This document shows, piece by piece, positions 1-64,000 of a stretch of 64,000 bases of DNA. The stretch is taken from NCBI RefSeq assembly GCF_030433645.1, contig NZ_JAROCG010000002.1:248001-312000 (forward strand), read 5' to 3'. A program made the position numbers and the translations under genes. Positions within the stretch are counted from its first letter, which is position 1. The number at the start of each line of letters is the position of its first letter. Origin of the DNA: Arthrobacter burdickii (GTDB lineage: Bacteria; Actinomycetota; Actinomycetes; Actinomycetales; Micrococcaceae). The notes under the pieces were generated by a model. That model was given only the letters and a program-made list of their open reading frames with translations, was not told where the DNA came from and made no database searches.

Positions 1-222
1 ACTGGGCGCCGGTACCTGGACCGGAAGGGGCACGGTTCTCAAATACTGATCTTCACGCGGCCCACTGCAGAGGACGAGACCGGGCTCGCCGTGCCTTACA
101 CCTGCCTCGGTGCGGTGGACTACGTACAGCACTCGGGTGAGAAGCCCATCGCGATCACGTGGAAGCTGCACCGTCCCATGCCGGCAGATGTGTTTGCAGA
201 GGCAGCAGCGGTGGCGCAATAA
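1..222 (+). CDS. C-terminal end of DUF3427-domain superfamily II helicase (partial)
   Basis: The frame is open from base 1 and stops with TAA at 220-222, giving the last 73 residues of a longer protein. The segment contains GRRYLDRKGHGSQILIF, PYTCLGAVDYVQHSGEKPIAITWKL and a final PMPADVF. This order matches the end of the DUF3427 domain, which forms the C-terminus of large DEAD/DEAH helicases that often carry an N-terminal PLD nuclease and often lie in defence islands. The helicase motifs would lie upstream of the window, so the enzyme itself cannot be checked here. Its neighbours (FRG and RelA/SpoT genes) fit a defence setting. Confidence 0.75.
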   Translation, partial: TGRRYLDRKGHGSQILIFTRPTAEDETGLAVPYTCLGAVDYVQHSGEKPIAITWKLHRPMPADVFAEAAAVAQ

Positions 223-338
223 ATCCCGCCTTGACTGGTGACGCACACCGGATCTTGTGCGAACCAGCATCACACTAATGTCACTAGCCGGAACTTATGC
301 TTCGAGCTTAGTGCGGCGAACGACTACCTAGGAGAAAA

Positions 339-1262
339 ATGCGAGGAAAGGCAACGTTCAGTGGGGTTGACCAACGGCTTGAAGGTGGTTGGACCGTTTA
401 TTCTATCTCGGATCCCAATGCTCTAACCCAAGTAGTGGGATGGTTGAAGTTCACGTGCGAGGCAGGTGTTGTTCTCTATCGCGGGCAGTCGCAGCTTTAC
501 GATGATATGACGGCAACGGGCTTTCGCTCACTGACTGAAAACAGTCATGCAGACTACGCAGAAAAATTGAAGGATTACATATCCTCGATATACGGGCAGG
601 ACTGCGCCTGCCGTCATAACAAGAATTTCTCGAGTTTGCATTTATGCAATGAGCAGTCTCAGTTTGTCAAGGACAACCCGAATGCGCTGGTGAGTGGGAC
701 TTATCGGGCTGTCGTTGAGCCTCTACTTCAGCATTACGGGCTGAAAACGCGTTGGCTGGACGTTGTGGATAATATTTGGATTGCCCTTTGGTTCGCATGT
801 CATCAGCAAATTACGGAGGGAAGATACGCGCATCATCGAAGGCGGTCCATCGCCCAGGAAGGGCCAGACGCGAAAGCATATATCGCAGTATTCGAAACTG
901 GGTCTATCGACCCCACTTCCGTGCCTGGCTATCGAGTCGGGCCTTCAACGAGATTTGTTGACCTTCGCTATGCGGTTCCATCAGTGTACCTACGACCTCA
1001 CGCGCAGCATGGAGCACTCATAGCACCTTCTCGACTAGATAGTGGCGGAGTGCCGTTTGGATCTATGAAGGAACAGGTTGTTGGTGTGGTTGAGATTAAA
1101 CTAGGTGACGCGCTCGAATGGTTAGGCACCGGGGCGATGACGTCAGGCCATGTGCTCTTTCCTCCTGCCACTCGCGATCACGGGTATCGCCGCTTGCTTG
1201 ATTGGAACTCACCGCCGCACGAAAAGCTTGGTCACGTAACCCAGTTTGGGCCTGGGAACTAG
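339..1262 (+). CDS. FRG-domain protein
   Basis: The protein has 307 residues. FRG-domain signatures are visible: YRGQ at residues 47-50 and QHYGLKTRWLDV at 131-142, followed by a hydrophobic stretch (IWIALWFACHQ) typical of the family. The biochemical role of FRG domains is unknown; they occur in bacterial accessory and defence loci and in phage-related regions. The ATG at 339 follows GGAG with good spacing. GC and codon use are clearly lower than in the metabolic genes later in the window, suggesting acquisition by transfer. It is convergent with the RelA/SpoT-domain gene and is followed by a perfect 10-bp hairpin. Confidence 0.8.
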   Translation: MRGKATFSGVDQRLEGGWTVYSISDPNALTQVVGWLKFTCEAGVVLYRGQSQLYDDMTATGFRSLTENSHADYAEKLKDYISSIYGQDCACRHNKNFSSLHLCNEQSQFVKDNPNALVSGTYRAVVEPLLQHYGLKTRWLDVVDNIWIALWFACHQQITEGRYAHHRRRSIAQEGPDAKAYIAVFETGSIDPTSVPGYRVGPSTRFVDLRYAVPSVYLRPHAQHGALIAPSRLDSGGVPFGSMKEQVVGVVEIKLGDALEWLGTGAMTSGHVLFPPATRDHGYRRLLDWNSPPHEKLGHVTQFGPGN

Positions 1263-1308
1263 GGACAACAGGTCGTGCGGTTGCAAGGTTGCTTGCGGTA
1301 AGTCGTAT

Positions 1309-1340
1309 CCTCAGGTTCTGGGAAACAACGGAACCTGAGG
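1309..1340 (+). terminator. Hairpin after the FRG gene
   Basis: CCTCAGGTTC (1309-1318) pairs perfectly with GAACCTGAGG (1331-1340) across a 12-nt loop. No T-tract follows, so termination strength is uncertain. It lies between two convergent genes. Confidence 0.5.
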
Positions 1341-1348
1341 TCCACGGC

Positions 1349-1370
1349 GGCCCGCTATCCTGCAGCCCCG
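1349..1370. repeat. Direct repeat, left copy (DR-L)
   Basis: The core GGCCCGCTATCCTG is identical to 3018-3031. The match extends to 22 bp with two mismatches. The two copies bracket the RelA/SpoT-domain gene. They could be an insertion or integration scar or a duplicated promoter segment. Confidence 0.5.
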
Positions 1371-1415
1371 AAGTGGGGAAAGTCTCGTACCGCGAGTTTT
1401 GTTATTCGCACGAGC

Positions 1416-2870
1416 CTAAAGTAATTTGCTCGCTGACGATTCGATAAGCAAATCACCCGCTCGCAGTACTCGGATAGAGTGGTTGGGGACCCGCCGGATC
1501 AACTCTTTGATGATGCTCTCCGCCCACGACCGGGTCATGTTCGTGGCGACGAAGATTGGTCCGTGCTGGGTCCTAATAGTCCTCGCCTTAGTGGAAGGAT
1601 TTAGATGGTTTCGTTCGGTGGAGATTGCTCCTTCGATGGAAACCAAATCAACACCACCGAGGTTCGCGACTAATTTCGCAGTTTCGCGAACTGCACTTGC
1701 CGCGGTCAGAAGCCGCGACGGTCGCTTAGCGACTTCGACAGTGTAGATCGCAAACTTTCCGCGGACTCTGCGCAAGCGGAGGCGGAGAAACTGCTTTCGA
1801 TCCTCCCCCAATGCAGTCTCTACATATGTGTCCGTGAAGGTTGCCAGCAATTCATCATCCAACCTTCTAACTCCGCTTGTGTCGCTTGGGTAGTCCATGA
1901 GTCGGGCAACTTGGCCCTGTTCGAGGTTCACGAGCGCAGCCTCGAGCTCGCCAACTGTTGAGACCCGCAATTGTTCAAGATGGGTCAGTAGCTCTTCTAC
2001 AGCTCCCGTCTGCCCGGTGTCGTAACCTGGAAAGCGGGCTGTTATGACATCCCGAAGCGCTTCCTCATCAAGAGGGCGAGGATCGTCGTATTCAGCAAGA
2101 TCGTCATCGATGTCGTCCCCCTCTTGCTGCGCCAAAGGAGGTTCATGGTCGACCGGTTGCGGTAGTTCCTGCTCTCCAATGAAAACTCTCGCCTCGATAC
2201 GTTCGAAAATCTCGTCCATGTATCTCCGCATGCCACCCGCTTCAATAAACCATTGATTTATCTGGCCTTTACCGTCGTCGGAGAGCTCTTGGTAAGCTCC
2301 GGATTTGTAGCGAAGATCGTGTTCGTACTCGGCCCAAGCGTGACCGGCTACGCTCCTAATCTGGATTTCAAGCCCGCGGTATTTCTCGAAATATTTACCA
2401 AGGGCACCATAGCGAGCGCGTTCATCTTGCTTCTTAAGACTCTTAATGACTAAGTGTTCGCTGTCATATCCGTTGTGTTTCAGATCGCCGGGGTTCACGC
2501 GCTCGATTACTTCTGCGTGGTTCTCAATGAGATCGGCAAGATCGTTCCTGGTTCGAGTCGTGAATACTATGACCCGTGCGGCAACGCAGTCATGAATCTG
2601 AGTAGCAGGGTCAGAATATTTACGCGAGCCATCTTCAAGTTCCTTTTCAGACTTATTTTGGTAAGAAGAAAGGCTTTTGGCGCGAGACTCGATCGTGTGC
2701 AGATTTATGCTCCCTCTTCGGGCAAGTTCCTCGAGGTACCGGCGGATGTCCTGGGCGGCCTCGGTAAGAACAGACTGATCCTGCGCGTAATCCCAGAGGT
2801 GACTGGGTATGACTGTGTGATCACGATCGGAACCGGCCGCTTTGGACTCGTCGCTTGTGGTATCACTCAT
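1416..2870 (-). CDS. RelA/SpoT nucleotidyltransferase-domain protein
   Basis: With the ATG at 2870 the product has 484 residues; a TTG at 2912 would add 14. Residues about 35-195 carry the (p)ppGpp-synthetase fold: RAKSLSSYQNK (63-73), an Asp in DCVAARVIV, GYDSEHLVI, EIQIR (about 168-172) and HAWAEYEHDLRYK (177-189). There is no HD hydrolase, TGS or ACT domain, so this is not a housekeeping Rel. An acidic linker (about 225-275) leads to a C-terminal domain of about 200 residues that I do not recognise. Stand-alone and fused RelA/SpoT domains include alarmone synthetases and toxSAS tRNA-modifying toxins, so either role is possible. The GC is low, neither start has a good ribosome site, and a direct repeat flanks the gene. 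Confidence 0.75.
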   Translation of the reverse strand: MSDTTSDESKAAGSDRDHTVIPSHLWDYAQDQSVLTEAAQDIRRYLEELARRGSINLHTIESRAKSLSSYQNKSEKELEDGSRKYSDPATQIHDCVAARVIVFTTRTRNDLADLIENHAEVIERVNPGDLKHNGYDSEHLVIKSLKKQDERARYGALGKYFEKYRGLEIQIRSVAGHAWAEYEHDLRYKSGAYQELSDDGKGQINQWFIEAGGMRRYMDEIFERIEARVFIGEQELPQPVDHEPPLAQQEGDDIDDDLAEYDDPRPLDEEALRDVITARFPGYDTGQTGAVEELLTHLEQLRVSTVGELEAALVNLEQGQVARLMDYPSDTSGVRRLDDELLATFTDTYVETALGEDRKQFLRLRLRRVRGKFAIYTVEVAKRPSRLLTAASAVRETAKLVANLGGVDLVSIEGAISTERNHLNPSTKARTIRTQHGPIFVATNMTRSWAESIIKELIRRVPNHSIRVLRAGDLLIESSASKLL

Positions 2871-3017
2871 GGGGCTATGGTTGCACAGCAGATTACTGAT
2901 GTGATCTCGCAACGAGGAACCTGTCTACGTCGCAGCATCCTCCTGGCGGATAAGCGCGGCGATGGCAGCGCTCGTCCGCTAGGAGAATTGGTAGGCACTG
3001 TGCCGCACCTTGCACTC

Positions 3018-3039
3018 GGCCCGCTATCCTGAAGGCCCG
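3018..3039. repeat. Direct repeat, right copy (DR-R)
   Basis: This is the partner of 1349-1370 and lies just upstream of the sensor-kinase gene. It may overlap that gene's promoter, since a TATCCT -10-like hexamer is inside the repeat. Confidence 0.5.
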
Positions 3040-3080
3040 TGCGCAGCGTCGCGCCGGGTTGCAGGAGACAGGTGCCGTAC

Positions 3081-4931
3081 ATGCCGCAGCTTCCCACGCC
3101 GAACCAGAGCCAGAATCGCCCGACTCAGACCCCGCTCTCGGAACTTGACCGCATCACCGAGCTCGCCGGAGATCTCGCCGGGCAATTTGAGCTGGTCCCG
3201 CTACTCGAGCGCGTCCTCGGGCACGCCGTCGCACTCCTCGACTGTGAGAGCGGCTCCATCTCGATAGTCCATGAAGCCGAGGGGTACTACCGCAAGGAAG
3301 TGGATCAGGGCGTCGGGTGCCACCAGGGCCAGACTTTTCCACTGACCGAGGGTCTGACCGGCCGAATCGTCGCCACGCGCGGAACGGTCATTCTCGACCG
3401 CTATGCGTCCGTGCCCAACGGCCACATTGACTCCGCTGACCCACGCTGGGGGAGCGCCGTCATCGGAGTGCCCATCGCGTGGGACGGGGCCATCATCGGC
3501 ACGTTCGCGATCTTCAGCGGTGGCCCGGACCGCAACTTCGCCGCAGCAGACGCCTCCCTCGTGGAACTCTTCGCCAACCACGCCGCCATCGCCATCATGA
3601 ACTCCCGGCTCCACCAGGCCGCCGCAGCAAAGGCGCGCGAGGCGGCGGTCGCAGGTGAACGCGAACGGGTCGTTCAAAGCGTCCACGAGACCATCGGCCG
3701 GTCGCTCGGCTCACTCCTGCTGCACCTCGACCGGGCCGACAGGGCGACGCCGGGCGGATCGCACTCCATCCAGCACATCGACTCCGCCCGCGTGCTCGCC
3801 CACGAAGCGCTTTTCGAGACCCGACGCTCCGTGCTGGGCCTCGCACCGTCCAGCCTTGCCGGCAGTACTCTCGAAGAGGCAGTACGTCGAGAACTCGACA
3901 GTGTCGGCAGCAGTTACCCCATCGACCTGACGCTCCTCGTGACCGGCGAACCGCACGAACTGGCGCCCGTCGTCGCCCACCAGCTCTTCATGGTTATCCA
4001 GGAAGCTGTGGCCAACGTCGTCGCCCATGCCCGAGCCACCACGTGCCGAGTAGGCATTTTCTACGACACCACCGGCATGACCGTGGTGGTCGAGGACAAC
4101 GGGCGCGGCTTCGAGCGCCCGGACATCGCGAGTGATGCAGTAAGCGTGCAGTGCAGCCGGCTTGGCCTCCATGGCATGGCGGCCCGCGCCCACTACCTCC
4201 GGGGTGAACTTCATGTCGACTCGACCCCAGGCTGGGGAACCAGCATCCGCGCGCAGGTGCCCTACTCCTCCAACGGCGATGCCTCCCGGGACCGCTGGAA
4301 GGTCATCGTCGCCTGTGCCCAGCCGCTCGTCCGGGCCGGGCTCGTCCGGTTGCTGGAAACCTCCGAACCGTCCGTCCACGTGCTCGGTGAACTCGCCACT
4401 TTCGAGGACCTCACCGACGCGGTGTCCCTGCTGCAACCGGACATGATTGTCCTCGACGAGCACCTGCTCGGCCAGTACGCCGGGGCCCAAGTGACCAGCG
4501 GGGACACCGTCGAGCGGCCCGTGGTCGCCGTCGTCGACTGTCCCACGGACGAGCAGCTGGCGACAGCGGCGTCGTCGGGCGTGCGGGGTTTTCTCTCGCT
4601 GTCCTCGACGCCCACCGAGGTGGCGCGCGTCGTCGTCGCTGCCGCCCGCGGTGACGCCCTGCTGGACGGGGCGATCTTCACGCGGCTCGCCGAGACGCGG
4701 CAAGCAGCCGAGGCAACGCCGAGCACAGCTCACCTGACCGTCCGCGAACTGGAGGTGCGCGACCTGCTGGCCGAGGGGCTGGCGGACAAGCAGATTGCCA
4801 CGCGCCTCGGGATCTCCGCCAAGACGGTGGAGAAGCACGTGGGCGCGATGCTCCGCAAGACCGGAGCCCGAAACCGCACCATGCTGGTGGGGCTGCGGCA
4901 CCAGCTTCAGGCGACCACTAACTCCACGTAG
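3081..4931 (+). CDS. GAF sensor histidine kinase fused to receiver-like and LuxR DNA-binding domains
   Basis: The product has 616 residues from the ATG at 3081 (AGGAG at 3063); a GTG at 3039 would add 14. In order it has a GAF domain (about 15-165), a HisKA_3-like helix with the candidate phosphorylated His at residue 202 (VQSVHETIG), and a HATPase with N-box EAVANVVAHA and G-box VVEDNGRGF. These are followed by a receiver-like domain and a LuxR-type HTH (about 552-610, LTVRELEV...KTVEKHV). The receiver keeps an Asp at about 459 (IVLDEHL) but its usual acidic pair is replaced by ACAQ. A cytosolic one-protein phosphorelay or a phosphorylation-independent transcription factor is inferred. High GC suggests this is core chromosome between two transferred segments. 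Confidence 0.85.
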   Translation: MPQLPTPNQSQNRPTQTPLSELDRITELAGDLAGQFELVPLLERVLGHAVALLDCESGSISIVHEAEGYYRKEVDQGVGCHQGQTFPLTEGLTGRIVATRGTVILDRYASVPNGHIDSADPRWGSAVIGVPIAWDGAIIGTFAIFSGGPDRNFAAADASLVELFANHAAIAIMNSRLHQAAAAKAREAAVAGERERVVQSVHETIGRSLGSLLLHLDRADRATPGGSHSIQHIDSARVLAHEALFETRRSVLGLAPSSLAGSTLEEAVRRELDSVGSSYPIDLTLLVTGEPHELAPVVAHQLFMVIQEAVANVVAHARATTCRVGIFYDTTGMTVVVEDNGRGFERPDIASDAVSVQCSRLGLHGMAARAHYLRGELHVDSTPGWGTSIRAQVPYSSNGDASRDRWKVIVACAQPLVRAGLVRLLETSEPSVHVLGELATFEDLTDAVSLLQPDMIVLDEHLLGQYAGAQVTSGDTVERPVVAVVDCPTDEQLATAASSGVRGFLSLSSTPTEVARVVVAAARGDALLDGAIFTRLAETRQAAEATPSTAHLTVRELEVRDLLAEGLADKQIATRLGISAKTVEKHVGAMLRKTGARNRTMLVGLRHQLQATTNST

Positions 4932-5334
4932 TTCCCGGCGCCCGTCCTCAGCCTATGTACTGAGGCGCCACCCCAGTGGAGTGTTGTCCCCTTGGACGAG
5001 AACGACAGGGAACGGATACCGAACGCTACGTGCTCCTCTGCGTTGGTAAGCCAGAAACTGTCTTAAAACCGACTGCTCCTTAGCGATTCCGCACCTCTGC
5101 TTGCGTCATAGGGATGCAAAACAGGAGGGAAGCAGCGCTGGCGGGGAAGCGGTATTGTCCTGACGGAAAGTGTCGCACCCAACGGTTACGAAACCTATTT
5201 TGTTGCGCCCTCGGAAGTCAGGTTGGGTTGAAACACGGACGGAATTTGTGGCAACTTTTCATTTTTCCTACAACTAGAATACCCTCGAAAAAACTTTGGT
5301 ACATTAGGTCGCCCGCTTGAGTTCCACTCAATCA
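4932..5334. other. Intergenic region
   Basis: The region lies between the kinase fusion and the 3' end of the first STAND receptor. The right half (about 5,210-5,300) is AT-rich. I see no convincing gene, tRNA or strong hairpin. It marks the shift from high-GC to lower-GC sequence. Confidence 0.5.
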
Positions 5335-7851
5335 CTACTGAGGATGACTTTTGGCATTAGCAAGATTCTCTAGATAGGTCAGAGTTGAGGGGTGGTGTGG
5401 CCCCAAAATACTCTGTGATTCGGCGAGGTTCTGTTCGTATAGAGGGATGGCTTGGTCGAGTTTTCCCTGCTGGTGGTAGGCATTCGCGAGGTTATTCCGC
5501 GACCGCAGCGTATCCGGGTGTTCTGGTCCCAGAATCCTCTGTGATTCGGTGAGGTTCTGTTTGAATAAGGGGACCGCCTGATTGAGTCTTCCCGCAGTCT
5601 GGTAAGCGCCAGCAAGGTTGTTCTGCGATCGCAGCGTGTAGGGGTGATTTGGGCCCAATAGTCTTCGATATTCGGAAAAGTTTCGTTCGTAATGTTCGAT
5701 TGCTTGGTCGAGGTTTCCATGTTCTTGGTAGGCGCCGGCAAGATTGTTTCGTGCATTTAAGGTGGAGGGGTGTTCTGGTCCTAAGGTGCTTTCGAAGTCA
5801 GCAAGGTTTTGTTTGTGAAGTGGGATGGCTTGGTCGAACTGTCCATGTTCTTGGTAGGCGCCAGCAAGATTGTTTCGTGCATTTAAGGTGGACGGGTGTT
5901 CTGGTCCTAAGGTGCTTTCGAAGTCAGCAAGGTTTTGCTCATGAAGTGGGATGGCTTGGTCGAACTGTCCATGTTCTTGGTAGGCGCCAGCAAGATTGTT
6001 TCGTGCATTTAAGGTGGACGGGTGTTCTGGTCCTAAGGTGCTTTGGAAGTCAGCAAGGTTTTGCTCATGAAGTGGGATGGCTTGGTCTAGCTTTCCTGCT
6101 AACTGGTAGGCCAAGGCGAGGTTATTTCGCGAATTAAGTGTGTCAGGATGGCCTGGTCCCACGATCCGTTGGAGGGTCGCTATGGTTTGCTTATGAAGCG
6201 AGATTGCCTGCTCAAGTTTTCCCGATGTCTGGTACGAGTACGCGAGATTGTTTTGAGTTACCAGTGTCCCCGGGTGGTCTGGTCCCAAAATTTGCAAGCA
6301 CTTAGCGAGGTTTCGTTCGTAGAGGGGTATCGCTTGGTCGAGCTTTTCCGCAAGTTGGTAGGCATAGGCGACAGTGTTCTGTAAAACTAGCGTGACCGGG
6401 TGGTCTGTTCCAAACCGTTGCTTTGCCTCCTCGTATAGTTCCTGGTGGTACTGGATGGCTGGTCCGATTAGTCCTGCTTCGTTGAGGGACTGTCCGCTGC
6501 GAAATAGTAGGGGATGGGCTCCGTTGCTGTCCCATAGCCCGGTAGGAGCGGTGCTGGCTAGGGCAGTTGTATTGGACCTCAGCGATTCCGCCAGCAGGGG
6601 GTTATCTGCGATCGGGGGCCAGATCTCGAGTAGCCCGTCGGCCACGCTGCGGCCGGCTGTAGTGATTGCTTCCGGGCTGAGGGTTTGTTGAATGGCCCGG
6701 CCTGTCAGGTTGTGCATCCGTACCGCGGGCGCACTGCCGAGGCCAAGGTCGTGGTCGATGAGTGATAGGCGATGCAAAGCCCGCAGCGCTTTCCGCGCCA
6801 TGAGTCCGGTGACTGGTGTTCCGGTCGTCTCCGACAAGTAAGTGCAGGCCGCTTGGCTCGTCAGTACCGTTTCGGGTGCCCCGGCGGGATCAAGCATCGC
6901 AATTAGAACCGCCATGGGGCGGGCCAATCCGGTCGGGTTGATACGGTCGGCGGCTGTTACGGCCAGCTCCCAGGTTGTTGCCACTGTCTTGGCGTACCCG
7001 TCGGCGTCTGCGTCCGTCGGAAACAACTCGTCCAACGCGTGGGTGCGGTCAGCGAACCAGGTGCGATATTGGGTGCAGGTGATGCCTTGGTCGATGATCA
7101 CGGCTGCGGCCTGTGCCAATGCCAACGGTAACCGGCCTAGATCCTCAGCCAGCTCGCCGCTGTCGGTGAGCGCGTCCTCAGGCAAGTCCTCCAGCAGGGG
7201 ACTTATGCGCTCGTGCAGGTAATTGTTGGCTTCTGCCTCCATGAAAACGCCGACATCGCTCACTGTCCGGCCAGCACCAGAGAGGGCTGCGTCCCGACGA
7301 CGGGTAGTTACGATCAGGTGCCCGCCGGCCGGAGGCCACAGCCCGGCGAGATCGGGAACTGCATCGATGTTATCCAGCACCACCAACCATGCCCGGTTCG
7401 TGGCGGCCAGGAATCCTAGAAACAAACCGGCCAACTGCTCCGGGTCACCATCGACATCGGCAAGATCCAGGTGGATGGCAGCCTCGGCGAAACTGACAAG
7501 CACCGACTCCCGGGATTCTGCGTTCACCCACACCCGCAGGTCCGCCGAGCTGGAAGCAAACATGCCCGCAGCAATCTGCGTTTTGCCCACACCGCCGGTC
7601 CCCGACAGCACCCACGCAGCTGCATGCTGCGACGCATCCGTGCCGGCGACTGGGGCTATCTGTTCAATGATCGCTGTCCGCGGCTGGAACGCCGAAGCCA
7701 CGCGTGGGGCAGAACCCAGAACCATCGGCCAACTCAATGACCGCCGTGGCATCACCACTGTGGCGTGATCGCCGATCACGCCGACTGTCCCACCCGACAC
7801 GTTGACGGCGGGAACCGTTGCCTTGTCAGGGTCCTGTTGGGGCTTGTTCAT
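5335..7851 (-). CDS. STAND (NB-ARC-like) NTPase with C-terminal TPR array, copy 1
   Basis: The protein has 838 residues. The motif VNVSGGTVGVIGDHATVVM (16-34) recurs at the C-terminus of the adjacent small protein. The NTPase core has Walker A GTGGVGKT (84-91), Walker B LVVLD (156-160), an Arg-rich sensor TTRRR (182-186) and LGRLPLALA (238-246), as in NB-ARC ATPases. From about 480 to the end there are eight 42-residue kinesin-light-chain-type TPRs plus a partial ninth. Units 4-6 are nearly identical. Family knowledge says the TPRs sense a ligand and the NTPase oligomerises to switch on an effector. The ATG at 7851 follows GGAGG, 43 bp after the effector gene. A defence or cell-death role is inferred. 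Confidence 0.85.
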   Translation of the reverse strand: MNKPQQDPDKATVPAVNVSGGTVGVIGDHATVVMPRRSLSWPMVLGSAPRVASAFQPRTAIIEQIAPVAGTDASQHAAAWVLSGTGGVGKTQIAAGMFASSSADLRVWVNAESRESVLVSFAEAAIHLDLADVDGDPEQLAGLFLGFLAATNRAWLVVLDNIDAVPDLAGLWPPAGGHLIVTTRRRDAALSGAGRTVSDVGVFMEAEANNYLHERISPLLEDLPEDALTDSGELAEDLGRLPLALAQAAAVIIDQGITCTQYRTWFADRTHALDELFPTDADADGYAKTVATTWELAVTAADRINPTGLARPMAVLIAMLDPAGAPETVLTSQAACTYLSETTGTPVTGLMARKALRALHRLSLIDHDLGLGSAPAVRMHNLTGRAIQQTLSPEAITTAGRSVADGLLEIWPPIADNPLLAESLRSNTTALASTAPTGLWDSNGAHPLLFRSGQSLNEAGLIGPAIQYHQELYEEAKQRFGTDHPVTLVLQNTVAYAYQLAEKLDQAIPLYERNLAKCLQILGPDHPGTLVTQNNLAYSYQTSGKLEQAISLHKQTIATLQRIVGPGHPDTLNSRNNLALAYQLAGKLDQAIPLHEQNLADFQSTLGPEHPSTLNARNNLAGAYQEHGQFDQAIPLHEQNLADFESTLGPEHPSTLNARNNLAGAYQEHGQFDQAIPLHKQNLADFESTLGPEHPSTLNARNNLAGAYQEHGNLDQAIEHYERNFSEYRRLLGPNHPYTLRSQNNLAGAYQTAGRLNQAVPLFKQNLTESQRILGPEHPDTLRSRNNLANAYHQQGKLDQAIPLYEQNLAESQSILGPHHPSTLTYLENLANAKSHPQ

Positions 7852-7894
7852 TCCAGTACCTCCAATTCAGTCACTGACGTGGGCGAAATGCCAG

Positions 7895-8263
7895 CTAGTT
7901 GAAGGTTACGGTTCCATGATCCCCGATGATTCCGACCTTCCCGCCGGTCACTGTGATGTGGTATTTCGTCTTCACTCCGGCTTGTTCGGCTGCTTTGAGG
8001 ACTGCCTCCGCTGCTGCCAGGACTTCGGTGTCCTGGTCTGCTCCGGTTTCCTTAAGCTGCTTGGCCAGTGGTTTCTCGTAGGTGTCGGGGTCGGCCTCGT
8101 AGTCAGCCAGCGCTTGTTCGGACTTAGGGTTGCCAGCGAACTTCACAGCTAGTACGTTTTTCAGCCCTGCATACCCATCCTTGACGGCTTGGGAAACAGT
8201 ATCTGTCACTCCTGAGGTGGCTCCCGCCACCAGTGCTGCCACAATCAACGTAACCGGATCCAC
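7895..8263 (-). CDS. Small Bell-like effector with C-terminal amyloid-like signalling motif
   Basis: The protein has 122 residues. It begins MDPVTLIVAALVAGA, a hydrophobic N-terminal helix, then TVSQAVKDGYAGLKNVL and further helices. It ends ITVTGGKVGIIGDHGTVTF (103-121), matching residues 16-34 of the neighbouring NTPase at 11 of 19 positions, with conservative changes at most others. This layout (effector with C-terminal motif, receptor with the same motif at its N-terminus) is that of bacterial NLR-associated amyloid signalling pairs. In those, Bell-type domains are thought to act like fungal HeLo/HET-S membrane-damaging domains. The Bell assignment is from memory of the family pattern. 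The start is GTG at 8263 with AAAGGG upstream, and the gene is probably co-transcribed with the receptor. Confidence 0.7.
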   Translation of the reverse strand: MDPVTLIVAALVAGATSGVTDTVSQAVKDGYAGLKNVLAVKFAGNPKSEQALADYEADPDTYEKPLAKQLKETGADQDTEVLAAAEAVLKAAEQAGVKTKYHITVTGGKVGIIGDHGTVTFN

Positions 8264-8818
8264 GACACAACCGCCCTTTCAAAAAGCACCCTTAGCTGTT
8301 GGCGCCAGGATTGTTCCGAAGCCTACCGAAGTTATACACGAAGCGCACGAGTAGTAAGCCGTCATGTGCCTTGATCGCCGCTCCCGCGGCTACTACGACA
8401 CCGGTGTGAGCGCGAGCGGCAACTCAAGGAAGGCAGCTGGGAATACCATAGTTGCCTGATGCCTGCTATCTAGCCAGCCAAATGTAACCACTTTGTTCTA
8501 AAACTACCTGCGCCAAAGGGAATAACCTTAGCACTTACAGTCAGGAAGCTCTGGGGAGCACATGGCAAAGTTCGGGCCTTCCTTGAATACGACTTCGAGA
8601 TCCGCTGAGTCATCTGCACGATGAACGCGATCGAGTTGACTAATTTTGTTACCGGCTGGCGGTCGAGGCGCGCGCGCACTTCCCTGACAAAACACTGCTT
8701 TAAAATGTTTTCAACTCGTCCCCCTGTCTCTTGATCCAACCGGGGTGGTATAACACGCTGAGTAGTGAGGTAGACATCCGCGCTAAACGCGTCGCAATCA
8801 TTTTCGTGGGTTTGAGGG
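8264..8818. other. Region upstream of the effector, left of the insertion sequence
   Basis: This 555-bp stretch should hold the promoter of the effector-receptor pair on the minus strand, although I cannot pick a convincing -35/-10. It also contains a decayed transposase fragment, listed separately. Confidence 0.5.
8541..8690 (+). pseudogene. Relic of an IS256-family transposase C-terminus
   Basis: Translated in one frame, the relic reads KLWGAHGK...FLEYDFEIR-stop-VICTMNAIEL. This parallels KLWESSWAEF...FLEYDVEIRRVICTTNAIES in the intact transposase at 8875. A TGA at 8606-8608 interrupts it, and the frame after NAIE is lost. It is a remnant of an earlier, related insertion. Confidence 0.75.
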
Positions 8819-10197
8819 GGGACTGTAAGAAAAACGGTGTGTGAGGGGCCGGCCTGATCCGAGAGGAGATTGCCGTGAACGACTTCACGACCGAAGTATC
8901 AGAGACGATGATCGATCCTGTGACGGGAGAATTCATCGATCAAAAGGACCTTGCCGAACGCCTGCTTGCCCAGGCTAAGGAGCAGGGCGTGAGCTTGGTC
9001 GGCCCTGGTGGGCTGTTGAACCAGCTGACGAAGAACGTTCTCGAGACGGCGTTGGATGCCGAGTTGACGGAGCACCTCGGGCACGAGCACGGCGGGATGC
9101 CGATCGCAGCGAATATGCGCAACGGCACGAGGTCGAAGACCGTGCTGACCGAGATCGGCCCAGTCGAGATCGAGGTGCCAAGGGATCGCGACGGGTCGTT
9201 CGAACCGGTGATCGTGCCCAAGCGGAAACGGCGCCTGGACGGGATCGATCAGATTGTGCTCTCCCTCTCCGCCCGCGGGCTGACCACCGGGGAAATCGCG
9301 GCGCACTTCGAGGAGGTCTACGGGGCGAAGGTCTCCAAGGACACCATCAGCCGAATCACGGAGAAAGTCGCCGGGGAGCTGTCCGAGTGGTCCTCTCGGC
9401 CTTTGGACCCGCTCTACCCGGTGCTCTTCGTCGATGCGATCGTCGTGAAGGTCCGCGATGGACAAGTGCGGAACACTCCGTTCTATGTGGTCATGGGCGT
9501 CACCGCGCATGGGGAACGGGAGATCCTGGGCATTTGGGCCGGCGACGGAGGTGAAGGCGCGAGGTTCTGGCTGCAGGTCTTCTCCGAGCTGAAGAACCGT
9601 GGCGTCACCGATGTGCTCATTGCCGTCTGTGACGGGCTCAAGGGCCTGCCGGAAGCGATCACGACCACCTGGGAGCGGACCGTGGTGCAGCAGTGCGTCG
9701 TGCACCTGATCCGCAACAGCTTCCGTTACGCCGGCCGCCAACACCGTGACGGCATCGTCAAAGCCCTCAAACCCGTCTATACGGCCCCGAGTGAGGCTGC
9801 GGCAAAGGACCGGTTCACGGAGTTCGCCGCCGAGTGGGGCTCACGGTATCCGGCGATCGTGAAGCTCTGGGAAAGCTCTTGGGCGGAGTTCGTACCCTTC
9901 CTTGAGTACGACGTGGAGATTCGTCGGGTGATCTGCACGACGAACGCGATCGAGTCGATCAACGCGCGCTACCGCCGAGCGGTGCGGGCCAGGGGTCATT
10001 TCCCGAACGAGGCCGCAGCCCTGAAGTGTCTCTACCTCGTCACCAGGTCCCTTGACCCGACCGGCGGCGGCAGAGCACGCTGGGTGATCAGGTGGAAACC
10101 CGCACTCAACGCGTTCGCGATCACCTTCGCGGGCCGATTCGAGAAAACCAACCACTAATGAAATGCCGGACCCACACACCGTTTATACGACAGTCCC
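8819..10197 (+). mobile_element. Intact IS256-family insertion sequence
   Basis: The element is 1,379 bp. The left end (8819-8843) and right end (10173-10197) are 25-bp imperfect inverted repeats sharing GGGACTGT at the tips and AAACGGTGTGTG inside. It is flanked by an 8-bp target duplication, TTTGAGGG, at 8811-8818 and 10198-10205. Intact ends, a full transposase and an exact duplication indicate a recent insertion that is probably still active. Confidence 0.93.
8875..10158 (+). CDS. IS256-family transposase
   Basis: The product has 427 residues and starts with GTG behind GAGGAG. It is a mutator-type DDE transposase with likely catalytic residues D187 (LFVDAI), D253 (VCDGLKGLPEAI) and E360 (NAIESINARYRRA). 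The Cys/His-containing VVQQCVVHLIRNS segment is typical of the family. The length is normal, with no frameshift. It lies on the opposite strand to the STAND genes it separates. Confidence 0.95.
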   Translation: MNDFTTEVSETMIDPVTGEFIDQKDLAERLLAQAKEQGVSLVGPGGLLNQLTKNVLETALDAELTEHLGHEHGGMPIAANMRNGTRSKTVLTEIGPVEIEVPRDRDGSFEPVIVPKRKRRLDGIDQIVLSLSARGLTTGEIAAHFEEVYGAKVSKDTISRITEKVAGELSEWSSRPLDPLYPVLFVDAIVVKVRDGQVRNTPFYVVMGVTAHGEREILGIWAGDGGEGARFWLQVFSELKNRGVTDVLIAVCDGLKGLPEAITTTWERTVVQQCVVHLIRNSFRYAGRQHRDGIVKALKPVYTAPSEAAAKDRFTEFAAEWGSRYPAIVKLWESSWAEFVPFLEYDVEIRRVICTTNAIESINARYRRAVRARGHFPNEAAALKCLYLVTRSLDPTGGGRARWVIRWKPALNAFAITFAGRFEKTNH

Positions 10198-10324
10198 TTT
10201 GAGGGCGCCACTCGCTGATGAAAACCGCCAGGCGCTACGCAGGTCCCCGGACAGTCCCTGATCTAAAACCGCTTATTGGTTGTGAGATTGTAGTGTGCTA
10301 TGCCTTGCGGGATTTCAGACCCTG

Positions 10325-13264
10325 TTAGTGCTCGAAAAGCTGAGTTACTTGCTCCGGTTTTCCTGCTGCTTGGTAGGCGGAAGCGAGGTTGTTTCGGAAG
10401 CCTAGGGTGTATGGGTGATCCTGGCCTAGGACCCGCTGGGAATTGGTGAGGGTTTGTTCGAAGAGCAGGATTGCCTTCTCGAGTTTTCCGGCCGCTCGGT
10501 AGGCGTAGGCGAGGTTGTTCTGCGAGTTGAGCGTGTGGGGGTGGTCGGGTCCGAGGACCCGTTTCCGGTCGGTGAGGGTTTGCTCATAGAGGGAGATCGC
10601 CTTCTCCAGTTTTCCCGACGATTCATAGGCGCACGCGAGGTCGTTCTGTGACCCCAGGGTGTCGGGGTGGTCGGGTCCGAGGACCCGTTTCCGGTCGGTG
10701 AGGGTTTGCTCATAGAGGGAGATCGCCTTCTCCAGTTTTCCCGCCGACTCGTAGGCGCAGGCGAGGTTGTTCTGCGAGTTGAGCGTGTGGGGGTGGTCGG
10801 GTCCGAGGACCCGTTTCCGGTCGGTGAGGGTTTGTTCGTGAAGGGGGATCGCCTTCTCGAGTTTTCCGGCCGCTCGGTAGGCGTAGGCGAGGTTGTTCTG
10901 AGAACTTAGGGTGTCCGGGTGATCTGGTCCCAGGATCCGTTGCGAGTCGGTAAGGGTCTTTTTGTAGAGCAGGATTGCCTTCTCGAGTTTTCCGGCCGCT
11001 CGGTAGGCGTAGGCGAGGTTGTTCTGCGAGTTGAGCGTGTGGGGGTGGTCGGGTCCGAGGACCCGTTTCCGGTCGGTGAGGGTTTGCTCATAGAGGGAGA
11101 TCGCCTTCTCCAGTTTTCCCGACGATTCATAGGCGCACGCGAGGTCGTTCTGTGACCCCAGGGTGTCGGGGTGGTCGGGTCCGAGGACCCGTTTCCGGTC
11201 GGTGAGGGTTTGCTCATAGAGGGAGATCGCCTTCTCCAGTTTTCCCGCCGACTCGTAGGCGCAGGCGAGGTTGTTCTGCGAGTTGAGCGTGTGGGGGTGG
11301 TCGGGTCCGAGGACCCGTTTCCGGTCGGTGAGGGTTTGTTCGTGAAGGGGGATCGCCTTCTCGAGTTTTCCGGCCGCTCGGTAGGCGTAGGCGAGGTTGT
11401 TCTGAGAACTTAGGGTGTCCGGGTGATCTGGTCCCAGGATCCGTTGCGAGTCGGTAAGGGTCTTTTTGTAGAGCAGGATTGCCTTCTCGAGTTTTCCGGC
11501 CGCTCGGTAGGCGTAGGCGAGGTTGTTCTGCGAGTTGAGCGTGTGGGGGTGGTCGGGTCCGAGGACCCGTTTCCGGTCGGTGAGGGTTTGCTCATAGAGG
11601 GAGATCGCCTTCTCCAGTTTTCCCGACGATTCATAGGCGCACGCGAGGTCGTTCTGTGACCCCAGGGTGTCGGGGTGGTCGGGTCCGAGGACCCGTTTCC
11701 GGTCGGTGAGGGTTTGCTCGTGAAGGGGGATCGCCTTCTCCAGTTTTCCCGCCGACTCGTAGGCGCAGGCGAGGTTGTTCTGCGAGTTGAGCGTGACCGG
11801 GTGGTCGGGTCCAAACCGTTGCTTTGCCTCCTCGTATAGTTCCTGGTGGTACTGGATGGCTGGTCCGATTAGTCCTGCTTCGTTGAGGGACTGTCCGCTG
11901 CGAAATAGTAGGGGATGGGCTCCGTTGCTGTCCCATAGCCCGGTAGGAGCGGTGCTGGCTAGGGCAGTTGTATTGGACCTCAGCGATTCCGCCAGCAGGG
12001 GGTTATCTGCGATCGGGGGCCAGATCTCGAGTAGCCCGTCGGCCACGCTGCGGCCGGCTGTAGTGATTGCTTCCGGGCTGAGGGTTTGTTGAATGGCCCG
12101 GCCTGTCAGGTTGTGCATCCGTACCGCGGGCGCACTGCCGAGGCCAAGGTCGTGGTCGATGAGTGATAGGCGATGCAAAGCCCGCAGCGCTTTCCGCGCC
12201 ATGAGTCCGGTGACTGGTGTTCCGGTCGTCTCCGACAAGTAAGTGCAGGCCGCTTGGCTCGTCAGTACCGTTTCGGGTGCCCCGGCGGGATCAAGCATCG
12301 CAATTAGAACCGCCATGGGGCGGGCCAATCCGGTCGGGTTGATACGGTCGGCGGCTGTTACGGCCAGCTCCCAGGTTGTTGCCACTGTCTTGGCGTACCC
12401 GTCGGCGTCTGCGTCCGTCGGAAACAACTCGTCCAACGCGTGGGTGCGGTCAGCGAACCAGGTGCGATATTGGGTGCAGGTGATGCCTTGGTCGATGATC
12501 ACGGCTGCGGCCTGTGCCAATGCCAACGGTAACCGGCCTAGATCCTCAGCCAGCTCGCCGCTGTCGGTGAGCGCGTCCTCAGGCAAGTCCTCCAGCAGGG
12601 GACTTATGCGCTCGTGCAGGTAATTGTTGGCTTCTGCCTCCATGAAAACGCCGACATCGCTCACTGTCCGGCCAGCACCAGAGAGGGCTGCGTCCCGACG
12701 ACGGGTAGTTACGATCAGGTGCCCGCCGGCCGGAGGCCACAGCCCGGCGAGATCGGGAACTGCATCGATGTTATCCAGCACCACCAACCATGCCCGGTTC
12801 GTGGCGGCCAGGAATCCTAGAAACAAACCGGCCAACTGCTCCGGGTCACCATCGACATCGGCAAGATCCAGGTGGATGGCAGCCTCGGCGAAACTGACAA
12901 GCACCGACTCCCGGGATTCTGCGTTCACCCACACCCGCAGGTCCGCCGAGCTGGAAGCAAACATGCCCGCAGCAATCTGCGTTTTGCCCACACCGCCGGT
13001 CCCCGACAGCACCCACGCAGCTGCATGCTGCGACGCATCCGTGCCGGCGACTGGGGCTATCTGTTCAATGATCGCTGTCCGCGGCTGGAACGCCGAAGCC
13101 ACGCGTGGGGCAGAACCCAGAACCATCGGCCAACTCAATGACCGCCGTGGCATCACCACTGTGGCGTGATCGCCGATCACGCCGACTGTCCCACCCGACA
13201 CGTTGACGGCGGGAACCGTTGTGGCAACCGTTCGCTCGTCGTGGCGTCGTTCGGGCTTGCTCAT
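10325..13264 (-). CDS. STAND (NB-ARC-like) NTPase with expanded TPR array, copy 2
   Basis: The protein has 979 residues from the ATG at 13264, which sits 8 nt after TTGGAGG; a GTG at 13288 would add 8. From VPAVNVSGG to EEAKQRFG (about residues 18-490) it is the same protein as copy 1, including Walker A GTGGVGKT, Walker B and the N-terminal IGDHATVV motif. The DNA appears identical over about 1.4 kb. The C-terminal half differs: twelve 42-residue TPRs arranged as near-perfect four-TPR blocks. It would sense a different ligand or partner from copy 1 while keeping the same signalling motif. Upstream there is only a decayed effector, so it may rely on the effector at 7895-8263. Confidence 0.85.
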   Translation of the reverse strand: MSKPERRHDERTVATTVPAVNVSGGTVGVIGDHATVVMPRRSLSWPMVLGSAPRVASAFQPRTAIIEQIAPVAGTDASQHAAAWVLSGTGGVGKTQIAAGMFASSSADLRVWVNAESRESVLVSFAEAAIHLDLADVDGDPEQLAGLFLGFLAATNRAWLVVLDNIDAVPDLAGLWPPAGGHLIVTTRRRDAALSGAGRTVSDVGVFMEAEANNYLHERISPLLEDLPEDALTDSGELAEDLGRLPLALAQAAAVIIDQGITCTQYRTWFADRTHALDELFPTDADADGYAKTVATTWELAVTAADRINPTGLARPMAVLIAMLDPAGAPETVLTSQAACTYLSETTGTPVTGLMARKALRALHRLSLIDHDLGLGSAPAVRMHNLTGRAIQQTLSPEAITTAGRSVADGLLEIWPPIADNPLLAESLRSNTTALASTAPTGLWDSNGAHPLLFRSGQSLNEAGLIGPAIQYHQELYEEAKQRFGPDHPVTLNSQNNLACAYESAGKLEKAIPLHEQTLTDRKRVLGPDHPDTLGSQNDLACAYESSGKLEKAISLYEQTLTDRKRVLGPDHPHTLNSQNNLAYAYRAAGKLEKAILLYKKTLTDSQRILGPDHPDTLSSQNNLAYAYRAAGKLEKAIPLHEQTLTDRKRVLGPDHPHTLNSQNNLACAYESAGKLEKAISLYEQTLTDRKRVLGPDHPDTLGSQNDLACAYESSGKLEKAISLYEQTLTDRKRVLGPDHPHTLNSQNNLAYAYRAAGKLEKAILLYKKTLTDSQRILGPDHPDTLSSQNNLAYAYRAAGKLEKAIPLHEQTLTDRKRVLGPDHPHTLNSQNNLACAYESAGKLEKAISLYEQTLTDRKRVLGPDHPDTLGSQNDLACAYESSGKLEKAISLYEQTLTDRKRVLGPDHPHTLNSQNNLAYAYRAAGKLEKAILLFEQTLTNSQRVLGQDHPYTLGFRNNLASAYQAAGKPEQVTQLFEH
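10464..11720 (-). repeat. 504-bp higher-order tandem repeat in the TPR region
   Basis: Blocks of four TPRs (168 residues, 504 bp) repeat about 2.5 times with almost no nucleotide differences. For example, 10667-11170 matches 11171-11674 in register. This indicates recent unequal recombination or slippage rather than old, selected repeats. Confidence 0.9.
11815..13216. repeat. 1.4-kb segment duplicated from or to 6414-7815
   Basis: The NTPase part of copy 2 matches copy 1 with a constant offset of 5,401 bp. No difference was seen in the lines compared. Identity breaks at the first TPR on one side and just before the start codon on the other. The orientation is direct. Confidence 0.9.
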
Positions 13265-13291
13265 CTCCTCCGCCTCCAACCCAGTCACCGC

Positions 13292-13477
13292 TCAGAAATG
13301 GAAGGAATGCTGATTTATGCTTACGAGCCTGCGGTTGCCGATGATACCCGCCTTCCCGCTACCCTGTGCGATGGTTGGGCGTATGGGGCAATCACCTTCG
13401 TAGTCGGCCGCTACTACTGCCCGGAGAACGTCCATGAATTCTCCACCAGCAACGCGAACCAGCAGACAATGCGCCAC
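13292..13477 (-). pseudogene. Decayed Bell-like effector remnant
   Basis: The last residues read TIAQGSGKAGIIGNRRLVSI, which aligns with HITVTGGKVGIIGDHGTVTF at the end of the intact effector. At DNA level the segment around GCGGGAAGG...ATCATCGG and the following leader (GTGACTG...TTGGAGG) match the effector-receptor junction at 7850-7950. The GDH core is changed to GNR. The N-terminal hydrophobic helix is missing: the frame is closed upstream by a TGA, and I could not recover a Bell-like start. It sits exactly where the effector sits in front of receptor copy 1. Confidence 0.65.
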
Positions 13478-13689
13478 TTGGGATCGTTCGGGTCAAGTCG
13501 ATCAAACCTCCGAAATGGATCCGGACCGCGACCGAAACGAAGGGATGGAACTCTTAGCGGTTAGCGGAAGAAGGTTCTACCTGCGGTAGGGAATCTTTCC
13601 TCTTCTTATCGCCTACTGGTCAGTTCGCTGGCACAGGTCGCCGTGCAAGACGCAGACAGATTTCTCAGTGGAGCAAGCTCAGAGAACAG
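13478..13689. other. Right edge of the STAND locus
   Basis: This is low-GC sequence with a short tandem CCGCTAA motif (minus strand, about 13,553-13,567). No gene was recognised. High-GC core genes begin immediately to the right. Confidence 0.4.
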
Positions 13690-14481
13690 TTACAAGGACC
13701 GAGCGGCGGTGGCGTCGAGGATGAGTCGCGCTGTCTCCTGCGGCTGGTCCCAGTGCGGGAAGTGCCCGCAGTCCTCGAAGACGTGCAGGGTGGCGTCCGG
13801 ATAGAGAGACATGGCGACGGCGGCCTCACTGAGCGGGGTGACCCTGTCCGACCGGCCCCAGCCGAATGCCAGCGTGCCCTTGATCGTCCCTCGAGGCGCG
13901 CCTGCCTGGCGTGGTCCGTGCGCGAGTGACTTACGCGCTTCGTCAAGACTTGGCGAGGCGGCGAATCCGCGGAGCTCCGTCAGGACGAGGTCCGGGTCGA
14001 GCTTCCAGGGGGCGGCGGAGAACTGGGCGAGCAGCGCCGTCCGACCCGCAGCCTGCTGGACGAGCGACGGCAGGACGGGCTGGAGACGCCGTACCAGTGC
14101 AATGGACGCGGTGATGCTGCCGTTGAAGATGCGCACCTGGGTGTCGTTCCAGAATCCTCCGGGATCGAGGGCGACGACGTTGCCGGCGTGACCCCGCCGC
14201 GCCAGCTCGACCACGATCCGCGCACCCATCGAGCTTCCGACAATATCCGCGTTGCTCAGGTCCGCCTGCTCGAGGAACTGCTCGACGGCGTCCGTGAGGG
14301 TCGCGACGGTAACTTCCCCCGCGAGCGGCTCGCTGCCGCCGAACCCGGGGAGGTCGAGGGCGATGACCTCGCGCTGTTCCTGCAGCAAGGGGAGGACGGG
14401 ATCCCAGGTGCGGACGCTCGAGCCGAGCCCATGTACGAGGACGAGTGGCTTTCCGGTGCCGGTTCGTTCGGTGCTCAACAT
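13690..14481 (-). CDS. Alpha/beta-fold hydrolase
   Basis: The protein has 263 residues. The oxyanion motif is LVLVHGLGSS (13-22) and the nucleophile elbow is GSSMG with Ser84. An acid residue is likely in GWGRSDRVTP, and the catalytic His is in CGHFPHWDQP near the C-terminus. It is cytosolic, with no signal peptide. The substrate cannot be told from sequence; esterase or C-C hydrolase activity are both possible. It is divergent from the SRPBCC gene. Confidence 0.85.
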   Translation of the reverse strand: MLSTERTGTGKPLVLVHGLGSSVRTWDPVLPLLQEQREVIALDLPGFGGSEPLAGEVTVATLTDAVEQFLEQADLSNADIVGSSMGARIVVELARRGHAGNVVALDPGGFWNDTQVRIFNGSITASIALVRRLQPVLPSLVQQAAGRTALLAQFSAAPWKLDPDLVLTELRGFAASPSLDEARKSLAHGPRQAGAPRGTIKGTLAFGWGRSDRVTPLSEAAVAMSLYPDATLHVFEDCGHFPHWDQPQETARLILDATAARSL

Positions 14482-14627
14482 GTGGGGGCCTTCCGTAGCC
14501 GGCGCGAGAACCCAGTCTATGCGGCTACGAATTGCTGCAGCCGGTCCCCTCGGTAGCGAGGGCCCGGGCCATCCGTGCTGGAGGCGGTTTCCGCAGGACG
14601 AGGGGATTCTTCTGTGAGAATGGGCGC

Positions 14628-15128
14628 ATGAGCCAGACAGAGATCCGCCGCCACCAGGAGTCCGTCACGATTCAGGCGTCGGCGGAGAGCATCTACGATT
14701 TGGTCTCCGACATCACCCGCACCGGCGAGTGGAGTCCGGTGTGTACGCGGTGCTGGTGGGAGGACGACATCAGTGCAGGCCAGGTCGGAGCCTGGTTTAC
14801 AGGGCGCAATGAGCTTCCCCACCGCACCTGGGAGACCCGGTCGCAGGTCGTGGCCGCAGAGCGCGGCCGTGAGTTCGCATGGGTGGTTGGCGGCGACAGG
14901 GTTCGCTGGGGCTACACGCTGACCCCGGCCGGCACCGGGACCACTCTGACCGAGTCCTGGGATTTCCTACCGGGCGGCATCGCCATGTTCGAGGAGAAGT
15001 TCGGGGCTGACGCGCCCGCGCAGATTCTTGACCGGACCCGGCAGGCGCTCCAGGGCATCCCGCAGACGCTCGCCGCCATCAAGCGGATCGCCGAGTCCGG
15101 CACGTCACGTGAAAATGATCGCTCCTAG
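14628..15128 (+). CDS. SRPBCC-family protein (polyketide cyclase/dehydrase-like)
   Basis: The protein has 166 residues. It begins MSQTEIRRHQESVTIQASAESIYDLVSDITRTGEWSP, the usual first strand and helix of the START/Bet v1-like fold, with WGYTLTPAGTGTTLTESWDF later. Such proteins bind small hydrophobic ligands. The internal ATG at 14628 was chosen because the fold starts there and GTGAGAATGG precedes it. Confidence 0.8.
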   Translation: MSQTEIRRHQESVTIQASAESIYDLVSDITRTGEWSPVCTRCWWEDDISAGQVGAWFTGRNELPHRTWETRSQVVAAERGREFAWVVGGDRVRWGYTLTPAGTGTTLTESWDFLPGGIAMFEEKFGADAPAQILDRTRQALQGIPQTLAAIKRIAESGTSRENDRS

Positions 15129-15152
15129 CGGGCTGACACTGCAGCGCCAGGG

Positions 15153-15590
15153 TCAGGCAATCGCGAACTCTAGGTAGGCTGCGGCGCCGGCAGAGGCGAC
15201 CTCCTGATCCTGCTCGATGGTGCCGGTGGAGACGCCGATGGCGCCCACGATGCTGCCGTCGCGCACCAGCGGGATGCCGCCGGGGAACACCACGAGGCGC
15301 CCGCCGTGAGCATCGCTCAGCCCGTAGATGGGACCGTCGGGACGGGTGACGCCCTGCAGGTCCCCGGTCTCGCACTGGAACGCGATGGCCGTGTAGGCCT
15401 TGTTGATCGCGATGGTGATGCTGCCGATGTTCGCGCCGTCCATCCGCACGTGCGCCTTCAGGTTGCCACCGGCGTCGACCACTGCGATGTCCATCGGCTG
15501 GCCGATCTCCTCGGCCTTCGCCGCCGCGGCATCGATGACGAGGCAGGCCTCTTTGGACGTGATGGTTTCGAGTACTGATCCGGGAGTCAT
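15153..15590 (-). CDS. GlcG/HbpS-family protein
   Basis: The protein has 145 residues from the ATG at 15590 (AAGGA upstream). It has the family pattern: MDIAVVDAGGNLKAHVRMDGA, then NKAYTAIAF, then GGRLVVFPGGIPLV and GAIGVSTGT. Members include HbpS, which binds haem and degrades it, and GlcG/PduO-C-like proteins next to diol, glycolate or dihydroxyacetone genes. It is divergent from the aldolase-DhaKL operon, so a link to that pathway is likely but unproven. Confidence 0.85.
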   Translation of the reverse strand: MTPGSVLETITSKEACLVIDAAAAKAEEIGQPMDIAVVDAGGNLKAHVRMDGANIGSITIAINKAYTAIAFQCETGDLQGVTRPDGPIYGLSDAHGGRLVVFPGGIPLVRDGSIVGAIGVSTGTIEQDQEVASAGAAAYLEFAIA

Positions 15591-15762
15591 GGGGGTCCTT
15601 CGTCGTCGAAGTGGGTGGCCGGGCAGCCGCGGCCCACTCAACCACCCGCGCCGGCTGCTGGCGAGGTGGTGATTCCCCCCAGGGGACGGGTGGGAGAACC
15701 CCCATACCCAACGCGGGGATGCCGCCCTAGCGTGAGGGACAGCCTGACCAGGAGGTAACACC

Positions 15763-16626
15763 GTGGCTGTTGTACCGCTGAAGGACATCGTCGATCCGGC
15801 ATTCGAGGCACGTTACGGGGTGCCCGCCATCAACATCTTCAATGATCTGACCATGGAGGGTGTGCTCGCCGGTGCCGTGGAGGCGAACTCCCCGGTGATC
15901 CTGCAGACCTCGGTGAAGACCGTGCGCAGCATCGGCTCGCGGGTGCTGTTCGACATGTGGCAGTCGATGACGCGCGGCATCGAGGTGCCCGTCACCCTGC
16001 ACCTGGACCACTGCCCGGACCGCGACGTCGTCACCGAATGCCTGAAGGCCGGCTGGAACTCCGTGCTCTTCGATGCGTCCAACCTCCCGGTCGAGGAGAA
16101 CCAGCGCCAGACCGTCGAGGTCGTCGCCGAGGCTCGCAGCTACGGCGCCCAGGTGGAGGGTGAGATCGAGGCCATCACCGGCGTCGAGGACGACCACGGG
16201 TCCGACGACGTCTCCAAGCAGCAGAGCCTCGAGGTGGCGCTCGCGTTCATCGACGCCACCGGGATCGACGTCTTCGCCCCCTCGATCGGCAACGCTCACG
16301 GCAGCTACAAGGCCGCACCGGTGCTCGACGCCGGACGCGTCACGCAGATCGTCGAGGCGCGGAACGTGCCGATCGCCCTGCACGGCGGCAGCGGCCTGAG
16401 CGCCGAGCAGTTCGCCGATCTCATCGCCCGTGGCTGCGCGAAGGTCAACATCTCCACGGCGCTCAAGGAGACGTACATGCAGTCCAGCCTGGCCTTCCTC
16501 AAGCAAGCCGAGCAGAACAGCAAGTGGGACCCGCCGTCGCTGTTCAAGCACACCCGGGCCGACGTCGTCGCCCTCGTGACGGACCTCTGCAAGCAATTCG
16601 GCAGCTCGGGCAAGGGCGGCCGCTGA
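15763..16626 (+). CDS. Class II (zinc) fructose/tagatose-bisphosphate aldolase family protein
   Basis: The protein has 287 residues and a GTG start with AGGAGG at 15751. Metal ligands and catalytic residues are visible: LHLDHC (catalytic Asp and zinc His), IGNAHGSY and IALHGGSG, plus a KVNISTALKE phosphate-binding loop. These enzymes split ketose bisphosphates into DHAP and an aldehyde, or use DHA in variants. It is the first gene of an operon with a HAD phosphatase, DhaL and DhaK. The operon suggests a catabolic route passing through DHA or DHAP rather than glycolysis. The exact sugar is unknown. Confidence 0.88.
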   Translation: MAVVPLKDIVDPAFEARYGVPAINIFNDLTMEGVLAGAVEANSPVILQTSVKTVRSIGSRVLFDMWQSMTRGIEVPVTLHLDHCPDRDVVTECLKAGWNSVLFDASNLPVEENQRQTVEVVAEARSYGAQVEGEIEAITGVEDDHGSDDVSKQQSLEVALAFIDATGIDVFAPSIGNAHGSYKAAPVLDAGRVTQIVEARNVPIALHGGSGLSAEQFADLIARGCAKVNISTALKETYMQSSLAFLKQAEQNSKWDPPSLFKHTRADVVALVTDLCKQFGSSGKGGR

Positions 16627-16628
16627 CC

Positions 16629-17450
16629 ATGCCGGCCCTCATCTTCGACTGCGACGGCGTGCTCGCCGACACCGAACAGTACGGTCACCTCCCCGCCTTC
16701 AACCAGACCTTCACCGACTTCGGCGTGCCCGTGCAGTGGAGCGTTGACGAGTACGCCGAGAAGGTGAAGATCGGCGGGGGCAAGGAGCGCATGCGCAGTA
16801 TTCTGACGCCCGCGCTGGTCGCCGAGCTCGGTCTTGATGACGACTGCTCCACCGGCGCCGCGATCCTCGCCTGGCACAAACGAAAGACCGAGATCTACAA
16901 AGGCCTTGTCGGGAGCGGCGTCATGCCCGCACGCCCGGGCATCGCGCGCATTGTTCGGGAGGCGCACGACGCCGGATGGACTCTCGCCGTCGCCTCCACC
17001 TCCGCGGAACCCGCGGTCCGTGCCGTCCTGACGCATGCCGTCGGTGAAGACCTCGCCTCGCACTTCGCGGTGTTCGCCGGAGACGTGGTGCCCGCCAAGA
17101 AACCGGCGCCGGACATTTACCTCCTCGCGCTCCGCGAACTAGGAATGCGTGCAGAGGACACGATCGTCGTCGAGGACAGCGGCAACGGGCTGCGCGCAGC
17201 GGTCGACGCCGGCCTCGCCACCGTGGTCACCGTCAGCGGCTTCACCCGCGAGGAGGACTTCACGGGCGCCGCGCTCGTCGTCAGCTCGCTCGGGGACCCG
17301 GACGGGGAGCAGGCCGAGGTGCTCGAGGACCCCCACGGCGTCGGTGTTCGCGGCGTCGTCACCCTCGCCACGCTGCAGGCCCTACTCGACGCCGACCCCC
17401 ACGCAGCGTCGGTTTCCCACGCATCGTCGACCGGAACGGAGACACCATGA
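16629..17450 (+). CDS. HAD-superfamily (subfamily IA) phosphatase
   Basis: The protein has 273 residues, starting 3 nt after the aldolase stop. The HAD motifs are complete: I, FDCDGVLADTE with the nucleophile Asp; II, VASTS; III, KKPAPDIY; IV, VEDSGNGLRAA. It resembles CbbY-type sugar-phosphate phosphatases, with a helical cap between motifs I and II. It probably dephosphorylates a sugar phosphate made or used by the adjacent aldolase. Its end overlaps dhaL by 4 nt (ATGA), implying translational coupling. Confidence 0.85.
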   Translation: MPALIFDCDGVLADTEQYGHLPAFNQTFTDFGVPVQWSVDEYAEKVKIGGGKERMRSILTPALVAELGLDDDCSTGAAILAWHKRKTEIYKGLVGSGVMPARPGIARIVREAHDAGWTLAVASTSAEPAVRAVLTHAVGEDLASHFAVFAGDVVPAKKPAPDIYLLALRELGMRAEDTIVVEDSGNGLRAAVDAGLATVVTVSGFTREEDFTGAALVVSSLGDPDGEQAEVLEDPHGVGVRGVVTLATLQALLDADPHAASVSHASSTGTETP

Positions 17451-18079
17451 GCACCACCAAGATCGACGACGTCGAGTACGTCGTCCGCTCCCTGGCGCAG
17501 ACCGCAGTCGAGAAGGAGAAGGAATTCGGCGACCTCGACGCCGTGGTGGGCGACGGCGACCTCGGCTACTCCCTCGCCCGCGGCTTCGAGAAGGTGCTGG
17601 CGGACTGGGACTCGCTCAAGCGCGACGACGCCGCCACCTTCCTGCAGCAGATCGCGCTCGCCATCTCCAGCAGGATCGGCGGCACCTCGGGGCCGCTGTG
17701 GGGGACGGCGTTCCTGCGTGCGTCCGCCGCCGCGAAGACCACCGAGACCATCGATGGGGCCGCCGTCGTCGCCATGCTCCGGGGAGCCACCGAGGGCATC
17801 AAGAAACGCGGCAATGCGGAACTCGGGGACAAGACCCTGCTCGACGCCCTCATCCCCGCCACCAACGAGCTCGAACGCCAGCTCGCCGCGGGCGCCTCAC
17901 CGGAGGACTGCCGGAGTGCGTTCGCCGCGAAGGTCCGTGAATGCGCGGATGCGACGTCGAGCCTCCAGGCCAGGCGCGGCCGCGCCAGCTACAGCGGGGA
18001 ACGCAGCATCGGCTCACCCGACGCCGGCGCGGTGGCTGTTGCCGTCATCATCGAACGCATCGTGGCCGACTGGCCCTGA
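17447..18079 (+). CDS. dhaL: Dihydroxyacetone kinase subunit DhaL
   Basis: The protein has 210 residues. ADP/Mg-binding features of DhaL are present: LDAVVGDGDLGYS near residue 30, GGTSGPLWG, GDKTLLDAL and RRGRASYSGERSIGSPDAGA. In the PTS-linked system DhaL carries ADP that is rephosphorylated by DhaM. No DhaM or PTS gene is in the window, so it either lies elsewhere or the pair uses ATP directly. It is coupled to the HAD gene by an ATGA overlap, and 46 bp separate it from dhaK. Confidence 0.92.
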   Translation: MSTTKIDDVEYVVRSLAQTAVEKEKEFGDLDAVVGDGDLGYSLARGFEKVLADWDSLKRDDAATFLQQIALAISSRIGGTSGPLWGTAFLRASAAAKTTETIDGAAVVAMLRGATEGIKKRGNAELGDKTLLDALIPATNELERQLAAGASPEDCRSAFAAKVRECADATSSLQARRGRASYSGERSIGSPDAGAVAVAVIIERIVADWP

Positions 18080-18125
18080 CTCTCTGTCCCTGATCCGTCC
18101 CAACTCACAATGATGTGGAGCACCC

Positions 18126-19121
18126 ATGAAGAAGTTCGTCAATGATCCGCAGCAGTTCGTCCCGGAGATGCTCGAGGGCCTGGCGCTCGCCAACCCCGAC
18201 ACCCTGAAGTACGTTCCCGAGTACAACCTGATCATGCGCGCCGACGGCCCGGACGAGAGCAAGGTGTCCATCATCCAGGGCTCCGGTTCCGGGCACGAGC
18301 CTGCCCACGTGATGATCGTGGGCAAGGGCATGCTCGACGCCGCCTGTCCGGGCGACGTGTTCGCGGCCCCGCCGTTCGACTACGTGTACGAGACCACCAA
18401 GCTCATGGCGTCGCCCAAGGGTGTGCTCCTTCTGGTGAACAACTACACGGGCGACAAGATGGTGTTCGAGATGGCGGAGGAGATGTCCTCCGCGGACGGC
18501 ATCGAGGTGAAGACGCTGTTCATCAACGACGACGTCTCCGTGGAGGACTCCACCTACACGATCGGGCGCCGCGGGGTGGCGGGCAACTTCTTCGTCATCA
18601 AGGCCGTGGCCGCCGCATCGGAGCGGGGCGCGGACCTCGGCGAGATCGTCCGCATCGGCGAGAAGGTGAACTCGGTGACCCGGACCATGGGCGTCGCGCT
18701 GACCGCGTGTACGCCCCCGGCCAAGGGCAGTCCGCTGTTCGAGCTCGGTGAGGACGAGATCGAGATGGGCGTCGGTATCCACGGTGAGCCAGGGCGGCAC
18801 AGGGCGAAGATGATGCCGGCCAACGAGATCGTCGAGGAGATGCTCGTCCCGATCGTGAAGGACCTGCCCTTCAAGGAGGGCGACCGCGTGGCGCTCATGA
18901 TCAACGGCCTCGGCGGCACCCCGATCAGCGAGCTGTACCTGCTGTACGGGCAGGCGCACAAGCGCCTCGCGGAGCAGGGCATCAGCGTGGGCCGCAGCTA
19001 TGTGGGGGAGTACTGCACGTCCCTGGACATGGCCGGCGCGTCAATCACGCTGGTGCGGCTCGACGACGAGATCGAGTCGTTGCTCATGGACCCGGCGGAG
19101 ATTCCCATTCGGGTTTTCTAG
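18126..19121 (+). CDS. dhaK: Dihydroxyacetone kinase subunit DhaK
   Basis: The protein has 331 residues, the usual DhaK length. The substrate-binding motifs GSGSGHEPAH and GVGIHGEPG are present, the latter holding the His that binds DHA covalently as a hemiaminal. Here dhaL precedes dhaK, whereas many operons are dhaKLM. Related kinases act on other small ketoses such as erythrulose, so DHA is the most likely but not the only substrate. It is the last gene before a strong terminator. Confidence 0.92.
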   Translation: MKKFVNDPQQFVPEMLEGLALANPDTLKYVPEYNLIMRADGPDESKVSIIQGSGSGHEPAHVMIVGKGMLDAACPGDVFAAPPFDYVYETTKLMASPKGVLLLVNNYTGDKMVFEMAEEMSSADGIEVKTLFINDDVSVEDSTYTIGRRGVAGNFFVIKAVAAASERGADLGEIVRIGEKVNSVTRTMGVALTACTPPAKGSPLFELGEDEIEMGVGIHGEPGRHRAKMMPANEIVEEMLVPIVKDLPFKEGDRVALMINGLGGTPISELYLLYGQAHKRLAEQGISVGRSYVGEYCTSLDMAGASITLVRLDDEIESLLMDPAEIPIRVF

Positions 19122-19132
19122 GATCGCGGCGT

Positions 19133-19176
19133 ACGACGGCGGGCCGGTCACCTTTCGGTGGCCGGCCCGCCGTCGT
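19133..19176 (+). terminator. Terminator of the aldolase-DhaKL operon
   Basis: A 20-bp stem (19133-19152 with 19157-19176) has a single G-T wobble and a TTTC loop. The base of the stem is ACGACGGCGG/CCGCCGTCGT. Confidence 0.9.
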
Positions 19177-19223
19177 GTTGGAAGAAGCAGGACCTTCGTG
19201 TGAGTTGGCGGTAAGGCGCTTGC

Positions 19224-19805
19224 TCAATCGAGGAAGGTTACGGCAATTCTAAGCGAGCCGAACATGCCGGTCAGCATGGCCTCGGTATTCTCCGTTGCTC
19301 GGTCTATAAGCCCCGATTCCTCCGCGGCAGCCGCTATCTTCGCTTCTGCGTCCCGGTAGTACTGGGACTGCTCGGGCAACTCGACCGCATCGGAAATCCG
19401 ATCCAAAGCTCCACGATCCTCATCGAGTACGTAGGTCAGCTCCTGGTCAAGATTGGGCTTGTCGAGCTGCGGCTCCGGCAGTCGCACCTTGACCGACTTG
19501 CCGTCCGGGGACAGGACCAAATCGTCCTCGGCGAGTCCTGCCAAATCCACATATGCACCTACCGTGCCCACCGCAACGAATGTCGTCTGCCTGCCCGCGA
19601 GGATTTCGGGAACCCATGGGACGTCGTCCTCGATTTGGAGTACCTGCTGGAAGGTGCCCTCGACAGCGTGGTACTCGCTGATGTCTTTGACAGATGTAAG
19701 TAGGGCCGGCTGGCTCTGGTCGTCTCGGCTGCCCTGGAACGGATTGACCCCGTATGCACTTGCGACGCCGAGTCCGCCTACGGCCACAACCATGCCAGCA
19801 GCCAC
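19224..19805 (-). CDS. DUF4230-domain membrane-anchored protein
   Basis: The protein has 193 residues and a GTG start without a clear ribosome site. A short N-terminal membrane segment (MVVAVGGLGVASAYGV) is followed by the DUF4230 pattern: LLTSVKDISEYHAVEGTFQQVLQIEDDVPWVPEILAGRQTTFVAVGTVGAYVDL. The domain's function is unknown; it faces the outside in actinobacteria. The frame stays open well upstream of the GTG without an ATG or GTG, so the start is uncertain. Confidence 0.8.
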   Translation of the reverse strand: MAAGMVVAVGGLGVASAYGVNPFQGSRDDQSQPALLTSVKDISEYHAVEGTFQQVLQIEDDVPWVPEILAGRQTTFVAVGTVGAYVDLAGLAEDDLVLSPDGKSVKVRLPEPQLDKPNLDQELTYVLDEDRGALDRISDAVELPEQSQYYRDAEAKIAAAAEESGLIDRATENTEAMLTGMFGSLRIAVTFLD

Positions 19806-20208
19806 GGACGAGATGATTTTAAGCGTTGTAATCGTAGGGCTCCATTTCAGCCATTGACAGCCCTGGGGCCGGATTAGCGGTTGCGCTGTCCAGCGCGATG
19901 CCAGATGAGCTAATTCGGCCTCAGTGTAGCGCGTGTGTACGGTTCCGCGACGCGAGCGTGCCGCGCAAAGTATCGCGCCTCGTCTCGGATCACGAGCGAC
20001 GATGCATTCTCATCGACCGATGACGAAACAAGCTTTAGGCCATGCCGAAGCTCAAATTGCCACGTTTGTTTCTACCTCGTCCGGGAAGAATTCTCGCCAT
20101 CGGCTACAGTGCTCAAGAGCTACTGATCCCACATCCACCGGTTGATCTGCGAGTCAACGCGCGGAGAGTCTTCGGTGCTCTCATTCCAGAACTAGGAAAG
20201 GAACGGCG
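19806..20208. other. Intergenic region between divergent genes
   Basis: This 403-bp spacer lies between the DUF4230 (minus) and EcsC (plus) genes. The DUF4230 frame stays open to about 20,002 without a usual start codon. I see no further gene. Confidence 0.4.
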
Positions 20209-20928
20209 ATGGCCGACGCGACCGTATTAGAACCCGAGGACTCGCTCAGTCTCGCTGAGAAGGTCTCCGACCAACTTCAGAACATGGTCGGCAAGGTGAT
20301 CGACTCAGGCGCCGGTCCATTGGCTGGATCGATCAAGTGGGCGGAAGACCGTCTGGCTCGTGTTCAAGGGGGCCGCTACGAAGCAAATAGTGAACCCACG
20401 CGAAAAGTGCGACCAGACGAGTGCGAAGACATCGACAAGGTGATTAAGAGGTTGACCCTCGAGTCAGTGGAAGCGGCGGGTGTCAACGGCTTCGTGACGG
20501 GGCTAGGCGGTTTCATCGCTATGCCGGTAACCATCCCCGCCAATATGGCCGGAGCACTCGTGATCAACGCGCGTCTAGCCGCTGCAATCGCTTATCTTCG
20601 CGGATATGATCCTTCGGACCCCCATGTCCGAACCATGGTCACCCTCGTTGCGGTTGGATCGAACGCTCAGCAGATCGCGAAGACGATCGGGATCAAGGCA
20701 GGGGAGAAAGTCGCTATCAATGCAATCAAGAAGCTCCCGATAGCTGTGATTCGTGAAATCAACAAGAAGGTCGGGTTCGCGCTCGTAACCAAGTACGGGA
20801 CTAAACGATCTGTAGTCACCCTTGCAAAAGGCATACCGCTCGTAGGTGGAGTGGTTGGAGGAGGGGTGGACGCAACAATGACCAGTGTCATCGGCCGGAC
20901 CGCGAAGGCAATGTTCCCCGTTGACTAA
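20209..20928 (+). CDS. EcsC-family protein
   Basis: The protein has 239 residues with an ATG after AGGAAAGGA. The centre matches the EcsC family: ESVEAAGVNGFVTGLGGFIAMPVTIPANMAGALVINARLAAAIAYLRGYD. This is a glycine-rich hydrophobic hairpin that may associate with membrane. A second hydrophobic glycine-rich stretch is near the end (KGIPLVGGVVGGGVDATM). The role is unclear; EcsC is named for its association with the Bacillus ecs transporter. No transporter gene adjoins it here. Confidence 0.8.
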   Translation: MADATVLEPEDSLSLAEKVSDQLQNMVGKVIDSGAGPLAGSIKWAEDRLARVQGGRYEANSEPTRKVRPDECEDIDKVIKRLTLESVEAAGVNGFVTGLGGFIAMPVTIPANMAGALVINARLAAAIAYLRGYDPSDPHVRTMVTLVAVGSNAQQIAKTIGIKAGEKVAINAIKKLPIAVIREINKKVGFALVTKYGTKRSVVTLAKGIPLVGGVVGGGVDATMTSVIGRTAKAMFPVD

Positions 20929-21210
20929 GTGTGTCTGTTCGCCCGCACAATCCGATGCCCAAGCGCGGGCGGATCAGTGTCCAAGGGTGCTTTTTCAAGC
21001 TCATACCGCGGGCTAGCCACCCTTTGGGTGACTAGGCTTCGGTGCGTTCACTGCGACGCTTTGTCGAACAGGGATGCCAGGACTTCCCGCTCGGTGCGTA
21101 GCAACGGAGTATGTTATAAGCGGGGTACGGGTTCCAGGCCGCAGGCGGATCGGGAGGAACGTACTGGTGTGCCTACGGCGGGTTCCCTGCCGACCGGATG
21201 CCAGCAGGCA
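20929..21210. other. Intergenic region with hairpin
   Basis: CTAGCCACCC (21013-21022) pairs with GGGTGACTAG (21026-21035) with one mismatch and a TTT loop. It is a plausible bidirectional terminator between convergent genes. Nothing else was recognised. Confidence 0.45.
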
Positions 21211-21936
21211 CTAGAGAGTGTCGGGAATTGGGCGTCGCGGGAAGAGCGTGGCGTACTGCCTGCGATACAGTCTGCGCCCCACGAGACGGTAGGCGAGGCG
21301 GACCGGCGGCGGGATCTCCTTGAAGAACTCCTCGCGCTCGCCGGGCGGATTCGTGGCCAGCACCATCCCGAGGTACCCGACCAGGAACTTCTTGTCGAAC
21401 GTCTCCACGCCATGCTTGCCGATCTCCTTCCCCTCCTTCTCGGTCATCACCCTGTCCACAGCGGGCATCACCTCGGTGACCTCACGGCGCAGGTGCACCT
21501 GGAGGACGGTCGATAGATCCTCGTACCGACCGGCGAGGCCCGCGCTCACGCCTGCATCGGCTGTCTCCATCCAGCGCAGGCGGACCGGCTCGATGCTCTC
21601 GAGCCGTTGCGTGACCTGCCGGTGCTGCTCGAGCATCTGCTCGATATGCAGCGCGCACCCCGGTGCTCTCTCCGCCAGCCGCGGGTACATGAGGAGGTCC
21701 TCGCCCTCGTGATGCACATGGAGCACCTTGTCGAAGTTCCCCAGTACCTCGCCGACGTAGGCGGCGCGGGCGGTGTCGCCAGGCTCGACGGACTCAACCA
21801 AGCCGGGCGCCTCGCCGTACGCCCACAGGAAGAAGCGGTGAATCCGCCGCATGCTCGCCGATCCAGTGCAGAGGATGGGCCCTGATGGCAGTGGCGCTGC
21901 AGTCTCGCCGGGTTTCATGGTGAAGAAGTCGGTCAT
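21211..21936 (-). CDS. Hemerythrin HHE-domain protein
   Basis: The protein has 241 residues from the ATG at 21936 (GAGGGG upstream). Candidate diiron ligands follow the HHE pattern: RRIHRFFLW, HVHHEGEDLLMYP, EQMLEQHRQV and STVLQVHLRREVTEVMP. Such proteins bind a non-haem diiron centre and serve in oxygen or NO sensing or iron handling. The C-terminal third (YLGMVLATNPPGEREEFFKEIPPPVRLAYRLVGRRLYRRQY) is common in actinobacterial members. No regulator adjoins it. Confidence 0.82.
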   Translation of the reverse strand: MTDFFTMKPGETAAPLPSGPILCTGSASMRRIHRFFLWAYGEAPGLVESVEPGDTARAAYVGEVLGNFDKVLHVHHEGEDLLMYPRLAERAPGCALHIEQMLEQHRQVTQRLESIEPVRLRWMETADAGVSAGLAGRYEDLSTVLQVHLRREVTEVMPAVDRVMTEKEGKEIGKHGVETFDKKFLVGYLGMVLATNPPGEREEFFKEIPPPVRLAYRLVGRRLYRRQYATLFPRRPIPDTL

Positions 21937-22338
21937 GGGATTGCCCCTCATGGAAGTGGTCGAGACCAACTTCTTCCCCGGCTGAAGCATAGGCTTCGCC
22001 CCCGCTCCCCACAATGGTTGCGACCCGCACTCGCCTCGATGAGGGAGGATCAGGTCATGGAACATGACACGCTGCCACCGTCGATGATTGCCCGATTCCT
22101 TGAGGAAATCTCATGGGAGAAAGCAGTGAAGTACCGTCGTGGTGGATTTCTTGGGACGCCCTGGCATCGTCGGTCAGGGCACAGTTGGCGTCATTCTCAT
22201 GCGGTGATTCCAGCACCGATGCTGCTGTCCAGCGAATTGGGCAACAGGCGTTGAATGCAATTGATTGGCACTCGTAACGACATCTGGGATTGCCATACCG
22301 ACATCGAACGGGCCGAAGATGGGCCACGAGCTGCACAG
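21937..22338. other. Intergenic region
   Basis: This 402-bp stretch lies between the hemerythrin gene start and the 3' end of the transpeptidase gene. I recognise no gene or repeat. Confidence 0.4.
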
Positions 22339-23604
22339 CTAGTTGTAGATGTACTTCGCGCCGGCCGCGCTGCTCCAGGTGATCTTGCCGCCCTCGTAGA
22401 CCTGGGTCTGGACACCGTTGACCGTGGAGATCTGGCTCTTTGGATAACCCATGCGTCCACGTTCGTAGCCCTGGGCGGCCCATGCGGTACGGATCGGGCC
22501 GCTCATGGAGGGCCATGCACCGGTCGCGGGAGAGTACATCATCGCGCCGTTCTGGAACCCCTGCCATGCTCCGCCGCGCACGAGGCCGCGCACCTCTTCG
22601 TTGGTCGGATAGCCCATCGAGCCGCCTTCGCTACCCCAGTACTCCCACTTCGTCTTGATGGCGCCGTTCGTCACAGCCTTTGCGCCGGTCTTGGGGGACC
22701 ACATGATCCGACCGCCGCTGAAGTTGCGGTACGCACCTCCCTGGTACGGGCTGGCGAGCTCGTGCCAGGTGGGCTGCTTGAGAGTGCCGACCTGTCCGCC
22801 CATTGCGTGGTACTTCGTGTGGATCGCACCGTTCGGGTTGCTCTTGTACGGCGTGAAGATGTCATCCACCGCGCCCATGATCACGCGGTCGCCCGAGCGT
22901 GCGTTCTGGAGGAAGCGGGTGACCCATGCCTCGGGCAGGGAGATACAGCCTGCCGTGGGACGCGGATTCGAGTGCAGGAAGATGGCGAAGCCATCGCCGT
23001 ACTTGATCGCCTTATCGGGCGGGCGGTTGTAGTTCAGGACCGCGCCCTGGGTGTAGTCGCCGTTCATCGCGAACTCCCACATGTTCTCGTCGGGGAAGTA
23101 GTGACGCGTGGACTCGAAGTACTTGTTGTAGTTGCCGGCGTACTCGCCACCACCACCCCAGCGGGACCGGGGGTTGAGCGTGCGATACGAAAGCGCGGTC
23201 CCCGGATTGCGGAGACCGAATCCTTCCGTCACCGAGAAGGAGCCGGTGGGAGACCACTCATACTGCGTGTGACCGCTGGGGACGCCGGGTGCCTTGAAGC
23301 CCGGACGGCCCGTGTAGCCCCACGCCTGCCAGTCCTGAACGTAGCGGGTGCCGCTCTTGACGCATGTGGTGACGAGTGCGCGGTTCTGAGTGCGGTCGGT
23401 GACATTCGCGAAGGTCACGCGGTTGGCGTTGTGGTGGTTGTACTTGACCTGACCGGCGTTGAGGCGGTCGCAGGCGTTGTACACGATGGGCGCTGCCTGA
23501 GCGGGGGTCGCCTGCACGGCAGACTGGACCAAGGAGCCTCCCAGCACGGAGGCGAGTATCGCCCCGACCGCAAGGGTGGAGCGAAGCCTGGATAGCCTGA
23601 ACAT
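22339..23604 (-). CDS. Secreted L,D-transpeptidase-like protein with LGFP repeats
   Basis: The protein has 421 residues from the ATG at 23604 (GGAGAAG upstream). A signal peptide (FRLSRLRSTLAVGAILASVLGGSL...TPAQAA) is followed by a domain with IFLHSNPRPTAGCISLPE. This is the His...GC core of YkuD/ErfK-type L,D-transpeptidases with Cys as nucleophile. The C-terminal 180 residues hold several LGFP repeats (e.g. GAIKTKWEYWGSEGGSMGYPTNEE), which bind the actinobacterial wall. It probably crosslinks or modifies peptidoglycan outside the cell. Its upstream region resembles those of the thermonuclease and Excalibur genes. Confidence 0.82.
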   Translation of the reverse strand: MFRLSRLRSTLAVGAILASVLGGSLVQSAVQATPAQAAPIVYNACDRLNAGQVKYNHHNANRVTFANVTDRTQNRALVTTCVKSGTRYVQDWQAWGYTGRPGFKAPGVPSGHTQYEWSPTGSFSVTEGFGLRNPGTALSYRTLNPRSRWGGGGEYAGNYNKYFESTRHYFPDENMWEFAMNGDYTQGAVLNYNRPPDKAIKYGDGFAIFLHSNPRPTAGCISLPEAWVTRFLQNARSGDRVIMGAVDDIFTPYKSNPNGAIHTKYHAMGGQVGTLKQPTWHELASPYQGGAYRNFSGGRIMWSPKTGAKAVTNGAIKTKWEYWGSEGGSMGYPTNEEVRGLVRGGAWQGFQNGAMMYSPATGAWPSMSGPIRTAWAAQGYERGRMGYPKSQISTVNGVQTQVYEGGKITWSSAAGAKYIYN

Positions 23605-23900
23605 GATTTCTTCTCCGCTGTGACGTGGTTTTCGCTGATCAGGATTCGGTGGCCCAATAGCCCCGTCGCTCAGACCCTCGGCGGTGCCTGGCACCTAATG
23701 TTGCCGAGGCTAATAACATTTCAAGTCTTAGCACGAATCAATACCTATGCAGGCCCTGTCATGAAGTGAGACGTTCTTCGAAAAGGCATCGGGGCACCGA
23801 CCGTTCCGCAAAAGAAATCGGTTTCTCTGTGCCGAGACGGCGATCATGAGTGGTCCGATCTTGAGCTGAAGCTGAGCTTGCACTGCGTCATAAAAGGGAA
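23605..23900 (-). promoter_or_regulatory. Promoter region of the L,D-transpeptidase gene, with shared motifs
   Basis: On the minus strand a GTGCTAAGACTT element (about 23,723-23,734) and a GTC...GAC dyad further upstream (about 23,757-23,775) resemble the thermonuclease leader. A 40-bp block at 23855-23894 matches 26504-26543 at 32 of 40 positions. On the minus strand it contains GCTCA-N6-GCTCA, an 11-bp direct repeat typical of OmpR-family response-regulator sites. Confidence 0.5.
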
Positions 23901-24668
23901 CTACCCGTCGCCGCCGCGCAGCACGTCCACGTGCACGTGATCCAGGTGCCGCAGGATCTCGTTGGCTGGGGCCGGTGCCTCGTAGGGGTGCCACTGCCCT
24001 CGAGCGATGCGCGCACTCCAGAACTGGTCGTCGAAGATGACGTACTGGATGTCCAGGTCCTTCGCGTGGGCCACCAGCCAGTGGGACAGCATCCACCCCT
24101 CGCGCCGGTTCTCCTCGGTCACCGGACGGAAAAATACATCGATGGCCCGCCCGTCGTAGTGCGTAGATTTCTCCCCGTGTCCCTGCCCTACGCCGCCCGG
24201 CGCAAAGCCTCCGAGGCTCTGGTCGCCGAACACCTCCATCATCTCCGTCCGCACCTGCTCGGCGCGGGGAGTCAGGCCGGAGGCAGTCATCTCCTCTATT
24301 TTCAAAGCGTCATCGACCGAACCCCTGCAGCTCAGCGCCGGCCCTGCATCGCCGGACGGTCCCTCGGCCAGCACCTGCAGAACGGCCTTATCGATACCCG
24401 AGGTGTCCGCAGACTCCGCACCGCGTGCTCGGAGCGCCACCGCCGTCGTCGCCACCTTCGCCTCCTCACGGTCGAGCCCAATCTCACCGTCCTGCGTCTG
24501 CACGACGCACTCCGGACCCATCAGGAGCGCTTCACCGCCGGAGCGCAGGCTGCTGAGCCAGCTGGGCCCTAGGATCACCAACGCCGCAGCGAGCGCGCCG
24601 AGCAGGAGGACAGTGAGGAGCACGCGGACTGGACGGCGTCGAGGTCTGGAGGTTGTGCTACCGGTCAT
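23901..24668 (-). CDS. Membrane-anchored protein with M15-like zinc-site motifs
   Basis: The protein has 255 residues. It has one N-terminal membrane helix (VRVLLTVLLLGALAAALVILG) and an extracellular remainder. The C-terminal part carries STHYDGRAIDVFF and HLDHVHVDV, matching the zinc-ligand pattern of M15 D,D-carboxypeptidase/Hedgehog-type domains (SxHxxGxAxD...HxH). A role in wall turnover is inferred. A close alternative is an inactive relative, because the linking residues differ from classical VanY. The gene lies 296 bp upstream of the transpeptidase gene on the same strand. Confidence 0.6.
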   Translation of the reverse strand: MTGSTTSRPRRRPVRVLLTVLLLGALAAALVILGPSWLSSLRSGGEALLMGPECVVQTQDGEIGLDREEAKVATTAVALRARGAESADTSGIDKAVLQVLAEGPSGDAGPALSCRGSVDDALKIEEMTASGLTPRAEQVRTEMMEVFGDQSLGGFAPGGVGQGHGEKSTHYDGRAIDVFFRPVTEENRREGWMLSHWLVAHAKDLDIQYVIFDDQFWSARIARGQWHPYEAPAPANEILRHLDHVHVDVLRGGDG

Positions 24669-24944
24669 GTGGACTGCTCAGGAGAACTCGGCCGGGCGAC
24701 GAGAGGCGTAGGTTCGCCGGTCAATTCACCTCTGCAGTCGACTACCGCGGCGGATTTGCTCACGACGACCAATCCTCTTTCGTTGGGGCACGGTGCCCTC
24801 CTAGTAAGGAGCAACATGCCATTCGAAGAGTTAATCGACGGTTAGCGTCAGTAGTTCCCTCGGCGAGACGACGTAGCGGTCGACCCTGCGTCATCTGGCG
24901 ATTCCAGCAAGGTCGGTCGCGCGGCTCCGATTCATGTTGCAGAT

Positions 24945-26159
24945 CTAGCAGGGGCGGTAGGTCTTCCCACCGGGTGCGTAACAACGGGGACCGGTGTAGC
25001 CCGGATAAGGATCCTGTGCTGCAGGGGGAGCGGGAGGGACGTACGGCGCCACGGGCGGTATGTAGGGTTCTGGTGCCGGCGGGAGGTTCCGGATTCGCTC
25101 CTGCTCAGCGGCTGTTGCCGCTTCGGCGGCCAGACGGTCGGCCTCAGCACGAGCATTTGCCTCGGCTTGGATTCGTTCGTTCTCGATACGGGCAGCTTCC
25201 GCAGCTTCCGCTTGGATCCGTTCGGCTTCGACCCGTGCGGCTTCTGCAACCCTGGCTGCTTCTGCTTCAGCCGCTGCAGCTTGGGCTGCCTTTTCCGCTT
25301 CGACGCGCTTGCGCTCGGAGGTGGCCTCGGCTTCTTTGAGAGCTGTGGCTTTGGTGTTGGCGGTTGCCAGTGACTGCTCGCCCTTCGCGATCTGCTTGTC
25401 AAGGTCGCGCATCATCGCGGCCGTGCGATCGGCTCCGAGTGCAAGAACGCGGACAGTGTCCTTGCCTGCCTCAAGGGCTTCCCGTGCGGCCTTCACAGTG
25501 GTCAGGGCGGCAAGGATGGCGGCAGCGGTTGAAGCGGCAGCTGCTCCCGTCTCCCCAACCGGTGCCTCAGTTGCCGCTGCGAGGGTTTCCATTGCACCAG
25601 TCACCTCCGCCGGAAGGGTGCAGCCCGCGGCGGGGTCGAGTAGTCCAACACCCTGCGTCGTCGCCTCGTTGTAGGCCGCTTGCACCTCGTCGTAGTACTT
25701 CTTGTTCGGCTCGATGAGAACGGGGACACCCAGGCCCACCCGCGCGAGTTCCGCGTTGACCAGGGTCCGGTCTTCGATGAAGACGGCAGCCAACACGCGG
25801 TCGTACTTGTCAGTGCGCTCGATATCGAAATCCAGCGCAACCTTCGTTCCGGGCGGAGTCAGCGATTCGAGCTTCTGGGTGGCCTCCGGGCCGAGGCACT
25901 CGACGGGCTTGTCGGGGTGCTTGGTCTCAGGCGTATCCACGTTCAGTAGACGCACGGTCTGGTCCGCGTTGTCGAAATTTATGACGAGAGTGTCGCCGTC
26001 CACCACCCGCACCACGGTGCCTGACTGGTAAGCGGCTGTCGTATTGACTGCCGCTGCACTCGACTGGTCAGGGGTGGTGCAGCCCGCCAGGGTCGAGGCG
26101 AGGACCGCCGCGGTGAGGATGGTCGCGGGTGCGAGGCGGCGGAAAGGAGCAGGATTCAT
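24945..26159 (-). CDS. Thermonuclease (SNase-like) lipoprotein with coiled-coil tail
   Basis: The protein has 404 residues from the ATG at 26159. The lipobox LAGC at about residue 25 predicts a lipid-anchored exported protein. The nuclease domain shows VVRVVDGDTLVI, RLLNVDTPET and ERTDKYDRVLAAVF, carrying the Asp, Arg and Glu residues used by staphylococcal nuclease. A long Ala/Glu-rich coiled coil (about 265-355) follows, then a proline-rich segment and a small end domain with two Cys (PRCYAPGGKTYRPC). It probably degrades DNA or RNA at the cell surface. The neighbour across the divergent promoter also encodes a nuclease. Confidence 0.88.
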   Translation of the reverse strand: MNPAPFRRLAPATILTAAVLASTLAGCTTPDQSSAAAVNTTAAYQSGTVVRVVDGDTLVINFDNADQTVRLLNVDTPETKHPDKPVECLGPEATQKLESLTPPGTKVALDFDIERTDKYDRVLAAVFIEDRTLVNAELARVGLGVPVLIEPNKKYYDEVQAAYNEATTQGVGLLDPAAGCTLPAEVTGAMETLAAATEAPVGETGAAAASTAAAILAALTTVKAAREALEAGKDTVRVLALGADRTAAMMRDLDKQIAKGEQSLATANTKATALKEAEATSERKRVEAEKAAQAAAAEAEAARVAEAARVEAERIQAEAAEAARIENERIQAEANARAEADRLAAEAATAAEQERIRNLPPAPEPYIPPVAPYVPPAPPAAQDPYPGYTGPRCYAPGGKTYRPC

Positions 26160-26695
26160 CGGCCTTTTTCTACGGGTACGAATACGGTGCTGGAGCGGTC
26201 GGGTCAGATGGGAGTATCCGCCACTACCGCTGGACAGGAGTGCCACCTGATGTGGATGTGCCTTCCGGGCCTGATGCAGGTTCTTCGGAACAAGCGCGTT
26301 CCCACGGGGGATGACATCAAAGACTTAGCACAGATCCATACCTCTACGAATTGAGTCACAGAGCGTGACACATTCTGCGTGGCCCAGCGGCTAGCTCCGC
26401 CGGCTCTACGAATCCCCGAGTCGATGAAGGATTGGTGCCTGTCAGTCGGCCCAACCCCTTGAACCAATCCGATCATCCAAGTCGAGGAAGGCACCCAGCT
26501 CTGCCGATCCTGAGCGAAAACTGAGCTAGCACCGCGTCACACACGGACTGGTCGATCGACCATCTCGGGCAGTTCAGGTCCTCGTGATGTCTACACGTAA
26601 ACTTCCCCGAGACACTGCATCATCACTGGGGGCTTTCCATTAATTCATCATCCCGTCCGCCTGCGCGCACTCCGTCGTCAACGATCAAACTGGAG
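26160..26695. promoter_or_regulatory. Divergent promoter region between two exported nuclease genes
   Basis: This 536-bp region carries the thermonuclease-side GTGCTAAGTCTTT element (complement of about 26,320-26,331) and a GTCAC...GTGAC dyad (about 26,355-26,370). It also has a 40-bp block, 26504-26543, shared with the transpeptidase leader. No gene was seen. Confidence 0.5.
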
Positions 26696-28090
26696 GTGCG
26701 GCGCTCGACGGCAATCGTCGCCGGCTTCGCCCTGTTCCTCGTCGTCATCGGCCTTATCACCAATGGCCTCAGCGGGGCGCTCACCATGGCAGCGACATTC
26801 GCCCTCTTCACGGGGCTCTACACGCTCCTGACCAACCGCCCGTCCTGGGCACGCCTAGCCGGACGCAAGGCCGGGGCCATCACGGCTGGAGCGGCCGTCG
26901 TAGCACTCCTCATCGGCGGTGCCATCGCGCCCGCGTCCGGAACGGTCCCGACGGCCGTAGCGGAACAGGCAACCGAGATAGCCGAGCCCTCCAGCGAGCA
27001 AAGCACGGGCACACCGACTGTGACAGCAGAGCCGACTGCGTCCGCGAAACCGACGCAATCTGCAACACCGACGCCATCGCCCAAACCCACCGCAACGACG
27101 TCCGACGCGGCACCACTCGATTCCGCCGCCGTCACCGAGGTGTCCGGTACGCCTCGGGCGCCGTCGGACCAGCCGGCCGCAAACACCGCAGCGCTCGCCG
27201 TGCTGGAAACCCTGCCCATCAAGGGTCGGGCACCGAAGACCGGTTACGACCGTGAGCAGTTCGGGCAGGCCTGGGCCGACGTCGACCACAACGGGTGCGA
27301 TACCCGCAACGACATACTCAACCGCGACCTGACGGACATCGTCCACACCAACTCGGTGCCCTGCAAGGCGCAGTCCGGTGTGCTCGACGATCCCTACACC
27401 GGCACCGTCATCCCGTTCCTGCGCGGGCAGGCGACGAGCAGCGATGTGCAGATCGACCATGTCGTCGCCCTGTCCGACGCCTGGCAAAAGGGTGCGCAGC
27501 AGTTGACCTTCGACCAGCGCGTTGCGTTCGCCAACGACCCGCTGAACCTGCAGTCCACCGACGGCCCCACCAACCAGCAGAAGAGCGACGGCGACGCCGC
27601 CACCTGGCTGCCGTCGAACAAGGGCTACCGCTGCGAGTACGTGGCGCGGCAGGTGTCGGTCAAGGCGACGTACGCCCTCTGGGTGACGCAGGCTGAGCAC
27701 GACGCCATGGCCGGAATCCTCTCAAACTGCAATGGCATCCTCGCACCGACCAACCAGATGGCGCCGTCCGTCACCCAGCCTCCGGCACCGGTGGAGACCG
27801 AGGCGCCCGCGCCCGTCGTACCGGAACCCGTTGCCCCGCCTGTCGTCGAGCCGGCTCCTGTCGCACCTCCGGTCGTCGAGCCAGCACCCGTGGCTCCCGC
27901 ACCGGTAGTACCTGCCCCGGTAGCACCTGCTCCTGTAGCTCCGGCCCCGGTCGCTCCGGCACCCGCCGCTCCGTACTACGCCAACTGCTCGGAAGTCCGC
28001 GCCGCGGGTGCGGCTCCAATCGCCGCAGGCTCACCTGGCTTCCAGCCGAAGTTCGACCGCGACGGCGACGGGATCGGCTGCGACAGCTAG
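26696..28090 (+). CDS. Membrane-anchored HNH-family nuclease with Excalibur domain
   Basis: The protein has 464 residues. Two to three N-terminal membrane helices (about 5-80) precede a Thr/Pro-rich linker. The GmrSD-C/DUF1524-like HNH domain (about 170-345) has the IDHVVALSDAW core and NDPLNLQSTDGPTNQQKSDGDAATWLP. A repetitive Pro-Ala-Val segment follows, then an Excalibur domain at the end (NCSEVRAAGAAPI...DRDGDGIGCDS). Excalibur domains bind calcium and often accompany extracellular nucleases. The start is unsure: the GTG at 26696 has GGAG directly against it. Confidence 0.85.
   Translation: MRRSTAIVAGFALFLVVIGLITNGLSGALTMAATFALFTGLYTLLTNRPSWARLAGRKAGAITAGAAVVALLIGGAIAPASGTVPTAVAEQATEIAEPSSEQSTGTPTVTAEPTASAKPTQSATPTPSPKPTATTSDAAPLDSAAVTEVSGTPRAPSDQPAANTAALAVLETLPIKGRAPKTGYDREQFGQAWADVDHNGCDTRNDILNRDLTDIVHTNSVPCKAQSGVLDDPYTGTVIPFLRGQATSSDVQIDHVVALSDAWQKGAQQLTFDQRVAFANDPLNLQSTDGPTNQQKSDGDAATWLPSNKGYRCEYVARQVSVKATYALWVTQAEHDAMAGILSNCNGILAPTNQMAPSVTQPPAPVETEAPAPVVPEPVAPPVVEPAPVAPPVVEPAPVAPAPVVPAPVAPAPVAPAPVAPAPAAPYYANCSEVRAAGAAPIAAGSPGFQPKFDRDGDGIGCDS
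27780..27975 (+). repeat. Pro-Ala-Val coding microrepeat
   Basis: Tandem codons for PAPV, VAPAPV and PPVVEP repeats form a flexible wall-spanning linker between the HNH and Excalibur domains. Confidence 0.85.
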
Positions 28091-28107
28091 TAGTACATCT
28101 GAGAGGG

Positions 28108-28152
28108 AACGACGGCGGGGCAGGCACGAACAGTGGCTGCCCCGCCGTCGTT
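28108..28152. terminator. Bidirectional terminator between convergent genes
   Basis: A 16-bp perfect stem (28108-28123 with 28137-28152) closes a 13-nt loop. It again has an ACGACGGCGG arm. Confidence 0.88.
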
Positions 28153-28183
28153 GTGGCTCACTAGGGCAACTCAACTCGCGATG

Positions 28184-29281
28184 TCAGGTTGGGATATTGA
28201 TACTGACGATGCGGTCGTCACCCGGCTGCGGCTTGCTCCGTCCGTTGGTGTTGTTGGTGAGCACCCACAGGCGTCCGTCCGGCGACTCGATCACCGCCCG
28301 GAGCCGCCCGTACTCACCCACCAGGTAGTCGGTGCCGGCGGTGGGATCACCCACGGGTACGGCCCGCAGCCGCGCGCCGCGCAGATTGGCGATGAAGACC
28401 GTGTCGTCGACCACGGCGATCCCGCTCGGGCTCGCCTCGGACGGACTCCATTGCTGGACGGGATCGACGAATCCCTCTTCCCCGGCGATGCCCTCGACGA
28501 CCGGCCAGCCGTAGTTCTTTCCGGCCTCGATGACGTTCAGTTCGTCCCACGTGTTCTGCCCGAACTCACTGGCGAACATGGTCCCGTCCGCCGCCCAGGC
28601 GAGGCCCTGTACGTTGCGGTGACCATAGCTGAAGACGAGGGATCCGGGGTAGGGGTTGTCCGCGGGGACCTCGCCGTCCGGCGTCATGCGGAGGATCTTG
28701 CCTCCAGAGGAATCGAGGTCCTGTGCCCTGTCCGGCTCGCCGGCGTCGCCCACCCCGGCGTACAGCATGCCGTCCGGCCCGAAGGCGATGCGGCCACCGT
28801 TGTGGATGCGGTTCGACGGCAGCTCGTCGATGAGCGTCTCCGCGTCCCCCAGGGCTAGGGAGCCGGGAGCGCCGTCGAGCGCCAGGCGCTGGATCCGGTT
28901 TCCGTCCGTACCGGTCGAGTAGGCAAACAGGCGGTCCTGGTCGTCGACGGCGAGACCGAGCAGTCCTCCCTCTCCGCCGTGTCGCACGCCCTCGACCGTG
29001 CCGACCTCCCGCCGGTTTCCGGCGTCATCCAGTTCGAAGATCCGCGCGGTGTCCCGCTCGCTGATGAGGAGCGTGCCGTCGAGGAACGCCATGGACCAGG
29101 GCAGGTCCAGACCCGTCGTGATGTCCCGCGCGCCAGCTGCTGCGTTGGCGCCGACGTCGGATCCTGACGTTCCATCGGTGGAGTTCCCCGCCGGGCCGGC
29201 ACTGCTGCCCGTCGTGCAGCCGGTGACCAGGGCGGCGACGACGAGGCCGACGAAGCCGGTGAGGGGGATGTGTCTCAGCAT
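28184..29281 (-). CDS. PQQ-dependent soluble-type sugar dehydrogenase lipoprotein
   Basis: The protein has 365 residues. A lipobox (LVTGC) sits at about residue 22. The beta-propeller has family motifs: LDLPWSMAFLDG, RHGGEGGLLGLAVD, FSYGHRNVQGLAWAADGTMFASEFGQNTWDELNVIEAGKNYGWP. These match PQQ aldose sugar dehydrogenases (GdhB/YliI family). It would oxidise sugars outside the membrane if PQQ is available. No PQQ biosynthesis genes are visible, so cofactor scavenging or another function is possible. Confidence 0.88.
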   Translation of the reverse strand: MLRHIPLTGFVGLVVAALVTGCTTGSSAGPAGNSTDGTSGSDVGANAAAGARDITTGLDLPWSMAFLDGTLLISERDTARIFELDDAGNRREVGTVEGVRHGGEGGLLGLAVDDQDRLFAYSTGTDGNRIQRLALDGAPGSLALGDAETLIDELPSNRIHNGGRIAFGPDGMLYAGVGDAGEPDRAQDLDSSGGKILRMTPDGEVPADNPYPGSLVFSYGHRNVQGLAWAADGTMFASEFGQNTWDELNVIEAGKNYGWPVVEGIAGEEGFVDPVQQWSPSEASPSGIAVVDDTVFIANLRGARLRAVPVGDPTAGTDYLVGEYGRLRAVIESPDGRLWVLTNNTNGRSKPQPGDDRIVSINIPT

Positions 29282-29434
29282 GCTCGGCTCTTTCCAGTGG
29301 GTCGCTCAGCAAAGCCCGGTGCCATGCCAAACGATCCAGTTGTCCGGAAGTGCCCGGCACCCGATGCGGTGCCCTCGACGGCGCGTTCCTGGAGGTCGTC
29401 GAAGGCCGGCGGCATCCGTGGCAGAGTGACGGGC

Positions 29435-30040
29435 ATGCGCCAGACGCCCTCTTTCGTTCTGTCCGACGTCGGCGAGGTCAAGAGACTCATCCGCGAGAAT
29501 CCGTGGGCGACTCTCGTGTCCTCACCTGCGGGCGGTCTCGTAGCGTCCCACTACCCGGTGGTCCTCGAAGAGACTGCCGATGACACCATCAGCATCGTCA
29601 GCCACCCCGATGAGCAGTTGCATGAACTCGGCGACCACGAGGTGCTGCTGATCGTGCAGGGGCCGCACGGCTACATCTCACCCGGCTGGTACCCCAGCGA
29701 CCAGATCATTCCGACGTGGAACCACGTCACGGCCCACCTCTACGCGACGCCGGAGATCCTGTCCGACGAGGAGAACTTCCTGGTGCTGGGGAAGCTGGTG
29801 GACCACTTCGAACACGTCATGCCAGAGCCCAGCTCACTGACCCTGGATCCCGAAGGATCGCGCCGCGTCGCTCGGGGAACCGTGGGGATCCGCCTGCGCG
29901 TGACGCGCTTCGACGCGAGGCTGAAGCTCAGCCAGGACAAAGCCCCTGCCGTGATCGAGCGTATCGTCGATGAGCTCGAACACGGCGAGCACTACCCGAA
30001 TCCTGCCCTCGCCCGTGAGATGCGGCGTGTCCACGGATGA
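29435..30040 (+). CDS. PaiB-family FMN-binding protein
   Basis: The protein has 201 residues from the internal ATG at 29435. The split-barrel motifs ENPWATLVSS, ASHYPVVLEE, VQGPHGYISPGWYP and PTWNHVTAHLYA are characteristic of PaiB, described as a negative regulator of sporulation and protease genes in Bacillus. In actinobacteria it is more likely an FMN or haem-binding enzyme of unknown role. It overlaps the amidohydrolase gene by 4 nt (ATGA). Confidence 0.88.
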   Translation: MRQTPSFVLSDVGEVKRLIRENPWATLVSSPAGGLVASHYPVVLEETADDTISIVSHPDEQLHELGDHEVLLIVQGPHGYISPGWYPSDQIIPTWNHVTAHLYATPEILSDEENFLVLGKLVDHFEHVMPEPSSLTLDPEGSRRVARGTVGIRLRVTRFDARLKLSQDKAPAVIERIVDELEHGEHYPNPALAREMRRVHG

Positions 30041-31527
30041 GGAGCGAGAGGGGCGATGTCCTGCTCCGGTCCGCCCGGCTGGTCGGGACAGCCGGAGATC
30101 CGCTGGACCTCCTCATCGAGGATGGCGTCATCACGGCGATCGGCGAGACCATTGATTCCAATGCGGCCCAGGTCGTGGAGGTCGGGGGACGATGGGTGTC
30201 ACCGGGCCTATGGGACTCCCATGTGCACATGGGCCAGTGGGCCCTTCTGCGACAGCGCCTCGACCTGTCGTCAGCGACGTCCGCCGCCGGTGCAGCGCTC
30301 CTCGTGGGTGAGCGTCTGCGGGAGATGCCACCTCCCGCCGGGCAGCCCCTGATCGGCTATGGCTTCCAGGACGGGTTGTGGCCGGACGCCCCGTCGGCAG
30401 AGCTGCTCGATGCCGTCAGCGCCGACGTGCCCGTTGTCCTGGTGAGCAAGGACCTCCATACGGCGTGGCTCAATTCTCCGGCTCTCGCCAACCACGGACA
30501 CGCCGGCCATCCCACGGGGTTGCTTCGCGAACAGGCCGCCTTCGATGTGAACGCACGCATCAGCGCGCTTCCCGACGAGCACCTCGACGCCTGGGTGGCT
30601 GATGCGGTCCAGGCAGCAGCCGCCAGGGGGGTCGTCGGCATCGTCGACCTCGAGATGACGCTCTCCATCGACCGCTGGGCGCACCGCGTGGCCACCGGAA
30701 CGCGCGGCCTGAGAGTGCGGACCGGCGTGTACGCGCAGGATCTCGACGCCGTCATCGCACGGGGCCTGCGCACAGGGGACGTCATCGACGGCACCGATGG
30801 CCTGGTCACGATGGGGCCCTTCAAGATCATCACCGACGGTTCACTGAACACGCGGACCGCGTTCTGCCACGACCCGTATCCCGGACTCGAGGGTAAGGAT
30901 GGGGGGCACGGGATCTCCACCGTGAACGGGAACGACCTTGTCGACCATCTCCGCCGCGCGTCGTCGGCCGGGCTCGTGCCCGCCGTCCATGCGATTGGTG
31001 ATGCCGCGAACTCCCTCGTGCTCGATGCGTTCGAGGAGATCGGCTGTGGCGGCAGCATTGAGCACGCCCAGCTCGTCCGTGAGGAGGACTTCGGGCGTTT
31101 CGCGCAGCTCGGCATCACGGCCAGCGTCCAGCCCGAGCACGCGATGGATGATCGCGACGTCGCGGACCGCTACTGGCCCGGACGGACGCACAGGGCTTTT
31201 GCCTTCGCGAGCCTCGTGGCAGCAGGAGTGAGGATCACCCTCGGCTCGGACGCGCCCGTCGCGCAGCTCGACCCGTGGGTCTCGATGGCCGCCGCCGTGT
31301 CCCGTGCGCGGGACGGCCGGGAAGCATGGCACCCGGAGCAGCGCGTTCTGTCGTCGGTAGCCCTCGCAGCATCCACCGACGGGCGTGCGACGCTCCGGGC
31401 GGGTTCAGTCGCGGACCTCGTGATCAGCGAGCTGGATCCGCTCGTCGCTGGCGACCAGCAACTGCGGAATTTCCAGGTGTCGGCAACGATGCTCGACGGT
31501 CGCTGGACGCACTTCACCCTCGACTGA
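30037..31527 (+). CDS. YtcJ-like metal-dependent amidohydrolase
   Basis: The protein has 496 residues. The first metal-site motif is DSHVHMG; later come HAIGDAANSLVLDAF and TLGSDAPVAQLDPW, which complete the amidohydrolase_3 metal site. The N- and C-terminal beta segments (LLRSARLVGTAG..., RAGSVADLVISELDP) form the usual composite domain. The substrate is unknown; family members act on N-acyl, carbamate or cyclic amide bonds. It is translationally coupled to the PaiB-like gene. Confidence 0.87.
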   Translation: MRSERGDVLLRSARLVGTAGDPLDLLIEDGVITAIGETIDSNAAQVVEVGGRWVSPGLWDSHVHMGQWALLRQRLDLSSATSAAGAALLVGERLREMPPPAGQPLIGYGFQDGLWPDAPSAELLDAVSADVPVVLVSKDLHTAWLNSPALANHGHAGHPTGLLREQAAFDVNARISALPDEHLDAWVADAVQAAAARGVVGIVDLEMTLSIDRWAHRVATGTRGLRVRTGVYAQDLDAVIARGLRTGDVIDGTDGLVTMGPFKIITDGSLNTRTAFCHDPYPGLEGKDGGHGISTVNGNDLVDHLRRASSAGLVPAVHAIGDAANSLVLDAFEEIGCGGSIEHAQLVREEDFGRFAQLGITASVQPEHAMDDRDVADRYWPGRTHRAFAFASLVAAGVRITLGSDAPVAQLDPWVSMAAAVSRARDGREAWHPEQRVLSSVALAASTDGRATLRAGSVADLVISELDPLVAGDQQLRNFQVSATMLDGRWTHFTLD

Positions 31528-31635
31528 GACCCGGAGATCAGGTCACCCGATTGAAGGGGCGACGACGGCGCCCCGGACCAGCGGCACAGGCCTCACGTCA
31601 CGGGGTGCTGTGCGCTGCAGCCGGAGGTGGCTTTC

Positions 31636-32289
31636 CTATCCGGCCACGAGGGTCGCGTAGACCACGTAGTTGTCGTCGAACTGTCCTGTCTCGGGGTCGA
31701 ACCCGTCACAGGTGATCAGGCGCAGTTCGGCGCCCTCGGTGTTGCCGTACACCGTCTGCGTGGGGAAGGCGTCTTTCGCGTACTGCTCGCCGCGCTGGAA
31801 CTCGAAGGTCGCCGTCGTGCCGTCCTCGCGTGTGACCCCGATGGTGTCGCCGGCGCCCAGGTCCCGAAGCTTGGCGAAGACGCCGGGCCCGCCATCGGTC
31901 GCATTGACGTGCCCGAGGAGGACTGCCGGCCCGCGCTCGCCCGGCGTGGGGGAGAGGTTGTACCAGCCGGCGGGCGCCCCGGGGTCACCCGGCGGCACCT
32001 CGAGGGTGCGGTCGTCCTGCAGGCCGAGAGACATGAGCTGGGACGTCGTGCCCGTCGAGGGGATGGTGAGGGACACCGGGCGCGATGCCGGCAGGACCGC
32101 TGGCGGGGAACCCGTGGCCTCTGTGTCCGGAACCGCAGGACTGAGGACAGGAGCCGGGCTGGCAGACGGGAGTGGCTCCCGGGTCGGCGGTGCGGTCGCT
32201 GGTTCGCCGGCGCAGCCTGCCAGAAGTGCAGCGGCGATCGCCACAGGAACGAGGAAGCTCCTGCGGCGATCACCCGGCCTGCTGGTCAC
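31636..32289 (-). CDS. Class F sortase
   Basis: The protein has 217 residues from the GTG at 32289; a GTG at 32340 overlapping the upstream gene is the alternative. The N-terminus RRRSFLVPVAIAAALLAGC is a lipoprotein-type signal. The catalytic His lies in VLLGHVNA and the Cys in LRLITCDGFD, with ending DNYVVYATLV as in class F sortases of Actinobacteria. It joins sorting-signal proteins to the wall. The gene directly upstream encodes a likely substrate. Confidence 0.87.
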   Translation of the reverse strand: MTSRPGDRRRSFLVPVAIAAALLAGCAGEPATAPPTREPLPSASPAPVLSPAVPDTEATGSPPAVLPASRPVSLTIPSTGTTSQLMSLGLQDDRTLEVPPGDPGAPAGWYNLSPTPGERGPAVLLGHVNATDGGPGVFAKLRDLGAGDTIGVTREDGTTATFEFQRGEQYAKDAFPTQTVYGNTEGAELRLITCDGFDPETGQFDDNYVVYATLVAG

Positions 32290-32323
32290 CGGTGGGTCAA
32301 TTCGGATCGGTCGAACTGCGGGA

Positions 32324-32737
32324 TCAGGCTGTGGCCTCACGACGACGGACGACGAAGGTTGCGCCGGCCACGGCAGCGAGCACGAGGCCGGCACCGAGGG
32401 CCAGCGACGCGGTTTCGTCCGCGGGCTCCTGGGTAACGCCCGTGTTCGCGCCGCCCACCGGCATCTGGCCGATCTGGGGCTCTGCGCCGCGGATCTCCGT
32501 GGTGCCGCCCGGGACGAACTCGGGGCGGTAGACGTAGAGGTCGCTCTCGCAGGCGATGCCGTCGCCGTCGACGTCGAGGGCCGCGGTGTAGGCAGGGGAG
32601 CTGACCGGGATGTTGTAGACGGCCGCGGCTGCGGCCTCGTCACAGTTCTGGTAGGGGAAAGCCTGGGCCGGTGCGGCAGACAGCGCGGTGAACGCTGCTG
32701 CGGCGCCCAGGGTGATCGTCGCGGTGCTCTTCTTCAT
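32324..32737 (-). CDS. Excalibur-domain surface protein with possible sorting signal
   Basis: The protein has 137 residues. A signal peptide (KKSTATITLGAAAAFTALSAAPAQA) precedes an Excalibur domain (NCDEAAAAAVYNIPV...LDVDGDGIACES). The C-terminus has GGANTG, then a hydrophobic helix (SLALGAGLVLAAVAGATFVV) and a basic tail RRREATA. That is the three-part layout of a sortase substrate, with GANTG in place of LPxTG. The sortase gene follows immediately. The ATG at 32737 follows GAAGGGG. Confidence 0.82.
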   Translation of the reverse strand: MKKSTATITLGAAAAFTALSAAPAQAFPYQNCDEAAAAAVYNIPVSSPAYTAALDVDGDGIACESDLYVYRPEFVPGGTTEIRGAEPQIGQMPVGGANTGVTQEPADETASLALGAGLVLAAVAGATFVVRRREATA

Positions 32738-32789
32738 GATTGCCCCTTCGCAAGTGAATGAAATGCTCCTGACATCGCCGGAGCGGATG

Positions 32790-32860
32790 ACACGAAAAGA
32801 TATAGCACACGGACGATTGCGATGGGCCTCTGTCTGAAAGTGTGACAGCTCAGGCGTCGG
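32790..32860 (-). promoter_or_regulatory. Promoter region of the Excalibur-sortase pair
   Basis: On the minus strand a GTGTGCTATATCTTT element (about 32,796-32,810) parallels GTGCTAAGACTT and GTGCTAAGTCTTT upstream of the transpeptidase and thermonuclease genes. A CTGTC...GACAG dyad lies about 25 bp further upstream. Confidence 0.45.
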
Positions 32861-33062
32861 TTGCTTCGACGCTGGGCGCACTGGCCTCAGCCTTTGTTCT
32901 GCCCGACCCTGGTCGGGGTGTCTCTACGTTGGACAGCATGTCCAGGCCGCGGGCCTCCGGGGTCGAGGGACCGTGTCCAAGGTAAGAACAAGATAAGACC
33001 AAGGTCTTCACGGTTGACTAAAGTCGGGAGGCACGACCGGCGTCCCATGAAAGGGAGACCCC

Positions 33063-34748
33063 GTGAGTGCAGAAGTAGCCGCCGAGGCCGTCGTCGAGCG
33101 ACCATCATCGTCATCCGACGAACCGTCCGGGCTTTCGCGCAGGGGTGCGATGTTCTCAGCGGCGGGAGCGAGCCTGCTGTCCGTCCTGCCGATGGGAACT
33201 CGGAGTGCCTCCGCGGCCCCGGCCCCGGCACCTCCCGTGCAGAAGCCCGCCAATCTGGGGCCGGCGACCGGGCACGCGGTCGGTGACCCGCGGGGCGCGG
33301 ACATCGCGGTGAAGGCGCGGCGCAGCCAGCAGGGCCGTTTCGGCCTGATGTTCCCGTCCCTTAAGCCGTTCGCCCCGTCGGAGGCGCTCCTGGCTGTCAT
33401 GGCCCAGCGGATGATCGACCCGCGACAACCACTCGCCGATGTGTCCTCGAGTGAGGACGGTTTCGACAACGCGGAGATGCCGGCCGGGTACACCTACCTC
33501 GGCCAGTTCATGGATCACGACATCACGCACGACATCACGCCCCTGTCCCAGCAGAAGGCCGACCCGCTGGCCCTGGTGAACTTCAATACCCCGTTCTTCG
33601 ACCTCAGCTCCGTCTACGGCCGCGGCCAGGCGGAGGACCCGCAGCTCTACGACCCGAAGAACCCCGCCCTGCTCCTGGTCGGGACCACACCCGAAGGGAT
33701 ATCGGACGTGCCCCGGACGTCCACGGGGGCGGCGACCATAGGCGACGCGCGGAACGACGAGAACCTCATCGTCTCCCAGATGCACCTGGCGTTCCTGAAG
33801 CTGCACAACCACTTCGTCGGCCTCGGCAACTCCTTCGCCGACGCGCGCAGGCTCGTGCGCTGGCACTACCAGTGGGTGATCGTCAACGATTTCCTGCCCC
33901 GCATGGTCGGGTCCGCGGTGGTCCGGTCGATGCTGTTGCCACAATCCGACGGGACAATCCGGGTCGACAACAAGTTCTACAAGCCCGGGAACCGCCTGAA
34001 GCCGATGATCCCGCTGGAGTTCTCCGTGTGCGCCTACCGCTTCGGTCACAGCATGATCCGCGCCGAATACGAGATGCACGACAACACCACCTTCCCGCTG
34101 TTCGGTCCTCCGGGGCAAGACCTGCGCGGTTCGCGTCCGCTACCGTACGACGCGCGGGCCGACTGGAACTACTTCTTCGACATCCCGGGTGTGGAGCCAC
34201 CCATGGGACGCAACACCGCCCGGCTCCTCGACACGCAACTGTCCTTCCCGCTGGCGAATCTGCCTCCCACGGTGGTGAGCCACATCGACGGCGCCATCTA
34301 CGCCCTTGCCCACCGCAACCTGCTGCGGGGCGTGAAGCTCGGTCTTCCTGCGGGGCAGGACGTCGCCACGGCACTCGGCGTCCCTCCCATCCCCAACACC
34401 AGGCTCGGCCTGTACGAACCTGAATGGGGGAGCAAGGCGCCGCTCTGGTTCTACATCCTCAAGGAGGCGGAACTGCAGGGCGGCCGCCGGCTGGGGCCGG
34501 TGGGCGGTCGGATCATCGCCGAGGTCATCCTGGGATTGCTGGCCCTGGACCCCGACTCCTACTTGAATTCCCGCACCCGATGGACGCCGGCCGACCCCGC
34601 CTTTGGAATGGGAGAACTGTTCAGGATGAGTGGTGCGACCTTCAAGGTGGAGGAGGACCTGCCGGAAGAGGTCCTCCCCGAGGAGGAAGTGCCGGAGGAG
34701 GGGCTGGTGGGGGACCACCTGCCCGAGAGTGAACCAACCGACGCCTGA
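33063..34748 (+). CDS. Animal-type haem peroxidase with Tat-like signal
   Basis: The protein has 561 residues and a GTG start with AAGGGAG. SRRGAMFSAAGASLLSVLP followed by Ala-rich sequence looks like a twin-arginine signal. The distal-site motif is QFMDHDITHD; NENLIVSQMHLAFLKLHNHFV-like and FRFGHSMIRAEY-like motifs (here YRFGHSMIRAEY, with the proximal His) define the An_peroxidase family. It likely oxidises halides or phenolics outside the cell. The Glu-rich tail (about 535-555) is unusual. High GC suggests it is core-like. Confidence 0.88.
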   Translation: MSAEVAAEAVVERPSSSSDEPSGLSRRGAMFSAAGASLLSVLPMGTRSASAAPAPAPPVQKPANLGPATGHAVGDPRGADIAVKARRSQQGRFGLMFPSLKPFAPSEALLAVMAQRMIDPRQPLADVSSSEDGFDNAEMPAGYTYLGQFMDHDITHDITPLSQQKADPLALVNFNTPFFDLSSVYGRGQAEDPQLYDPKNPALLLVGTTPEGISDVPRTSTGAATIGDARNDENLIVSQMHLAFLKLHNHFVGLGNSFADARRLVRWHYQWVIVNDFLPRMVGSAVVRSMLLPQSDGTIRVDNKFYKPGNRLKPMIPLEFSVCAYRFGHSMIRAEYEMHDNTTFPLFGPPGQDLRGSRPLPYDARADWNYFFDIPGVEPPMGRNTARLLDTQLSFPLANLPPTVVSHIDGAIYALAHRNLLRGVKLGLPAGQDVATALGVPPIPNTRLGLYEPEWGSKAPLWFYILKEAELQGGRRLGPVGGRIIAEVILGLLALDPDSYLNSRTRWTPADPAFGMGELFRMSGATFKVEEDLPEEVLPEEEVPEEGLVGDHLPESEPTDA

Positions 34749-34767
34749 AAGGGGCCGGACCCGCCGT

Positions 34768-35697
34768 CTACGCGGACTGGACAGCCGTCCTTCGCAGGTG
34801 CGCCTGAACCACCTCGCGCACCGAGGTCCAGTCGTGCGGACCGTAACGCTCGTTGTCGACGTGGTGGAGCTGGGCCTCGCCGCTGAACATGCTGACGAAG
34901 TACTGCATGCCCTGCCAGGCCGGGAACGTCGCGTTCTTGTCCTTCGACAGGGCCCGACCGATCTTGCTCATGGTCGACAGCGTCCCCGTGGTGCCGGCCC
35001 ACTGTGGGGTGAAGGGTGTACCGGTGAGGCCGCTGAGGGTCTGGGCGATGCTGCGGGCGGTGACGCGGTCGCCTGAAACCTCGACGACGCGGGGAGCATC
35101 CGCATCGAGGGCCACGAGCGCGACGACACGGGCGACGTCGTCCTTGGTGGTGAAGTCGAGGACCTGGTCGGGGGAGGACCAGAACAGGACGCGGCGCCGC
35201 CCGAAAAGGATCATCGGAGCCTGTCCCGTCAGCATGTCGGTGAAGGCGCCGTTCAGGACGGATGTTCCACGGAGTGGGGCGGCGTCGAGCGTGGCGGCGA
35301 ACTCGCGCCGGAGTTCGAAGTTGCGGTTGCTGCCGGGAGTCACCCGGCGGTAGTCCGCCGAGTAGTCCGACGGGATGAACCGCTTGACGCCCGCCTTCAC
35401 GGCAGCCGCCAGGAGGGCCCGCTGGGCGTCGAGGATCACGGTAGCCGTGCCGCTGACAGCCGAGATGACGGCGTCCACCCCCGACAGTGCAGCGACGAGG
35501 GCGGGCTCGTCCGTGTAGGCGGCCTCGTGGATGTCCACCCGATCCTCCCCGGCGTACATGGCCCGAGCCGTCCCGCCGCCGGGGCGAGTCAGGACCCGGA
35601 CGAGGGTGTCCGGGTGCGCGCTATCACCGAGCAGTTCGCGGACGATCCGGGACCCGAGGTCGCCAGTGGCGCCTGCGACGAGAACGGTGCTGGTCAT
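34768..35697 (-). CDS. NmrA-like NAD(P)-binding protein
   Basis: The protein has 309 residues. The Rossmann motif VAGATGDLGSRIVREL is at the N-terminus, with the NmrA/isoflavone-reductase pattern following (AAVKAGVKRFIPSDYSADYRR, FTTKDDVARVVALVAL). It is either an atypical short-chain reductase or a redox sensor. It sits between the peroxidase and a cupin gene, with no shared regulation evident. Confidence 0.85.
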   Translation of the reverse strand: MTSTVLVAGATGDLGSRIVRELLGDSAHPDTLVRVLTRPGGGTARAMYAGEDRVDIHEAAYTDEPALVAALSGVDAVISAVSGTATVILDAQRALLAAAVKAGVKRFIPSDYSADYRRVTPGSNRNFELRREFAATLDAAPLRGTSVLNGAFTDMLTGQAPMILFGRRRVLFWSSPDQVLDFTTKDDVARVVALVALDADAPRVVEVSGDRVTARSIAQTLSGLTGTPFTPQWAGTTGTLSTMSKIGRALSKDKNATFPAWQGMQYFVSMFSGEAQLHHVDNERYGPHDWTSVREVVQAHLRRTAVQSA

Positions 35698-35739
35698 GGT
35701 GGGCCCTTTTCTAGATGGTTGTCGGCGCGGTACGGCGCT

Positions 35740-36231
35740 TCAAGCGCTCTCTTCGCCCTTGTCGTCAACTTCCTCGACCCACGACGGCGGCTCATCGCGT
35801 CCCTGCTCCTCGTCCTTCTCGGCGTCTTCCGGTGTCTCCTGCACGATGCCCTGCGCGTGGTGCGTCGGGGCGTAGATCGTGTAGAGACGCAGTGCTTCGT
35901 CTCCCGTGTTCTCAACGTCGTGCCAGGTGCCGGCGGGTACCTGGATGCTCCAGCCGTCCTCGACGTCCCGCTGGAAGGAGAGGTCGTCCTTCGAGGGCCC
36001 CATCTTCACGCGGCCCTTCCCGGCGTCGATACGCAGGAACTGGTCGGTGCCGTGGTGCACCTCGAGGCCGATAGCACCGCCGGGCTCGATCGACATGAGC
36101 GTCACCTGCAGGTGCTTGCCGGTCCAGGCGACGCGACGGTAGGCGGCGTTCTCGGTCGTGGCAGTCTCGATGTCGAAGGCGTTCGGGTTCGGTCCGTTGT
36201 CGGTGATGTCCATGAACGCATTCTGTCCCAT
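35740..36231 (-). CDS. Cupin-domain protein
   Basis: The protein has 163 residues from the ATG at 36231; the ATG at 36213 is equally plausible. The cupin motif 1 is GGAIGLEVHHGTDQFLRIDAGKGRV, with two His and a Gln where Glu is usual. Motif 2 is VPAGTWHDVENTGDEALRLYTIY. The acidic C-terminal tail (EDAEKDEEQGRDEPPSWVEEVDD) is common in this small stress-type subfamily. The enzyme or binding activity is unknown. Confidence 0.85.
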   Translation of the reverse strand: MGQNAFMDITDNGPNPNAFDIETATTENAAYRRVAWTGKHLQVTLMSIEPGGAIGLEVHHGTDQFLRIDAGKGRVKMGPSKDDLSFQRDVEDGWSIQVPAGTWHDVENTGDEALRLYTIYAPTHHAQGIVQETPEDAEKDEEQGRDEPPSWVEEVDDKGEESA

Positions 36232-36327
36232 CTTTGCCCGGGGTCGCCAAATCGGCACTGCGGACGCCGAGACGGTTGCACGCTGCTTGGGAGGAGGGAC
36301 AGGCGGGGAGGTGTCAGAACGACGGCC

Positions 36328-36906
36328 TCAGCTCGGCCCCGGCTCTGGTCGAGGGCGGGGGTCGGTGCAGAGGATCGACATCATCACGGCGTCCACCCAT
36401 TCGTCGTTCCAGTGCAGCGCGTCGCGCATCGTCCCCTCCTCCTCGAAACCGATCTTCCGGTAGGACCGAACAGCCCGCTGGTTGAACGCGTAGACCTCCA
36501 ACCCGATCCGGTGCAGGCCGATCTCGTCGAAGGCATGAGCGATGACCGCACGCCCGGCTTCGGTGCCGTAGCCGTTGCCGGTAGCGCCATCCCCGCTGAG
36601 GGCGATGCGGTAACCCATAGAAGCATTCGCCTCATCGAGGTCATTCAGGACCACCTCGCCGAGGTACTGGCCCGTGTCGCGCCGCACGACGGCCCAGTCG
36701 GCGCGATCCTCGCTCTTCGGCGCCTTCTCCAGCCACGCGCGGATCTGGTCCTGAGTGAATCGCACGTGCGTGCCCGTCAGGCGTCGTGACTCCGGATTAT
36801 TCACGTTCGACCACACACCGTCGAAGTGCTCCAGGCCCTGAGGCTCGAGCCGCAGGCGCGGGGTCTCGATCATCGGCAGACGGGTGAAGTCGTAGTCGGC
36901 GTTCAT
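36328..36906 (-). CDS. GNAT-family N-acetyltransferase (RimJ/RimL type)
   Basis: The protein has 192 residues from the ATG at 36906 (GAGGAAG upstream). It has the ETPRLRLEP start, the acetyl-CoA loop region GNGYGTEAGRAVIAHAFDEIGLHRIGLEVYAFNQRAVRSYRKIGFEEEGTMRDAL, and the usual length. The substrate is probably a protein N-terminus or small amine, but it is not determinable. Confidence 0.88.
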   Translation of the reverse strand: MNADYDFTRLPMIETPRLRLEPQGLEHFDGVWSNVNNPESRRLTGTHVRFTQDQIRAWLEKAPKSEDRADWAVVRRDTGQYLGEVVLNDLDEANASMGYRIALSGDGATGNGYGTEAGRAVIAHAFDEIGLHRIGLEVYAFNQRAVRSYRKIGFEEEGTMRDALHWNDEWVDAVMMSILCTDPRPRPEPGPS

Positions 36907-37037
36907 GCTTCCTCGGATGCTGGTCGTCCGCGCCCGGGCGTCTCCGAGCGGTGCCCCCACCCTATCCACGGCGGCGCCACCCCTTCCGGGCAGCAGGCGC
37001 GGCACAGGCGCCGGCCCGATCCTATGCCGGGTGCGGG

Positions 37038-38165
37038 CTACCGCCCCACGGGCTCGAAGGGCGATGACGCCGCCCCGGTCCACCGGTACAGGTCCAGCAC
37101 GGCGGTCTGCTTCGTGACGCCGTCGTCGACGACCCGGCCCTGGGTGGCGATGTAGAAGTAACCGTTGCCGAGGGACTCGAGGCCGACGTCAGCGGTGAAG
37201 TTCCAGCCCCGTATGCCGGTGGGCTCGTGGGAGAGGCCCTGCTGGAGGAGGGGGAGGAGCAGGCCTTCCTCGGGTGTCCGCTGGCCTTGGATCACGCCTT
37301 GCGCGGGACGGGATGAACCGTCGATGGCGTAGAGCGAGTAGTTGGGGTACTGCTCCTTGACGCCCTTGTAGACGCCGAGGAGCCAGGTGTGGGTGAACGC
37401 GTCGTAGTTCAGGTTCTGGACGCCGTAGGTGGTGTTGCCGGTGTAGACGAAGTACTTGCCGTCGGTCGTCGCCGGGCCGCTGGTATGCGGAGCGTCCTGC
37501 GTGAGCGACTGCTCGAACTTCTTCCAGCGCGTGACGTCGTACTGCAGGAGCACTTGGTGGTCGTTGTCGTCGCGCTCGGTGTTCGAGTAGACGCCGTACG
37601 CGACCGTGAGCAACTGCTTGCCGTTCTTGCGCCCGAAAGCCGGGCCGAAGGTCACGCCGTCGATCCCGCTGCTGCCGTAGCGGTGGTCCGGGGTGTCGGC
37701 AATGTTGCCGTCGAAGACGCCGTTGCCGTCCATGTCCGCTGTGAAGTCCTGCACCACCTCGTGGAGGTAGACCGCGGTGACGATGCCGTCCGTCTCGGCG
37801 TCCATGTCCATCCCCGTGATCCTGTCCACGTCGAAGATGGCGATGTAGAAGGACTCGGCCGCCTTGTACTCCAGTGACCCGTAGACGCGGCCGTCCTTCT
37901 CGTTGAAGTCGAGGTCGCCGAGGTGCCCGGTGAAGCCGGTGACGGTGCCGAGCACAGTCCCGTCGAGGTCGGTCTTCACGAGCATCGAGGTGAAGGAGTA
38001 GTAGACGAATTCATTCTCGGTGTCGACGGCGATGCCCTGGACGTGCCCGGCCGGCCAGGCACCGCCGTCGACCGTGGCAGGGAAGTCCTCGACCGCGGGC
38101 TTCGCGGCGCCGGTGACCAGGACGGCGGACAGGAGGACGGTGATGGCGCGGACGATTTTTCTCAC
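37038..38165 (-). CDS. Secreted protein of unknown function
   Basis: The protein has 375 residues. A signal peptide (KIVRAITVLLSAVLVTGAA) is followed by a beta-rich region with motifs such as HVQGIAVDTENEFVYYSFTSMLVKTDLDG and HLGDLDFNEKDGRVYGSL, which suggest a beta-propeller. The Asp-rich stretch FTADMDGNGVFDG could bind calcium. I do not recognise a specific family. It lies next to, and divergent from, the M20 peptidase gene. Confidence 0.7.
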   Translation of the reverse strand: MRKIVRAITVLLSAVLVTGAAKPAVEDFPATVDGGAWPAGHVQGIAVDTENEFVYYSFTSMLVKTDLDGTVLGTVTGFTGHLGDLDFNEKDGRVYGSLEYKAAESFYIAIFDVDRITGMDMDAETDGIVTAVYLHEVVQDFTADMDGNGVFDGNIADTPDHRYGSSGIDGVTFGPAFGRKNGKQLLTVAYGVYSNTERDDNDHQVLLQYDVTRWKKFEQSLTQDAPHTSGPATTDGKYFVYTGNTTYGVQNLNYDAFTHTWLLGVYKGVKEQYPNYSLYAIDGSSRPAQGVIQGQRTPEEGLLLPLLQQGLSHEPTGIRGWNFTADVGLESLGNGYFYIATQGRVVDDGVTKQTAVLDLYRWTGAASSPFEPVGR

Positions 38166-38338
38166 AGGCGGGCTCCTCGTTCGGCAGCGGTGGTGTCAGT
38201 TCCACGGTGTCGAGGGGGAGCCACGGGCGGGTGGCCTGCGCTGGGCCCGGAGGTGAACAGCCCGCGAAGCGTTTCCCTCGCCTTCCACCCGCCGCACCTG
38301 ATGTACTCGGGATCAGGACTGCCTCCCGAAAGGACACC

Positions 38339-39577
38339 ATGACCATCGACCCCGCCGTCTTCGAGCTCTCCGACGCGCACACCACCGCGATGCACGAGCT
38401 CTACCGGCACCTGCACGCGCACCCTGAGCTCTCCATGCAGGAGACCCACACGGCCGCGTTCATCCTCGAGAAGCTCACCCATCTCGGACTCGAGACATTC
38501 ATGTGTGGCGGCACAGGCGTCGTCGGGATCCTGCGCAACGGCGACGGACCGGTGGTCGGCTACCGCGCCGACACGGACGGCCTGCCCATTGAGGAAAGCA
38601 CCGGGCTGAAGTACGCGAGCACGACGACGGGCACGCTCGCCGACGGCACGGCCGTGCCGGTCATGCACGGCTGCGGGCACGACACCCACATCACCGTGGG
38701 GCTGACCGCCGCACAGCTGCTGACAGAGAGCCGCGACGCATGGTCCGGCACAGTGGTGTTCATCTTCCAGCCGGGCGAGGAGATCGGCGAGGGCGCGGAG
38801 GCCATGGTGGAGGACGGGCTGTGGGACAAGGCGCCCATGCCGTCGATCATCTACGGGCAGCACGTCTGGCCCGGACTCGCCGGCACGGTGAACATCAGCA
38901 AGGGCACGGCCATGGCGATGGCCGACTCCTGGAGGGTGACGGTCCACGGCAAGCAGGCGCACGGCTCGCAGCCGGAGCAGTCGATCGACCCGATCGTCCT
39001 CGGCGCCCATATGGTGGTGCGCATCCAGACGATCGTCTCCCGCGAGGTGCACCCGATGAAGTCGGCCGTCGTCACGGTCGGCACATTCCATGGCGGACTG
39101 AAGGAGAACATCATCCCGGCGTCGGCGGAGTTCACACTCAACGTGCGGACGTTCGACGTCGACGTGCGCGAGCGCGTCCTCGGCTCCCTGCGGCGCATCA
39201 TCAGCGCGGAGGCTGCGGCGTCGGGTGCCCCGGAGCCGACTATCGAGGAGATCTCCAGCTTCCCGCAGTGTTACAACGACCCATCCTCGACGGAGGATCT
39301 GATGGCTGTCCTCGGTGGGGTGTTGGGCGAGGACGCCGTCATCGAGGCACCGCCGGTGATGGGTAGCGAGGACTTCGGTCTCCTGGCCGAGGCCATCGGC
39401 GTCCCGAGCGTCTACTGGTTCTTCGGCGGGCACCCGCAGGAACTGCTCGACGGAGACCACCCTGTTCCTGGCAACCACTCGCCGTTCTTCGCCCCGATGA
39501 TCGAGCCGACGCTGACCACCGGTGTCCGGGCGGCGATGACGGCGCTGCTGTCGAAGGTAGGGCCGCGTGAGGGCTGA
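38339..39577 (+). CDS. M20-family metallo-amidohydrolase
   Basis: The protein has 412 residues from the ATG at 38339 (AAAGGAC upstream). Metal and catalytic motifs are YRADTDGLPI, MHGCGHDTH, FQPGEEIGEGAEAM and a dimerisation domain beginning at about residue 190 (VTVHGKQAHGSQP). This matches the aminoacylase/hippurate hydrolase group, which cleaves N-acyl amino acids. The downstream amidase overlaps it, suggesting a joint amide-degradation unit. Confidence 0.9.
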   Translation: MTIDPAVFELSDAHTTAMHELYRHLHAHPELSMQETHTAAFILEKLTHLGLETFMCGGTGVVGILRNGDGPVVGYRADTDGLPIEESTGLKYASTTTGTLADGTAVPVMHGCGHDTHITVGLTAAQLLTESRDAWSGTVVFIFQPGEEIGEGAEAMVEDGLWDKAPMPSIIYGQHVWPGLAGTVNISKGTAMAMADSWRVTVHGKQAHGSQPEQSIDPIVLGAHMVVRIQTIVSREVHPMKSAVVTVGTFHGGLKENIIPASAEFTLNVRTFDVDVRERVLGSLRRIISAEAAASGAPEPTIEEISSFPQCYNDPSSTEDLMAVLGGVLGEDAVIEAPPVMGSEDFGLLAEAIGVPSVYWFFGGHPQELLDGDHPVPGNHSPFFAPMIEPTLTTGVRAAMTALLSKVGPREG

Positions 39578-40979
39578 GCTTCACGAACTGTCCGCCGTCG
39601 AACTGACCGGGGCCATCCGCCGTCGTGAGGTGTCAGCCCGCGAAGCACTCGACGCCCACTTCGATCGCATCGACGCCGTCAATGGTTCCATCAACGCCGT
39701 CATCACGGAGGACCGGGAGGGCGCTGCAGCGCTCGCGGAGGCTGCTGATCAGTTGACGATGTCGAGCGCGGATCTTCCGCCGCTGCACGGTCTGCCGATG
39801 ACGCACAAGGACACGCACAATACGAAGGGGCTGCGCACCACGCAGGGCTCGGTGGCGTTCAAGGACTTCGTGCCGACGTTCGACGACCTGATCATCGGCC
39901 GCCTCAAGAAGGCCGGCGTCGTGACGACGGGCAAGACGAACGTGCCGGAGTTTGCCGCCGGAGCGCACACCTTCAACGAGCTGTTCGGAACGACTGTCAA
40001 CCCCTATGACACCTCGCGAAGTGCCGGCGGTAGCAGTGGGGGAGTGGCGGCGTCGATCGCGGCCCGGATCCAGCCGTTGGGCGAAGGTAGCGACATGGGC
40101 GGCTCGCTCCGCAACCCGGCGTCATTCTGCAATATCGTCGGGTACCGGCCGTCGATCGGCGTCGTTCCCTCCGTTCCGACCCGCAACGCCTGGGCGTGGC
40201 TGAACCGCAACGGGCTGATGGCACGCGACGTCGAGGACATCGCCCTGGGGATGGCAGCGATCGCCGGCGCCGACCCCGCCGTTCCGTACCCCTACCCCGT
40301 CGCGGGTTCGTTCACGGCACCGCTCCAGCGGGACCTCACCGGGTTGCGGATCGGGTGGTCGCCCGACTTCGGACTCGGAGTGCCGGTGGATCACGAGGTG
40401 CTGCGGGTCCTTGAGGGCCAACTGCAGGTCTTCGCGGACCTCGGTGCCATCGTCGAGGAAGGGGCGCCCGACCTGCGGGGCGCCGATCAGGTATTCGGGA
40501 CGACGCGTGCCTTCGATTTCGTGCTCGGCCTCGGTGAGCTCGTCAAGAAGCACGGCGATGCGATCAAGCCCGAGATCCGCTGGAACGTGGAGCAGGGGCT
40601 GCAGCTGACGGCTCAGGACATGGTCGACGCCGCCCTTGCCCGGACCCGGCTCGACGCCAGCGTGCGGCGCTACTTCGGGAAGTACGACGTCTTCGCGAGT
40701 CCGACCGCGCAGGTGCTGCCGTTCGATGCCTCGCAGCGCTACCCGACGTCGGTCAACGGTGTGGAGTTCGAAACGTACCTGGACTGGATGCGTTCGGCCA
40801 CCCTGATTTCGGCGACCGGTCTCCCTGCGATGTCGGTGCCCGCAGGGTTCAGTGACGACGGCTTGCCGGTGGGGCTGCAACTGGTGATGCCGCATGGCAA
40901 GGACATCGAGTTGCTGCAGGTCGCGTATGCGTTCGAGCAGGCAACGGGTTGGGCGAAGCGGGCGCCGGAGCTGCAGTAG
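39567..40979 (+). CDS. Amidase-signature family amidase
   Basis: The protein has 470 residues and a GTG start inside the M20 gene (11-nt overlap). The Ser-cisSer-Lys triad is visible: Lys81 in THKDT, Ser156/157 in AGGSSGG, and the nucleophile Ser180 in GSDMGGSLRNPA. It hydrolyses a carboxylic amide; the substrate is unknown. Translational coupling with the M20 amidohydrolase supports two steps of one pathway. Confidence 0.9.
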   Translation: MRAELHELSAVELTGAIRRREVSAREALDAHFDRIDAVNGSINAVITEDREGAAALAEAADQLTMSSADLPPLHGLPMTHKDTHNTKGLRTTQGSVAFKDFVPTFDDLIIGRLKKAGVVTTGKTNVPEFAAGAHTFNELFGTTVNPYDTSRSAGGSSGGVAASIAARIQPLGEGSDMGGSLRNPASFCNIVGYRPSIGVVPSVPTRNAWAWLNRNGLMARDVEDIALGMAAIAGADPAVPYPYPVAGSFTAPLQRDLTGLRIGWSPDFGLGVPVDHEVLRVLEGQLQVFADLGAIVEEGAPDLRGADQVFGTTRAFDFVLGLGELVKKHGDAIKPEIRWNVEQGLQLTAQDMVDAALARTRLDASVRRYFGKYDVFASPTAQVLPFDASQRYPTSVNGVEFETYLDWMRSATLISATGLPAMSVPAGFSDDGLPVGLQLVMPHGKDIELLQVAYAFEQATGWAKRAPELQ

Positions 40980-41061
40980 CTGACATGCTGAACGGTCGTT
41001 GAACGTCCTCACGATGTTTGGAGATTTGGTTGCAGCATAAGAGCTGTTCCGGAACCTGTCT

Positions 41062-42876
41062 TTAGGGCTTGAAGTCCTCGTGCACGACCACGCGCGACAG
41101 TTCGATGACTCCGTCGGAGCACTTCCAGTAGTGCAGCCGCCGGGCTGCCTCGACGCCCAGCTCTATGCTCAGTCGCCAGCAGATCTCCGATCCTCCCGCT
41201 CGCGTCACCGCAGGTGCATCACCGGCGGACGAGGTGCGGAGAATATGAGCATCTCGTGCGCGGAGGGTACCGGGCAACGCCGAGAGGAGATCGACGACGG
41301 CCTTCAGTGCTTTCTGCTTCTTGTCCGCAGGGAGCACGCTGAGTGAAGCTGCAAATTCGCTGCCGAAGCGGTGCTCGCCGAGCGGGTGCGCCTCCTTCTC
41401 CATAGCCGGAACTCGCTCAACCCACGCTACATAGAGATCATGTTCAACCTGCTCCTCAGCAGTAAGGAAGGCCGGGGAAGCCGATTGCCTGCTTCCCTCG
41501 GCGCGGGTCGGGCGGCGTTTCCCCCGGAGCCTCGCGAGCTGCTCATTGAGGTGCGAAACTCGTTCCGTCAGCTGCTGATTACGTCGTTCGACGCGGCCCA
41601 GCTCGGTCCCGAGGCGAGCGAGAGCTTCGCCATCCACTGCCGCCTGCGTACGGATAGCCGTGCTGTCCGGTGTGTTGCTACTGAGCCTCAGGCGTTCCTC
41701 GCGCAGCGTCATGATTTCGGCCCTTGCGCTCTCCAGCGCCAGCTGGGTGTCGCGCAGGGCGGTGCCGCGCCTCACCTTGGAATTCGCCGGTATCAACTCG
41801 GTGCTGCCACCAAGATCAGGAGCATGCGCGGGTTCGTCCGGAGCAGGATTGAGGTTGCGACCGAATTCGAGCCAAGGTGTTCCCTCAGCGACAAGAACGG
41901 GAGCCGGAACTACCGGTTCATCGTCATCAATATCGAGCATGGTGAGTTGAACCCGACCTGCGTCGCGGCCGATACGAACGACGACGACCTCGCCCGGCGA
42001 CAGGAGGTCGTCAACAGTGTCCATCTCGTTCGTCGAGACATCCGTGGCGGTCAGGAAAAACGTCATGCCCGGGTAGAGCATGACCTCCGCACCGGTCGTG
42101 TTCAGCGATGTCACGAGACCGAGGGCGAGGGAGCCTTCCGGGTAATAGGCAGCAAGGCTGGGGACTTCGAGCAGCTCGCAGCGCATTTGGTTGACTGCGG
42201 GGTCGACGACGCCGATTACGCGCTGTCCGGGCGACAACAGCCAGGACACAGGAACTTCCGGTACGAGTTCCTCCTGGCGCACCATGGCTTGACCGCCTCC
42301 ATCGAGTTCGACAACTGCGCGGGACCCTTCGGCAACGAAAGTCTGCACGGTTCCTGTTCGCACGGTGGTTGTCGTGGCGTCCAGAGCTTCTTGTCTGGAC
42401 TGGGCCCAGTGCCTCGCGGACGCGAGATCCTCAACCTGTTCAAGGACCCGCGTTACAGCGGGCCGGACGTCCGCAGGCCTCGCCAGAATGTGCAGCGGGC
42501 TCTGGTAGGGGTTGTTCAACCACTTCAGGTGCGCAGGATAGACGCGGAGGGCGTCGTTGAAGATCCCTGTCTTGGGTGGTAGCAAATCTGCGAGGGCCAT
42601 GGTCACCGGTCCGCTCGGCACGATCCACAAATCCGCGTCGTCGCCCAACTTGGCCGCCAGATCCTGGACGTCTACGGCATCCTCGCCCGTGAACTTCCAC
42701 TGCGAGACGACCACCACCGGACGTTGCCGCTGTGGATCCAGCAAGAGTTCAGCGAGCTCGGCTACGCCGGATGCCTCCGTCAGTAGACGGGTACCAGGGT
42801 GGCCCAGCGTCGACGGCGGAGGAAACGTCATGGCTGGTGCACCGCCACTTACGCGATGTCGCTTGCGGGCCGGCAT
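41062..42876 (-). CDS. S1-like / coiled-coil protein of unknown function
   Basis: The protein has 604 residues. An N-terminal alpha/beta domain (about 28-140: RPVVVVSQWK, DLWIVPSGPVTMALADLLPP) precedes two OB/S1-like stretches (about 165-330; LLSPGEVVVVRIGRDAGRVQLTML). A coiled coil follows (about 385-460, TLREERLRLS...NQQLTERVSHLNEQLARLRGKRR). The C-terminal domain ends HYWKCSDGVIELSRVVVHEDFKP and resembles a toxin or RelE-like cap only loosely. A link to nucleic acids is inferred. It is the third gene of a same-strand set with two nuclease-like proteins. The ATG follows AGGAG. Confidence 0.7.
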   Translation of the reverse strand: MPARKRHRVSGGAPAMTFPPPSTLGHPGTRLLTEASGVAELAELLLDPQRQRPVVVVSQWKFTGEDAVDVQDLAAKLGDDADLWIVPSGPVTMALADLLPPKTGIFNDALRVYPAHLKWLNNPYQSPLHILARPADVRPAVTRVLEQVEDLASARHWAQSRQEALDATTTTVRTGTVQTFVAEGSRAVVELDGGGQAMVRQEELVPEVPVSWLLSPGQRVIGVVDPAVNQMRCELLEVPSLAAYYPEGSLALGLVTSLNTTGAEVMLYPGMTFFLTATDVSTNEMDTVDDLLSPGEVVVVRIGRDAGRVQLTMLDIDDDEPVVPAPVLVAEGTPWLEFGRNLNPAPDEPAHAPDLGGSTELIPANSKVRRGTALRDTQLALESARAEIMTLREERLRLSSNTPDSTAIRTQAAVDGEALARLGTELGRVERRNQQLTERVSHLNEQLARLRGKRRPTRAEGSRQSASPAFLTAEEQVEHDLYVAWVERVPAMEKEAHPLGEHRFGSEFAASLSVLPADKKQKALKAVVDLLSALPGTLRARDAHILRTSSAGDAPAVTRAGGSEICWRLSIELGVEAARRLHYWKCSDGVIELSRVVVHEDFKP

Positions 42877-43040
42877 TGCGTCTCCTCTTTTCCAGTCAGG
42901 TGAGCTTCACGGGGGTGGCAGTCTCTTCATGAGATGGTGCTGCCCAGTCTGGGCAGGATCTCGTCATCGGTTCGGCGAAGTGTGTTGAGCTACAGTCGCA
43001 CCGGCGCCGCTGGTCGTCACGGCCCTGGTGGCTGCCGCCG

Positions 43041-44243
43041 CTACCCCTTCACCCTGACGATGGAAGGATCAGCAGCATCCTTCACTGCAGCTATACCGGC
43101 TACGGCCGCCTGCGCCAGGCACCACTTCCCGAGGCTGCCCAGCGCGAGGCTCGCCAGGTTCCTGTCTTTTTCAAGACGCTGCCCCACCAGCGCGCCGAAC
43201 TGTCCGACATGGACACCGCTCTTGCGCAACTGCCCGTCCTGCAGTGCTGCGAGGAAAGCAGCCCGCACATGATCTGGCCCAGCAGCCGAGGACGGGACGT
43301 GCTTGACGACGTGTCGCTTCAGATGTCCATTGCCCGGTGGAACCTTTTTGACCGACCCGGCGACAGGTGGTGCTGTTTTCTGAGTGACGGGTGCAGCGGC
43401 GAGCACTACTGCGGAAGACTTGGGTGCAGCTATCGGCTCAACCGTCGAAGGCTTGGAAGGAGCCACCGGCGCTGCTGCCGGCGGCCTGGGCACAAGCTCG
43501 GGCGCCAGCGTGGCGAGCGTGACTGCCGTTACAGACCCCTCGTCGAGGAGTGCGGCGAGTTCCAGATGGAGCGCGGCCAGTTCGCGGTGGATGGCCGCGA
43601 TCCTTCCCTGCGGGCTAGGTACGACGGGAATCGGCGGCGCGATCTTCCTGCGCACCGTTTGGCTGATCGAGCACCGAAAAAGCTCTGCCAACGCCTCGGC
43701 GAGATCAACCTGCGCGGTACCCCCGGCGGCAATCAGGGGAACCGTGACTGCCCTGCGCTCGACCATGAGGGCGACTTCGTCGAGCGAACCGTGCACCACG
43801 CCGTATCGCAACCGTTCCCGCCGTGTGGCCTCGTTGACCTGCGGGGAGTAGACGCTCGGATACAAGTTGATGGAATGCTGGTCGGCCGACGGGAAGTGCT
43901 TCCTGCAGATGCTCAGTCGAAGGGCCCGGCGGACGGCGTCGAGTTGCTTACCGACCTGTTCGACCGGATTAGGTACGAGGGACCCATTTGCCAGAACCCA
44001 CGGTTCACCCGTATCCGTCACCTGAATGACAGGTGCTGGGAATCGCTTCCATTCGCTCAGGATGAAGGTCCCATTGATCGAGTTGTAGAAGAGCCAATCC
44101 ACCTCGGCGACCGGCAGCCCTGGTGCGTCGACACGGCAATTGCTGAACGCCCAGACGTGGTTGCACAGCAGTTGGTGCAGGCGGGTCACGTCGGCAGGAT
44201 CCGCCGTGTGGGCCGCGCTGTTCTTCGAGGGGAAATGGAGCAT
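43041..44243 (-). CDS. Possible PD-(D/E)XK nuclease-like protein
   Basis: The protein has 400 residues. LPVAEVDWLFYN...GTFILSEWKRFP (about 43-70) fits the D...ExK core of restriction-like nucleases and resembles NERD proteins. A Pro/Ala-rich linker (about 205-310) leads to a C-terminal domain (about 320-400) that may be a winged helix of OST-HTH/LOTUS type; that is tentative. It lies 51 bp after the NERD gene on the same strand, suggesting co-transcription and joint action on nucleic acid. Confidence 0.6.
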   Translation of the reverse strand: MLHFPSKNSAAHTADPADVTRLHQLLCNHVWAFSNCRVDAPGLPVAEVDWLFYNSINGTFILSEWKRFPAPVIQVTDTGEPWVLANGSLVPNPVEQVGKQLDAVRRALRLSICRKHFPSADQHSINLYPSVYSPQVNEATRRERLRYGVVHGSLDEVALMVERRAVTVPLIAAGGTAQVDLAEALAELFRCSISQTVRRKIAPPIPVVPSPQGRIAAIHRELAALHLELAALLDEGSVTAVTLATLAPELVPRPPAAAPVAPSKPSTVEPIAAPKSSAVVLAAAPVTQKTAPPVAGSVKKVPPGNGHLKRHVVKHVPSSAAGPDHVRAAFLAALQDGQLRKSGVHVGQFGALVGQRLEKDRNLASLALGSLGKWCLAQAAVAGIAAVKDAADPSIVRVKG

Positions 44244-44294
44244 GGGAATCTTCCGTACAGGGAGTAGGTGGAGCTCGGGTCGGGGAGAGGCAGC

Positions 44295-45119
44295 TCAGAA
44301 GGGCAGGATGCCCGCGGCCGACGCGAAGAATGTCGCGGGCACCGCGAGGAGCCAGCCGATCCGCCGTCGTCGTGCCTGTTCCACCAGCCGGTGCAGTGCC
44401 TCGAACGGTTCGACGACATCGGCCGGGTCCCGCAGCACGGGCGCGGAGCGCCGCCACGTCGAGGGCTGAGCTGCGGCCGCTGACAGGAGTGCGACCTGCT
44501 GCTCGGAATAGACGACCGGTCGCCGCGTGATCCACCGCAGGAGCTGGTCCTGGCGAAGCACTGCCACGGACCGGTGCTTTTCCTTCACGGTGACCTGACG
44601 TGCGCCGACGACGACGATTGCAGCCGAGGCGGGAACACTCTGCAGGACAGCGGCGGAGAGCAGCTTTCCTGCCCGTGCTGCCTCGTGTTCGGAATTGCGG
44701 ACGTAGGGGTAGCGCGTCCCGGCGACCATAAAGGTGCCCTTCGCCGTCCAGGCGTTCTGGCCGGGATGCCGCTTCGTGTTGATCGTGAAGACGCCAGTCG
44801 GACCGATGACCACATGGTCGATGTCGGACGACTTCTCGCCGACCGGAACGGCGTGCAGCACGGTCCACTCCGGTCCCAGTGAGGCGAGGGTGCGACCCAC
44901 CGCGCGCTCGCCGAGTGCTCCCCAGTACCAGGGAAGACTGCCAGGACTCAGTGGACGGACGCCGAGGACCCGGGCCAGTAGTCCCCGTCGGTCCCTCGCG
45001 CCATGGCCGTCGAGCAGCTCCTCCATGACGGACTGACCGGGGACGCGCCGCTTGAGCAGCCCGAGCGTCTCGGGCTCGACGTACGCTTCATCGCCGTCGA
45101 GCGGGACAGCCGCGCTCAT
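44295..45119 (-). CDS. NERD (nuclease-related) domain protein
   Basis: The protein has 274 residues. The core is SSDIDHVVIGPTGVFTINTKRHPGQNAW (about 102-130), with Asp, Thr/Asn and Lys in the positions of a PD-(D/E)XK site. YPYVRNSEHEAARAGKLL follows. A hydrophobic C-terminus (RIGWLLAVPATFFASAAGILPF) would anchor it to the membrane. NERD domains are predicted nucleases of varied, mostly unknown role. It is the first gene of the three-gene set, with GGAAGCGGAAC upstream of the ATG. Confidence 0.8.
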   Translation of the reverse strand: MSAAVPLDGDEAYVEPETLGLLKRRVPGQSVMEELLDGHGARDRRGLLARVLGVRPLSPGSLPWYWGALGERAVGRTLASLGPEWTVLHAVPVGEKSSDIDHVVIGPTGVFTINTKRHPGQNAWTAKGTFMVAGTRYPYVRNSEHEAARAGKLLSAAVLQSVPASAAIVVVGARQVTVKEKHRSVAVLRQDQLLRWITRRPVVYSEQQVALLSAAAAQPSTWRRSAPVLRDPADVVEPFEALHRLVEQARRRRIGWLLAVPATFFASAAGILPF

Positions 45120-45360
45120 GTTCCGCTTCCCGACGCCATGCGAGTCCCCCTGGACCTGAAGCCCGGGCGAGCTGAGCCTCGCCCGGGTAGGTCGAATCTA
45201 CCGGGCGATGCGCAGTGGCACGCTGCTTCGTCCGCCCGGTTGGAGACAGGATTGCCGCAGGATTTACGCACTGCGGGGGAGGCCGGGAGAAGGCCCGCCT
45301 GATGGGGGCCGATAGGCTGGGCAGGGCCGCGGACGAGTGGCGACAGCCTGAGGGGGAACA

Positions 45361-46377
45361 GTGCACGGTCTCAACTTCACCGCGATCGACTTCGAGACGG
45401 CCAACAGCAAGCGCGGCTCGGTCTGCGCGGTCGGTCTGGCGAAGGTGCGGAACGGCGTCGTCGTCGATACCGCGTCGTGGCTGATCAAGCCCCCGCGCTC
45501 CGTCAGCGAGTTCTCCTCGATGAACATCTCCGTCCATGGCATCGGCCCTGCCGATGTGCGGACGGCACCCTCGTGGGCCGAGAGCCTGCAGCGCATCCTG
45601 GCCTTCGCCGGGGACGATCGGTTCGTCGCCCACAATGCCTCCTTCGACCGTTCGGTGCTGCGCGGAGCGTGCGCGGAGTCAGGGCTGGCGGTGCCGGACA
45701 CTACGTTCCACTGCTCCGTGAAGCTCGCGCAGCGTCTGCTCGACCTGGACTCGAATCGGCTGCCGCACGTCGCGAAAGCCCTGGGGCTGGGGGCATTCCA
45801 GCATCACGACGCCGGGAGCGACGCCGAGATCTGCGCGGCCGCCGTCGTCGCCATCGCTCAGAAGTATGCACTCCACTCGCTGGACCTGCTCTGGCCGGCG
45901 AAGACGCCGACGTCGTCGGCCGGTTCCCACCGCTATGCCAAAACTCCGACCCTCGCCGAGCTTCCTCGGGCCAATGGTCAGGCCGACCCGTCGAACCCCC
46001 TCCATGGCCAGGTCGTGGTGTTCACCGGGGACCTCGCCACGATGACGCGCGAGGAAGCGATGGGCCGGATCGCCGCCCTTGGAGCGACGCCGGCCAACAA
46101 CGTCACGAAGAAGACCACGATGCTCGTCGTCGGCCAGGAGGATGCCAGCCGGCGCACGGTCTTCCTGACCGCGGGTAGCAACAAGGAGCGGAAGGCGCTC
46201 CAGTACATGGGTGCGGGTCAAGCCATCTGCGCCGTCAGCGAGTGCGAGCTGCGCGAGTGGTTCGGCCTGGATCGGCCCGAGGACTCCAGAGAGGAGACAC
46301 CGGCAGATGTTCTGGGCACGCTCGAGTCGGCGGTCACCGGACTGCTCGCCTGGATCGGACGACGCCGGGTGCAGTAG
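45361..46377 (+). CDS. DnaQ-like 3'-5' exonuclease with C-terminal BRCT domain
   Basis: The protein has 338 residues and a GTG start. Exonuclease motifs are I AIDFETA (Asp10, Glu12), II VAHNASFD and III HHDAGSDAE. A BRCT domain occupies about 212-300 (GQVVVFTGDLATMTREEAMGRIAALGATPANNVTKKTTMLVVG). This two-domain layout is common in actinobacteria and is probably used in DNA repair. It is divergent from the NERD-nuclease set across a 241-bp spacer. Confidence 0.9.
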   Translation: MHGLNFTAIDFETANSKRGSVCAVGLAKVRNGVVVDTASWLIKPPRSVSEFSSMNISVHGIGPADVRTAPSWAESLQRILAFAGDDRFVAHNASFDRSVLRGACAESGLAVPDTTFHCSVKLAQRLLDLDSNRLPHVAKALGLGAFQHHDAGSDAEICAAAVVAIAQKYALHSLDLLWPAKTPTSSAGSHRYAKTPTLAELPRANGQADPSNPLHGQVVVFTGDLATMTREEAMGRIAALGATPANNVTKKTTMLVVGQEDASRRTVFLTAGSNKERKALQYMGAGQAICAVSECELREWFGLDRPEDSREETPADVLGTLESAVTGLLAWIGRRRVQ

Positions 46378-46380
46378 GCC

Positions 46381-46968
46381 CTAGGCCGTCGGGGCCTTCA
46401 GCAGTGCCATCGCCTGCCGCAACCCCTCCTGCATGCTCACGCCCTTGTCGTAGAGCCACTGGATCTGGATCCCGTCGAACACACCGATGAGCAGACGCCC
46501 GGCCCATTCCGGATCGATGTCCGTGCGGTATTCACCCGACCGCTGGCGCTCCGTCACCTCCCGGGCCATCTCGCGTACCAGCATCTCGTAACGCTCACGG
46601 AAGTACTGGTGGGACGCGTGGGACGCTTCGTGGGCGGTCGCCGACGCCACCGCATAGAGCGCCGTCAGCCCCGGCTGCTGCTCGTTCCGCTTCGCGACCG
46701 CCGGGAGGTGGTCCACGCTGAACTGCGCCTCGCCGATCAGTTCACGCGCCCGCTCGTCGCGCTCGGCCAGGACTGCCTGCTGCAGCTCCTGCTTGCTGCT
46801 GAAGTAGTGGAAGAGCGTCGCTTCCCGGACGCCGACGAGCTCTGCCACGTGCTTGAGCGCCGCGCCCTCGAAGCCTTCCGTGGCGAAGACGTCCGTCGCC
46901 GTCTGCACGATCGTCCGTCGTCGCTCTTCCCCTTTTGCGTACGGTCCGCGCAGTCCTCGTGTAGTCAC
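46381..46968 (-). CDS. TetR-family regulator of the divergent glycoside operon
   Basis: The protein has 195 residues. The N-terminal HTH (about 15-60: RRTIVQTATDVFATEGFEGAALKHVAELVGVREATLFHYFSSKQEL) is typical, and the C-terminal domain is ligand-binding. Its divergent position and an imperfect palindrome in the shared promoter suggest it represses the transporter-glucosidase operon and perhaps itself. Confidence 0.92.
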   Translation of the reverse strand: MTTRGLRGPYAKGEERRRTIVQTATDVFATEGFEGAALKHVAELVGVREATLFHYFSSKQELQQAVLAERDERARELIGEAQFSVDHLPAVAKRNEQQPGLTALYAVASATAHEASHASHQYFRERYEMLVREMAREVTERQRSGEYRTDIDPEWAGRLLIGVFDGIQIQWLYDKGVSMQEGLRQAMALLKAPTA

Positions 46969-47007
46969 CGACCCAGTCTAGGAGCCGAAAGCACACGTCG
47001 ATGCGTA

Positions 47008-47030
47008 AAAACCTAGTAACACTCAGTTTT
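47008..47030. promoter_or_regulatory. Candidate TetR operator
   Basis: Half-sites AAAACCTAGT and ACTCAGTTTT are separated by AAC. They are inverted repeats with two mismatches. The site lies midway between the regulator and the MFS gene, where it could cover both promoters. Confidence 0.65.
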
Positions 47031-47081
47031 AGCGTGTACTCTCGTTCCAATCCCAACGACGGGTCCTTACAAGGAGGCAAT

Positions 47082-48335
47082 GTGGCCAACCTTCCAACGT
47101 TCATCCCCGAAGCAGCACCCACCCAGCGCGCCAGCAAGGCATTCATGGTCGGACTCCCGATCGCCAGCGCAGGCCTGTGGATGGCGGTCCTCGCCCCCGC
47201 GCTCGTGGTCCTGGCGATCAAGATCGCAGAACTCACCACCCCCGACACCCGCGCCGGCGCCTACAGCCTCGTCGCGGGCGTCGGCGCCCTGATCGCCCTC
47301 CTCGCCAACCCGGTGTTCGGCCGCCTCAGCGACCGGACCACCTCGCGGTTCGGCATGCGGAAGCCCTGGATCATCGGAGGCTCCCTCCTCGGACTGGCCG
47401 GCCTGTTCATCCTCGGCTCCGCCACCGGCGTTACGGGCGTGCTGATTGGCTGGATCATCGCCCAGCTCTCCTTCAACGCGGCGCTCGCAGCCCTCGTCGC
47501 AGCACTGCCCGACCAGGCGGCGCCCGACCAGCGCGGCAAGCTCTCCGGCCTCGTCGGCATGACACTGCCCATCGGCCTCGTCGCCGCGGCCTTCTTCGCC
47601 CAGTTGTTCGACACCGCCTTCCTGATGGCCGTCGTCCCCGGCGCGGTCGGCGTACTCATCGCGCTGGCCTTCGCGTTCACCTTCAAGGACCGCGTGCTCA
47701 CCGAGAAGCCACGGGACAAGTACACGATCAAGGACTTCCTCGGCTCGTTCTACTTCAACCCCGTCCAGCACCCCGGCCTCGGCTGGGCCTGGTTCACTAA
47801 GTTCCTCGTCTACATCGCCTACTGCTGTGGCCTGCTCTACATGCCCTACTTCCTCGGCGACCACCTCGGCGTCGCGCAGGACGACGTCGCCACCCTGGTC
47901 TTCCAGCTGACCCTCGTCAGCGCGGCCGGAACCGTCGCCACCAGCTTCCTCGGCGGCTGGATCAGCGACCGCATCGGCAAGCGCAAGAACCTCGTGATCC
48001 TCTCCGCCGTCGTCATCATGGCCGGGCTCATCACCATCGCCACCAGCAGCGACTTCAGCCAGGTCCTCCTCGGCCAGGCCATCGCCGGCATCGGCCTCGG
48101 CTGCTTCACGGCGGTCGACGTCGCCCTCATCACCGACCTGCTGCCCGCCGACCAGAACGAGAACGCCAAGACCTTCGGCGTCTTCAACATCGCCCAGGCG
48201 CTGCCGCAGTCCCTCGTTCCCGCCATCGCCGCACCGGTCATCGCCCTCGCCGGCTACCCCGGCCTGTTCCTCGGAGGAGCGGTGGTCGGTCTCATCGGCG
48301 CCGCCCTCGTCACCCGCATCAAAGGAGTTCAGTAA
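47082..48335 (+). CDS. MFS transporter (probable glycoside/oligosaccharide importer)
   Basis: The protein has 417 residues with a GTG at 47082 behind AAGGAGG. About 11-12 membrane helices are seen. The cytosolic loop GRLSDRTTSRFGMRKPW is the MFS signature between helices 2 and 3, and a second copy is GGWISDRIGKRKN. The adjacent GH3 enzyme suggests it brings in beta-glucosides. The stop TAA directly abuts the next ATG. Confidence 0.9.
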   Translation: MANLPTFIPEAAPTQRASKAFMVGLPIASAGLWMAVLAPALVVLAIKIAELTTPDTRAGAYSLVAGVGALIALLANPVFGRLSDRTTSRFGMRKPWIIGGSLLGLAGLFILGSATGVTGVLIGWIIAQLSFNAALAALVAALPDQAAPDQRGKLSGLVGMTLPIGLVAAAFFAQLFDTAFLMAVVPGAVGVLIALAFAFTFKDRVLTEKPRDKYTIKDFLGSFYFNPVQHPGLGWAWFTKFLVYIAYCCGLLYMPYFLGDHLGVAQDDVATLVFQLTLVSAAGTVATSFLGGWISDRIGKRKNLVILSAVVIMAGLITIATSSDFSQVLLGQAIAGIGLGCFTAVDVALITDLLPADQNENAKTFGVFNIAQALPQSLVPAIAAPVIALAGYPGLFLGGAVVGLIGAALVTRIKGVQ

Positions 48336-50813
48336 ATGACCGTCACCACAACGGCGCCCGTCGCCGTCGACCCCCGTATTCGTGAGCTGGCCGAGAGCCT
48401 GACCCTCGAGCAGCAGGTGAGCCTGCTGACCGGCGCGGACGTGTGGAGCACCGTGGCCATCCCCGAGATCGGGCTCGGCCGCGTGGTCCTCAGCGACGGC
48501 CCCGCGGGTGTGCGCGGCGAGGACTTCGACGAGCGGCATGACTCGATCAGCCTGCCGTCGTCGTCCTCCCTCTCCGCCGCCTGGTCCGTGAACCTCGCAC
48601 GCCGTTACGGTCAGGTCCTGGGCCAGGAGGCGCACCGCAAGGGCGTCCACGTGGTCCTCGGGCCCACGATCAACCTGCACCGCTCCCCGCTGGGCGGCCG
48701 GCATTTCGAGTGCATGAGCGAGGACCCGGTCCTCACCGCGCAGCTCGCCGCGGGCTATGTAACGGGCGTGCAGTCCATGGGCATCGGCGCGACGCCCAAG
48801 CACTTCGTCGCCAACGACGCCGAGACGGACCGCTTCACGGCCGACTCCGTGGTCGCCGAGCGGCCGCTGCGGGAGCTGTACCTCGCGGCGTTCGAGCAGG
48901 CCGTCACCGAGGCGAAGGCCTGGCTCGTCATGAGCTCCTACAACTCCATCAACGGCACGACGGCGAGCGAGAACCATTTGCTCGAAACGCCGCTGTCCAC
49001 CGAGTGGGGCTTCGACGGCGTCGTGGTCTCCGACTGGACCGGCGTGCGCTCCATCGACGCCGCCAAGGCACACCAGGACCTCGAGATGCCCGGCCCCGTC
49101 GGCCACTGGGGACCGAAGCTCGTCGCCGCCGTCGAAGCCGGCGAGGTGTCCCGCGAGGCGATCCTCGAGAAGGTCACCCGGATCCTGCGCCTCGCCGCGA
49201 GGGTCGGCGTGCTGGAAGGCTTCGAACCCGCCGTGACCGAGATGCCGGACGAGATCGACGGACGCGCGTTCGCCCGCGAAGCCGCCGTCCGCGGCTCGGT
49301 GCTCGTGCGCAACGAGAACAACCTCCTGCCCCTGAACGCCGCAGCCCTGACGCGCGTCGCCGTCATCGGACACAACGCGTCCGAGGCCCGCACGCAGGGC
49401 GGCGGCAGCGCCACCGTCATGCCGCTGCAGATCGTCTCCCCGCTCGAGGGCCTGCGCGAGGCATTGCCCGACGACGTCGAGCTCACCTACTCGCGCGGTG
49501 CGAAGGTCGCGGACGGGCTGCAGGAATTCCCCCGTTCCACGCTCTCCAACCCGGTGTCCGGCGTGCCCGGCCTCCGCGTCTCCTTCTTCGACGCCACCGG
49601 CGCGGAGATCTCCGGCGAGGACCGCCTCGCCTCGCACCTCATCTGGTTCGGCGTGGGCATCCCCGAGGGCACCTCGCGCATCCGCATCCAGACCGAGTGG
49701 ACAGCCCCCGACGACGGCGTGCACCACCTCGGCGTCGGCACCGTCGGCGAGGTGAAGCTCATCCTCGACGGGGACACGGTGTTCGACGGCGAGCTCGTCG
49801 ACGAGCACGACGTGCTCGGGGCCGCACTGTTCTCCCCGCCGCAGAAGACCTTCCCGGTCTCCACCACGGCCGGTGCGCGGGTGTCCGTGGAGGCGGTCTT
49901 CACGATCCCGGCGAGCCAGGTCATCCCGTTCTCCGCCATCCTGCTCGGTGAGGAGGCCGTGGTGGACGACGCCGACGCCGAGATCGCCGCGGCCGTGGAG
50001 GCCGCACGCGAGGCCGACGTCGCCGTCGTCGTCGTGGGCACCAGTGCAGCCATCGAATCCGAGGGCTTCGACCGGAAGGACCTGGACCTGCCCGGGCACC
50101 AGGACCGCCTCGTCGCCGCGGTCGCGGCCGTGAACCCGCGCACCGTCGTCGTCGTGAACTCCGGCTCGCCCGTGCTGATGCCGTGGCGCAACGAGGTCGA
50201 CGCGATCCTGCTGGGCTGGTTCGGCGGCCAGGAATTCGGCGCGGCGATCGCCGACGTCCTGCTGGGCGTCGAGGAGCCGGGCGGACGCCTGCCCACCTCT
50301 TGGCCCGCGGCACTCGAGGACGTCCCCGTGCTCAACACCACGCCGGTGGAGGGCAAGGTGCACTACGAGGAGGGCATCCACGTCGGCTACCGCGCGTGGC
50401 TGAAGCAGGCCGCCGACGGCGGCGCGAGCCCGGCCTACCCGTTCGGCTTCGGCCTCGGGTATACCTCCTTCGACCTGGGCGCCGCCTCCGCGGACGCCTC
50501 AGCAGTGGCGGCGGGGGAGGGCCTGACCGTGCGCGTTCCCGTGACGAACACCGGTTCCCGGTCCGGCCGCGAAGTGGTGCAGGTGTACGTCGCGCGCACC
50601 GACTCCGCCGTGGAGCGCCCCGTGCGCTGGCTCGCCGGCTTCGGCTCGGTCACCCTCGAGCCCGGCGCAACCGGCACCGTCGAGGTCCCCGTTCCCGGCC
50701 GCGCCTTCGCGCACTACGAGGACGGCTGGCAATACGAGGCCGGGCAATTCCAGCTGCTCGTCGGCCGCTCCGCCGAGGACCACTTCCAGGAACTCGCGGT
50801 CATCGTCGAGTAG
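48336..50813 (+). CDS. GH3-family beta-glucosidase with PA14-like insert
   Basis: The protein has 825 residues. The N-terminal barrel has the catalytic nucleophile Asp233 in VVVSDWTG, preceded by KHFVANDAETDR. The second domain (about 320-) includes GGGSATVMPLQ. A PA14-like insert lies at about 405-530, and a C-terminal fibronectin-III-like domain at about 735-815. There is no signal peptide, so it acts inside the cell on imported beta-glucosides. The ribosome site AAAGGAG lies within the end of the transporter gene, so the two are coupled. Confidence 0.93.
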   Translation: MTVTTTAPVAVDPRIRELAESLTLEQQVSLLTGADVWSTVAIPEIGLGRVVLSDGPAGVRGEDFDERHDSISLPSSSSLSAAWSVNLARRYGQVLGQEAHRKGVHVVLGPTINLHRSPLGGRHFECMSEDPVLTAQLAAGYVTGVQSMGIGATPKHFVANDAETDRFTADSVVAERPLRELYLAAFEQAVTEAKAWLVMSSYNSINGTTASENHLLETPLSTEWGFDGVVVSDWTGVRSIDAAKAHQDLEMPGPVGHWGPKLVAAVEAGEVSREAILEKVTRILRLAARVGVLEGFEPAVTEMPDEIDGRAFAREAAVRGSVLVRNENNLLPLNAAALTRVAVIGHNASEARTQGGGSATVMPLQIVSPLEGLREALPDDVELTYSRGAKVADGLQEFPRSTLSNPVSGVPGLRVSFFDATGAEISGEDRLASHLIWFGVGIPEGTSRIRIQTEWTAPDDGVHHLGVGTVGEVKLILDGDTVFDGELVDEHDVLGAALFSPPQKTFPVSTTAGARVSVEAVFTIPASQVIPFSAILLGEEAVVDDADAEIAAAVEAAREADVAVVVVGTSAAIESEGFDRKDLDLPGHQDRLVAAVAAVNPRTVVVVNSGSPVLMPWRNEVDAILLGWFGGQEFGAAIADVLLGVEEPGGRLPTSWPAALEDVPVLNTTPVEGKVHYEEGIHVGYRAWLKQAADGGASPAYPFGFGLGYTSFDLGAASADASAVAAGEGLTVRVPVTNTGSRSGREVVQVYVARTDSAVERPVRWLAGFGSVTLEPGATGTVEVPVPGRAFAHYEDGWQYEAGQFQLLVGRSAEDHFQELAVIVE

Positions 50814-50833
50814 GACAGCGTCGAGTAAGACAG

Positions 50834-50874
50834 CGAGGAACGGCCCCCGGCACACTGTCGGGGGCCGTTCCTCG
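50834..50874. terminator. Terminator between convergent operons
   Basis: A perfect 16-bp stem (50834-50849 with 50859-50874) closes a 9-nt loop. It serves the GH3 operon and probably the ABC operon. Confidence 0.92.
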
Positions 50875-50882
50875 TTAATCAT

Positions 50883-51740
50883 TCAGCTCAGGATGTCCTT
50901 GGTGCTGAACCGCCCGTAGGCCAGCGTCCCGAAGACGGCGATGTAGCCGAACTGCAGCAGGGCGTTGTCGGCGAACGAGTTCCAGACGATCGGCTGCCGC
51001 AGCAGGTCCCCGAAGCCCAGCCAGTAGTTCGTGAACAGCCACGGGTGCAGCCACTCGAGCTGCGGCAGGGCGCCGAGGATCTGCGAGACGGCGGCCAGCG
51101 CGGCCGTCGCGGCCATGGCGCCGACCGGAATGGTGGTGAGCGTCGAGATGAAGAGGCCGATGGCGCTGAGGCCCATCAGGGACACCGTCACGTAGAGCGC
51201 CAGGAGCAGCAGCCGCACGAAGTAGCCGGGGATGCCCACGGTGTCGCCGGACAGCAGCGTTACGGGCCCGATCGGGAACAGCACTGCCCCGATGATGGCG
51301 CCCGTCACGACCACCGTCAGGGTCGCCACGAAGCAGAACAGTGCCGCCCCCGCGTACTTCACGAGGAGCAGCCGGATGCGCCCGGCCGGGGCTACCAGCA
51401 GGTAGCGCAGCGTGCCGAGGTTCGCCTCGCCGGCGATCGTGTCGCCCGCGACGACGCCGATGGTCAGCGGCAGGAACAGGGGAATGGCGACGGTCAGGGC
51501 CGTCAGCGACACGAACAGCCCGTTCTGGGTGATGCTGTTGAGGAATGCTGGACCGCGTCCGCTCGCCGACTCGTCGGAGGACACCCGGACGACGACGGCG
51601 ATGAGGATCGGGATCAGCGCCAGGGCCCCGATCATCGCCCAGGTGCGCAGCCTGCGGAACAGGACGCTGATCTCGGAGAGTACGAGTGTCAGTCCGAGGC
51701 CTCCCGCGCGGGAGCGGGTCTCGACGGATTCAGCCGGCAA
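50883..51740 (-). CDS. ABC transporter permease
   Basis: The protein has 285 residues with about six membrane helices and the ABC2-type pattern IAGEANLGTLRYLLVAPAGRIRLLLVKY. The start is a TTG that overlaps the ATPase stop by 11 nt. It works with the ATPase encoded immediately upstream; the exported substrate is unknown. Confidence 0.88.
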   Translation of the reverse strand: MPAESVETRSRAGGLGLTLVLSEISVLFRRLRTWAMIGALALIPILIAVVVRVSSDESASGRGPAFLNSITQNGLFVSLTALTVAIPLFLPLTIGVVAGDTIAGEANLGTLRYLLVAPAGRIRLLLVKYAGAALFCFVATLTVVVTGAIIGAVLFPIGPVTLLSGDTVGIPGYFVRLLLLALYVTVSLMGLSAIGLFISTLTTIPVGAMAATAALAAVSQILGALPQLEWLHPWLFTNYWLGFGDLLRQPIVWNSFADNALLQFGYIAVFGTLAYGRFSTKDILS

Positions 51741-52737
51741 CGTCGAACCCCTCTCCGGTCAGGGCGACGAAACGGTCCTCGAGGGAGGCGCCGCTGGCCT
51801 CGAACCCTCGCACCCGGACGTCCGCATGCACCAGGGCCGCGTTGACGCTCTCCGGCAGGAGGCCGGGGACGGAGAGCTCCGCGGTGAGGACGTCGTCGCG
51901 CCCGTGGCGCTCGGGGGTGAGGCCGAGCCCGGTGAGGACCCGGTGGGCGTCGGAATGGTCGGGCGTCGTCACGCGGACGTGGGCGGTGCCCTCGGCGCGG
52001 AGCTCGTCGAGGGTGCCCTGCGCCACGAGGCGCCCGGCGCTCATGATGGCGATTCTGGTGCACATCTGCTCCACCTCGGCGAGCAGGTGGCTGGAGACGA
52101 AGACGGTGGTGCCGTCGTCGGACAGGGAACGGATGAGGTTGCGGACCTCGCGCGTGCCCTGGGGGTCGAGCCCGTTGGTGGGCTCGTCGAGGATCAGCAG
52201 GTCCCGCGGGGCGAGCAGCGCGTTGGCGATGCCGAGGCGCTGCTTCATGCCGAGCGAATAGGCATGCGCCCGTTTCCTCGCCGCATGGCTGAGGCCCACG
52301 CGCTCGAGGGCGGCGTCGACGCGCTTGTCCCGGGTGGCGGGGGAGGTGTGGCGGTCGGCGGCGTCGAACCGCTGGAGGTTCGCCCGGCCGGAGAGGAACG
52401 GGTAGATGGCGGGCCCCTCGACGAGGGCGCCCACCCGCGGCAGGACGGCCCGGGCGTCCTTCGGCATATCGCCGTCGAGCAGCCGGATGTCGCCGCTGGA
52501 GGCCGACGCGAGGCCGAGGAGCATGCGGATGGTGGTGGTCTTCCCCGACCCGTTGGGGCCGAGGAATCCGAAGACCGTGCCGCGGGGTACTGTGAGGTCG
52601 ACGTCGTCCACCGCTTTCTGCCGGCCGAAGGCCTTGGTCAGTCCGTGCGTCTCGATCGCGAACTCGCCCGACCGCGGACTCGCGCTGACCCGCGGACCCG
52701 CACTCGGCGTGCGGGTCGGGCGGGTGGTCGCGGTCAC
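51730..52737 (-). CDS. ABC transporter ATP-binding protein
   Basis: The protein has 335 residues. Walker A is GPNGSGKTTT, the signature is YSLGMKQRLGIANAL, Walker B is LLILDEPTNGLDP, and the H-loop is VSSHLLAEVEQM. The C-terminal extension is like drug and antibiotic exporters. The start is a GTG overlapping the LolA-like gene's stop (GTGA). An extra N-terminal 25 residues are Arg/Thr/Pro-rich. Confidence 0.92.
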   Translation of the reverse strand: MTATTRPTRTPSAGPRVSASPRSGEFAIETHGLTKAFGRQKAVDDVDLTVPRGTVFGFLGPNGSGKTTTIRMLLGLASASSGDIRLLDGDMPKDARAVLPRVGALVEGPAIYPFLSGRANLQRFDAADRHTSPATRDKRVDAALERVGLSHAARKRAHAYSLGMKQRLGIANALLAPRDLLILDEPTNGLDPQGTREVRNLIRSLSDDGTTVFVSSHLLAEVEQMCTRIAIMSAGRLVAQGTLDELRAEGTAHVRVTTPDHSDAHRVLTGLGLTPERHGRDDVLTAELSVPGLLPESVNAALVHADVRVRGFEASGASLEDRFVALTGEGFDVAG

Positions 52738-53948
52738 CGGCGGGACGCGGCGACGAGCTGGTCGGCGCTGACGGCTCCTGCGAGGATGCGTCCGTCGTCG
52801 GTGATCAGCACCGAGACGAGTGACGTCTGCAGGGCGCGGCCGCCGTCGACCTCGGTGAGTGCCTGCTCCAGCATGGCCTGGGCGCCGGCGACCTCCTCGG
52901 GATCCATGCCGGGCTTGACCTCCATGATGTCGCCCATCCCGGCGGCCTCATCGGTGCCGGGGTTCAGCCCGAGCTGCGCGGCGCTGCCGGCCGGCAGTTC
53001 CACGATGGTGCTCCAGCCCTCGCCGATCACCACGGGCTCCTCGGAGGGGGCGGGCTGGTCCTTGCCGTCGACGCGCGCCTTCGCTTCGTCGATGTGGGTC
53101 CTCGCCTCGTCGGCGGTGGGTGCCTCCGTGACGGTGGCGCCCTCCGGCGGGGCGAACTGGAAGATGCTCGCATCGGGGGTGCTGAAGTCCACGGCGCTGA
53201 AGCCGGCGTTGAACGCGGCCTCGTCCTGGCCCTTGGCCTGCACGGTGACGCTGAGCGGGACGCCGGTCTCGGAGTCGATACTGACGGCGATGGAGCCGAT
53301 CAGGGTCGCTGCGTCCTCGGGGGTGAGCAGGAGTTCGTAGGCGCTGCGGCCCGCGACGCGGCTGGTGCCGTCGACGGTCACCTCGGTGCTGGGATCGATC
53401 GTCGCGAGGAAGGCCTGCGCGAGTTCCGCCGGAGTCCGGGGAATGTTCTGCAGTTCGGGGTGTTCGGCGACCTTCTCCTGCAGCTTCGCCTCGAGCTCGG
53501 CCTTCGCGGCGTCCTTGTCGGGCAGGACGGCATGGGCTGCTTCGTTGGCGCTGGAGTCGTAGTACCAGGCGTCGGTCTCATTGATGACGACGCTGCGCTG
53601 GGCCAGCTGGTCGAGTACCTGGACCTTGGCTTTGTCCGGCCCGTCGACGTAGACCTGGGCGGAGTGCTCGCCGGTCAGGAGTTCGAGGACCATGGACGTC
53701 GGGTCCGAACTGGGGGTGCGGCCCGGGGGAGAGGCGAGGCTCAGGTCCGGCAGGCCGAGGTTGGAGGACTGCTCGACGGTGCCGGAGTAGGCGTCGTCGG
53801 TGCTGGTGGCCACAAACTCGAGCAGCTCCTGCGCGGTCCGGGCGGGGAGTTGCGGCTGGGCCTCGGCGACGGCCGAACCGCTCACGGCAGCAGTGACGAT
53901 GACCACCGGAACGATGCCGGCAGGGAGCCAGCGCCAGTTCTTGTTCAT
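52734..53948 (-). CDS. Secreted LolA/RseB-like protein
   Basis: The protein has 404 residues from the ATG at 53948 (GGAAGG upstream). A signal peptide (LPAGIVPVVIVTAAVSGSAVAEA) is followed by a LolA-like fold: VYVDGPDKAKVQVLDQLAQRSVVINETDAWYYDSSANEAAHA and SRVAGRSAYELLLTP. The TSLVSVLITDDGRILAGAV ending suggests a ligand or regulatory domain. In actinobacteria such proteins act outside the membrane, possibly with the coupled ABC exporter. It is the first gene of the operon. Confidence 0.8.
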   Translation of the reverse strand: MNKNWRWLPAGIVPVVIVTAAVSGSAVAEAQPQLPARTAQELLEFVATSTDDAYSGTVEQSSNLGLPDLSLASPPGRTPSSDPTSMVLELLTGEHSAQVYVDGPDKAKVQVLDQLAQRSVVINETDAWYYDSSANEAAHAVLPDKDAAKAELEAKLQEKVAEHPELQNIPRTPAELAQAFLATIDPSTEVTVDGTSRVAGRSAYELLLTPEDAATLIGSIAVSIDSETGVPLSVTVQAKGQDEAAFNAGFSAVDFSTPDASIFQFAPPEGATVTEAPTADEARTHIDEAKARVDGKDQPAPSEEPVVIGEGWSTIVELPAGSAAQLGLNPGTDEAAGMGDIMEVKPGMDPEEVAGAQAMLEQALTEVDGGRALQTSLVSVLITDDGRILAGAVSADQLVAASRR

Positions 53949-54155
53949 GATTGAGCCTTCCGAACGAATCTTCGCCCCATCTGACGTCAACGCTACACCT
54001 GCAAGCTGGGAGGGGTGAGGCGTCTATACCGGGTGAACGAGCGGGAGGGGCGTGGCGTGCCGGACACGCGGGAGGGCGGCGAGCGACGACGTCGGGCACC
54101 GGTCCCGACACGCGGAAGGGGCGGCCGAAGCCACCCCTTCCGATGCCGGGAAGTC

Positions 54156-54416
54156 CTAGCGCCTGACGTGCCGGCGTCCCGCAACGGTCTCGGCGACACC
54201 GATCAGCAGTACTGCGGCGATGACGGACACAATGAACCCGAGGAAGTTCAGTTCGAAGATCCGGCCGGTGCCGAGCAGGCTCGCGATCGTGCCGCCGATG
54301 ATGGAGCCGACGAGGCCCAGCAGCAGCGTGGCGAGCAGGCCGAGGTTCTGCTTGCCCGGCTTGATGAGCCGTGCGAGTGCGCCGATGATGAGGCCGGCGA
54401 GGATGAATCCGATCAT
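54156..54416 (-). CDS. GlsB/YeaQ/YmgE-family membrane protein
   Basis: The protein has 86 residues with three predicted helices and the family pattern MIGFILAGLIIGALARLIKPGKQNLG...GLVGSIIGG. The ATG follows AGAAGGAG. These are stress-linked integral membrane proteins of unknown function. Confidence 0.92.
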   Translation of the reverse strand: MIGFILAGLIIGALARLIKPGKQNLGLLATLLLGLVGSIIGGTIASLLGTGRIFELNFLGFIVSVIAAVLLIGVAETVAGRRHVRR

Positions 54417-54641
54417 GGTCAATCTCCTTCTCTGTGCCCGCGGTGTGCGGGAAGTCCCTGATACTGCTGGTGGTACCGCCGCGTCGGTTCTGCCCGTGAC
54501 GTGCCCAGTGACGCGAAATGCCGTGCTTGGTGCCGTACTTCTGCCGTAAGGCAAACGCCCTGCCCGGAACCGGGCGGGTGTTGCCACCAGCGCTGATCAG
54601 TTCAACGATAGAGGAATGCGAAGCCTACTGAGGAATTTTTG

Positions 54642-55121
54642 ATGGCGCGGCCCCCTCGACAACGCAGGACCGGTGCAGTGTTCGCCGGGCGGACCACGCC
54701 CCATGGGGCCAGCCGCATCATCGGCCTCATCGTCGGATGGCTTCTGGTGCTGATCGGTCTCGCCGCCCTGGTGCTGCCCGGGCCCGGGCTGCTGGCCCTC
54801 GTGGCAGGTCTCGCCGTTCTCGCCCAGCAGTACGAGTGGGCGCGGCGCTGGCTGCAGCCCGTCAAGCGGAAGGCCTTTGCAGCGGCCGCGCAGGGGGTGA
54901 AGAGCACACGGAACATCGTGCTCAGCTTCACCGGCGCCCTCATCCTCGTCCTGCTCGGTGTCCTGTGGGGTGTGCACCCTGCCGTGCCGGGGTGGTGGCC
55001 GCTCGGCGACCGCTGGTGGCTGCCGGGCGGCTGGAGTGTCGGATCGGGGCTCGTCGTCTCCGGGCTCCTGGCCGCGGCCTTCATCGTGTACAGCATCCGG
55101 CGGTTCCGGCCGCAGACCTGA
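54642..55121 (+). CDS. PGPGW/TIGR02611-type transmembrane protein
   Basis: The protein has 159 residues. ALVLPGPGLLALVAGLAVLAQQYEWARRWL is the PGPG motif segment, followed by two more membrane helices. The start ATG at 54642 is 7 nt after GAGGA. Family members are of unknown function. Confidence 0.85.
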   Translation: MARPPRQRRTGAVFAGRTTPHGASRIIGLIVGWLLVLIGLAALVLPGPGLLALVAGLAVLAQQYEWARRWLQPVKRKAFAAAAQGVKSTRNIVLSFTGALILVLLGVLWGVHPAVPGWWPLGDRWWLPGGWSVGSGLVVSGLLAAAFIVYSIRRFRPQT

Positions 55122-55172
55122 CCGCTTCCCGCAGATCCACCTTTCCCGGCACCACCCAACGAGGAGCACGCC

Positions 55173-55580
55173 ATGTCTGACGCCCGCGCCATGCTCGACA
55201 CCTACCCCCAAGGCCGGAACGGATTCGACAGCGACCTGCTCGCCGAGTGCATCGAGGCCTGTTTCGACTGCGCGCAGGCCTGCACGGCCTGCGCGGACGC
55301 CTGCCTCGCAGAGGACATGGTGGCCGAGCTGCGGAAGTGCATCCGGACCGACCTCGACTGCGCGGATATCTGTGACACGACCGGGCGGATCCTGTCCCGC
55401 CACACGGGGTACGACTCGAACCTGACGCGCGCCGTGCTCGAAGCCTGCCGGGCCGCGTGCACTGCGTGCGGCGACGAGTGCTCGCAGCATGCCTCCATGC
55501 ACGAGCACTGCCGCGTCTGTGCGGACGCATGCCGTCGATGCCAGCGTGCCTGCGAGGCCCTGCTCGCGTCACTGGACTAG
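55173..55580 (+). CDS. Four-helix-bundle copper-binding protein (Csp type, DUF326)
   Basis: The protein has 135 residues and about 17 Cys, mostly spaced CxxxC along four helices (ECIEACFDCAQACTACADAC, EACRAACTACGDEC, RVCADACRRCQRAC). Csp proteins store Cu(I) inside a thiol-lined bundle. There is no Tat or Sec signal, so this is the cytosolic form. No copper exporter or CsoR gene lies in the window. Confidence 0.92.
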   Translation: MSDARAMLDTYPQGRNGFDSDLLAECIEACFDCAQACTACADACLAEDMVAELRKCIRTDLDCADICDTTGRILSRHTGYDSNLTRAVLEACRAACTACGDECSQHASMHEHCRVCADACRRCQRACEALLASLD

Positions 55581-55586
55581 GCCGCC

Positions 55587-55955
55587 GTGGCATTCCAGGA
55601 GGTCATGGAGGGCGTGGGCCAGGCGGTCGATGCCGCGGGTGTCGCCGCCATCGTCATCGGCGCCGTCATCGCCACCGTCCTGGCGGGATTTGCGCTGCTC
55701 CGGCGTCGTACGGAGGACGGCGTCTACCACCGGTACCGTCAGCGGCTGGGCCGCTCGATCCTCCTGGGCCTCGAACTGCTCGTCGCCGCCGACATCATCC
55801 GCACCGTGGCCGTGACCCCCACGTTCGAATCGGTCGGAGTGCTGGCCCTGATCGTCATCATCCGGACCTTCCTCAGCTGGTCCCTCGAACTCGAGATCAG
55901 CGGCAGGTGGCCCTGGCAGAAGGGCGCCGCGAACCCCGCTACGGACGGACAGTAA
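55587..55955 (+). CDS. DUF1622 membrane protein
   Basis: The protein has 122 residues and a GTG start 7 bp after the Csp stop, so the two are likely co-transcribed. It has three helices and the DUF1622 pattern YRQRLGRSILLGLELLVAADIIRTVAV...IRTFLSWSLELEI. The function is unknown. Confidence 0.85.
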   Translation: MAFQEVMEGVGQAVDAAGVAAIVIGAVIATVLAGFALLRRRTEDGVYHRYRQRLGRSILLGLELLVAADIIRTVAVTPTFESVGVLALIVIIRTFLSWSLELEISGRWPWQKGAANPATDGQ

Positions 55956-55963
55956 AAACAGTA

Positions 55964-55981
55964 TTGACAAAAAGATTTGTC
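55964..55981. promoter_or_regulatory. Candidate operator/promoter of the ArsR-like gene
   Basis: GACAAA-AAGA-TTTGTC (55966-55981) is a perfect palindrome. It overlaps a consensus TTGACA (55964-55969). No strong -10 is seen 17 bp downstream. It suggests autoregulation. Confidence 0.5.
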
Positions 55982-55998
55982 GGCGAGACAGTTGACGC

Positions 55999-56655
55999 AT
56001 GGATGATATCCGCGTCATCGAAGACCCCGCAGCCGCCGTCGCGTCCCTGGACCCGACCCGGTCGCGGCTCCTCGACCTGCTCCGCGAGCCCGGCTCGGCG
56101 TCGTCGCTCGCGTCCCTGACCGACCTGCCGCGGCAGAAGGTCAACTACCATTTGCGCGCGCTCGAAGCGGTCGGCCTGGTGGAACTGGTCGAGGAGCGGC
56201 GGCGCGGCAACATGACCGAGCGGGTGCTGCAGGCGAGTGCCGCGTCGTTCGTGATCTCACCGTCGGCCCTGGCCTCCGTGGCACCGGACCCGCGGCGGTT
56301 CACCGACCGGTTCTCTGCGTTCTGGCTGCTGGCGCTCGCAGCGCGCCTCGTCGAGGAGGTCGGCCGGCTCATCACCGGTGCCGCGACGGCGGGGAAGACC
56401 CTGCCGACCTTCGCGATCGACGGTGAGGTGACCTTCGCCTCCGCTGCCGACCGTGCGGCCTTCGCGGAGGAGCTCGGCACCGCCGTCGGGCAGCTTGCGG
56501 CTCGATACCATCGGCCGGGCGCGGGCGGACGGCGCCACCGGGTCGTCGTCGCGCTCCATCCGACACTGAAGGATGCGCGGGCGGACCGCCCGGCACCGAT
56601 CGATACCCCAGCTACCAGCCCGGCCACCGGGCCGGCCCTCGAGGAGAAGCAATGA
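55999..56655 (+). CDS. ArsR-like winged-helix regulator
   Basis: The protein has 218 residues. An HTH of the ArsR/HTH_20 type is at about 18-75 (DPTRSRLLDLLREPGSASSLASLTDLPRQKVNYHLRALEAVGLVELV). The C-terminal region (about 95-190) resembles regulators paired with SRPBCC proteins. Four-nt overlap (ATGA) with the SRPBCC gene makes a regulator-effector pair. Confidence 0.85.
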   Translation: MDDIRVIEDPAAAVASLDPTRSRLLDLLREPGSASSLASLTDLPRQKVNYHLRALEAVGLVELVEERRRGNMTERVLQASAASFVISPSALASVAPDPRRFTDRFSAFWLLALAARLVEEVGRLITGAATAGKTLPTFAIDGEVTFASAADRAAFAEELGTAVGQLAARYHRPGAGGRRHRVVVALHPTLKDARADRPAPIDTPATSPATGPALEEKQ

Positions 56656-57338
56656 ATAAGAACGGGTCCTTCGAGATCGTCGTCGACACCATCGTGGGCG
56701 GGGCGCCCGACCGGGTGTGGGAGGCCGTCACCACGGGCACGCCCGCGTGGATGTTCCCCACCGATGACTGGCCCGCCTCCTTCCCGGTGGAGGAGAGGCC
56801 GCACCACCTCGTCAGCCGGATGGACGGCGAGGACGGCTGGTTCAACCAGCTCGAGCACGTCCTCGAACCGCTGGGCGACGACCGGACAAGGCTCCACTAC
56901 GTGCACAGCGGCATCTTCGTGGACGACTGGGACCAGCAGTACGACGGCGCCTCGCTGCACACGCACTTCTATCTCCACACCCTCGACCAGTACCTGCGCT
57001 ACTTCGACGGCGTGCCCGTCACGTTCACGGACATCCAGGCGCCCGCCTCCTCCGCTGCACCCGACGGCTTCACCCGCCTCATCAGCGCGCTGGAGCTCGA
57101 CGGCGCGGTGCAGGGGGAGCGCGTCACGGTGATCGGACCCGACGGCGCACCGCTCGACGCCGAGCTCGACTACCTGACGGAGCACTTCCTCGGCCTGCGC
57201 ACCGGCGACACCCTGTATCGGTTCTTCGGCCGGAATGCGTGGGGTGCCACGGTCGGCATGACGGTGCACGACTTCTCCGGCACCGATCGCGACCAGGCCG
57301 GGCCGTGGGGCCGGTACTTCGAGGGCATCTACGCCTGA
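56652..57338 (+). CDS. SRPBCC/AHSA1-type protein
   Basis: The protein has 228 residues: FEIVVDTIVGGAPDRVWEAVTT at the start, and long strands with LEHVLEPLGDDRTRLHYVHSGI. It is longer than single-domain AHSA1 members (about 150), with an added C-terminal segment from about 120. It is coupled to the ArsR-like regulator; a ligand-sensing role is plausible. Confidence 0.8.
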   Translation: MNKNGSFEIVVDTIVGGAPDRVWEAVTTGTPAWMFPTDDWPASFPVEERPHHLVSRMDGEDGWFNQLEHVLEPLGDDRTRLHYVHSGIFVDDWDQQYDGASLHTHFYLHTLDQYLRYFDGVPVTFTDIQAPASSAAPDGFTRLISALELDGAVQGERVTVIGPDGAPLDAELDYLTEHFLGLRTGDTLYRFFGRNAWGATVGMTVHDFSGTDRDQAGPWGRYFEGIYA

Positions 57339-57398
57339 CGGCACCGCTCGATTCGGCGCGCAGGTGATGGCGTCGCGCCGGCGACGGTCGCTCAGGAC

Positions 57399-57464
57399 GA
57401 CGCCGTGCCCCGGTGGAGGGACACGACGCCGTGCCCCGGTGGAGGGACACGGCGCCGTCGTGGA
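57399..57464. repeat. 26-bp tandem repeat forming one arm of a terminator
   Basis: The unit GACGCCGTGCCCCGGTGGAG... occurs twice without change (57399-57424, 57425-57450). It is followed by a segment (about 57447-57462) complementary to ACGACGCCGTG. A hairpin can therefore form with either copy, between convergent genes. Confidence 0.75.
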
Positions 57465-57468
57465 ATGA

Positions 57469-58656
57469 CTACTGCCTGCTGTAGTCCAGGTGGGCGCGGA
57501 CCAGTGTGCCGTTGGGCTCTTCCGGAACGCTCGGCGCTTCTGGATCGCTCGGTTCTTCTGGATCACTGGGCAGTGCGTTCGTCGTGGCGTAGAGGTACTT
57601 GCCGTCGATCTCGACGTCCGCCGGGAGGACTGCCTCCAGGAGCGGGACTGCCTGGTTGGTGCCCGCAGCGATGACCGAGATCCTGCCGGCGAAGAGCTCG
57701 GCGATGAAGATGTTGCCCCGTCGGTCCAGTGCGAGGCCGGTCGGTGTCGTGAGGCCGGAGGCGACGACTTCCTGGGTGCCGGTCGCGGGGTTGATGCGGC
57801 GCACCGATCCAAGGGTCGGGTCCTCGGGGCCTCCCGGCAGGGATGTCACGTACAGCATGCCGTCCGGGCCGATCTCGATGTCCGTGGGAACGGGCTCGGC
57901 GATGAAGGTCTCACCTACAAGGCAGTCGGGCAAGGGTTTCTCCAGGCCGACGCTGAGGGAGGCGACCAGTTCCGCGGTGATCAGCGTCGGCACCGGTTCG
58001 AGAACGGCCGCACTCACGGTGTTGCTCCGCGTATCGATGGTCAGCACTGCGTTGGCGCCGGCGTCGGCGACGTACACGTAGCGGCCGGAGTTCGACACCG
58101 CCGTCGCGTAGGGGTGCGAGTTGATGTCGCCGGGATACGGGGCGGGCGGAATCTCGGGTGGGAGGTCCGCAGCACAACTAGCCGGAAGATCCTTGAACCC
58201 GTACATTGTGCCGGCGTCGTAGTTGTTCGCGGTCTCCAGTGCGGCGAGGTCGGCGAGCATGCGAACCTTACCTTTCTTGATGACGTTGACAGTGGCGACC
58301 AGGGGGCCGGGATTCCCGGGGTCTCCGCCGGCACTCCGCGTGAAGTACACCTCGCCGTGGCGGGTGGAGACGCCTCCGATCTCGATGGTGGGTTCGGTGA
58401 CGAGTGTGGGTGCCTTGCCGGTGCGGGCCACGCTGGTCAGCATCCCGCCGAAGTTCTGCGAGACGTAGGCGGTATTGCCCCGGCCCACGGCGACGCGAAG
58501 TGGCCCGACGAGGCCGGTCGCCAGTGTGTCCGGCTCACCGGCGGTGACTGTCCAGCTGTGCTGGGAAGAGCCGGGTGCTGCGGTTGCGGCACCGGCTGTA
58601 GAGAGAAGGGCGACCGCGAGTGCGGCCGCGACTATGGGCGTGCTTGTACCCTTCAT
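57469..58656 (-). CDS. ScyD/ScyE-family secreted protein
   Basis: The protein has 395 residues from the ATG at 58656. The signal peptide is TPIVAAALAVALLSTAGAATAA. The propeller repeats fit the ScyD/ScyE family: LATGLVGPLRVAVGRGNTAYVSQNFGGMLTSV, YVADAGANAVLTID and PTGLALDRRGNIFIAELFAGRISVI. The repetitive tail PSDPEEPSDPEAPSVPEEP is low complexity. The family is named from scytonemin genes; its activity outside that pathway is unknown. Confidence 0.85.
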   Translation of the reverse strand: MKGTSTPIVAAALAVALLSTAGAATAAPGSSQHSWTVTAGEPDTLATGLVGPLRVAVGRGNTAYVSQNFGGMLTSVARTGKAPTLVTEPTIEIGGVSTRHGEVYFTRSAGGDPGNPGPLVATVNVIKKGKVRMLADLAALETANNYDAGTMYGFKDLPASCAADLPPEIPPAPYPGDINSHPYATAVSNSGRYVYVADAGANAVLTIDTRSNTVSAAVLEPVPTLITAELVASLSVGLEKPLPDCLVGETFIAEPVPTDIEIGPDGMLYVTSLPGGPEDPTLGSVRRINPATGTQEVVASGLTTPTGLALDRRGNIFIAELFAGRISVIAAGTNQAVPLLEAVLPADVEIDGKYLYATTNALPSDPEEPSDPEAPSVPEEPNGTLVRAHLDYSRQ

Positions 58657-58866
58657 GAGGCTTGTCCTTCGGGGGTGCGAGAGATCGTCGAGACGCTCTG
58701 ACCGGCTCCAGCACCGAGCAGCGGCCTGGCCGCTGTGTTCCACGCACTGCCCTGTTGGTCCCCCAAGGAATCGCGTGCTGGGAAAAGCGTAGGACTGCCC
58801 TCGGCGAGTGTCTACGGTGTCCCTGAACGTGACGGCCCCCGGTACTGATGAGGCAGGAGGGGGTTC

Positions 58867-60093
58867 TCAATCAGAGAGCGCCCGCACCTGGTCCATCAGT
58901 TCGCGGGCCTTTTCGTCCGCTCCCGCCTCGGAGTAGAGGCGGGCGGCTTCGGACAGGTGGTGCGCGGCCTGTTCGACCGACTTCCTTGCAGCGTGGTACT
59001 GGCCGAGGCAGGCTTCGAGCTCGGTGGTGGACTCGAAATCCAGCAGGTCGCGCTGGCCCTGAATCCCGTCGAGCAAGTCCCCCGCCGTATCAAGGTCAGC
59101 CGTCAGGACGGCGAGGTGGGCCTTCGCGATGGTCAACTCGAGACGCAGGCCGGGAGTGCCGACAAGACGAAAGCCCTGCTCGGCGTTGCTGAGCGATTCG
59201 CGGACGGAGTCGTCGACGACGCCCGCCTGCAGCTTGAAGGTCGCGCTCGCTTTATGGAACTCCGCCCAGGCCCCCAGATCGGCCTGCGGATGCAGGAGTT
59301 TGGCGGCAAGTGCGTGCTGCTGACGTCCGAACTCCACTTCGCCACGGCGGAAGGCGACGTTGCCGACCGCCCACGCCCCTCGCGCTACGAGGAGTGAAGG
59401 CACGGATGGCGTACCCTCGCAGACACTGAGGGTTCGAGCCACGTCCCACGCCTCATCGAGGTCGCCCTTGACCGAGAGTGCAGCAATGAGGATGAACGCG
59501 GCCTGAAGGCGTGCCGGCGATTGCTCGGAGAGTTGTGCTGCGGACTCCACGGACTGCCGGGCGAGGTCAAGTGCCTCGAGCAGGCGCCCCGTGTTGCGCG
59601 CGATAGTGGACAGGCGTCCCTGGACGACGGACCGGAGTTCCGGCGTCGCGACCATGAGCGACGAGTTCTCCATCCGCAGCAGGACGGTCTCGGCCTCCTC
59701 CAACCGGCGCAGTGCGATCAGAGACTGCGCCTGCAGCATGGACATGTCCCACCACGGCGCGGCGTTGCGCTGCTCGAACGCGATGCTCGCAGCGTACTCA
59801 GCCTCGGACGCCGCGAGGGCGTCGTCCTGCATGTCCCGCGCATAGTTGGCTGCGAACATGGCGGTTGCAAGGGCAGGGTGATCGTCTGTAGCCGGCGGCT
59901 CGACCCACCAGTTGAGAGTCTGTGCGTCCATACCGAGGCGTATCGCGAAATGCCGCACCATCTCGGAAGTCGGTTGGCGCTGTCCGCGCTCGAGGAGGGA
60001 GATGTAGTGGGTGGAATACACCCCTGCACCGAGTTCCTCCTGGGTCAGTCCCTTGGCGCTGCGCGCCTGGCGCAGCATCTCCCCGAATTGCAT
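58867..60093 (-). CDS. XRE-family regulator with TPR-like sensor region
   Basis: The protein has 408 residues. The HTH is at about 3-60 (FGEMLRQARSAKGLTQEELGAGVYSTHYISLLERGQRQPTSEMV). The remaining 340 residues are all alpha and TPR-like (e.g. AWAEFHKASATFKLQAG, LGQYHAARKSVEQAAHHLSEAARLY). This layout recalls peptide-responsive or signal-sensing XRE regulators. The target genes are unknown; it lies alone. Confidence 0.85.
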   Translation of the reverse strand: MQFGEMLRQARSAKGLTQEELGAGVYSTHYISLLERGQRQPTSEMVRHFAIRLGMDAQTLNWWVEPPATDDHPALATAMFAANYARDMQDDALAASEAEYAASIAFEQRNAAPWWDMSMLQAQSLIALRRLEEAETVLLRMENSSLMVATPELRSVVQGRLSTIARNTGRLLEALDLARQSVESAAQLSEQSPARLQAAFILIAALSVKGDLDEAWDVARTLSVCEGTPSVPSLLVARGAWAVGNVAFRRGEVEFGRQQHALAAKLLHPQADLGAWAEFHKASATFKLQAGVVDDSVRESLSNAEQGFRLVGTPGLRLELTIAKAHLAVLTADLDTAGDLLDGIQGQRDLLDFESTTELEACLGQYHAARKSVEQAAHHLSEAARLYSEAGADEKARELMDQVRALSD

Positions 60094-60295
60094 GTACTCG
60101 TGCCCCCAGATACGTAGTCACTACGACCCGCTCCGCTCGCAGGATTCCATTAGTGACTTCCCTTGTCTAACAGATGCTCCGGACAATCTGGAAAACGCAG
60201 GAAAGACGCTGTAAAGGGGCATCAGCGGGCAGTGCTCGGTCAGCGGTGACGATACGCAGGGGCGGTTCCTTGAAACCTCTCGAGAACGGCGCCGC

Positions 60296-60745
60296 TCAGG
60301 CCTCGGGCGGCAGGGCCTCGTGGTGCTCCTTGCCCTTGGTGCGGCGGTCTTCCTTCATCTCCGCTTCGAAGAGGTGGCGCTTGCCGTCGGCGAGGGCATC
60401 GCGGGTTTCCTTCTCGAAGGTCTTGAACTCCGAGTAGTAGTGGTCGTCGTAGTCCTCCATGATCTGGAACGTCCACCGTCCCTCGATCACGTTGCGGCCG
60501 ATGATCTCGCTTGCAAGCCTGTCGGCGATGTCGGTGTGGCCCGCTTTGCGGAACAGTTCTTCGGCTTCGGACAGGTTGAGATCCGCCGTGCCGGTGAGCC
60601 GGTGGAACCCGTAGAGGAGCCCGCGGGCATGCTCCACGACCTCGAGTGCTTCGGACAGTTTTCCGAGTGCTTCGACCGTGATGTCGGAAACGCCCTCGGG
60701 GCGCTGGTGGGTTGCGTCGGGACCGGGAGTATCGAGGGTAGCCAT
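60296..60745 (-). CDS. Conserved actinobacterial protein of unknown function
   Basis: The protein has 149 residues. It is helical with no signal or membrane segment; the conserved-looking core is RPEGVSDITVEALGKLSEALEVVEHARGLLYGFHRLTG. The charged end is KEDRRTKGKEHHEAL. I do not recognise a function. Confidence 0.7.
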   Translation of the reverse strand: MATLDTPGPDATHQRPEGVSDITVEALGKLSEALEVVEHARGLLYGFHRLTGTADLNLSEAEELFRKAGHTDIADRLASEIIGRNVIEGRWTFQIMEDYDDHYYSEFKTFEKETRDALADGKRHLFEAEMKEDRRTKGKEHHEALPPEA

Positions 60746-60998
60746 ACTTCGTACCGTACCCGGATGGTTCGCCCCTTACACAGGTCTTGCGGAATCACTC
60801 CAACGCCCACTCGCAGCTTCGCTTTGTGCGTAAATGCAGAAGTGCTCTGCACTAATCGGCGTTGATCACGCCACCGCCGGGCGAAATACTGCTAACGCTC
60901 CGGTGTGCCTTCCCAGTGCGCACCGGCCGGCGGAGGCCGGTCACGGCGAGCCGCGTCACCAAGGACGTGTCAACGAAGACACCGAAGGAGTAGCCCGC

Positions 60999-62381
60999 AT
61001 GAGTTCAACGCAGCACACCCCACCGCAGCGGCAGGAGCCCGACGTCGAACAGTCGGGCCTGAAGAAGGTCGTCGTCGCGTCGATGGCCGGCACGGTGGTC
61101 GAGTGGTACGAGTTCTTCCTCTACGCGGCGGCGGCGACGCTCGTCTTCGCCAGCGTCTTCTTCCCCAGCGCGGACTCGGAGCTGGATGCGATCATCGCAG
61201 GCTTCCTGACCTACGCGGTCGGGTTCGTGGCCCGTCCCATCGGCGGGATCGTCTTCGGACACTTCGGCGACAAGTACGGGCGCAAGCAGCTGCTGCAGGT
61301 GAGCATCATCCTGGTGGGCGTCTCGACGTTCCTCATGGGCTGCCTGCCCACGTTCGACCAGGTGGGCTACTGGGCGCCCGGACTCCTCGTGGCGCTGCGC
61401 TTCATCCAGGGATTCGCCGTCGGCGGTGAGTGGGGAGGCGCCGTCCTCCTGGTCGCCGAGCACAGCCCGAGCCGCAGCCGCGGCTTCTGGGCCAGCTGGC
61501 CCCAGTCCGCCGTGCCCCTGGGCAACCTCCTTGCCACCGGCGTCCTGTTCGGCCTGTCGGCCGTGCTGGACGAGACGGCCTTTCTCGGCTGGGGCTGGCG
61601 CGTGGCGTTCTGGCTCTCCGCCGTGATCGTGATCGTCGGGTACTACATCCGCACCAAGGTCAACGACGCCCCGATCTTCCTCGAGGCCCGCAAGGAGGTC
61701 GTCGAGGAAGCCAAGGGCTACGGGGTGGCCGAGGTCTTCAAGCGCTACCCCCGCGGCGTCTTCACCGCCATGGGCCTGCGCTTCGCCGAGAACATCCTGT
61801 ACTACCTCGTGGTCACCTTCAGCATCACGTACCTGAGCACCGTCGTCGGCGAGGACCGCACCCGGATCCTCCTGCTCCTGCTCGTGGCGCACTTCCTGCA
61901 CTTCTGTGCCGTCCCGGTCGTGGGGCGCTTCTCCGACAGGGTGGGACGCAAGCCGGTGTACCTTGCCGGTGCCGTGCTCGGCGCCACCTGGGGCTTCTTC
62001 GCCTTCCCCATGATGGACACCGGCAACGACGCCATCATCCTGGCGGCCGTCAGCATCGGACTGCTGTTCCACGCCCTCATGTACGCCGGGCAGCCCGCCA
62101 TCATGGCCGAGATGTTCCCGACCCGCATGCGGTACTCGGGCGTCTCCCTGGGCTACCAGGTGACCTCGATCGTCGCCGGTTCCCTCGCGCCGATCATCGC
62201 GACGACCCTGCTGCGGGACTACGGGTCCGCGACCCCGGTCGCCATCTACCTGATGCTCTCCTGCTGCGTGACCGTCGTGGCGGTCCTCCTGCTCCGTGAG
62301 ACCCGCGGGATCTCGCTCCTCGACGTCGACGAGGCCGATGCCCGCGGTACCGCCGACCTCCTCGCCGCAGCGAAGAGGTAG
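60999..62381 (+). CDS. MHS-family MFS transporter
   Basis: The protein has 460 residues from the ATG at 60999 (AAGGAG upstream). The metabolite-H+ symporter signatures are VEWYEFFLYAAAA, GHFGDKYGRKQ, RFIQGFAVGGEWGGAVLL and FSDRVGRKP. Twelve helices are predicted. Substrates of the family include proline/betaine, shikimate, citrate and alpha-ketoglutarate; this one cannot be assigned. Confidence 0.92.
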   Translation: MSSTQHTPPQRQEPDVEQSGLKKVVVASMAGTVVEWYEFFLYAAAATLVFASVFFPSADSELDAIIAGFLTYAVGFVARPIGGIVFGHFGDKYGRKQLLQVSIILVGVSTFLMGCLPTFDQVGYWAPGLLVALRFIQGFAVGGEWGGAVLLVAEHSPSRSRGFWASWPQSAVPLGNLLATGVLFGLSAVLDETAFLGWGWRVAFWLSAVIVIVGYYIRTKVNDAPIFLEARKEVVEEAKGYGVAEVFKRYPRGVFTAMGLRFAENILYYLVVTFSITYLSTVVGEDRTRILLLLLVAHFLHFCAVPVVGRFSDRVGRKPVYLAGAVLGATWGFFAFPMMDTGNDAIILAAVSIGLLFHALMYAGQPAIMAEMFPTRMRYSGVSLGYQVTSIVAGSLAPIIATTLLRDYGSATPVAIYLMLSCCVTVVAVLLLRETRGISLLDVDEADARGTADLLAAAKR

Positions 62382-62413
62382 CCGCTCCGACAGCGGACCA
62401 GCAGGAACCCGGG

Positions 62414-62450
62414 AACGACGACGGCGGCGGATGCGCCGTCGTCGTTCCTG
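62414..62450. terminator. Terminator between convergent genes
   Basis: A perfect 15-bp stem (62414-62428 with 62436-62450) closes a 7-nt loop. Confidence 0.9.
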
Positions 62451-62483
62451 TTTCCGCACCGGCTTCCGGGTGAGTTCCGGCTC

Positions 62484-63329
62484 CTAGGTGAGCTCCGGCT
62501 TCGCGATGACGGCGATGTCGTCGTCGCCCGCTCCCGCGCGCTGCGCCTCGGTGAGTGACTGCAGGGCCGCCGTGAGCGCGGGGAGGGGATCGGGGGTGGA
62601 GCGCAGCATCAGCCGCACGTCCTTGGCGAGCAGGTCCGCGGAGAACTGGGTGTCCCCGAACGTGCCCCCGGTGATGACCGGGCCCTTCATGCCGGCGATG
62701 GCCCCGAGGCCGGTCCCCTGGAGCAGGTCGAGGACGGCTTCGGCGTCGAGTCCGTTCGCCTTGCCCAGGCGCAGCGCCTCGATGAGACCCTGCAGGGTGA
62801 TGCCGAGCGCGAGGTTGGCGAGCAGCTTCCCGGTCGCGGCGTCCGACGGCGTCGCGACGCGGCGGAGGCGCTCGCTGTCGCCCCACAGGGCGGCGAGCGG
62901 TTCGACGACGTCGACATCCTCCGGCGCGCCGCCGAGCAGGACGCCGAGCTGGCCCGCGCGGGCCGGGGCGAGGCTCCCGATGACGGGTCCGTGGACGTAG
63001 CGGACCCCGGCTGCGGCCGCGTACTCGGCGAACTCGCGGGCGTCGTCGGGGGAGACGGTCGTGACGTCGAACCAGACGGCCTCGGCGGGCAGTTCCAGCC
63101 CGGACAGCACCACCTCGCGCACGGTGTCGGGTCCGAAGAGCACCGTCAGGACGACGTCGGCGTCGCGGACGGCGTCCTCGGGTGAATCGGCCTGTGCGGC
63201 CCCGGCGTCGCGGAGGCGTTCGACGGCACCGGCCGTCCGGTTCCAGGCCGTGAGTTGGTGGCCGGCTGCGAGCAGGTGCACGCCGAGTTCGTGGCCCATG
63301 CGTCCGACGCCGAGCAGTGCGATCTTCAT
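62484..63329 (-). CDS. Beta-hydroxyacid dehydrogenase family NAD(P)-oxidoreductase
   Basis: The protein has 281 residues. The Rossmann motif is IALLGVGRMGHELGVHLLAAGH; the substrate-site motif is GPVIGSLAPARAGQLGVLLGG; and the catalytic Lys lies in TGKLLANLALGITLQGLIEAL. It matches 6-phosphogluconate/3-hydroxyisobutyrate dehydrogenase-like enzymes. The substrate is unknown. Confidence 0.9.
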   Translation of the reverse strand: MKIALLGVGRMGHELGVHLLAAGHQLTAWNRTAGAVERLRDAGAAQADSPEDAVRDADVVLTVLFGPDTVREVVLSGLELPAEAVWFDVTTVSPDDAREFAEYAAAAGVRYVHGPVIGSLAPARAGQLGVLLGGAPEDVDVVEPLAALWGDSERLRRVATPSDAATGKLLANLALGITLQGLIEALRLGKANGLDAEAVLDLLQGTGLGAIAGMKGPVITGGTFGDTQFSADLLAKDVRLMLRSTPDPLPALTAALQSLTEAQRAGAGDDDIAVIAKPELT

Positions 63330-63467
63330 GAATCCTCCGGTGGTGACGGGTGGGTGGTCGTCCTGCCAGTATCTGCCTTTCCGGAGCGTGCCCCGAATTC
63401 GCGCTGTCAGTCGTCAGGCCGGACCATCACGGAACTGACTGCCGCTGAGCCGACCTGCGCACAGTCG

Positions 63468-64000
63468 TCAGGCCGAGGCGCCGACTATTGCAGAACCGAC
63501 CGGCGCGACGGATTCCCGGCGGATGAGCCGGGACGGCAACGCCAGGTGCTCGGGCTCGCTACGGTCCCCGCCGATGCGCCGGAGCAGTATTGCAGCCGCA
63601 GCGACGCCCTGGTCGTACACGGGCTGGGCGACCACCGTAATGGGCGGCGTCATCAGGCCGGCCCAGGGCAGCTCGTCGAACATGAGGAACGAGACGTCGT
63701 CGGGAATGCGGACACCGGCGCGCTGGAGTTCCGCGAGGGCCTCGAGGGCTATCACGCTGTCGGAGGCGACGATGGCGGTGGCCGGATCAGGGCCCGTCAC
63801 CAATGCCTGCACCAGATCGCCGATGCTGTGCTGCTTGCCCCCCCCGAGCCGGATCAGGTCGGTCGGCAGGGCCACGCCGGCCTCGTCGAAGGCCCGGCGG
63901 ATGCCCGCGAGCCTCTCCGTGACGGGATTCGTGCCGAGGTCCAGGTCCAGCGTGAACTCGACGCCGCCGACGTCGAGGGAGGAGATGTAGCCGACCCGCG
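63468..64000 (-). CDS. LacI-family regulator, C-terminal part (N-terminus outside window)
   Basis: The open frame runs off the right edge, leaving at least 177 residues. The effector-binding domain is recognisable: TNPVTERLAGIRRAFDEAG, ATAIVASDSVIALEALAELQRAGVRIPDDVSFLMFDELPWAGLMTPPITVVAQPVYDQGVAAAAILLRRI and SRLIRRESV. The HTH would lie beyond base 64000, and the operon it controls is not visible. Confidence 0.9.
   Translation of the reverse strand, partial: RVGYISSLDVGGVEFTLDLDLGTNPVTERLAGIRRAFDEAGVALPTDLIRLGGGKQHSIGDLVQALVTGPDPATAIVASDSVIALEALAELQRAGVRIPDDVSFLMFDELPWAGLMTPPITVVAQPVYDQGVAAAAILLRRIGGDRSEPEHLALPSRLIRRESVAPVGSAIVGASA

What the first reader, a model, noticed from the sequence alone, without database searches (positions are those of the whole stretch)
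5335..8263. Effector-receptor pair joined by a shared amyloid-like motif
A 122-residue Bell-like protein ends ITVTGGKVGIIGDHGTVTF, and the NTPase encoded 43 bp downstream begins with VNVSGGTVGVIGDHATVVM; 11 of 19 residues are identical. Placement at the effector C-terminus and receptor N-terminus is the logic of NLR-linked amyloid signalling, in which the receptor templates effector fibrils and membrane damage follows. This particular IGDH motif is not one I can assign to a named subfamily.
Basis: partly seen in the sequence, partly recalled or inferred. Interest (0 to 1): 0.88.

Follow-up and report, generated by a model that had tools for sequence, protein, structure and literature searches.

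The report
Effector-receptor pair sharing signalling motif
A bacterial gene pair encodes a small, probably membrane-active death protein and a sensor protein that carry the same short tag, very likely the plug and socket by which the sensor switches the death protein on; it is a new flavour of a signalling scheme already proposed for bacteria and known in fungi and animals.

Summary
In detail: effector 7895-8263(-) and STAND NTPase 5335-7851(-) share an 11-of-19 motif at effector C-terminus and receptor N-terminus, 43 bp apart; 0 of 3000 shuffles reach this. A pattern for the motif core matches three places in the genome: effector, receptor, and a second receptor at 10325-13264. The effector belongs to the Bell-like family; some members end in a RHIM-like BASS3 motif, and 2 of 6 homologs tested pass Pfam's RHIM cut-off there. 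Over 39 Bell C-termini tested against their downstream neighbour, cognate similarity exceeds all 20,000 re-pairings, though 19 of 39 show no match singly. In the receptor clade, 3 of 26 lack the N-terminal motif and carry a fused domain instead. So the motif very likely couples receptor to effector. The IGDH type lacks both BASS3 glutamines and scores near background against BASS3 partners: probably a separate specificity. Whether it equals a published BASS family could not be checked. New: both receptors share a perfect 1412-bp motif-plus-NOD block but have different TPR sensors, with one effector gene found. Amyloid formation, membrane damage and phage defence are inferred.

The parts
7895..8263 (-). 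Bell-like effector, 122 aa; predicted helices 3-17, 25-42, 46-57, 63-73, 79-95; most hydrophobic stretch at the N-terminus
7901..7957 (-). effector-side motif, residues 103-121 (ITVTGGKVGIIGDHGTVTF); model residues 105-122 have pLDDT under 50
5335..7851 (-). STAND NTPase receptor 1, 838 aa: N-terminal motif, NB-ARC-like NOD (P-loop GTGGVGKT), C-terminal TPR array
7750..7806 (-). receptor-side motif, residues 16-34 (VNVSGGTVGVIGDHATVVM); residues 16-30 have pLDDT under 50 in the model
5338..6411 (-). TPR sensor array of receptor 1: nine 42-aa repeats (the last partial) starting at residues 481 to 817
10325..13264 (-). receptor 2, 979 aa from the ATG with a GGAGG-type site upstream; same motif and NOD, different TPR array of twelve repeats; no Bell-like gene found beside it
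13151..13207 (-). motif copy in receptor 2
6409..7820 (-). perfect 1412-bp block shared with 11810-13221: motif plus NOD, ending where the TPR arrays begin
11810..13221 (-). second copy of the perfect 1412-bp block
8875..10158 (+). Mutator/IS256-type transposase (PF00872) lying between the effector and receptor 2

Best explanation
The two genes form a receptor-effector immune or cell-death module coupled by a homotypic motif. The receptor's TPR array senses an unknown trigger (inferred); its NB-ARC-type NOD oligomerises on activation (inferred from the STAND class); this gathers the disordered N-terminal IGDH motifs, which take up and template a beta-rich, probably amyloid, fold on the matching motif at the C-terminus of the Bell-like effector (inferred from kinship with BASS3/RHIM-bearing Bell proteins). 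The gathered Bell helical domains then act at the membrane and kill or arrest the cell (inferred). Shown by sequence: the shared motif, its terminal placement, its conservation, its pair-specific matching, its absence in relatives with a fused domain, and its place on a scaffold whose relatives carry RHIM. A second receptor with the same motif and NOD but other TPRs probably feeds the same effector (inferred).
For: Motif match beyond chance. 78 of the 120 listed effector proteins (of 317 found; the window's own is one of the 120) carry the IGDH-type core near the C-terminus, median 9 residues after its G; 20 of 26 receptors of its NB-ARC clade, the window's two included, carry it within the first 46 residues by a strict pattern. 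Pair specificity: 39 Bell C-termini, mean cognate score 46.6 against 30.1 for re-pairings, maximum of 20,000 re-pairings 36.5; IGDH pairs alone (n=7, own included) 65.1 against 56.2, p=0.002. Natural alternatives inside the IGDH receptor clade without the N-terminal motif: P0142 with a SEFIR domain above Pfam cut-off, its sister P0136 (alike by eye), and P0135 with a trypsin-like domain (by eye); and P0172, outside that clade, with Bell, BASS3-type motif and NB-ARC-TPR in one chain. Homologs P0302 and P0348 pass Pfam RHIM at the C-terminal place. Models: helical effector with a disordered tail; receptor best matched by the STAND-TPR protein 6mfv (E 1.2e-11, TM-score only 0.32-0.39 over the whole chain) and also CED-4 4m9s (E 9.7e-8).
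Against: No experiment. 19 of the 39 Bell C-termini do not pass the shuffle test against their downstream neighbour, so the family does not always work this way, and two of the 20 that pass (L030, L042) face a non-NLR protein of about 230 residues. Within BASS3-type pairs (n=7) cognate matching is not significant (p=0.09). Adjacency of IGDH pairs is seen in DNA only here; six others rest on equal contig length and source, two of them on chromosome-size contigs. The IGDH core lacks the two glutamines whose proline mutants abolish BASS3 foci (PMC9815663, passages), and its profile similarity to BASS3 is weak. One close homolog (P0069) passes Pfam EAD10, described as a mixed alpha-beta homotypic domain, not an amyloid. 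The N-terminal helix is borderline as a membrane helix (hydropathy 1.57).
Confidence: 0.66

Rival explanations
1. Same coupling logic, but the motif is not amyloid: with the preceding helix it forms an EAD10-like folded homotypic module or a discrete beta-hairpin (induced proximity without fibril templating).
For: P0069, 55% identical to the window effector, passes Pfam EAD10 over residues 78-116, i.e. last helix plus motif (25.2 bits, cut-off 24.1); EAD10 is described as predicted mixed alpha+beta and as recruiting effectors by homotypic contact (PMC7159879, passages). The IGDH core is Gly/Val/Ile/His-rich without the Q/N ladder of BASS3; hhalign with BASS3 gives 73%, score 18.7, and 1 of 30 column shuffles scored higher. 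The pairing evidence fits equally.
Against: The window effector itself has no EAD10 match at E<=1; it sits at the same position of the same scaffold as RHIM/BASS3 motifs, L009 carries an intermediate motif AIGAIGDHNRQQNVF, and both motif copies are below pLDDT 50 in the models.
Confidence: 0.22
2. The NTPase is FxsT of an FxSxx-COOH RiPP system, and the small protein is an unrelated neighbour.
For: Receptor 1 passes NCBIfam NF040586 FxSxx_TPR (495.5 bits, cut-off 300).
Against: No FxsB above cut-off in the genome (best 28.2, cut-off 370); the Bell-fused P0172 and the SEFIR-fused P0142 pass the same model, so it covers NB-ARC-TPR receptors more widely; the motif match is not explained.
Confidence: 0.03
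3. The shared 19 residues are a leftover of local DNA duplication with no function.
For: The locus holds tandem repeats, a transposase gene and a transposase remnant.
Against: The core is present in 78 of 120 listed effectors and 20 of 26 clade receptors, at opposite termini, and covaries between partners.
Confidence: 0.03
4. The locus is in decay: mobile DNA has separated the parts, and receptor 2 is orphaned.
For: Transposase gene and a degenerate remnant between effector and receptor 2; no Bell-like gene found beside receptor 2.
Against: Effector and both receptors have full open frames with plausible ribosome-binding sites; the perfect 1412-bp identity suggests recent duplication or conversion.
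Confidence: 0.06

Closest known systems
Bacterial Bell/NLR amyloid signalling pairs, BASS1-10 (Dyrka et al. 2020: not held; known here through passages of PMC7889193, PMC8086366, PMC9815663, PMC12261475)
   Same: Adjacent small helical effector and NLR; motif at effector C-terminus and NLR N-terminus; Actinobacteria.
   Different: The IGDH core [VI]Gx[IV]GD[HNY] lacks the BASS3 glutamines; its relation to the other nine BASS families could not be checked. One effector found, two receptors with an identical motif-NOD block.
BASS3 / RHIM (Frankia ORT49035.1 peptide VDLRDAKGVQVGDGNVQINRF; Streptomyces atratus WP_037701008.1; Pfam PF12721)
   Same: Same Bell-like family and C-terminal position, Gly-Asp in register; intermediates P0073 and L009.
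   Different: The glycine before GD is shifted by one place, no Q at either key place, no Pfam RHIM match for the window effector; mean pairwise score against BASS3 receptors 29.2, near the 27.1 against unrelated ones.
EAD10, effector-associated domain 10 (Pfam PF19954; PMC7159879 and PMC8195603, passages)
   Same: Works alike: a small module repeated on an effector and a core component, thought to join them by homotypic contact; homolog P0069 passes the Pfam model.
   Different: The window effector does not match it at E<=1; described as a folded alpha+beta domain.
Podospora HELLP/PNT1 and HET-S/NWD2, mammalian RHIM necrosome (PMC7889193, PMC7885112, passages)
   Same: Works alike: PNT1 has an N-terminal motif, NB-ARC and TPRs and lies next to HELLP, which has the motif at its C-terminus.
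   Different: Other motif sequences; PMC7889193 states no direct detectable homology between Bell and HeLo, PMC9815663 calls them homologs; my fold comparison was inconclusive.
Integrated-effector STAND receptors (P0142 SEFIR-NB-ARC-TPR; P0135 trypsin-like-NB-ARC-TPR)
   Same: NOD nested in the same clade.
   Different: Domain fused in cis, N-terminal IGDH motif absent.

Membership tests
Bell/NLR amyloid signalling pair (BASS systems) | small effector gene adjacent to an NLR/STAND gene | tested here: met
   43-bp gap, same strand
Bell/NLR amyloid signalling pair (BASS systems) | matching motif at effector C-terminus and NLR N-terminus | tested here: met
   11 of 19, 0 of 3000 shuffles; permutation over 39
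Bell/NLR amyloid signalling pair (BASS systems) | effector is a small alpha-helical domain | tested here: met
   five helices, mean pLDDT 75.6, pTM 0.64
Bell/NLR amyloid signalling pair (BASS systems) | hydrophobic transmembrane helix | tested here: inconclusive
   best 19-residue hydropathy 1.57 at residues 1-19, just under the usual 1.6 (recalled)
Bell/NLR amyloid signalling pair (BASS systems) | motif matched by a published BASS1-10 profile | not testable with these tools
   Dyrka 2020 not held; supplementary look-ups capped at 0
Bell/NLR amyloid signalling pair (BASS systems) | motif forms amyloid and seeds the partner | not testable with these tools
   needs experiment
BASS3 / RHIM motif | Pfam RHIM PF12721 match | tested here: not met
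   none for the window effector; of six homologs in the same call P0302 (24.7) and P0348 (24.2) pass the cut-off of 20, P0325 (18.1), P0338 (15.2) and P0073 (11.8) fall short, L042 has none
BASS3 / RHIM motif | two key glutamines seven residues apart (Q113, Q120 of S. atratus) | tested here: not met
   I and V at the aligned places
BASS3 / RHIM motif | carried at the C-terminus of the same Bell-like family | tested here: met
   alignments A1 and A4; Bell tree
EAD10 | Pfam PF19954 match | tested here: not met
   not listed for the window effector at E<=1 or E<=10; P0069 passes (25.2, cut-off 24.1)
STAND NB-ARC-TPR receptor | P-loop NOD related to NB-ARC, with TPRs | tested here: met
   GTGGVGKT; TPR models far above cut-off; relatives P0124 and P0130 pass PF00931; Foldseek 6mfv and 4m9s. 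The window protein's own NB-ARC match was not among the 25 of 32 rows shown
HeLo/MLKL four-helix cell-death domain | fold match | tested here: inconclusive
   Foldseek and VIA-align looks gave no decision
FxSxx-COOH RiPP system (FxsT) | NF040586 above cut-off | tested here: met
   495.5 against 300
FxSxx-COOH RiPP system (FxsT) | FxsB radical SAM partner in the genome | tested here: not met
   best 28.2 against cut-off 370

The most novel reading that the evidence does not exclude
IGDH is a signalling specificity of its own that arose from the RHIM/BASS3 motif on the same Bell scaffold and is insulated from it, and this locus shows a two-sensor design: one effector served by two receptors whose motif-plus-NOD module is held identical (1412 of 1412 bp) by duplication or gene conversion, while the TPR sensor arrays are swapped and re-amplified, so that new sensors can be plugged into a fixed death switch.
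Probability: 0.35. Interest if true: 0.66.

Novelty: new variant of a known kind. Interest (0 to 1): 0.52.

Why it matters
Amyloid signalling motifs are known or proposed in animals, fungi and bacteria, but how new, mutually deaf specificities arise is open. Here two motif types, RHIM-like and IGDH, sit on homologous effectors and receptors with natural intermediates (L009, P0073), so the path from one to the other can be tested by seeding assays. The perfect motif-NOD block with different sensors offers a natural test of whether several receptors can share one executor.

Tried and rejected
Considered and rejected: FxsT of a RiPP system (FxsA not searched); a Bell remnant upstream of receptor 2 (no DNA similarity to 7895-8263; the GKAGIIGN string in a 61-aa ORF at 13292-13477 was taken as chance and not tested further); presence on viral contigs (31 pattern stretches, none a relative); PADLOC models for the pair (no match at E<=1 for effector and receptor 1; for receptor 2 three matches, best E 6.6e-6, all in the TPR part). 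No sigma-70-like promoter was found at 7700-8900 (0 found, 0.4 expected).

Flawed and replaced: let the downstream segment overlap the Bell C-terminus in frame, which inflated self scores; one search corrects this and is the one cited. In one search a loose expression labelled P0139 and P0145 as BASS3; by eye they are IGDH-type (VAGAIGDNNTVV, LVGAIGDDNTVF). In one search L017 was labelled BASS3 wrongly; it was left out of the tree with P0075 and P0077. One search's strict pattern misses P0133, P0139 and P0146, and has one match inside the P0142 NOD region (residue 289), not at its N-terminus.

Rows dropped: 11 of 44 Bell loci, those with E above 1e-10 (L026, L033, L045-L053), were left out; L026 does show a shared motif. 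L020-L025 come from one genus and are not independent. L034 fails, though one search aligns its tail with an ORF further downstream. Of 317, 3021 and 2956 homologs, 120 each were listed. Of the 112 proteins new, 23 entered the Bell tree, and P0063 (97 aa) was too short. In genome searches with profile A1 only 11 first-look candidates per genome were scored (own genome: 11 of 33).

No amyloid predictor was run. The listings showed no paper on an IGDH motif, and 'igdh' or 'gdh' does not occur in the main text of PMC9815663, PMC8086366 or PMC12261475, but the defining paper, figures and supplements were not available.

Full report
WHAT IS THERE. On the minus strand, a 122-residue ORF (7895-8263) is followed after 43 bp by an 838-residue ORF (5335-7851). 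The effector ends in KYHITVTGGKVGIIGDHGTVTFN; the receptor begins MNKPQQDPDKATVPAVNVSGGTVGVIGDHATVVMPRR. Eleven of 19 residues match, which 0 of 3000 shuffles of the two ends reached. The core pattern has three exact matches in the genome and none for the reversed control. The third is a second receptor, 10325-13264; a Mutator/IS256-type transposase gene and a degenerate copy of part of it lie between it and the effector.

WHAT THE PARTS ARE. The receptor is a STAND NTPase: a P-loop GTGGVGKT, a NOD whose relatives P0124 and P0130 pass Pfam NB-ARC, and 42-residue TPRs most like those of kinesin light chain in the PDB. Its AlphaFold2 model (mean pLDDT 87.8) has its best Foldseek match with the STAND-TPR protein 6mfv and also matches CED-4, with low TM-scores over the whole chain; residues 16-30, holding most of the motif, are below pLDDT 50. 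The effector model (mean pLDDT 75.6, pTM 0.64) has five helices and a tail, residues 105-122, below pLDDT 50.

THE FAMILY. The search gave 317 effector proteins, 120 listed. Of these 120, 78 carry an IGDH-type core near the C-terminus (77 of 119 without the window's own). Others on the same scaffold end in GVQVGDxNTQxNxF, like the BASS3 peptide VDLRDAKGVQVGDGNVQINRF of Frankia ORT49035.1 (PMC8086366, section 13 read). Two of the 120 proteins listed carry a RHIM label, and both, P0302 and P0348, pass the Pfam RHIM cut-off at residues 102-118; three further homologs tested fall short and one has no match. The window effector does not match RHIM and has I and V where BASS3 has its two glutamines; proline mutants at those places in a Streptomyces atratus BASS3 abolish foci (PMC9815663, passages). 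Intermediates exist: L009 (Nocardia sp. alder85J) AAIGAIGDHNRQQNVF and P0073 GSQGVQVGDHGTMTNNF. One homolog, P0069, passes EAD10, a described homotypic coupling domain, over its last helix and motif (PMC7159879, passages). On a Bell-domain tree with the motif left out, the motif label needs 20 changes against 75 in shuffles; 72 of 77 IGDH rows fall in one fork of 77 rows (SH-aLRT 93; few columns, many open forks).

PAIR SPECIFICITY. I compared each Bell C-terminus with what is encoded just downstream, for 33 loci (E<=1e-10; 11 weaker loci dropped) plus six pairs taken from protein records. Mean cognate score is 46.6; 20,000 re-pairings give mean 30.1, maximum 36.5. Twenty of 39 pass a shuffle test at p<0.005; 19 do not. 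IGDH pairs alone (n=7) match their own partner better than each other's (65.1 against 56.2, p=0.002); BASS3 pairs (n=7) do not significantly (57.4 against 53.9, p=0.09). IGDH effectors score 29.2 against BASS3-type neighbours, near the 27.1 against unrelated ones, and 54.7 against non-cognate IGDH receptors. Related sequences are not independent, so these p values are optimistic. Profile comparison agrees: IGDH effector-receptor 98% probability, BASS3 effector-receptor 99%, IGDH-BASS3 effectors 73%, where one of 30 column shuffles scored higher. Not every matched neighbour is an NLR: L030 and L042 face proteins of about 230 residues that begin with a BASS3-type motif.

FUSIONS AS NATURAL EXPERIMENTS. 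In the receptor NOD tree (117 of the 120 listed proteins), 26 rows form a starred clade holding the window's receptors. Twenty carry the strict IGDH pattern in the first 46 residues; P0133, P0139 and P0146 carry variants by eye; three carry no N-terminal IGDH motif but a longer fused N-terminus: P0142 (SEFIR, Pfam 29.6 against 23), its sister P0136 (alike by eye) and P0135 (trypsin-like by eye). P0172, outside this clade, has Bell, a BASS3-type motif, a second motif and NB-ARC-TPR in one chain. P0077, on a 983-bp contig, joins a Bell with an IGDH motif to the receptor linker; this could be an assembly chimera. These swaps are what is expected if the motif is the link to an effector in trans.

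TWO RECEPTORS, ONE EFFECTOR. The receptors share an exact 1412-bp block (6409-7820 and 11810-13221), residues 11-481 of receptor 1: motif, NOD and linker, ending at the TPRs. The TPR arrays differ: nine repeats, with a stretch of near-identical 126-bp units, against twelve built from a 504-bp unit (497 of 504 identical between the first two units, 429 and 436 of 480 for the third). The Bell profile found one effector in the genome, with 11 of 33 first-look candidates scored. My reading is that duplication or gene conversion keeps both receptors compatible with one executor while the sensors diverge. Assembly collapse of the repeat is not excluded.

DISTRIBUTION. The Bell profile matched in 9 of 396 genomes of the order, 7 of 396 of the phylum and 18 of 394 of the class, own genome included each time and samples overlapping. 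A receptor search hit 2 of 295 genomes of the own family at E<=1e-20 (the second at 34% identity), 1 of 259 of another family and 1 of 131 of a neighbouring genus at E<=1e-30, the last being the L014 locus. The patchy spread, relatives on plasmids (5 records; L036 on a conjugative Arthrobacter plasmid with its own matching motif type) and the transposase remnants suggest horizontal movement.

MECHANISM AND LIMITS. Shown: the pair, the motif, its placement, covariation, absence in fused relatives, and kinship with RHIM-bearing Bell-like proteins. Inferred: TPR sensing, NOD oligomerisation, amyloid templating, membrane action, cell death, phage defence. Whether IGDH equals one of the published BASS1-10 families is open because Dyrka et al. 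2020 and its supplements were not available; I recall no such logo, which is not a test.

Noticed in passing
window 6409-7820 and 11810-13221: Perfect 1412-bp identity between the two receptor genes, covering motif and NOD and ending at the TPR arrays; treated as part of the finding.
   Followed up: yes
window 10445-11812: TPR array of receptor 2 built from a 504-bp higher-order unit of four 126-bp repeats, nearly identical copies: recent amplification.
   Followed up: partly
window 8545-8810: Degenerate remnant, about 70% identical to part of the neighbouring transposase gene (9861-10133).
   Followed up: no
window 339-1262 and 1416-2912: FRG-domain protein and a RelA_SpoT-domain protein near the pair, with weak PADLOC matches (PDC-S15, PDC-S33): possibly part of a defence island.
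   Followed up: no
window 41062-46377: Cluster with a HEC-07-like protein, a NERD nuclease-domain protein and an exonuclease-BRCT protein matching PDC-S48.
   Followed up: no
L012, L014, L028, L036: Other motif types on Bell-like effectors and their neighbours (for example GGDRSVAAHTIHGGVRTGD / EGDRSVAVQHVHGNVHTGD in L012), also matched between partners.
   Followed up: partly
L030 and L042: BASS3-type Bell followed by a roughly 230-residue non-NLR protein that starts with a BASS3-type motif and, by eye, has a hydrophobic middle segment.
   Followed up: no
P0112 and P0133 (protein records): Effector variant VVGHGDNTVYM mirrored by receptor variant VVGHGDNTVNM; not shown to be a pair.
   Followed up: no
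P0069 (protein record), residues 78-116: A close homolog of the effector passes Pfam EAD10 over its last helix and IGDH motif, hinting that EAD10 and these motifs overlap.
   Followed up: partly
   Followed up: no
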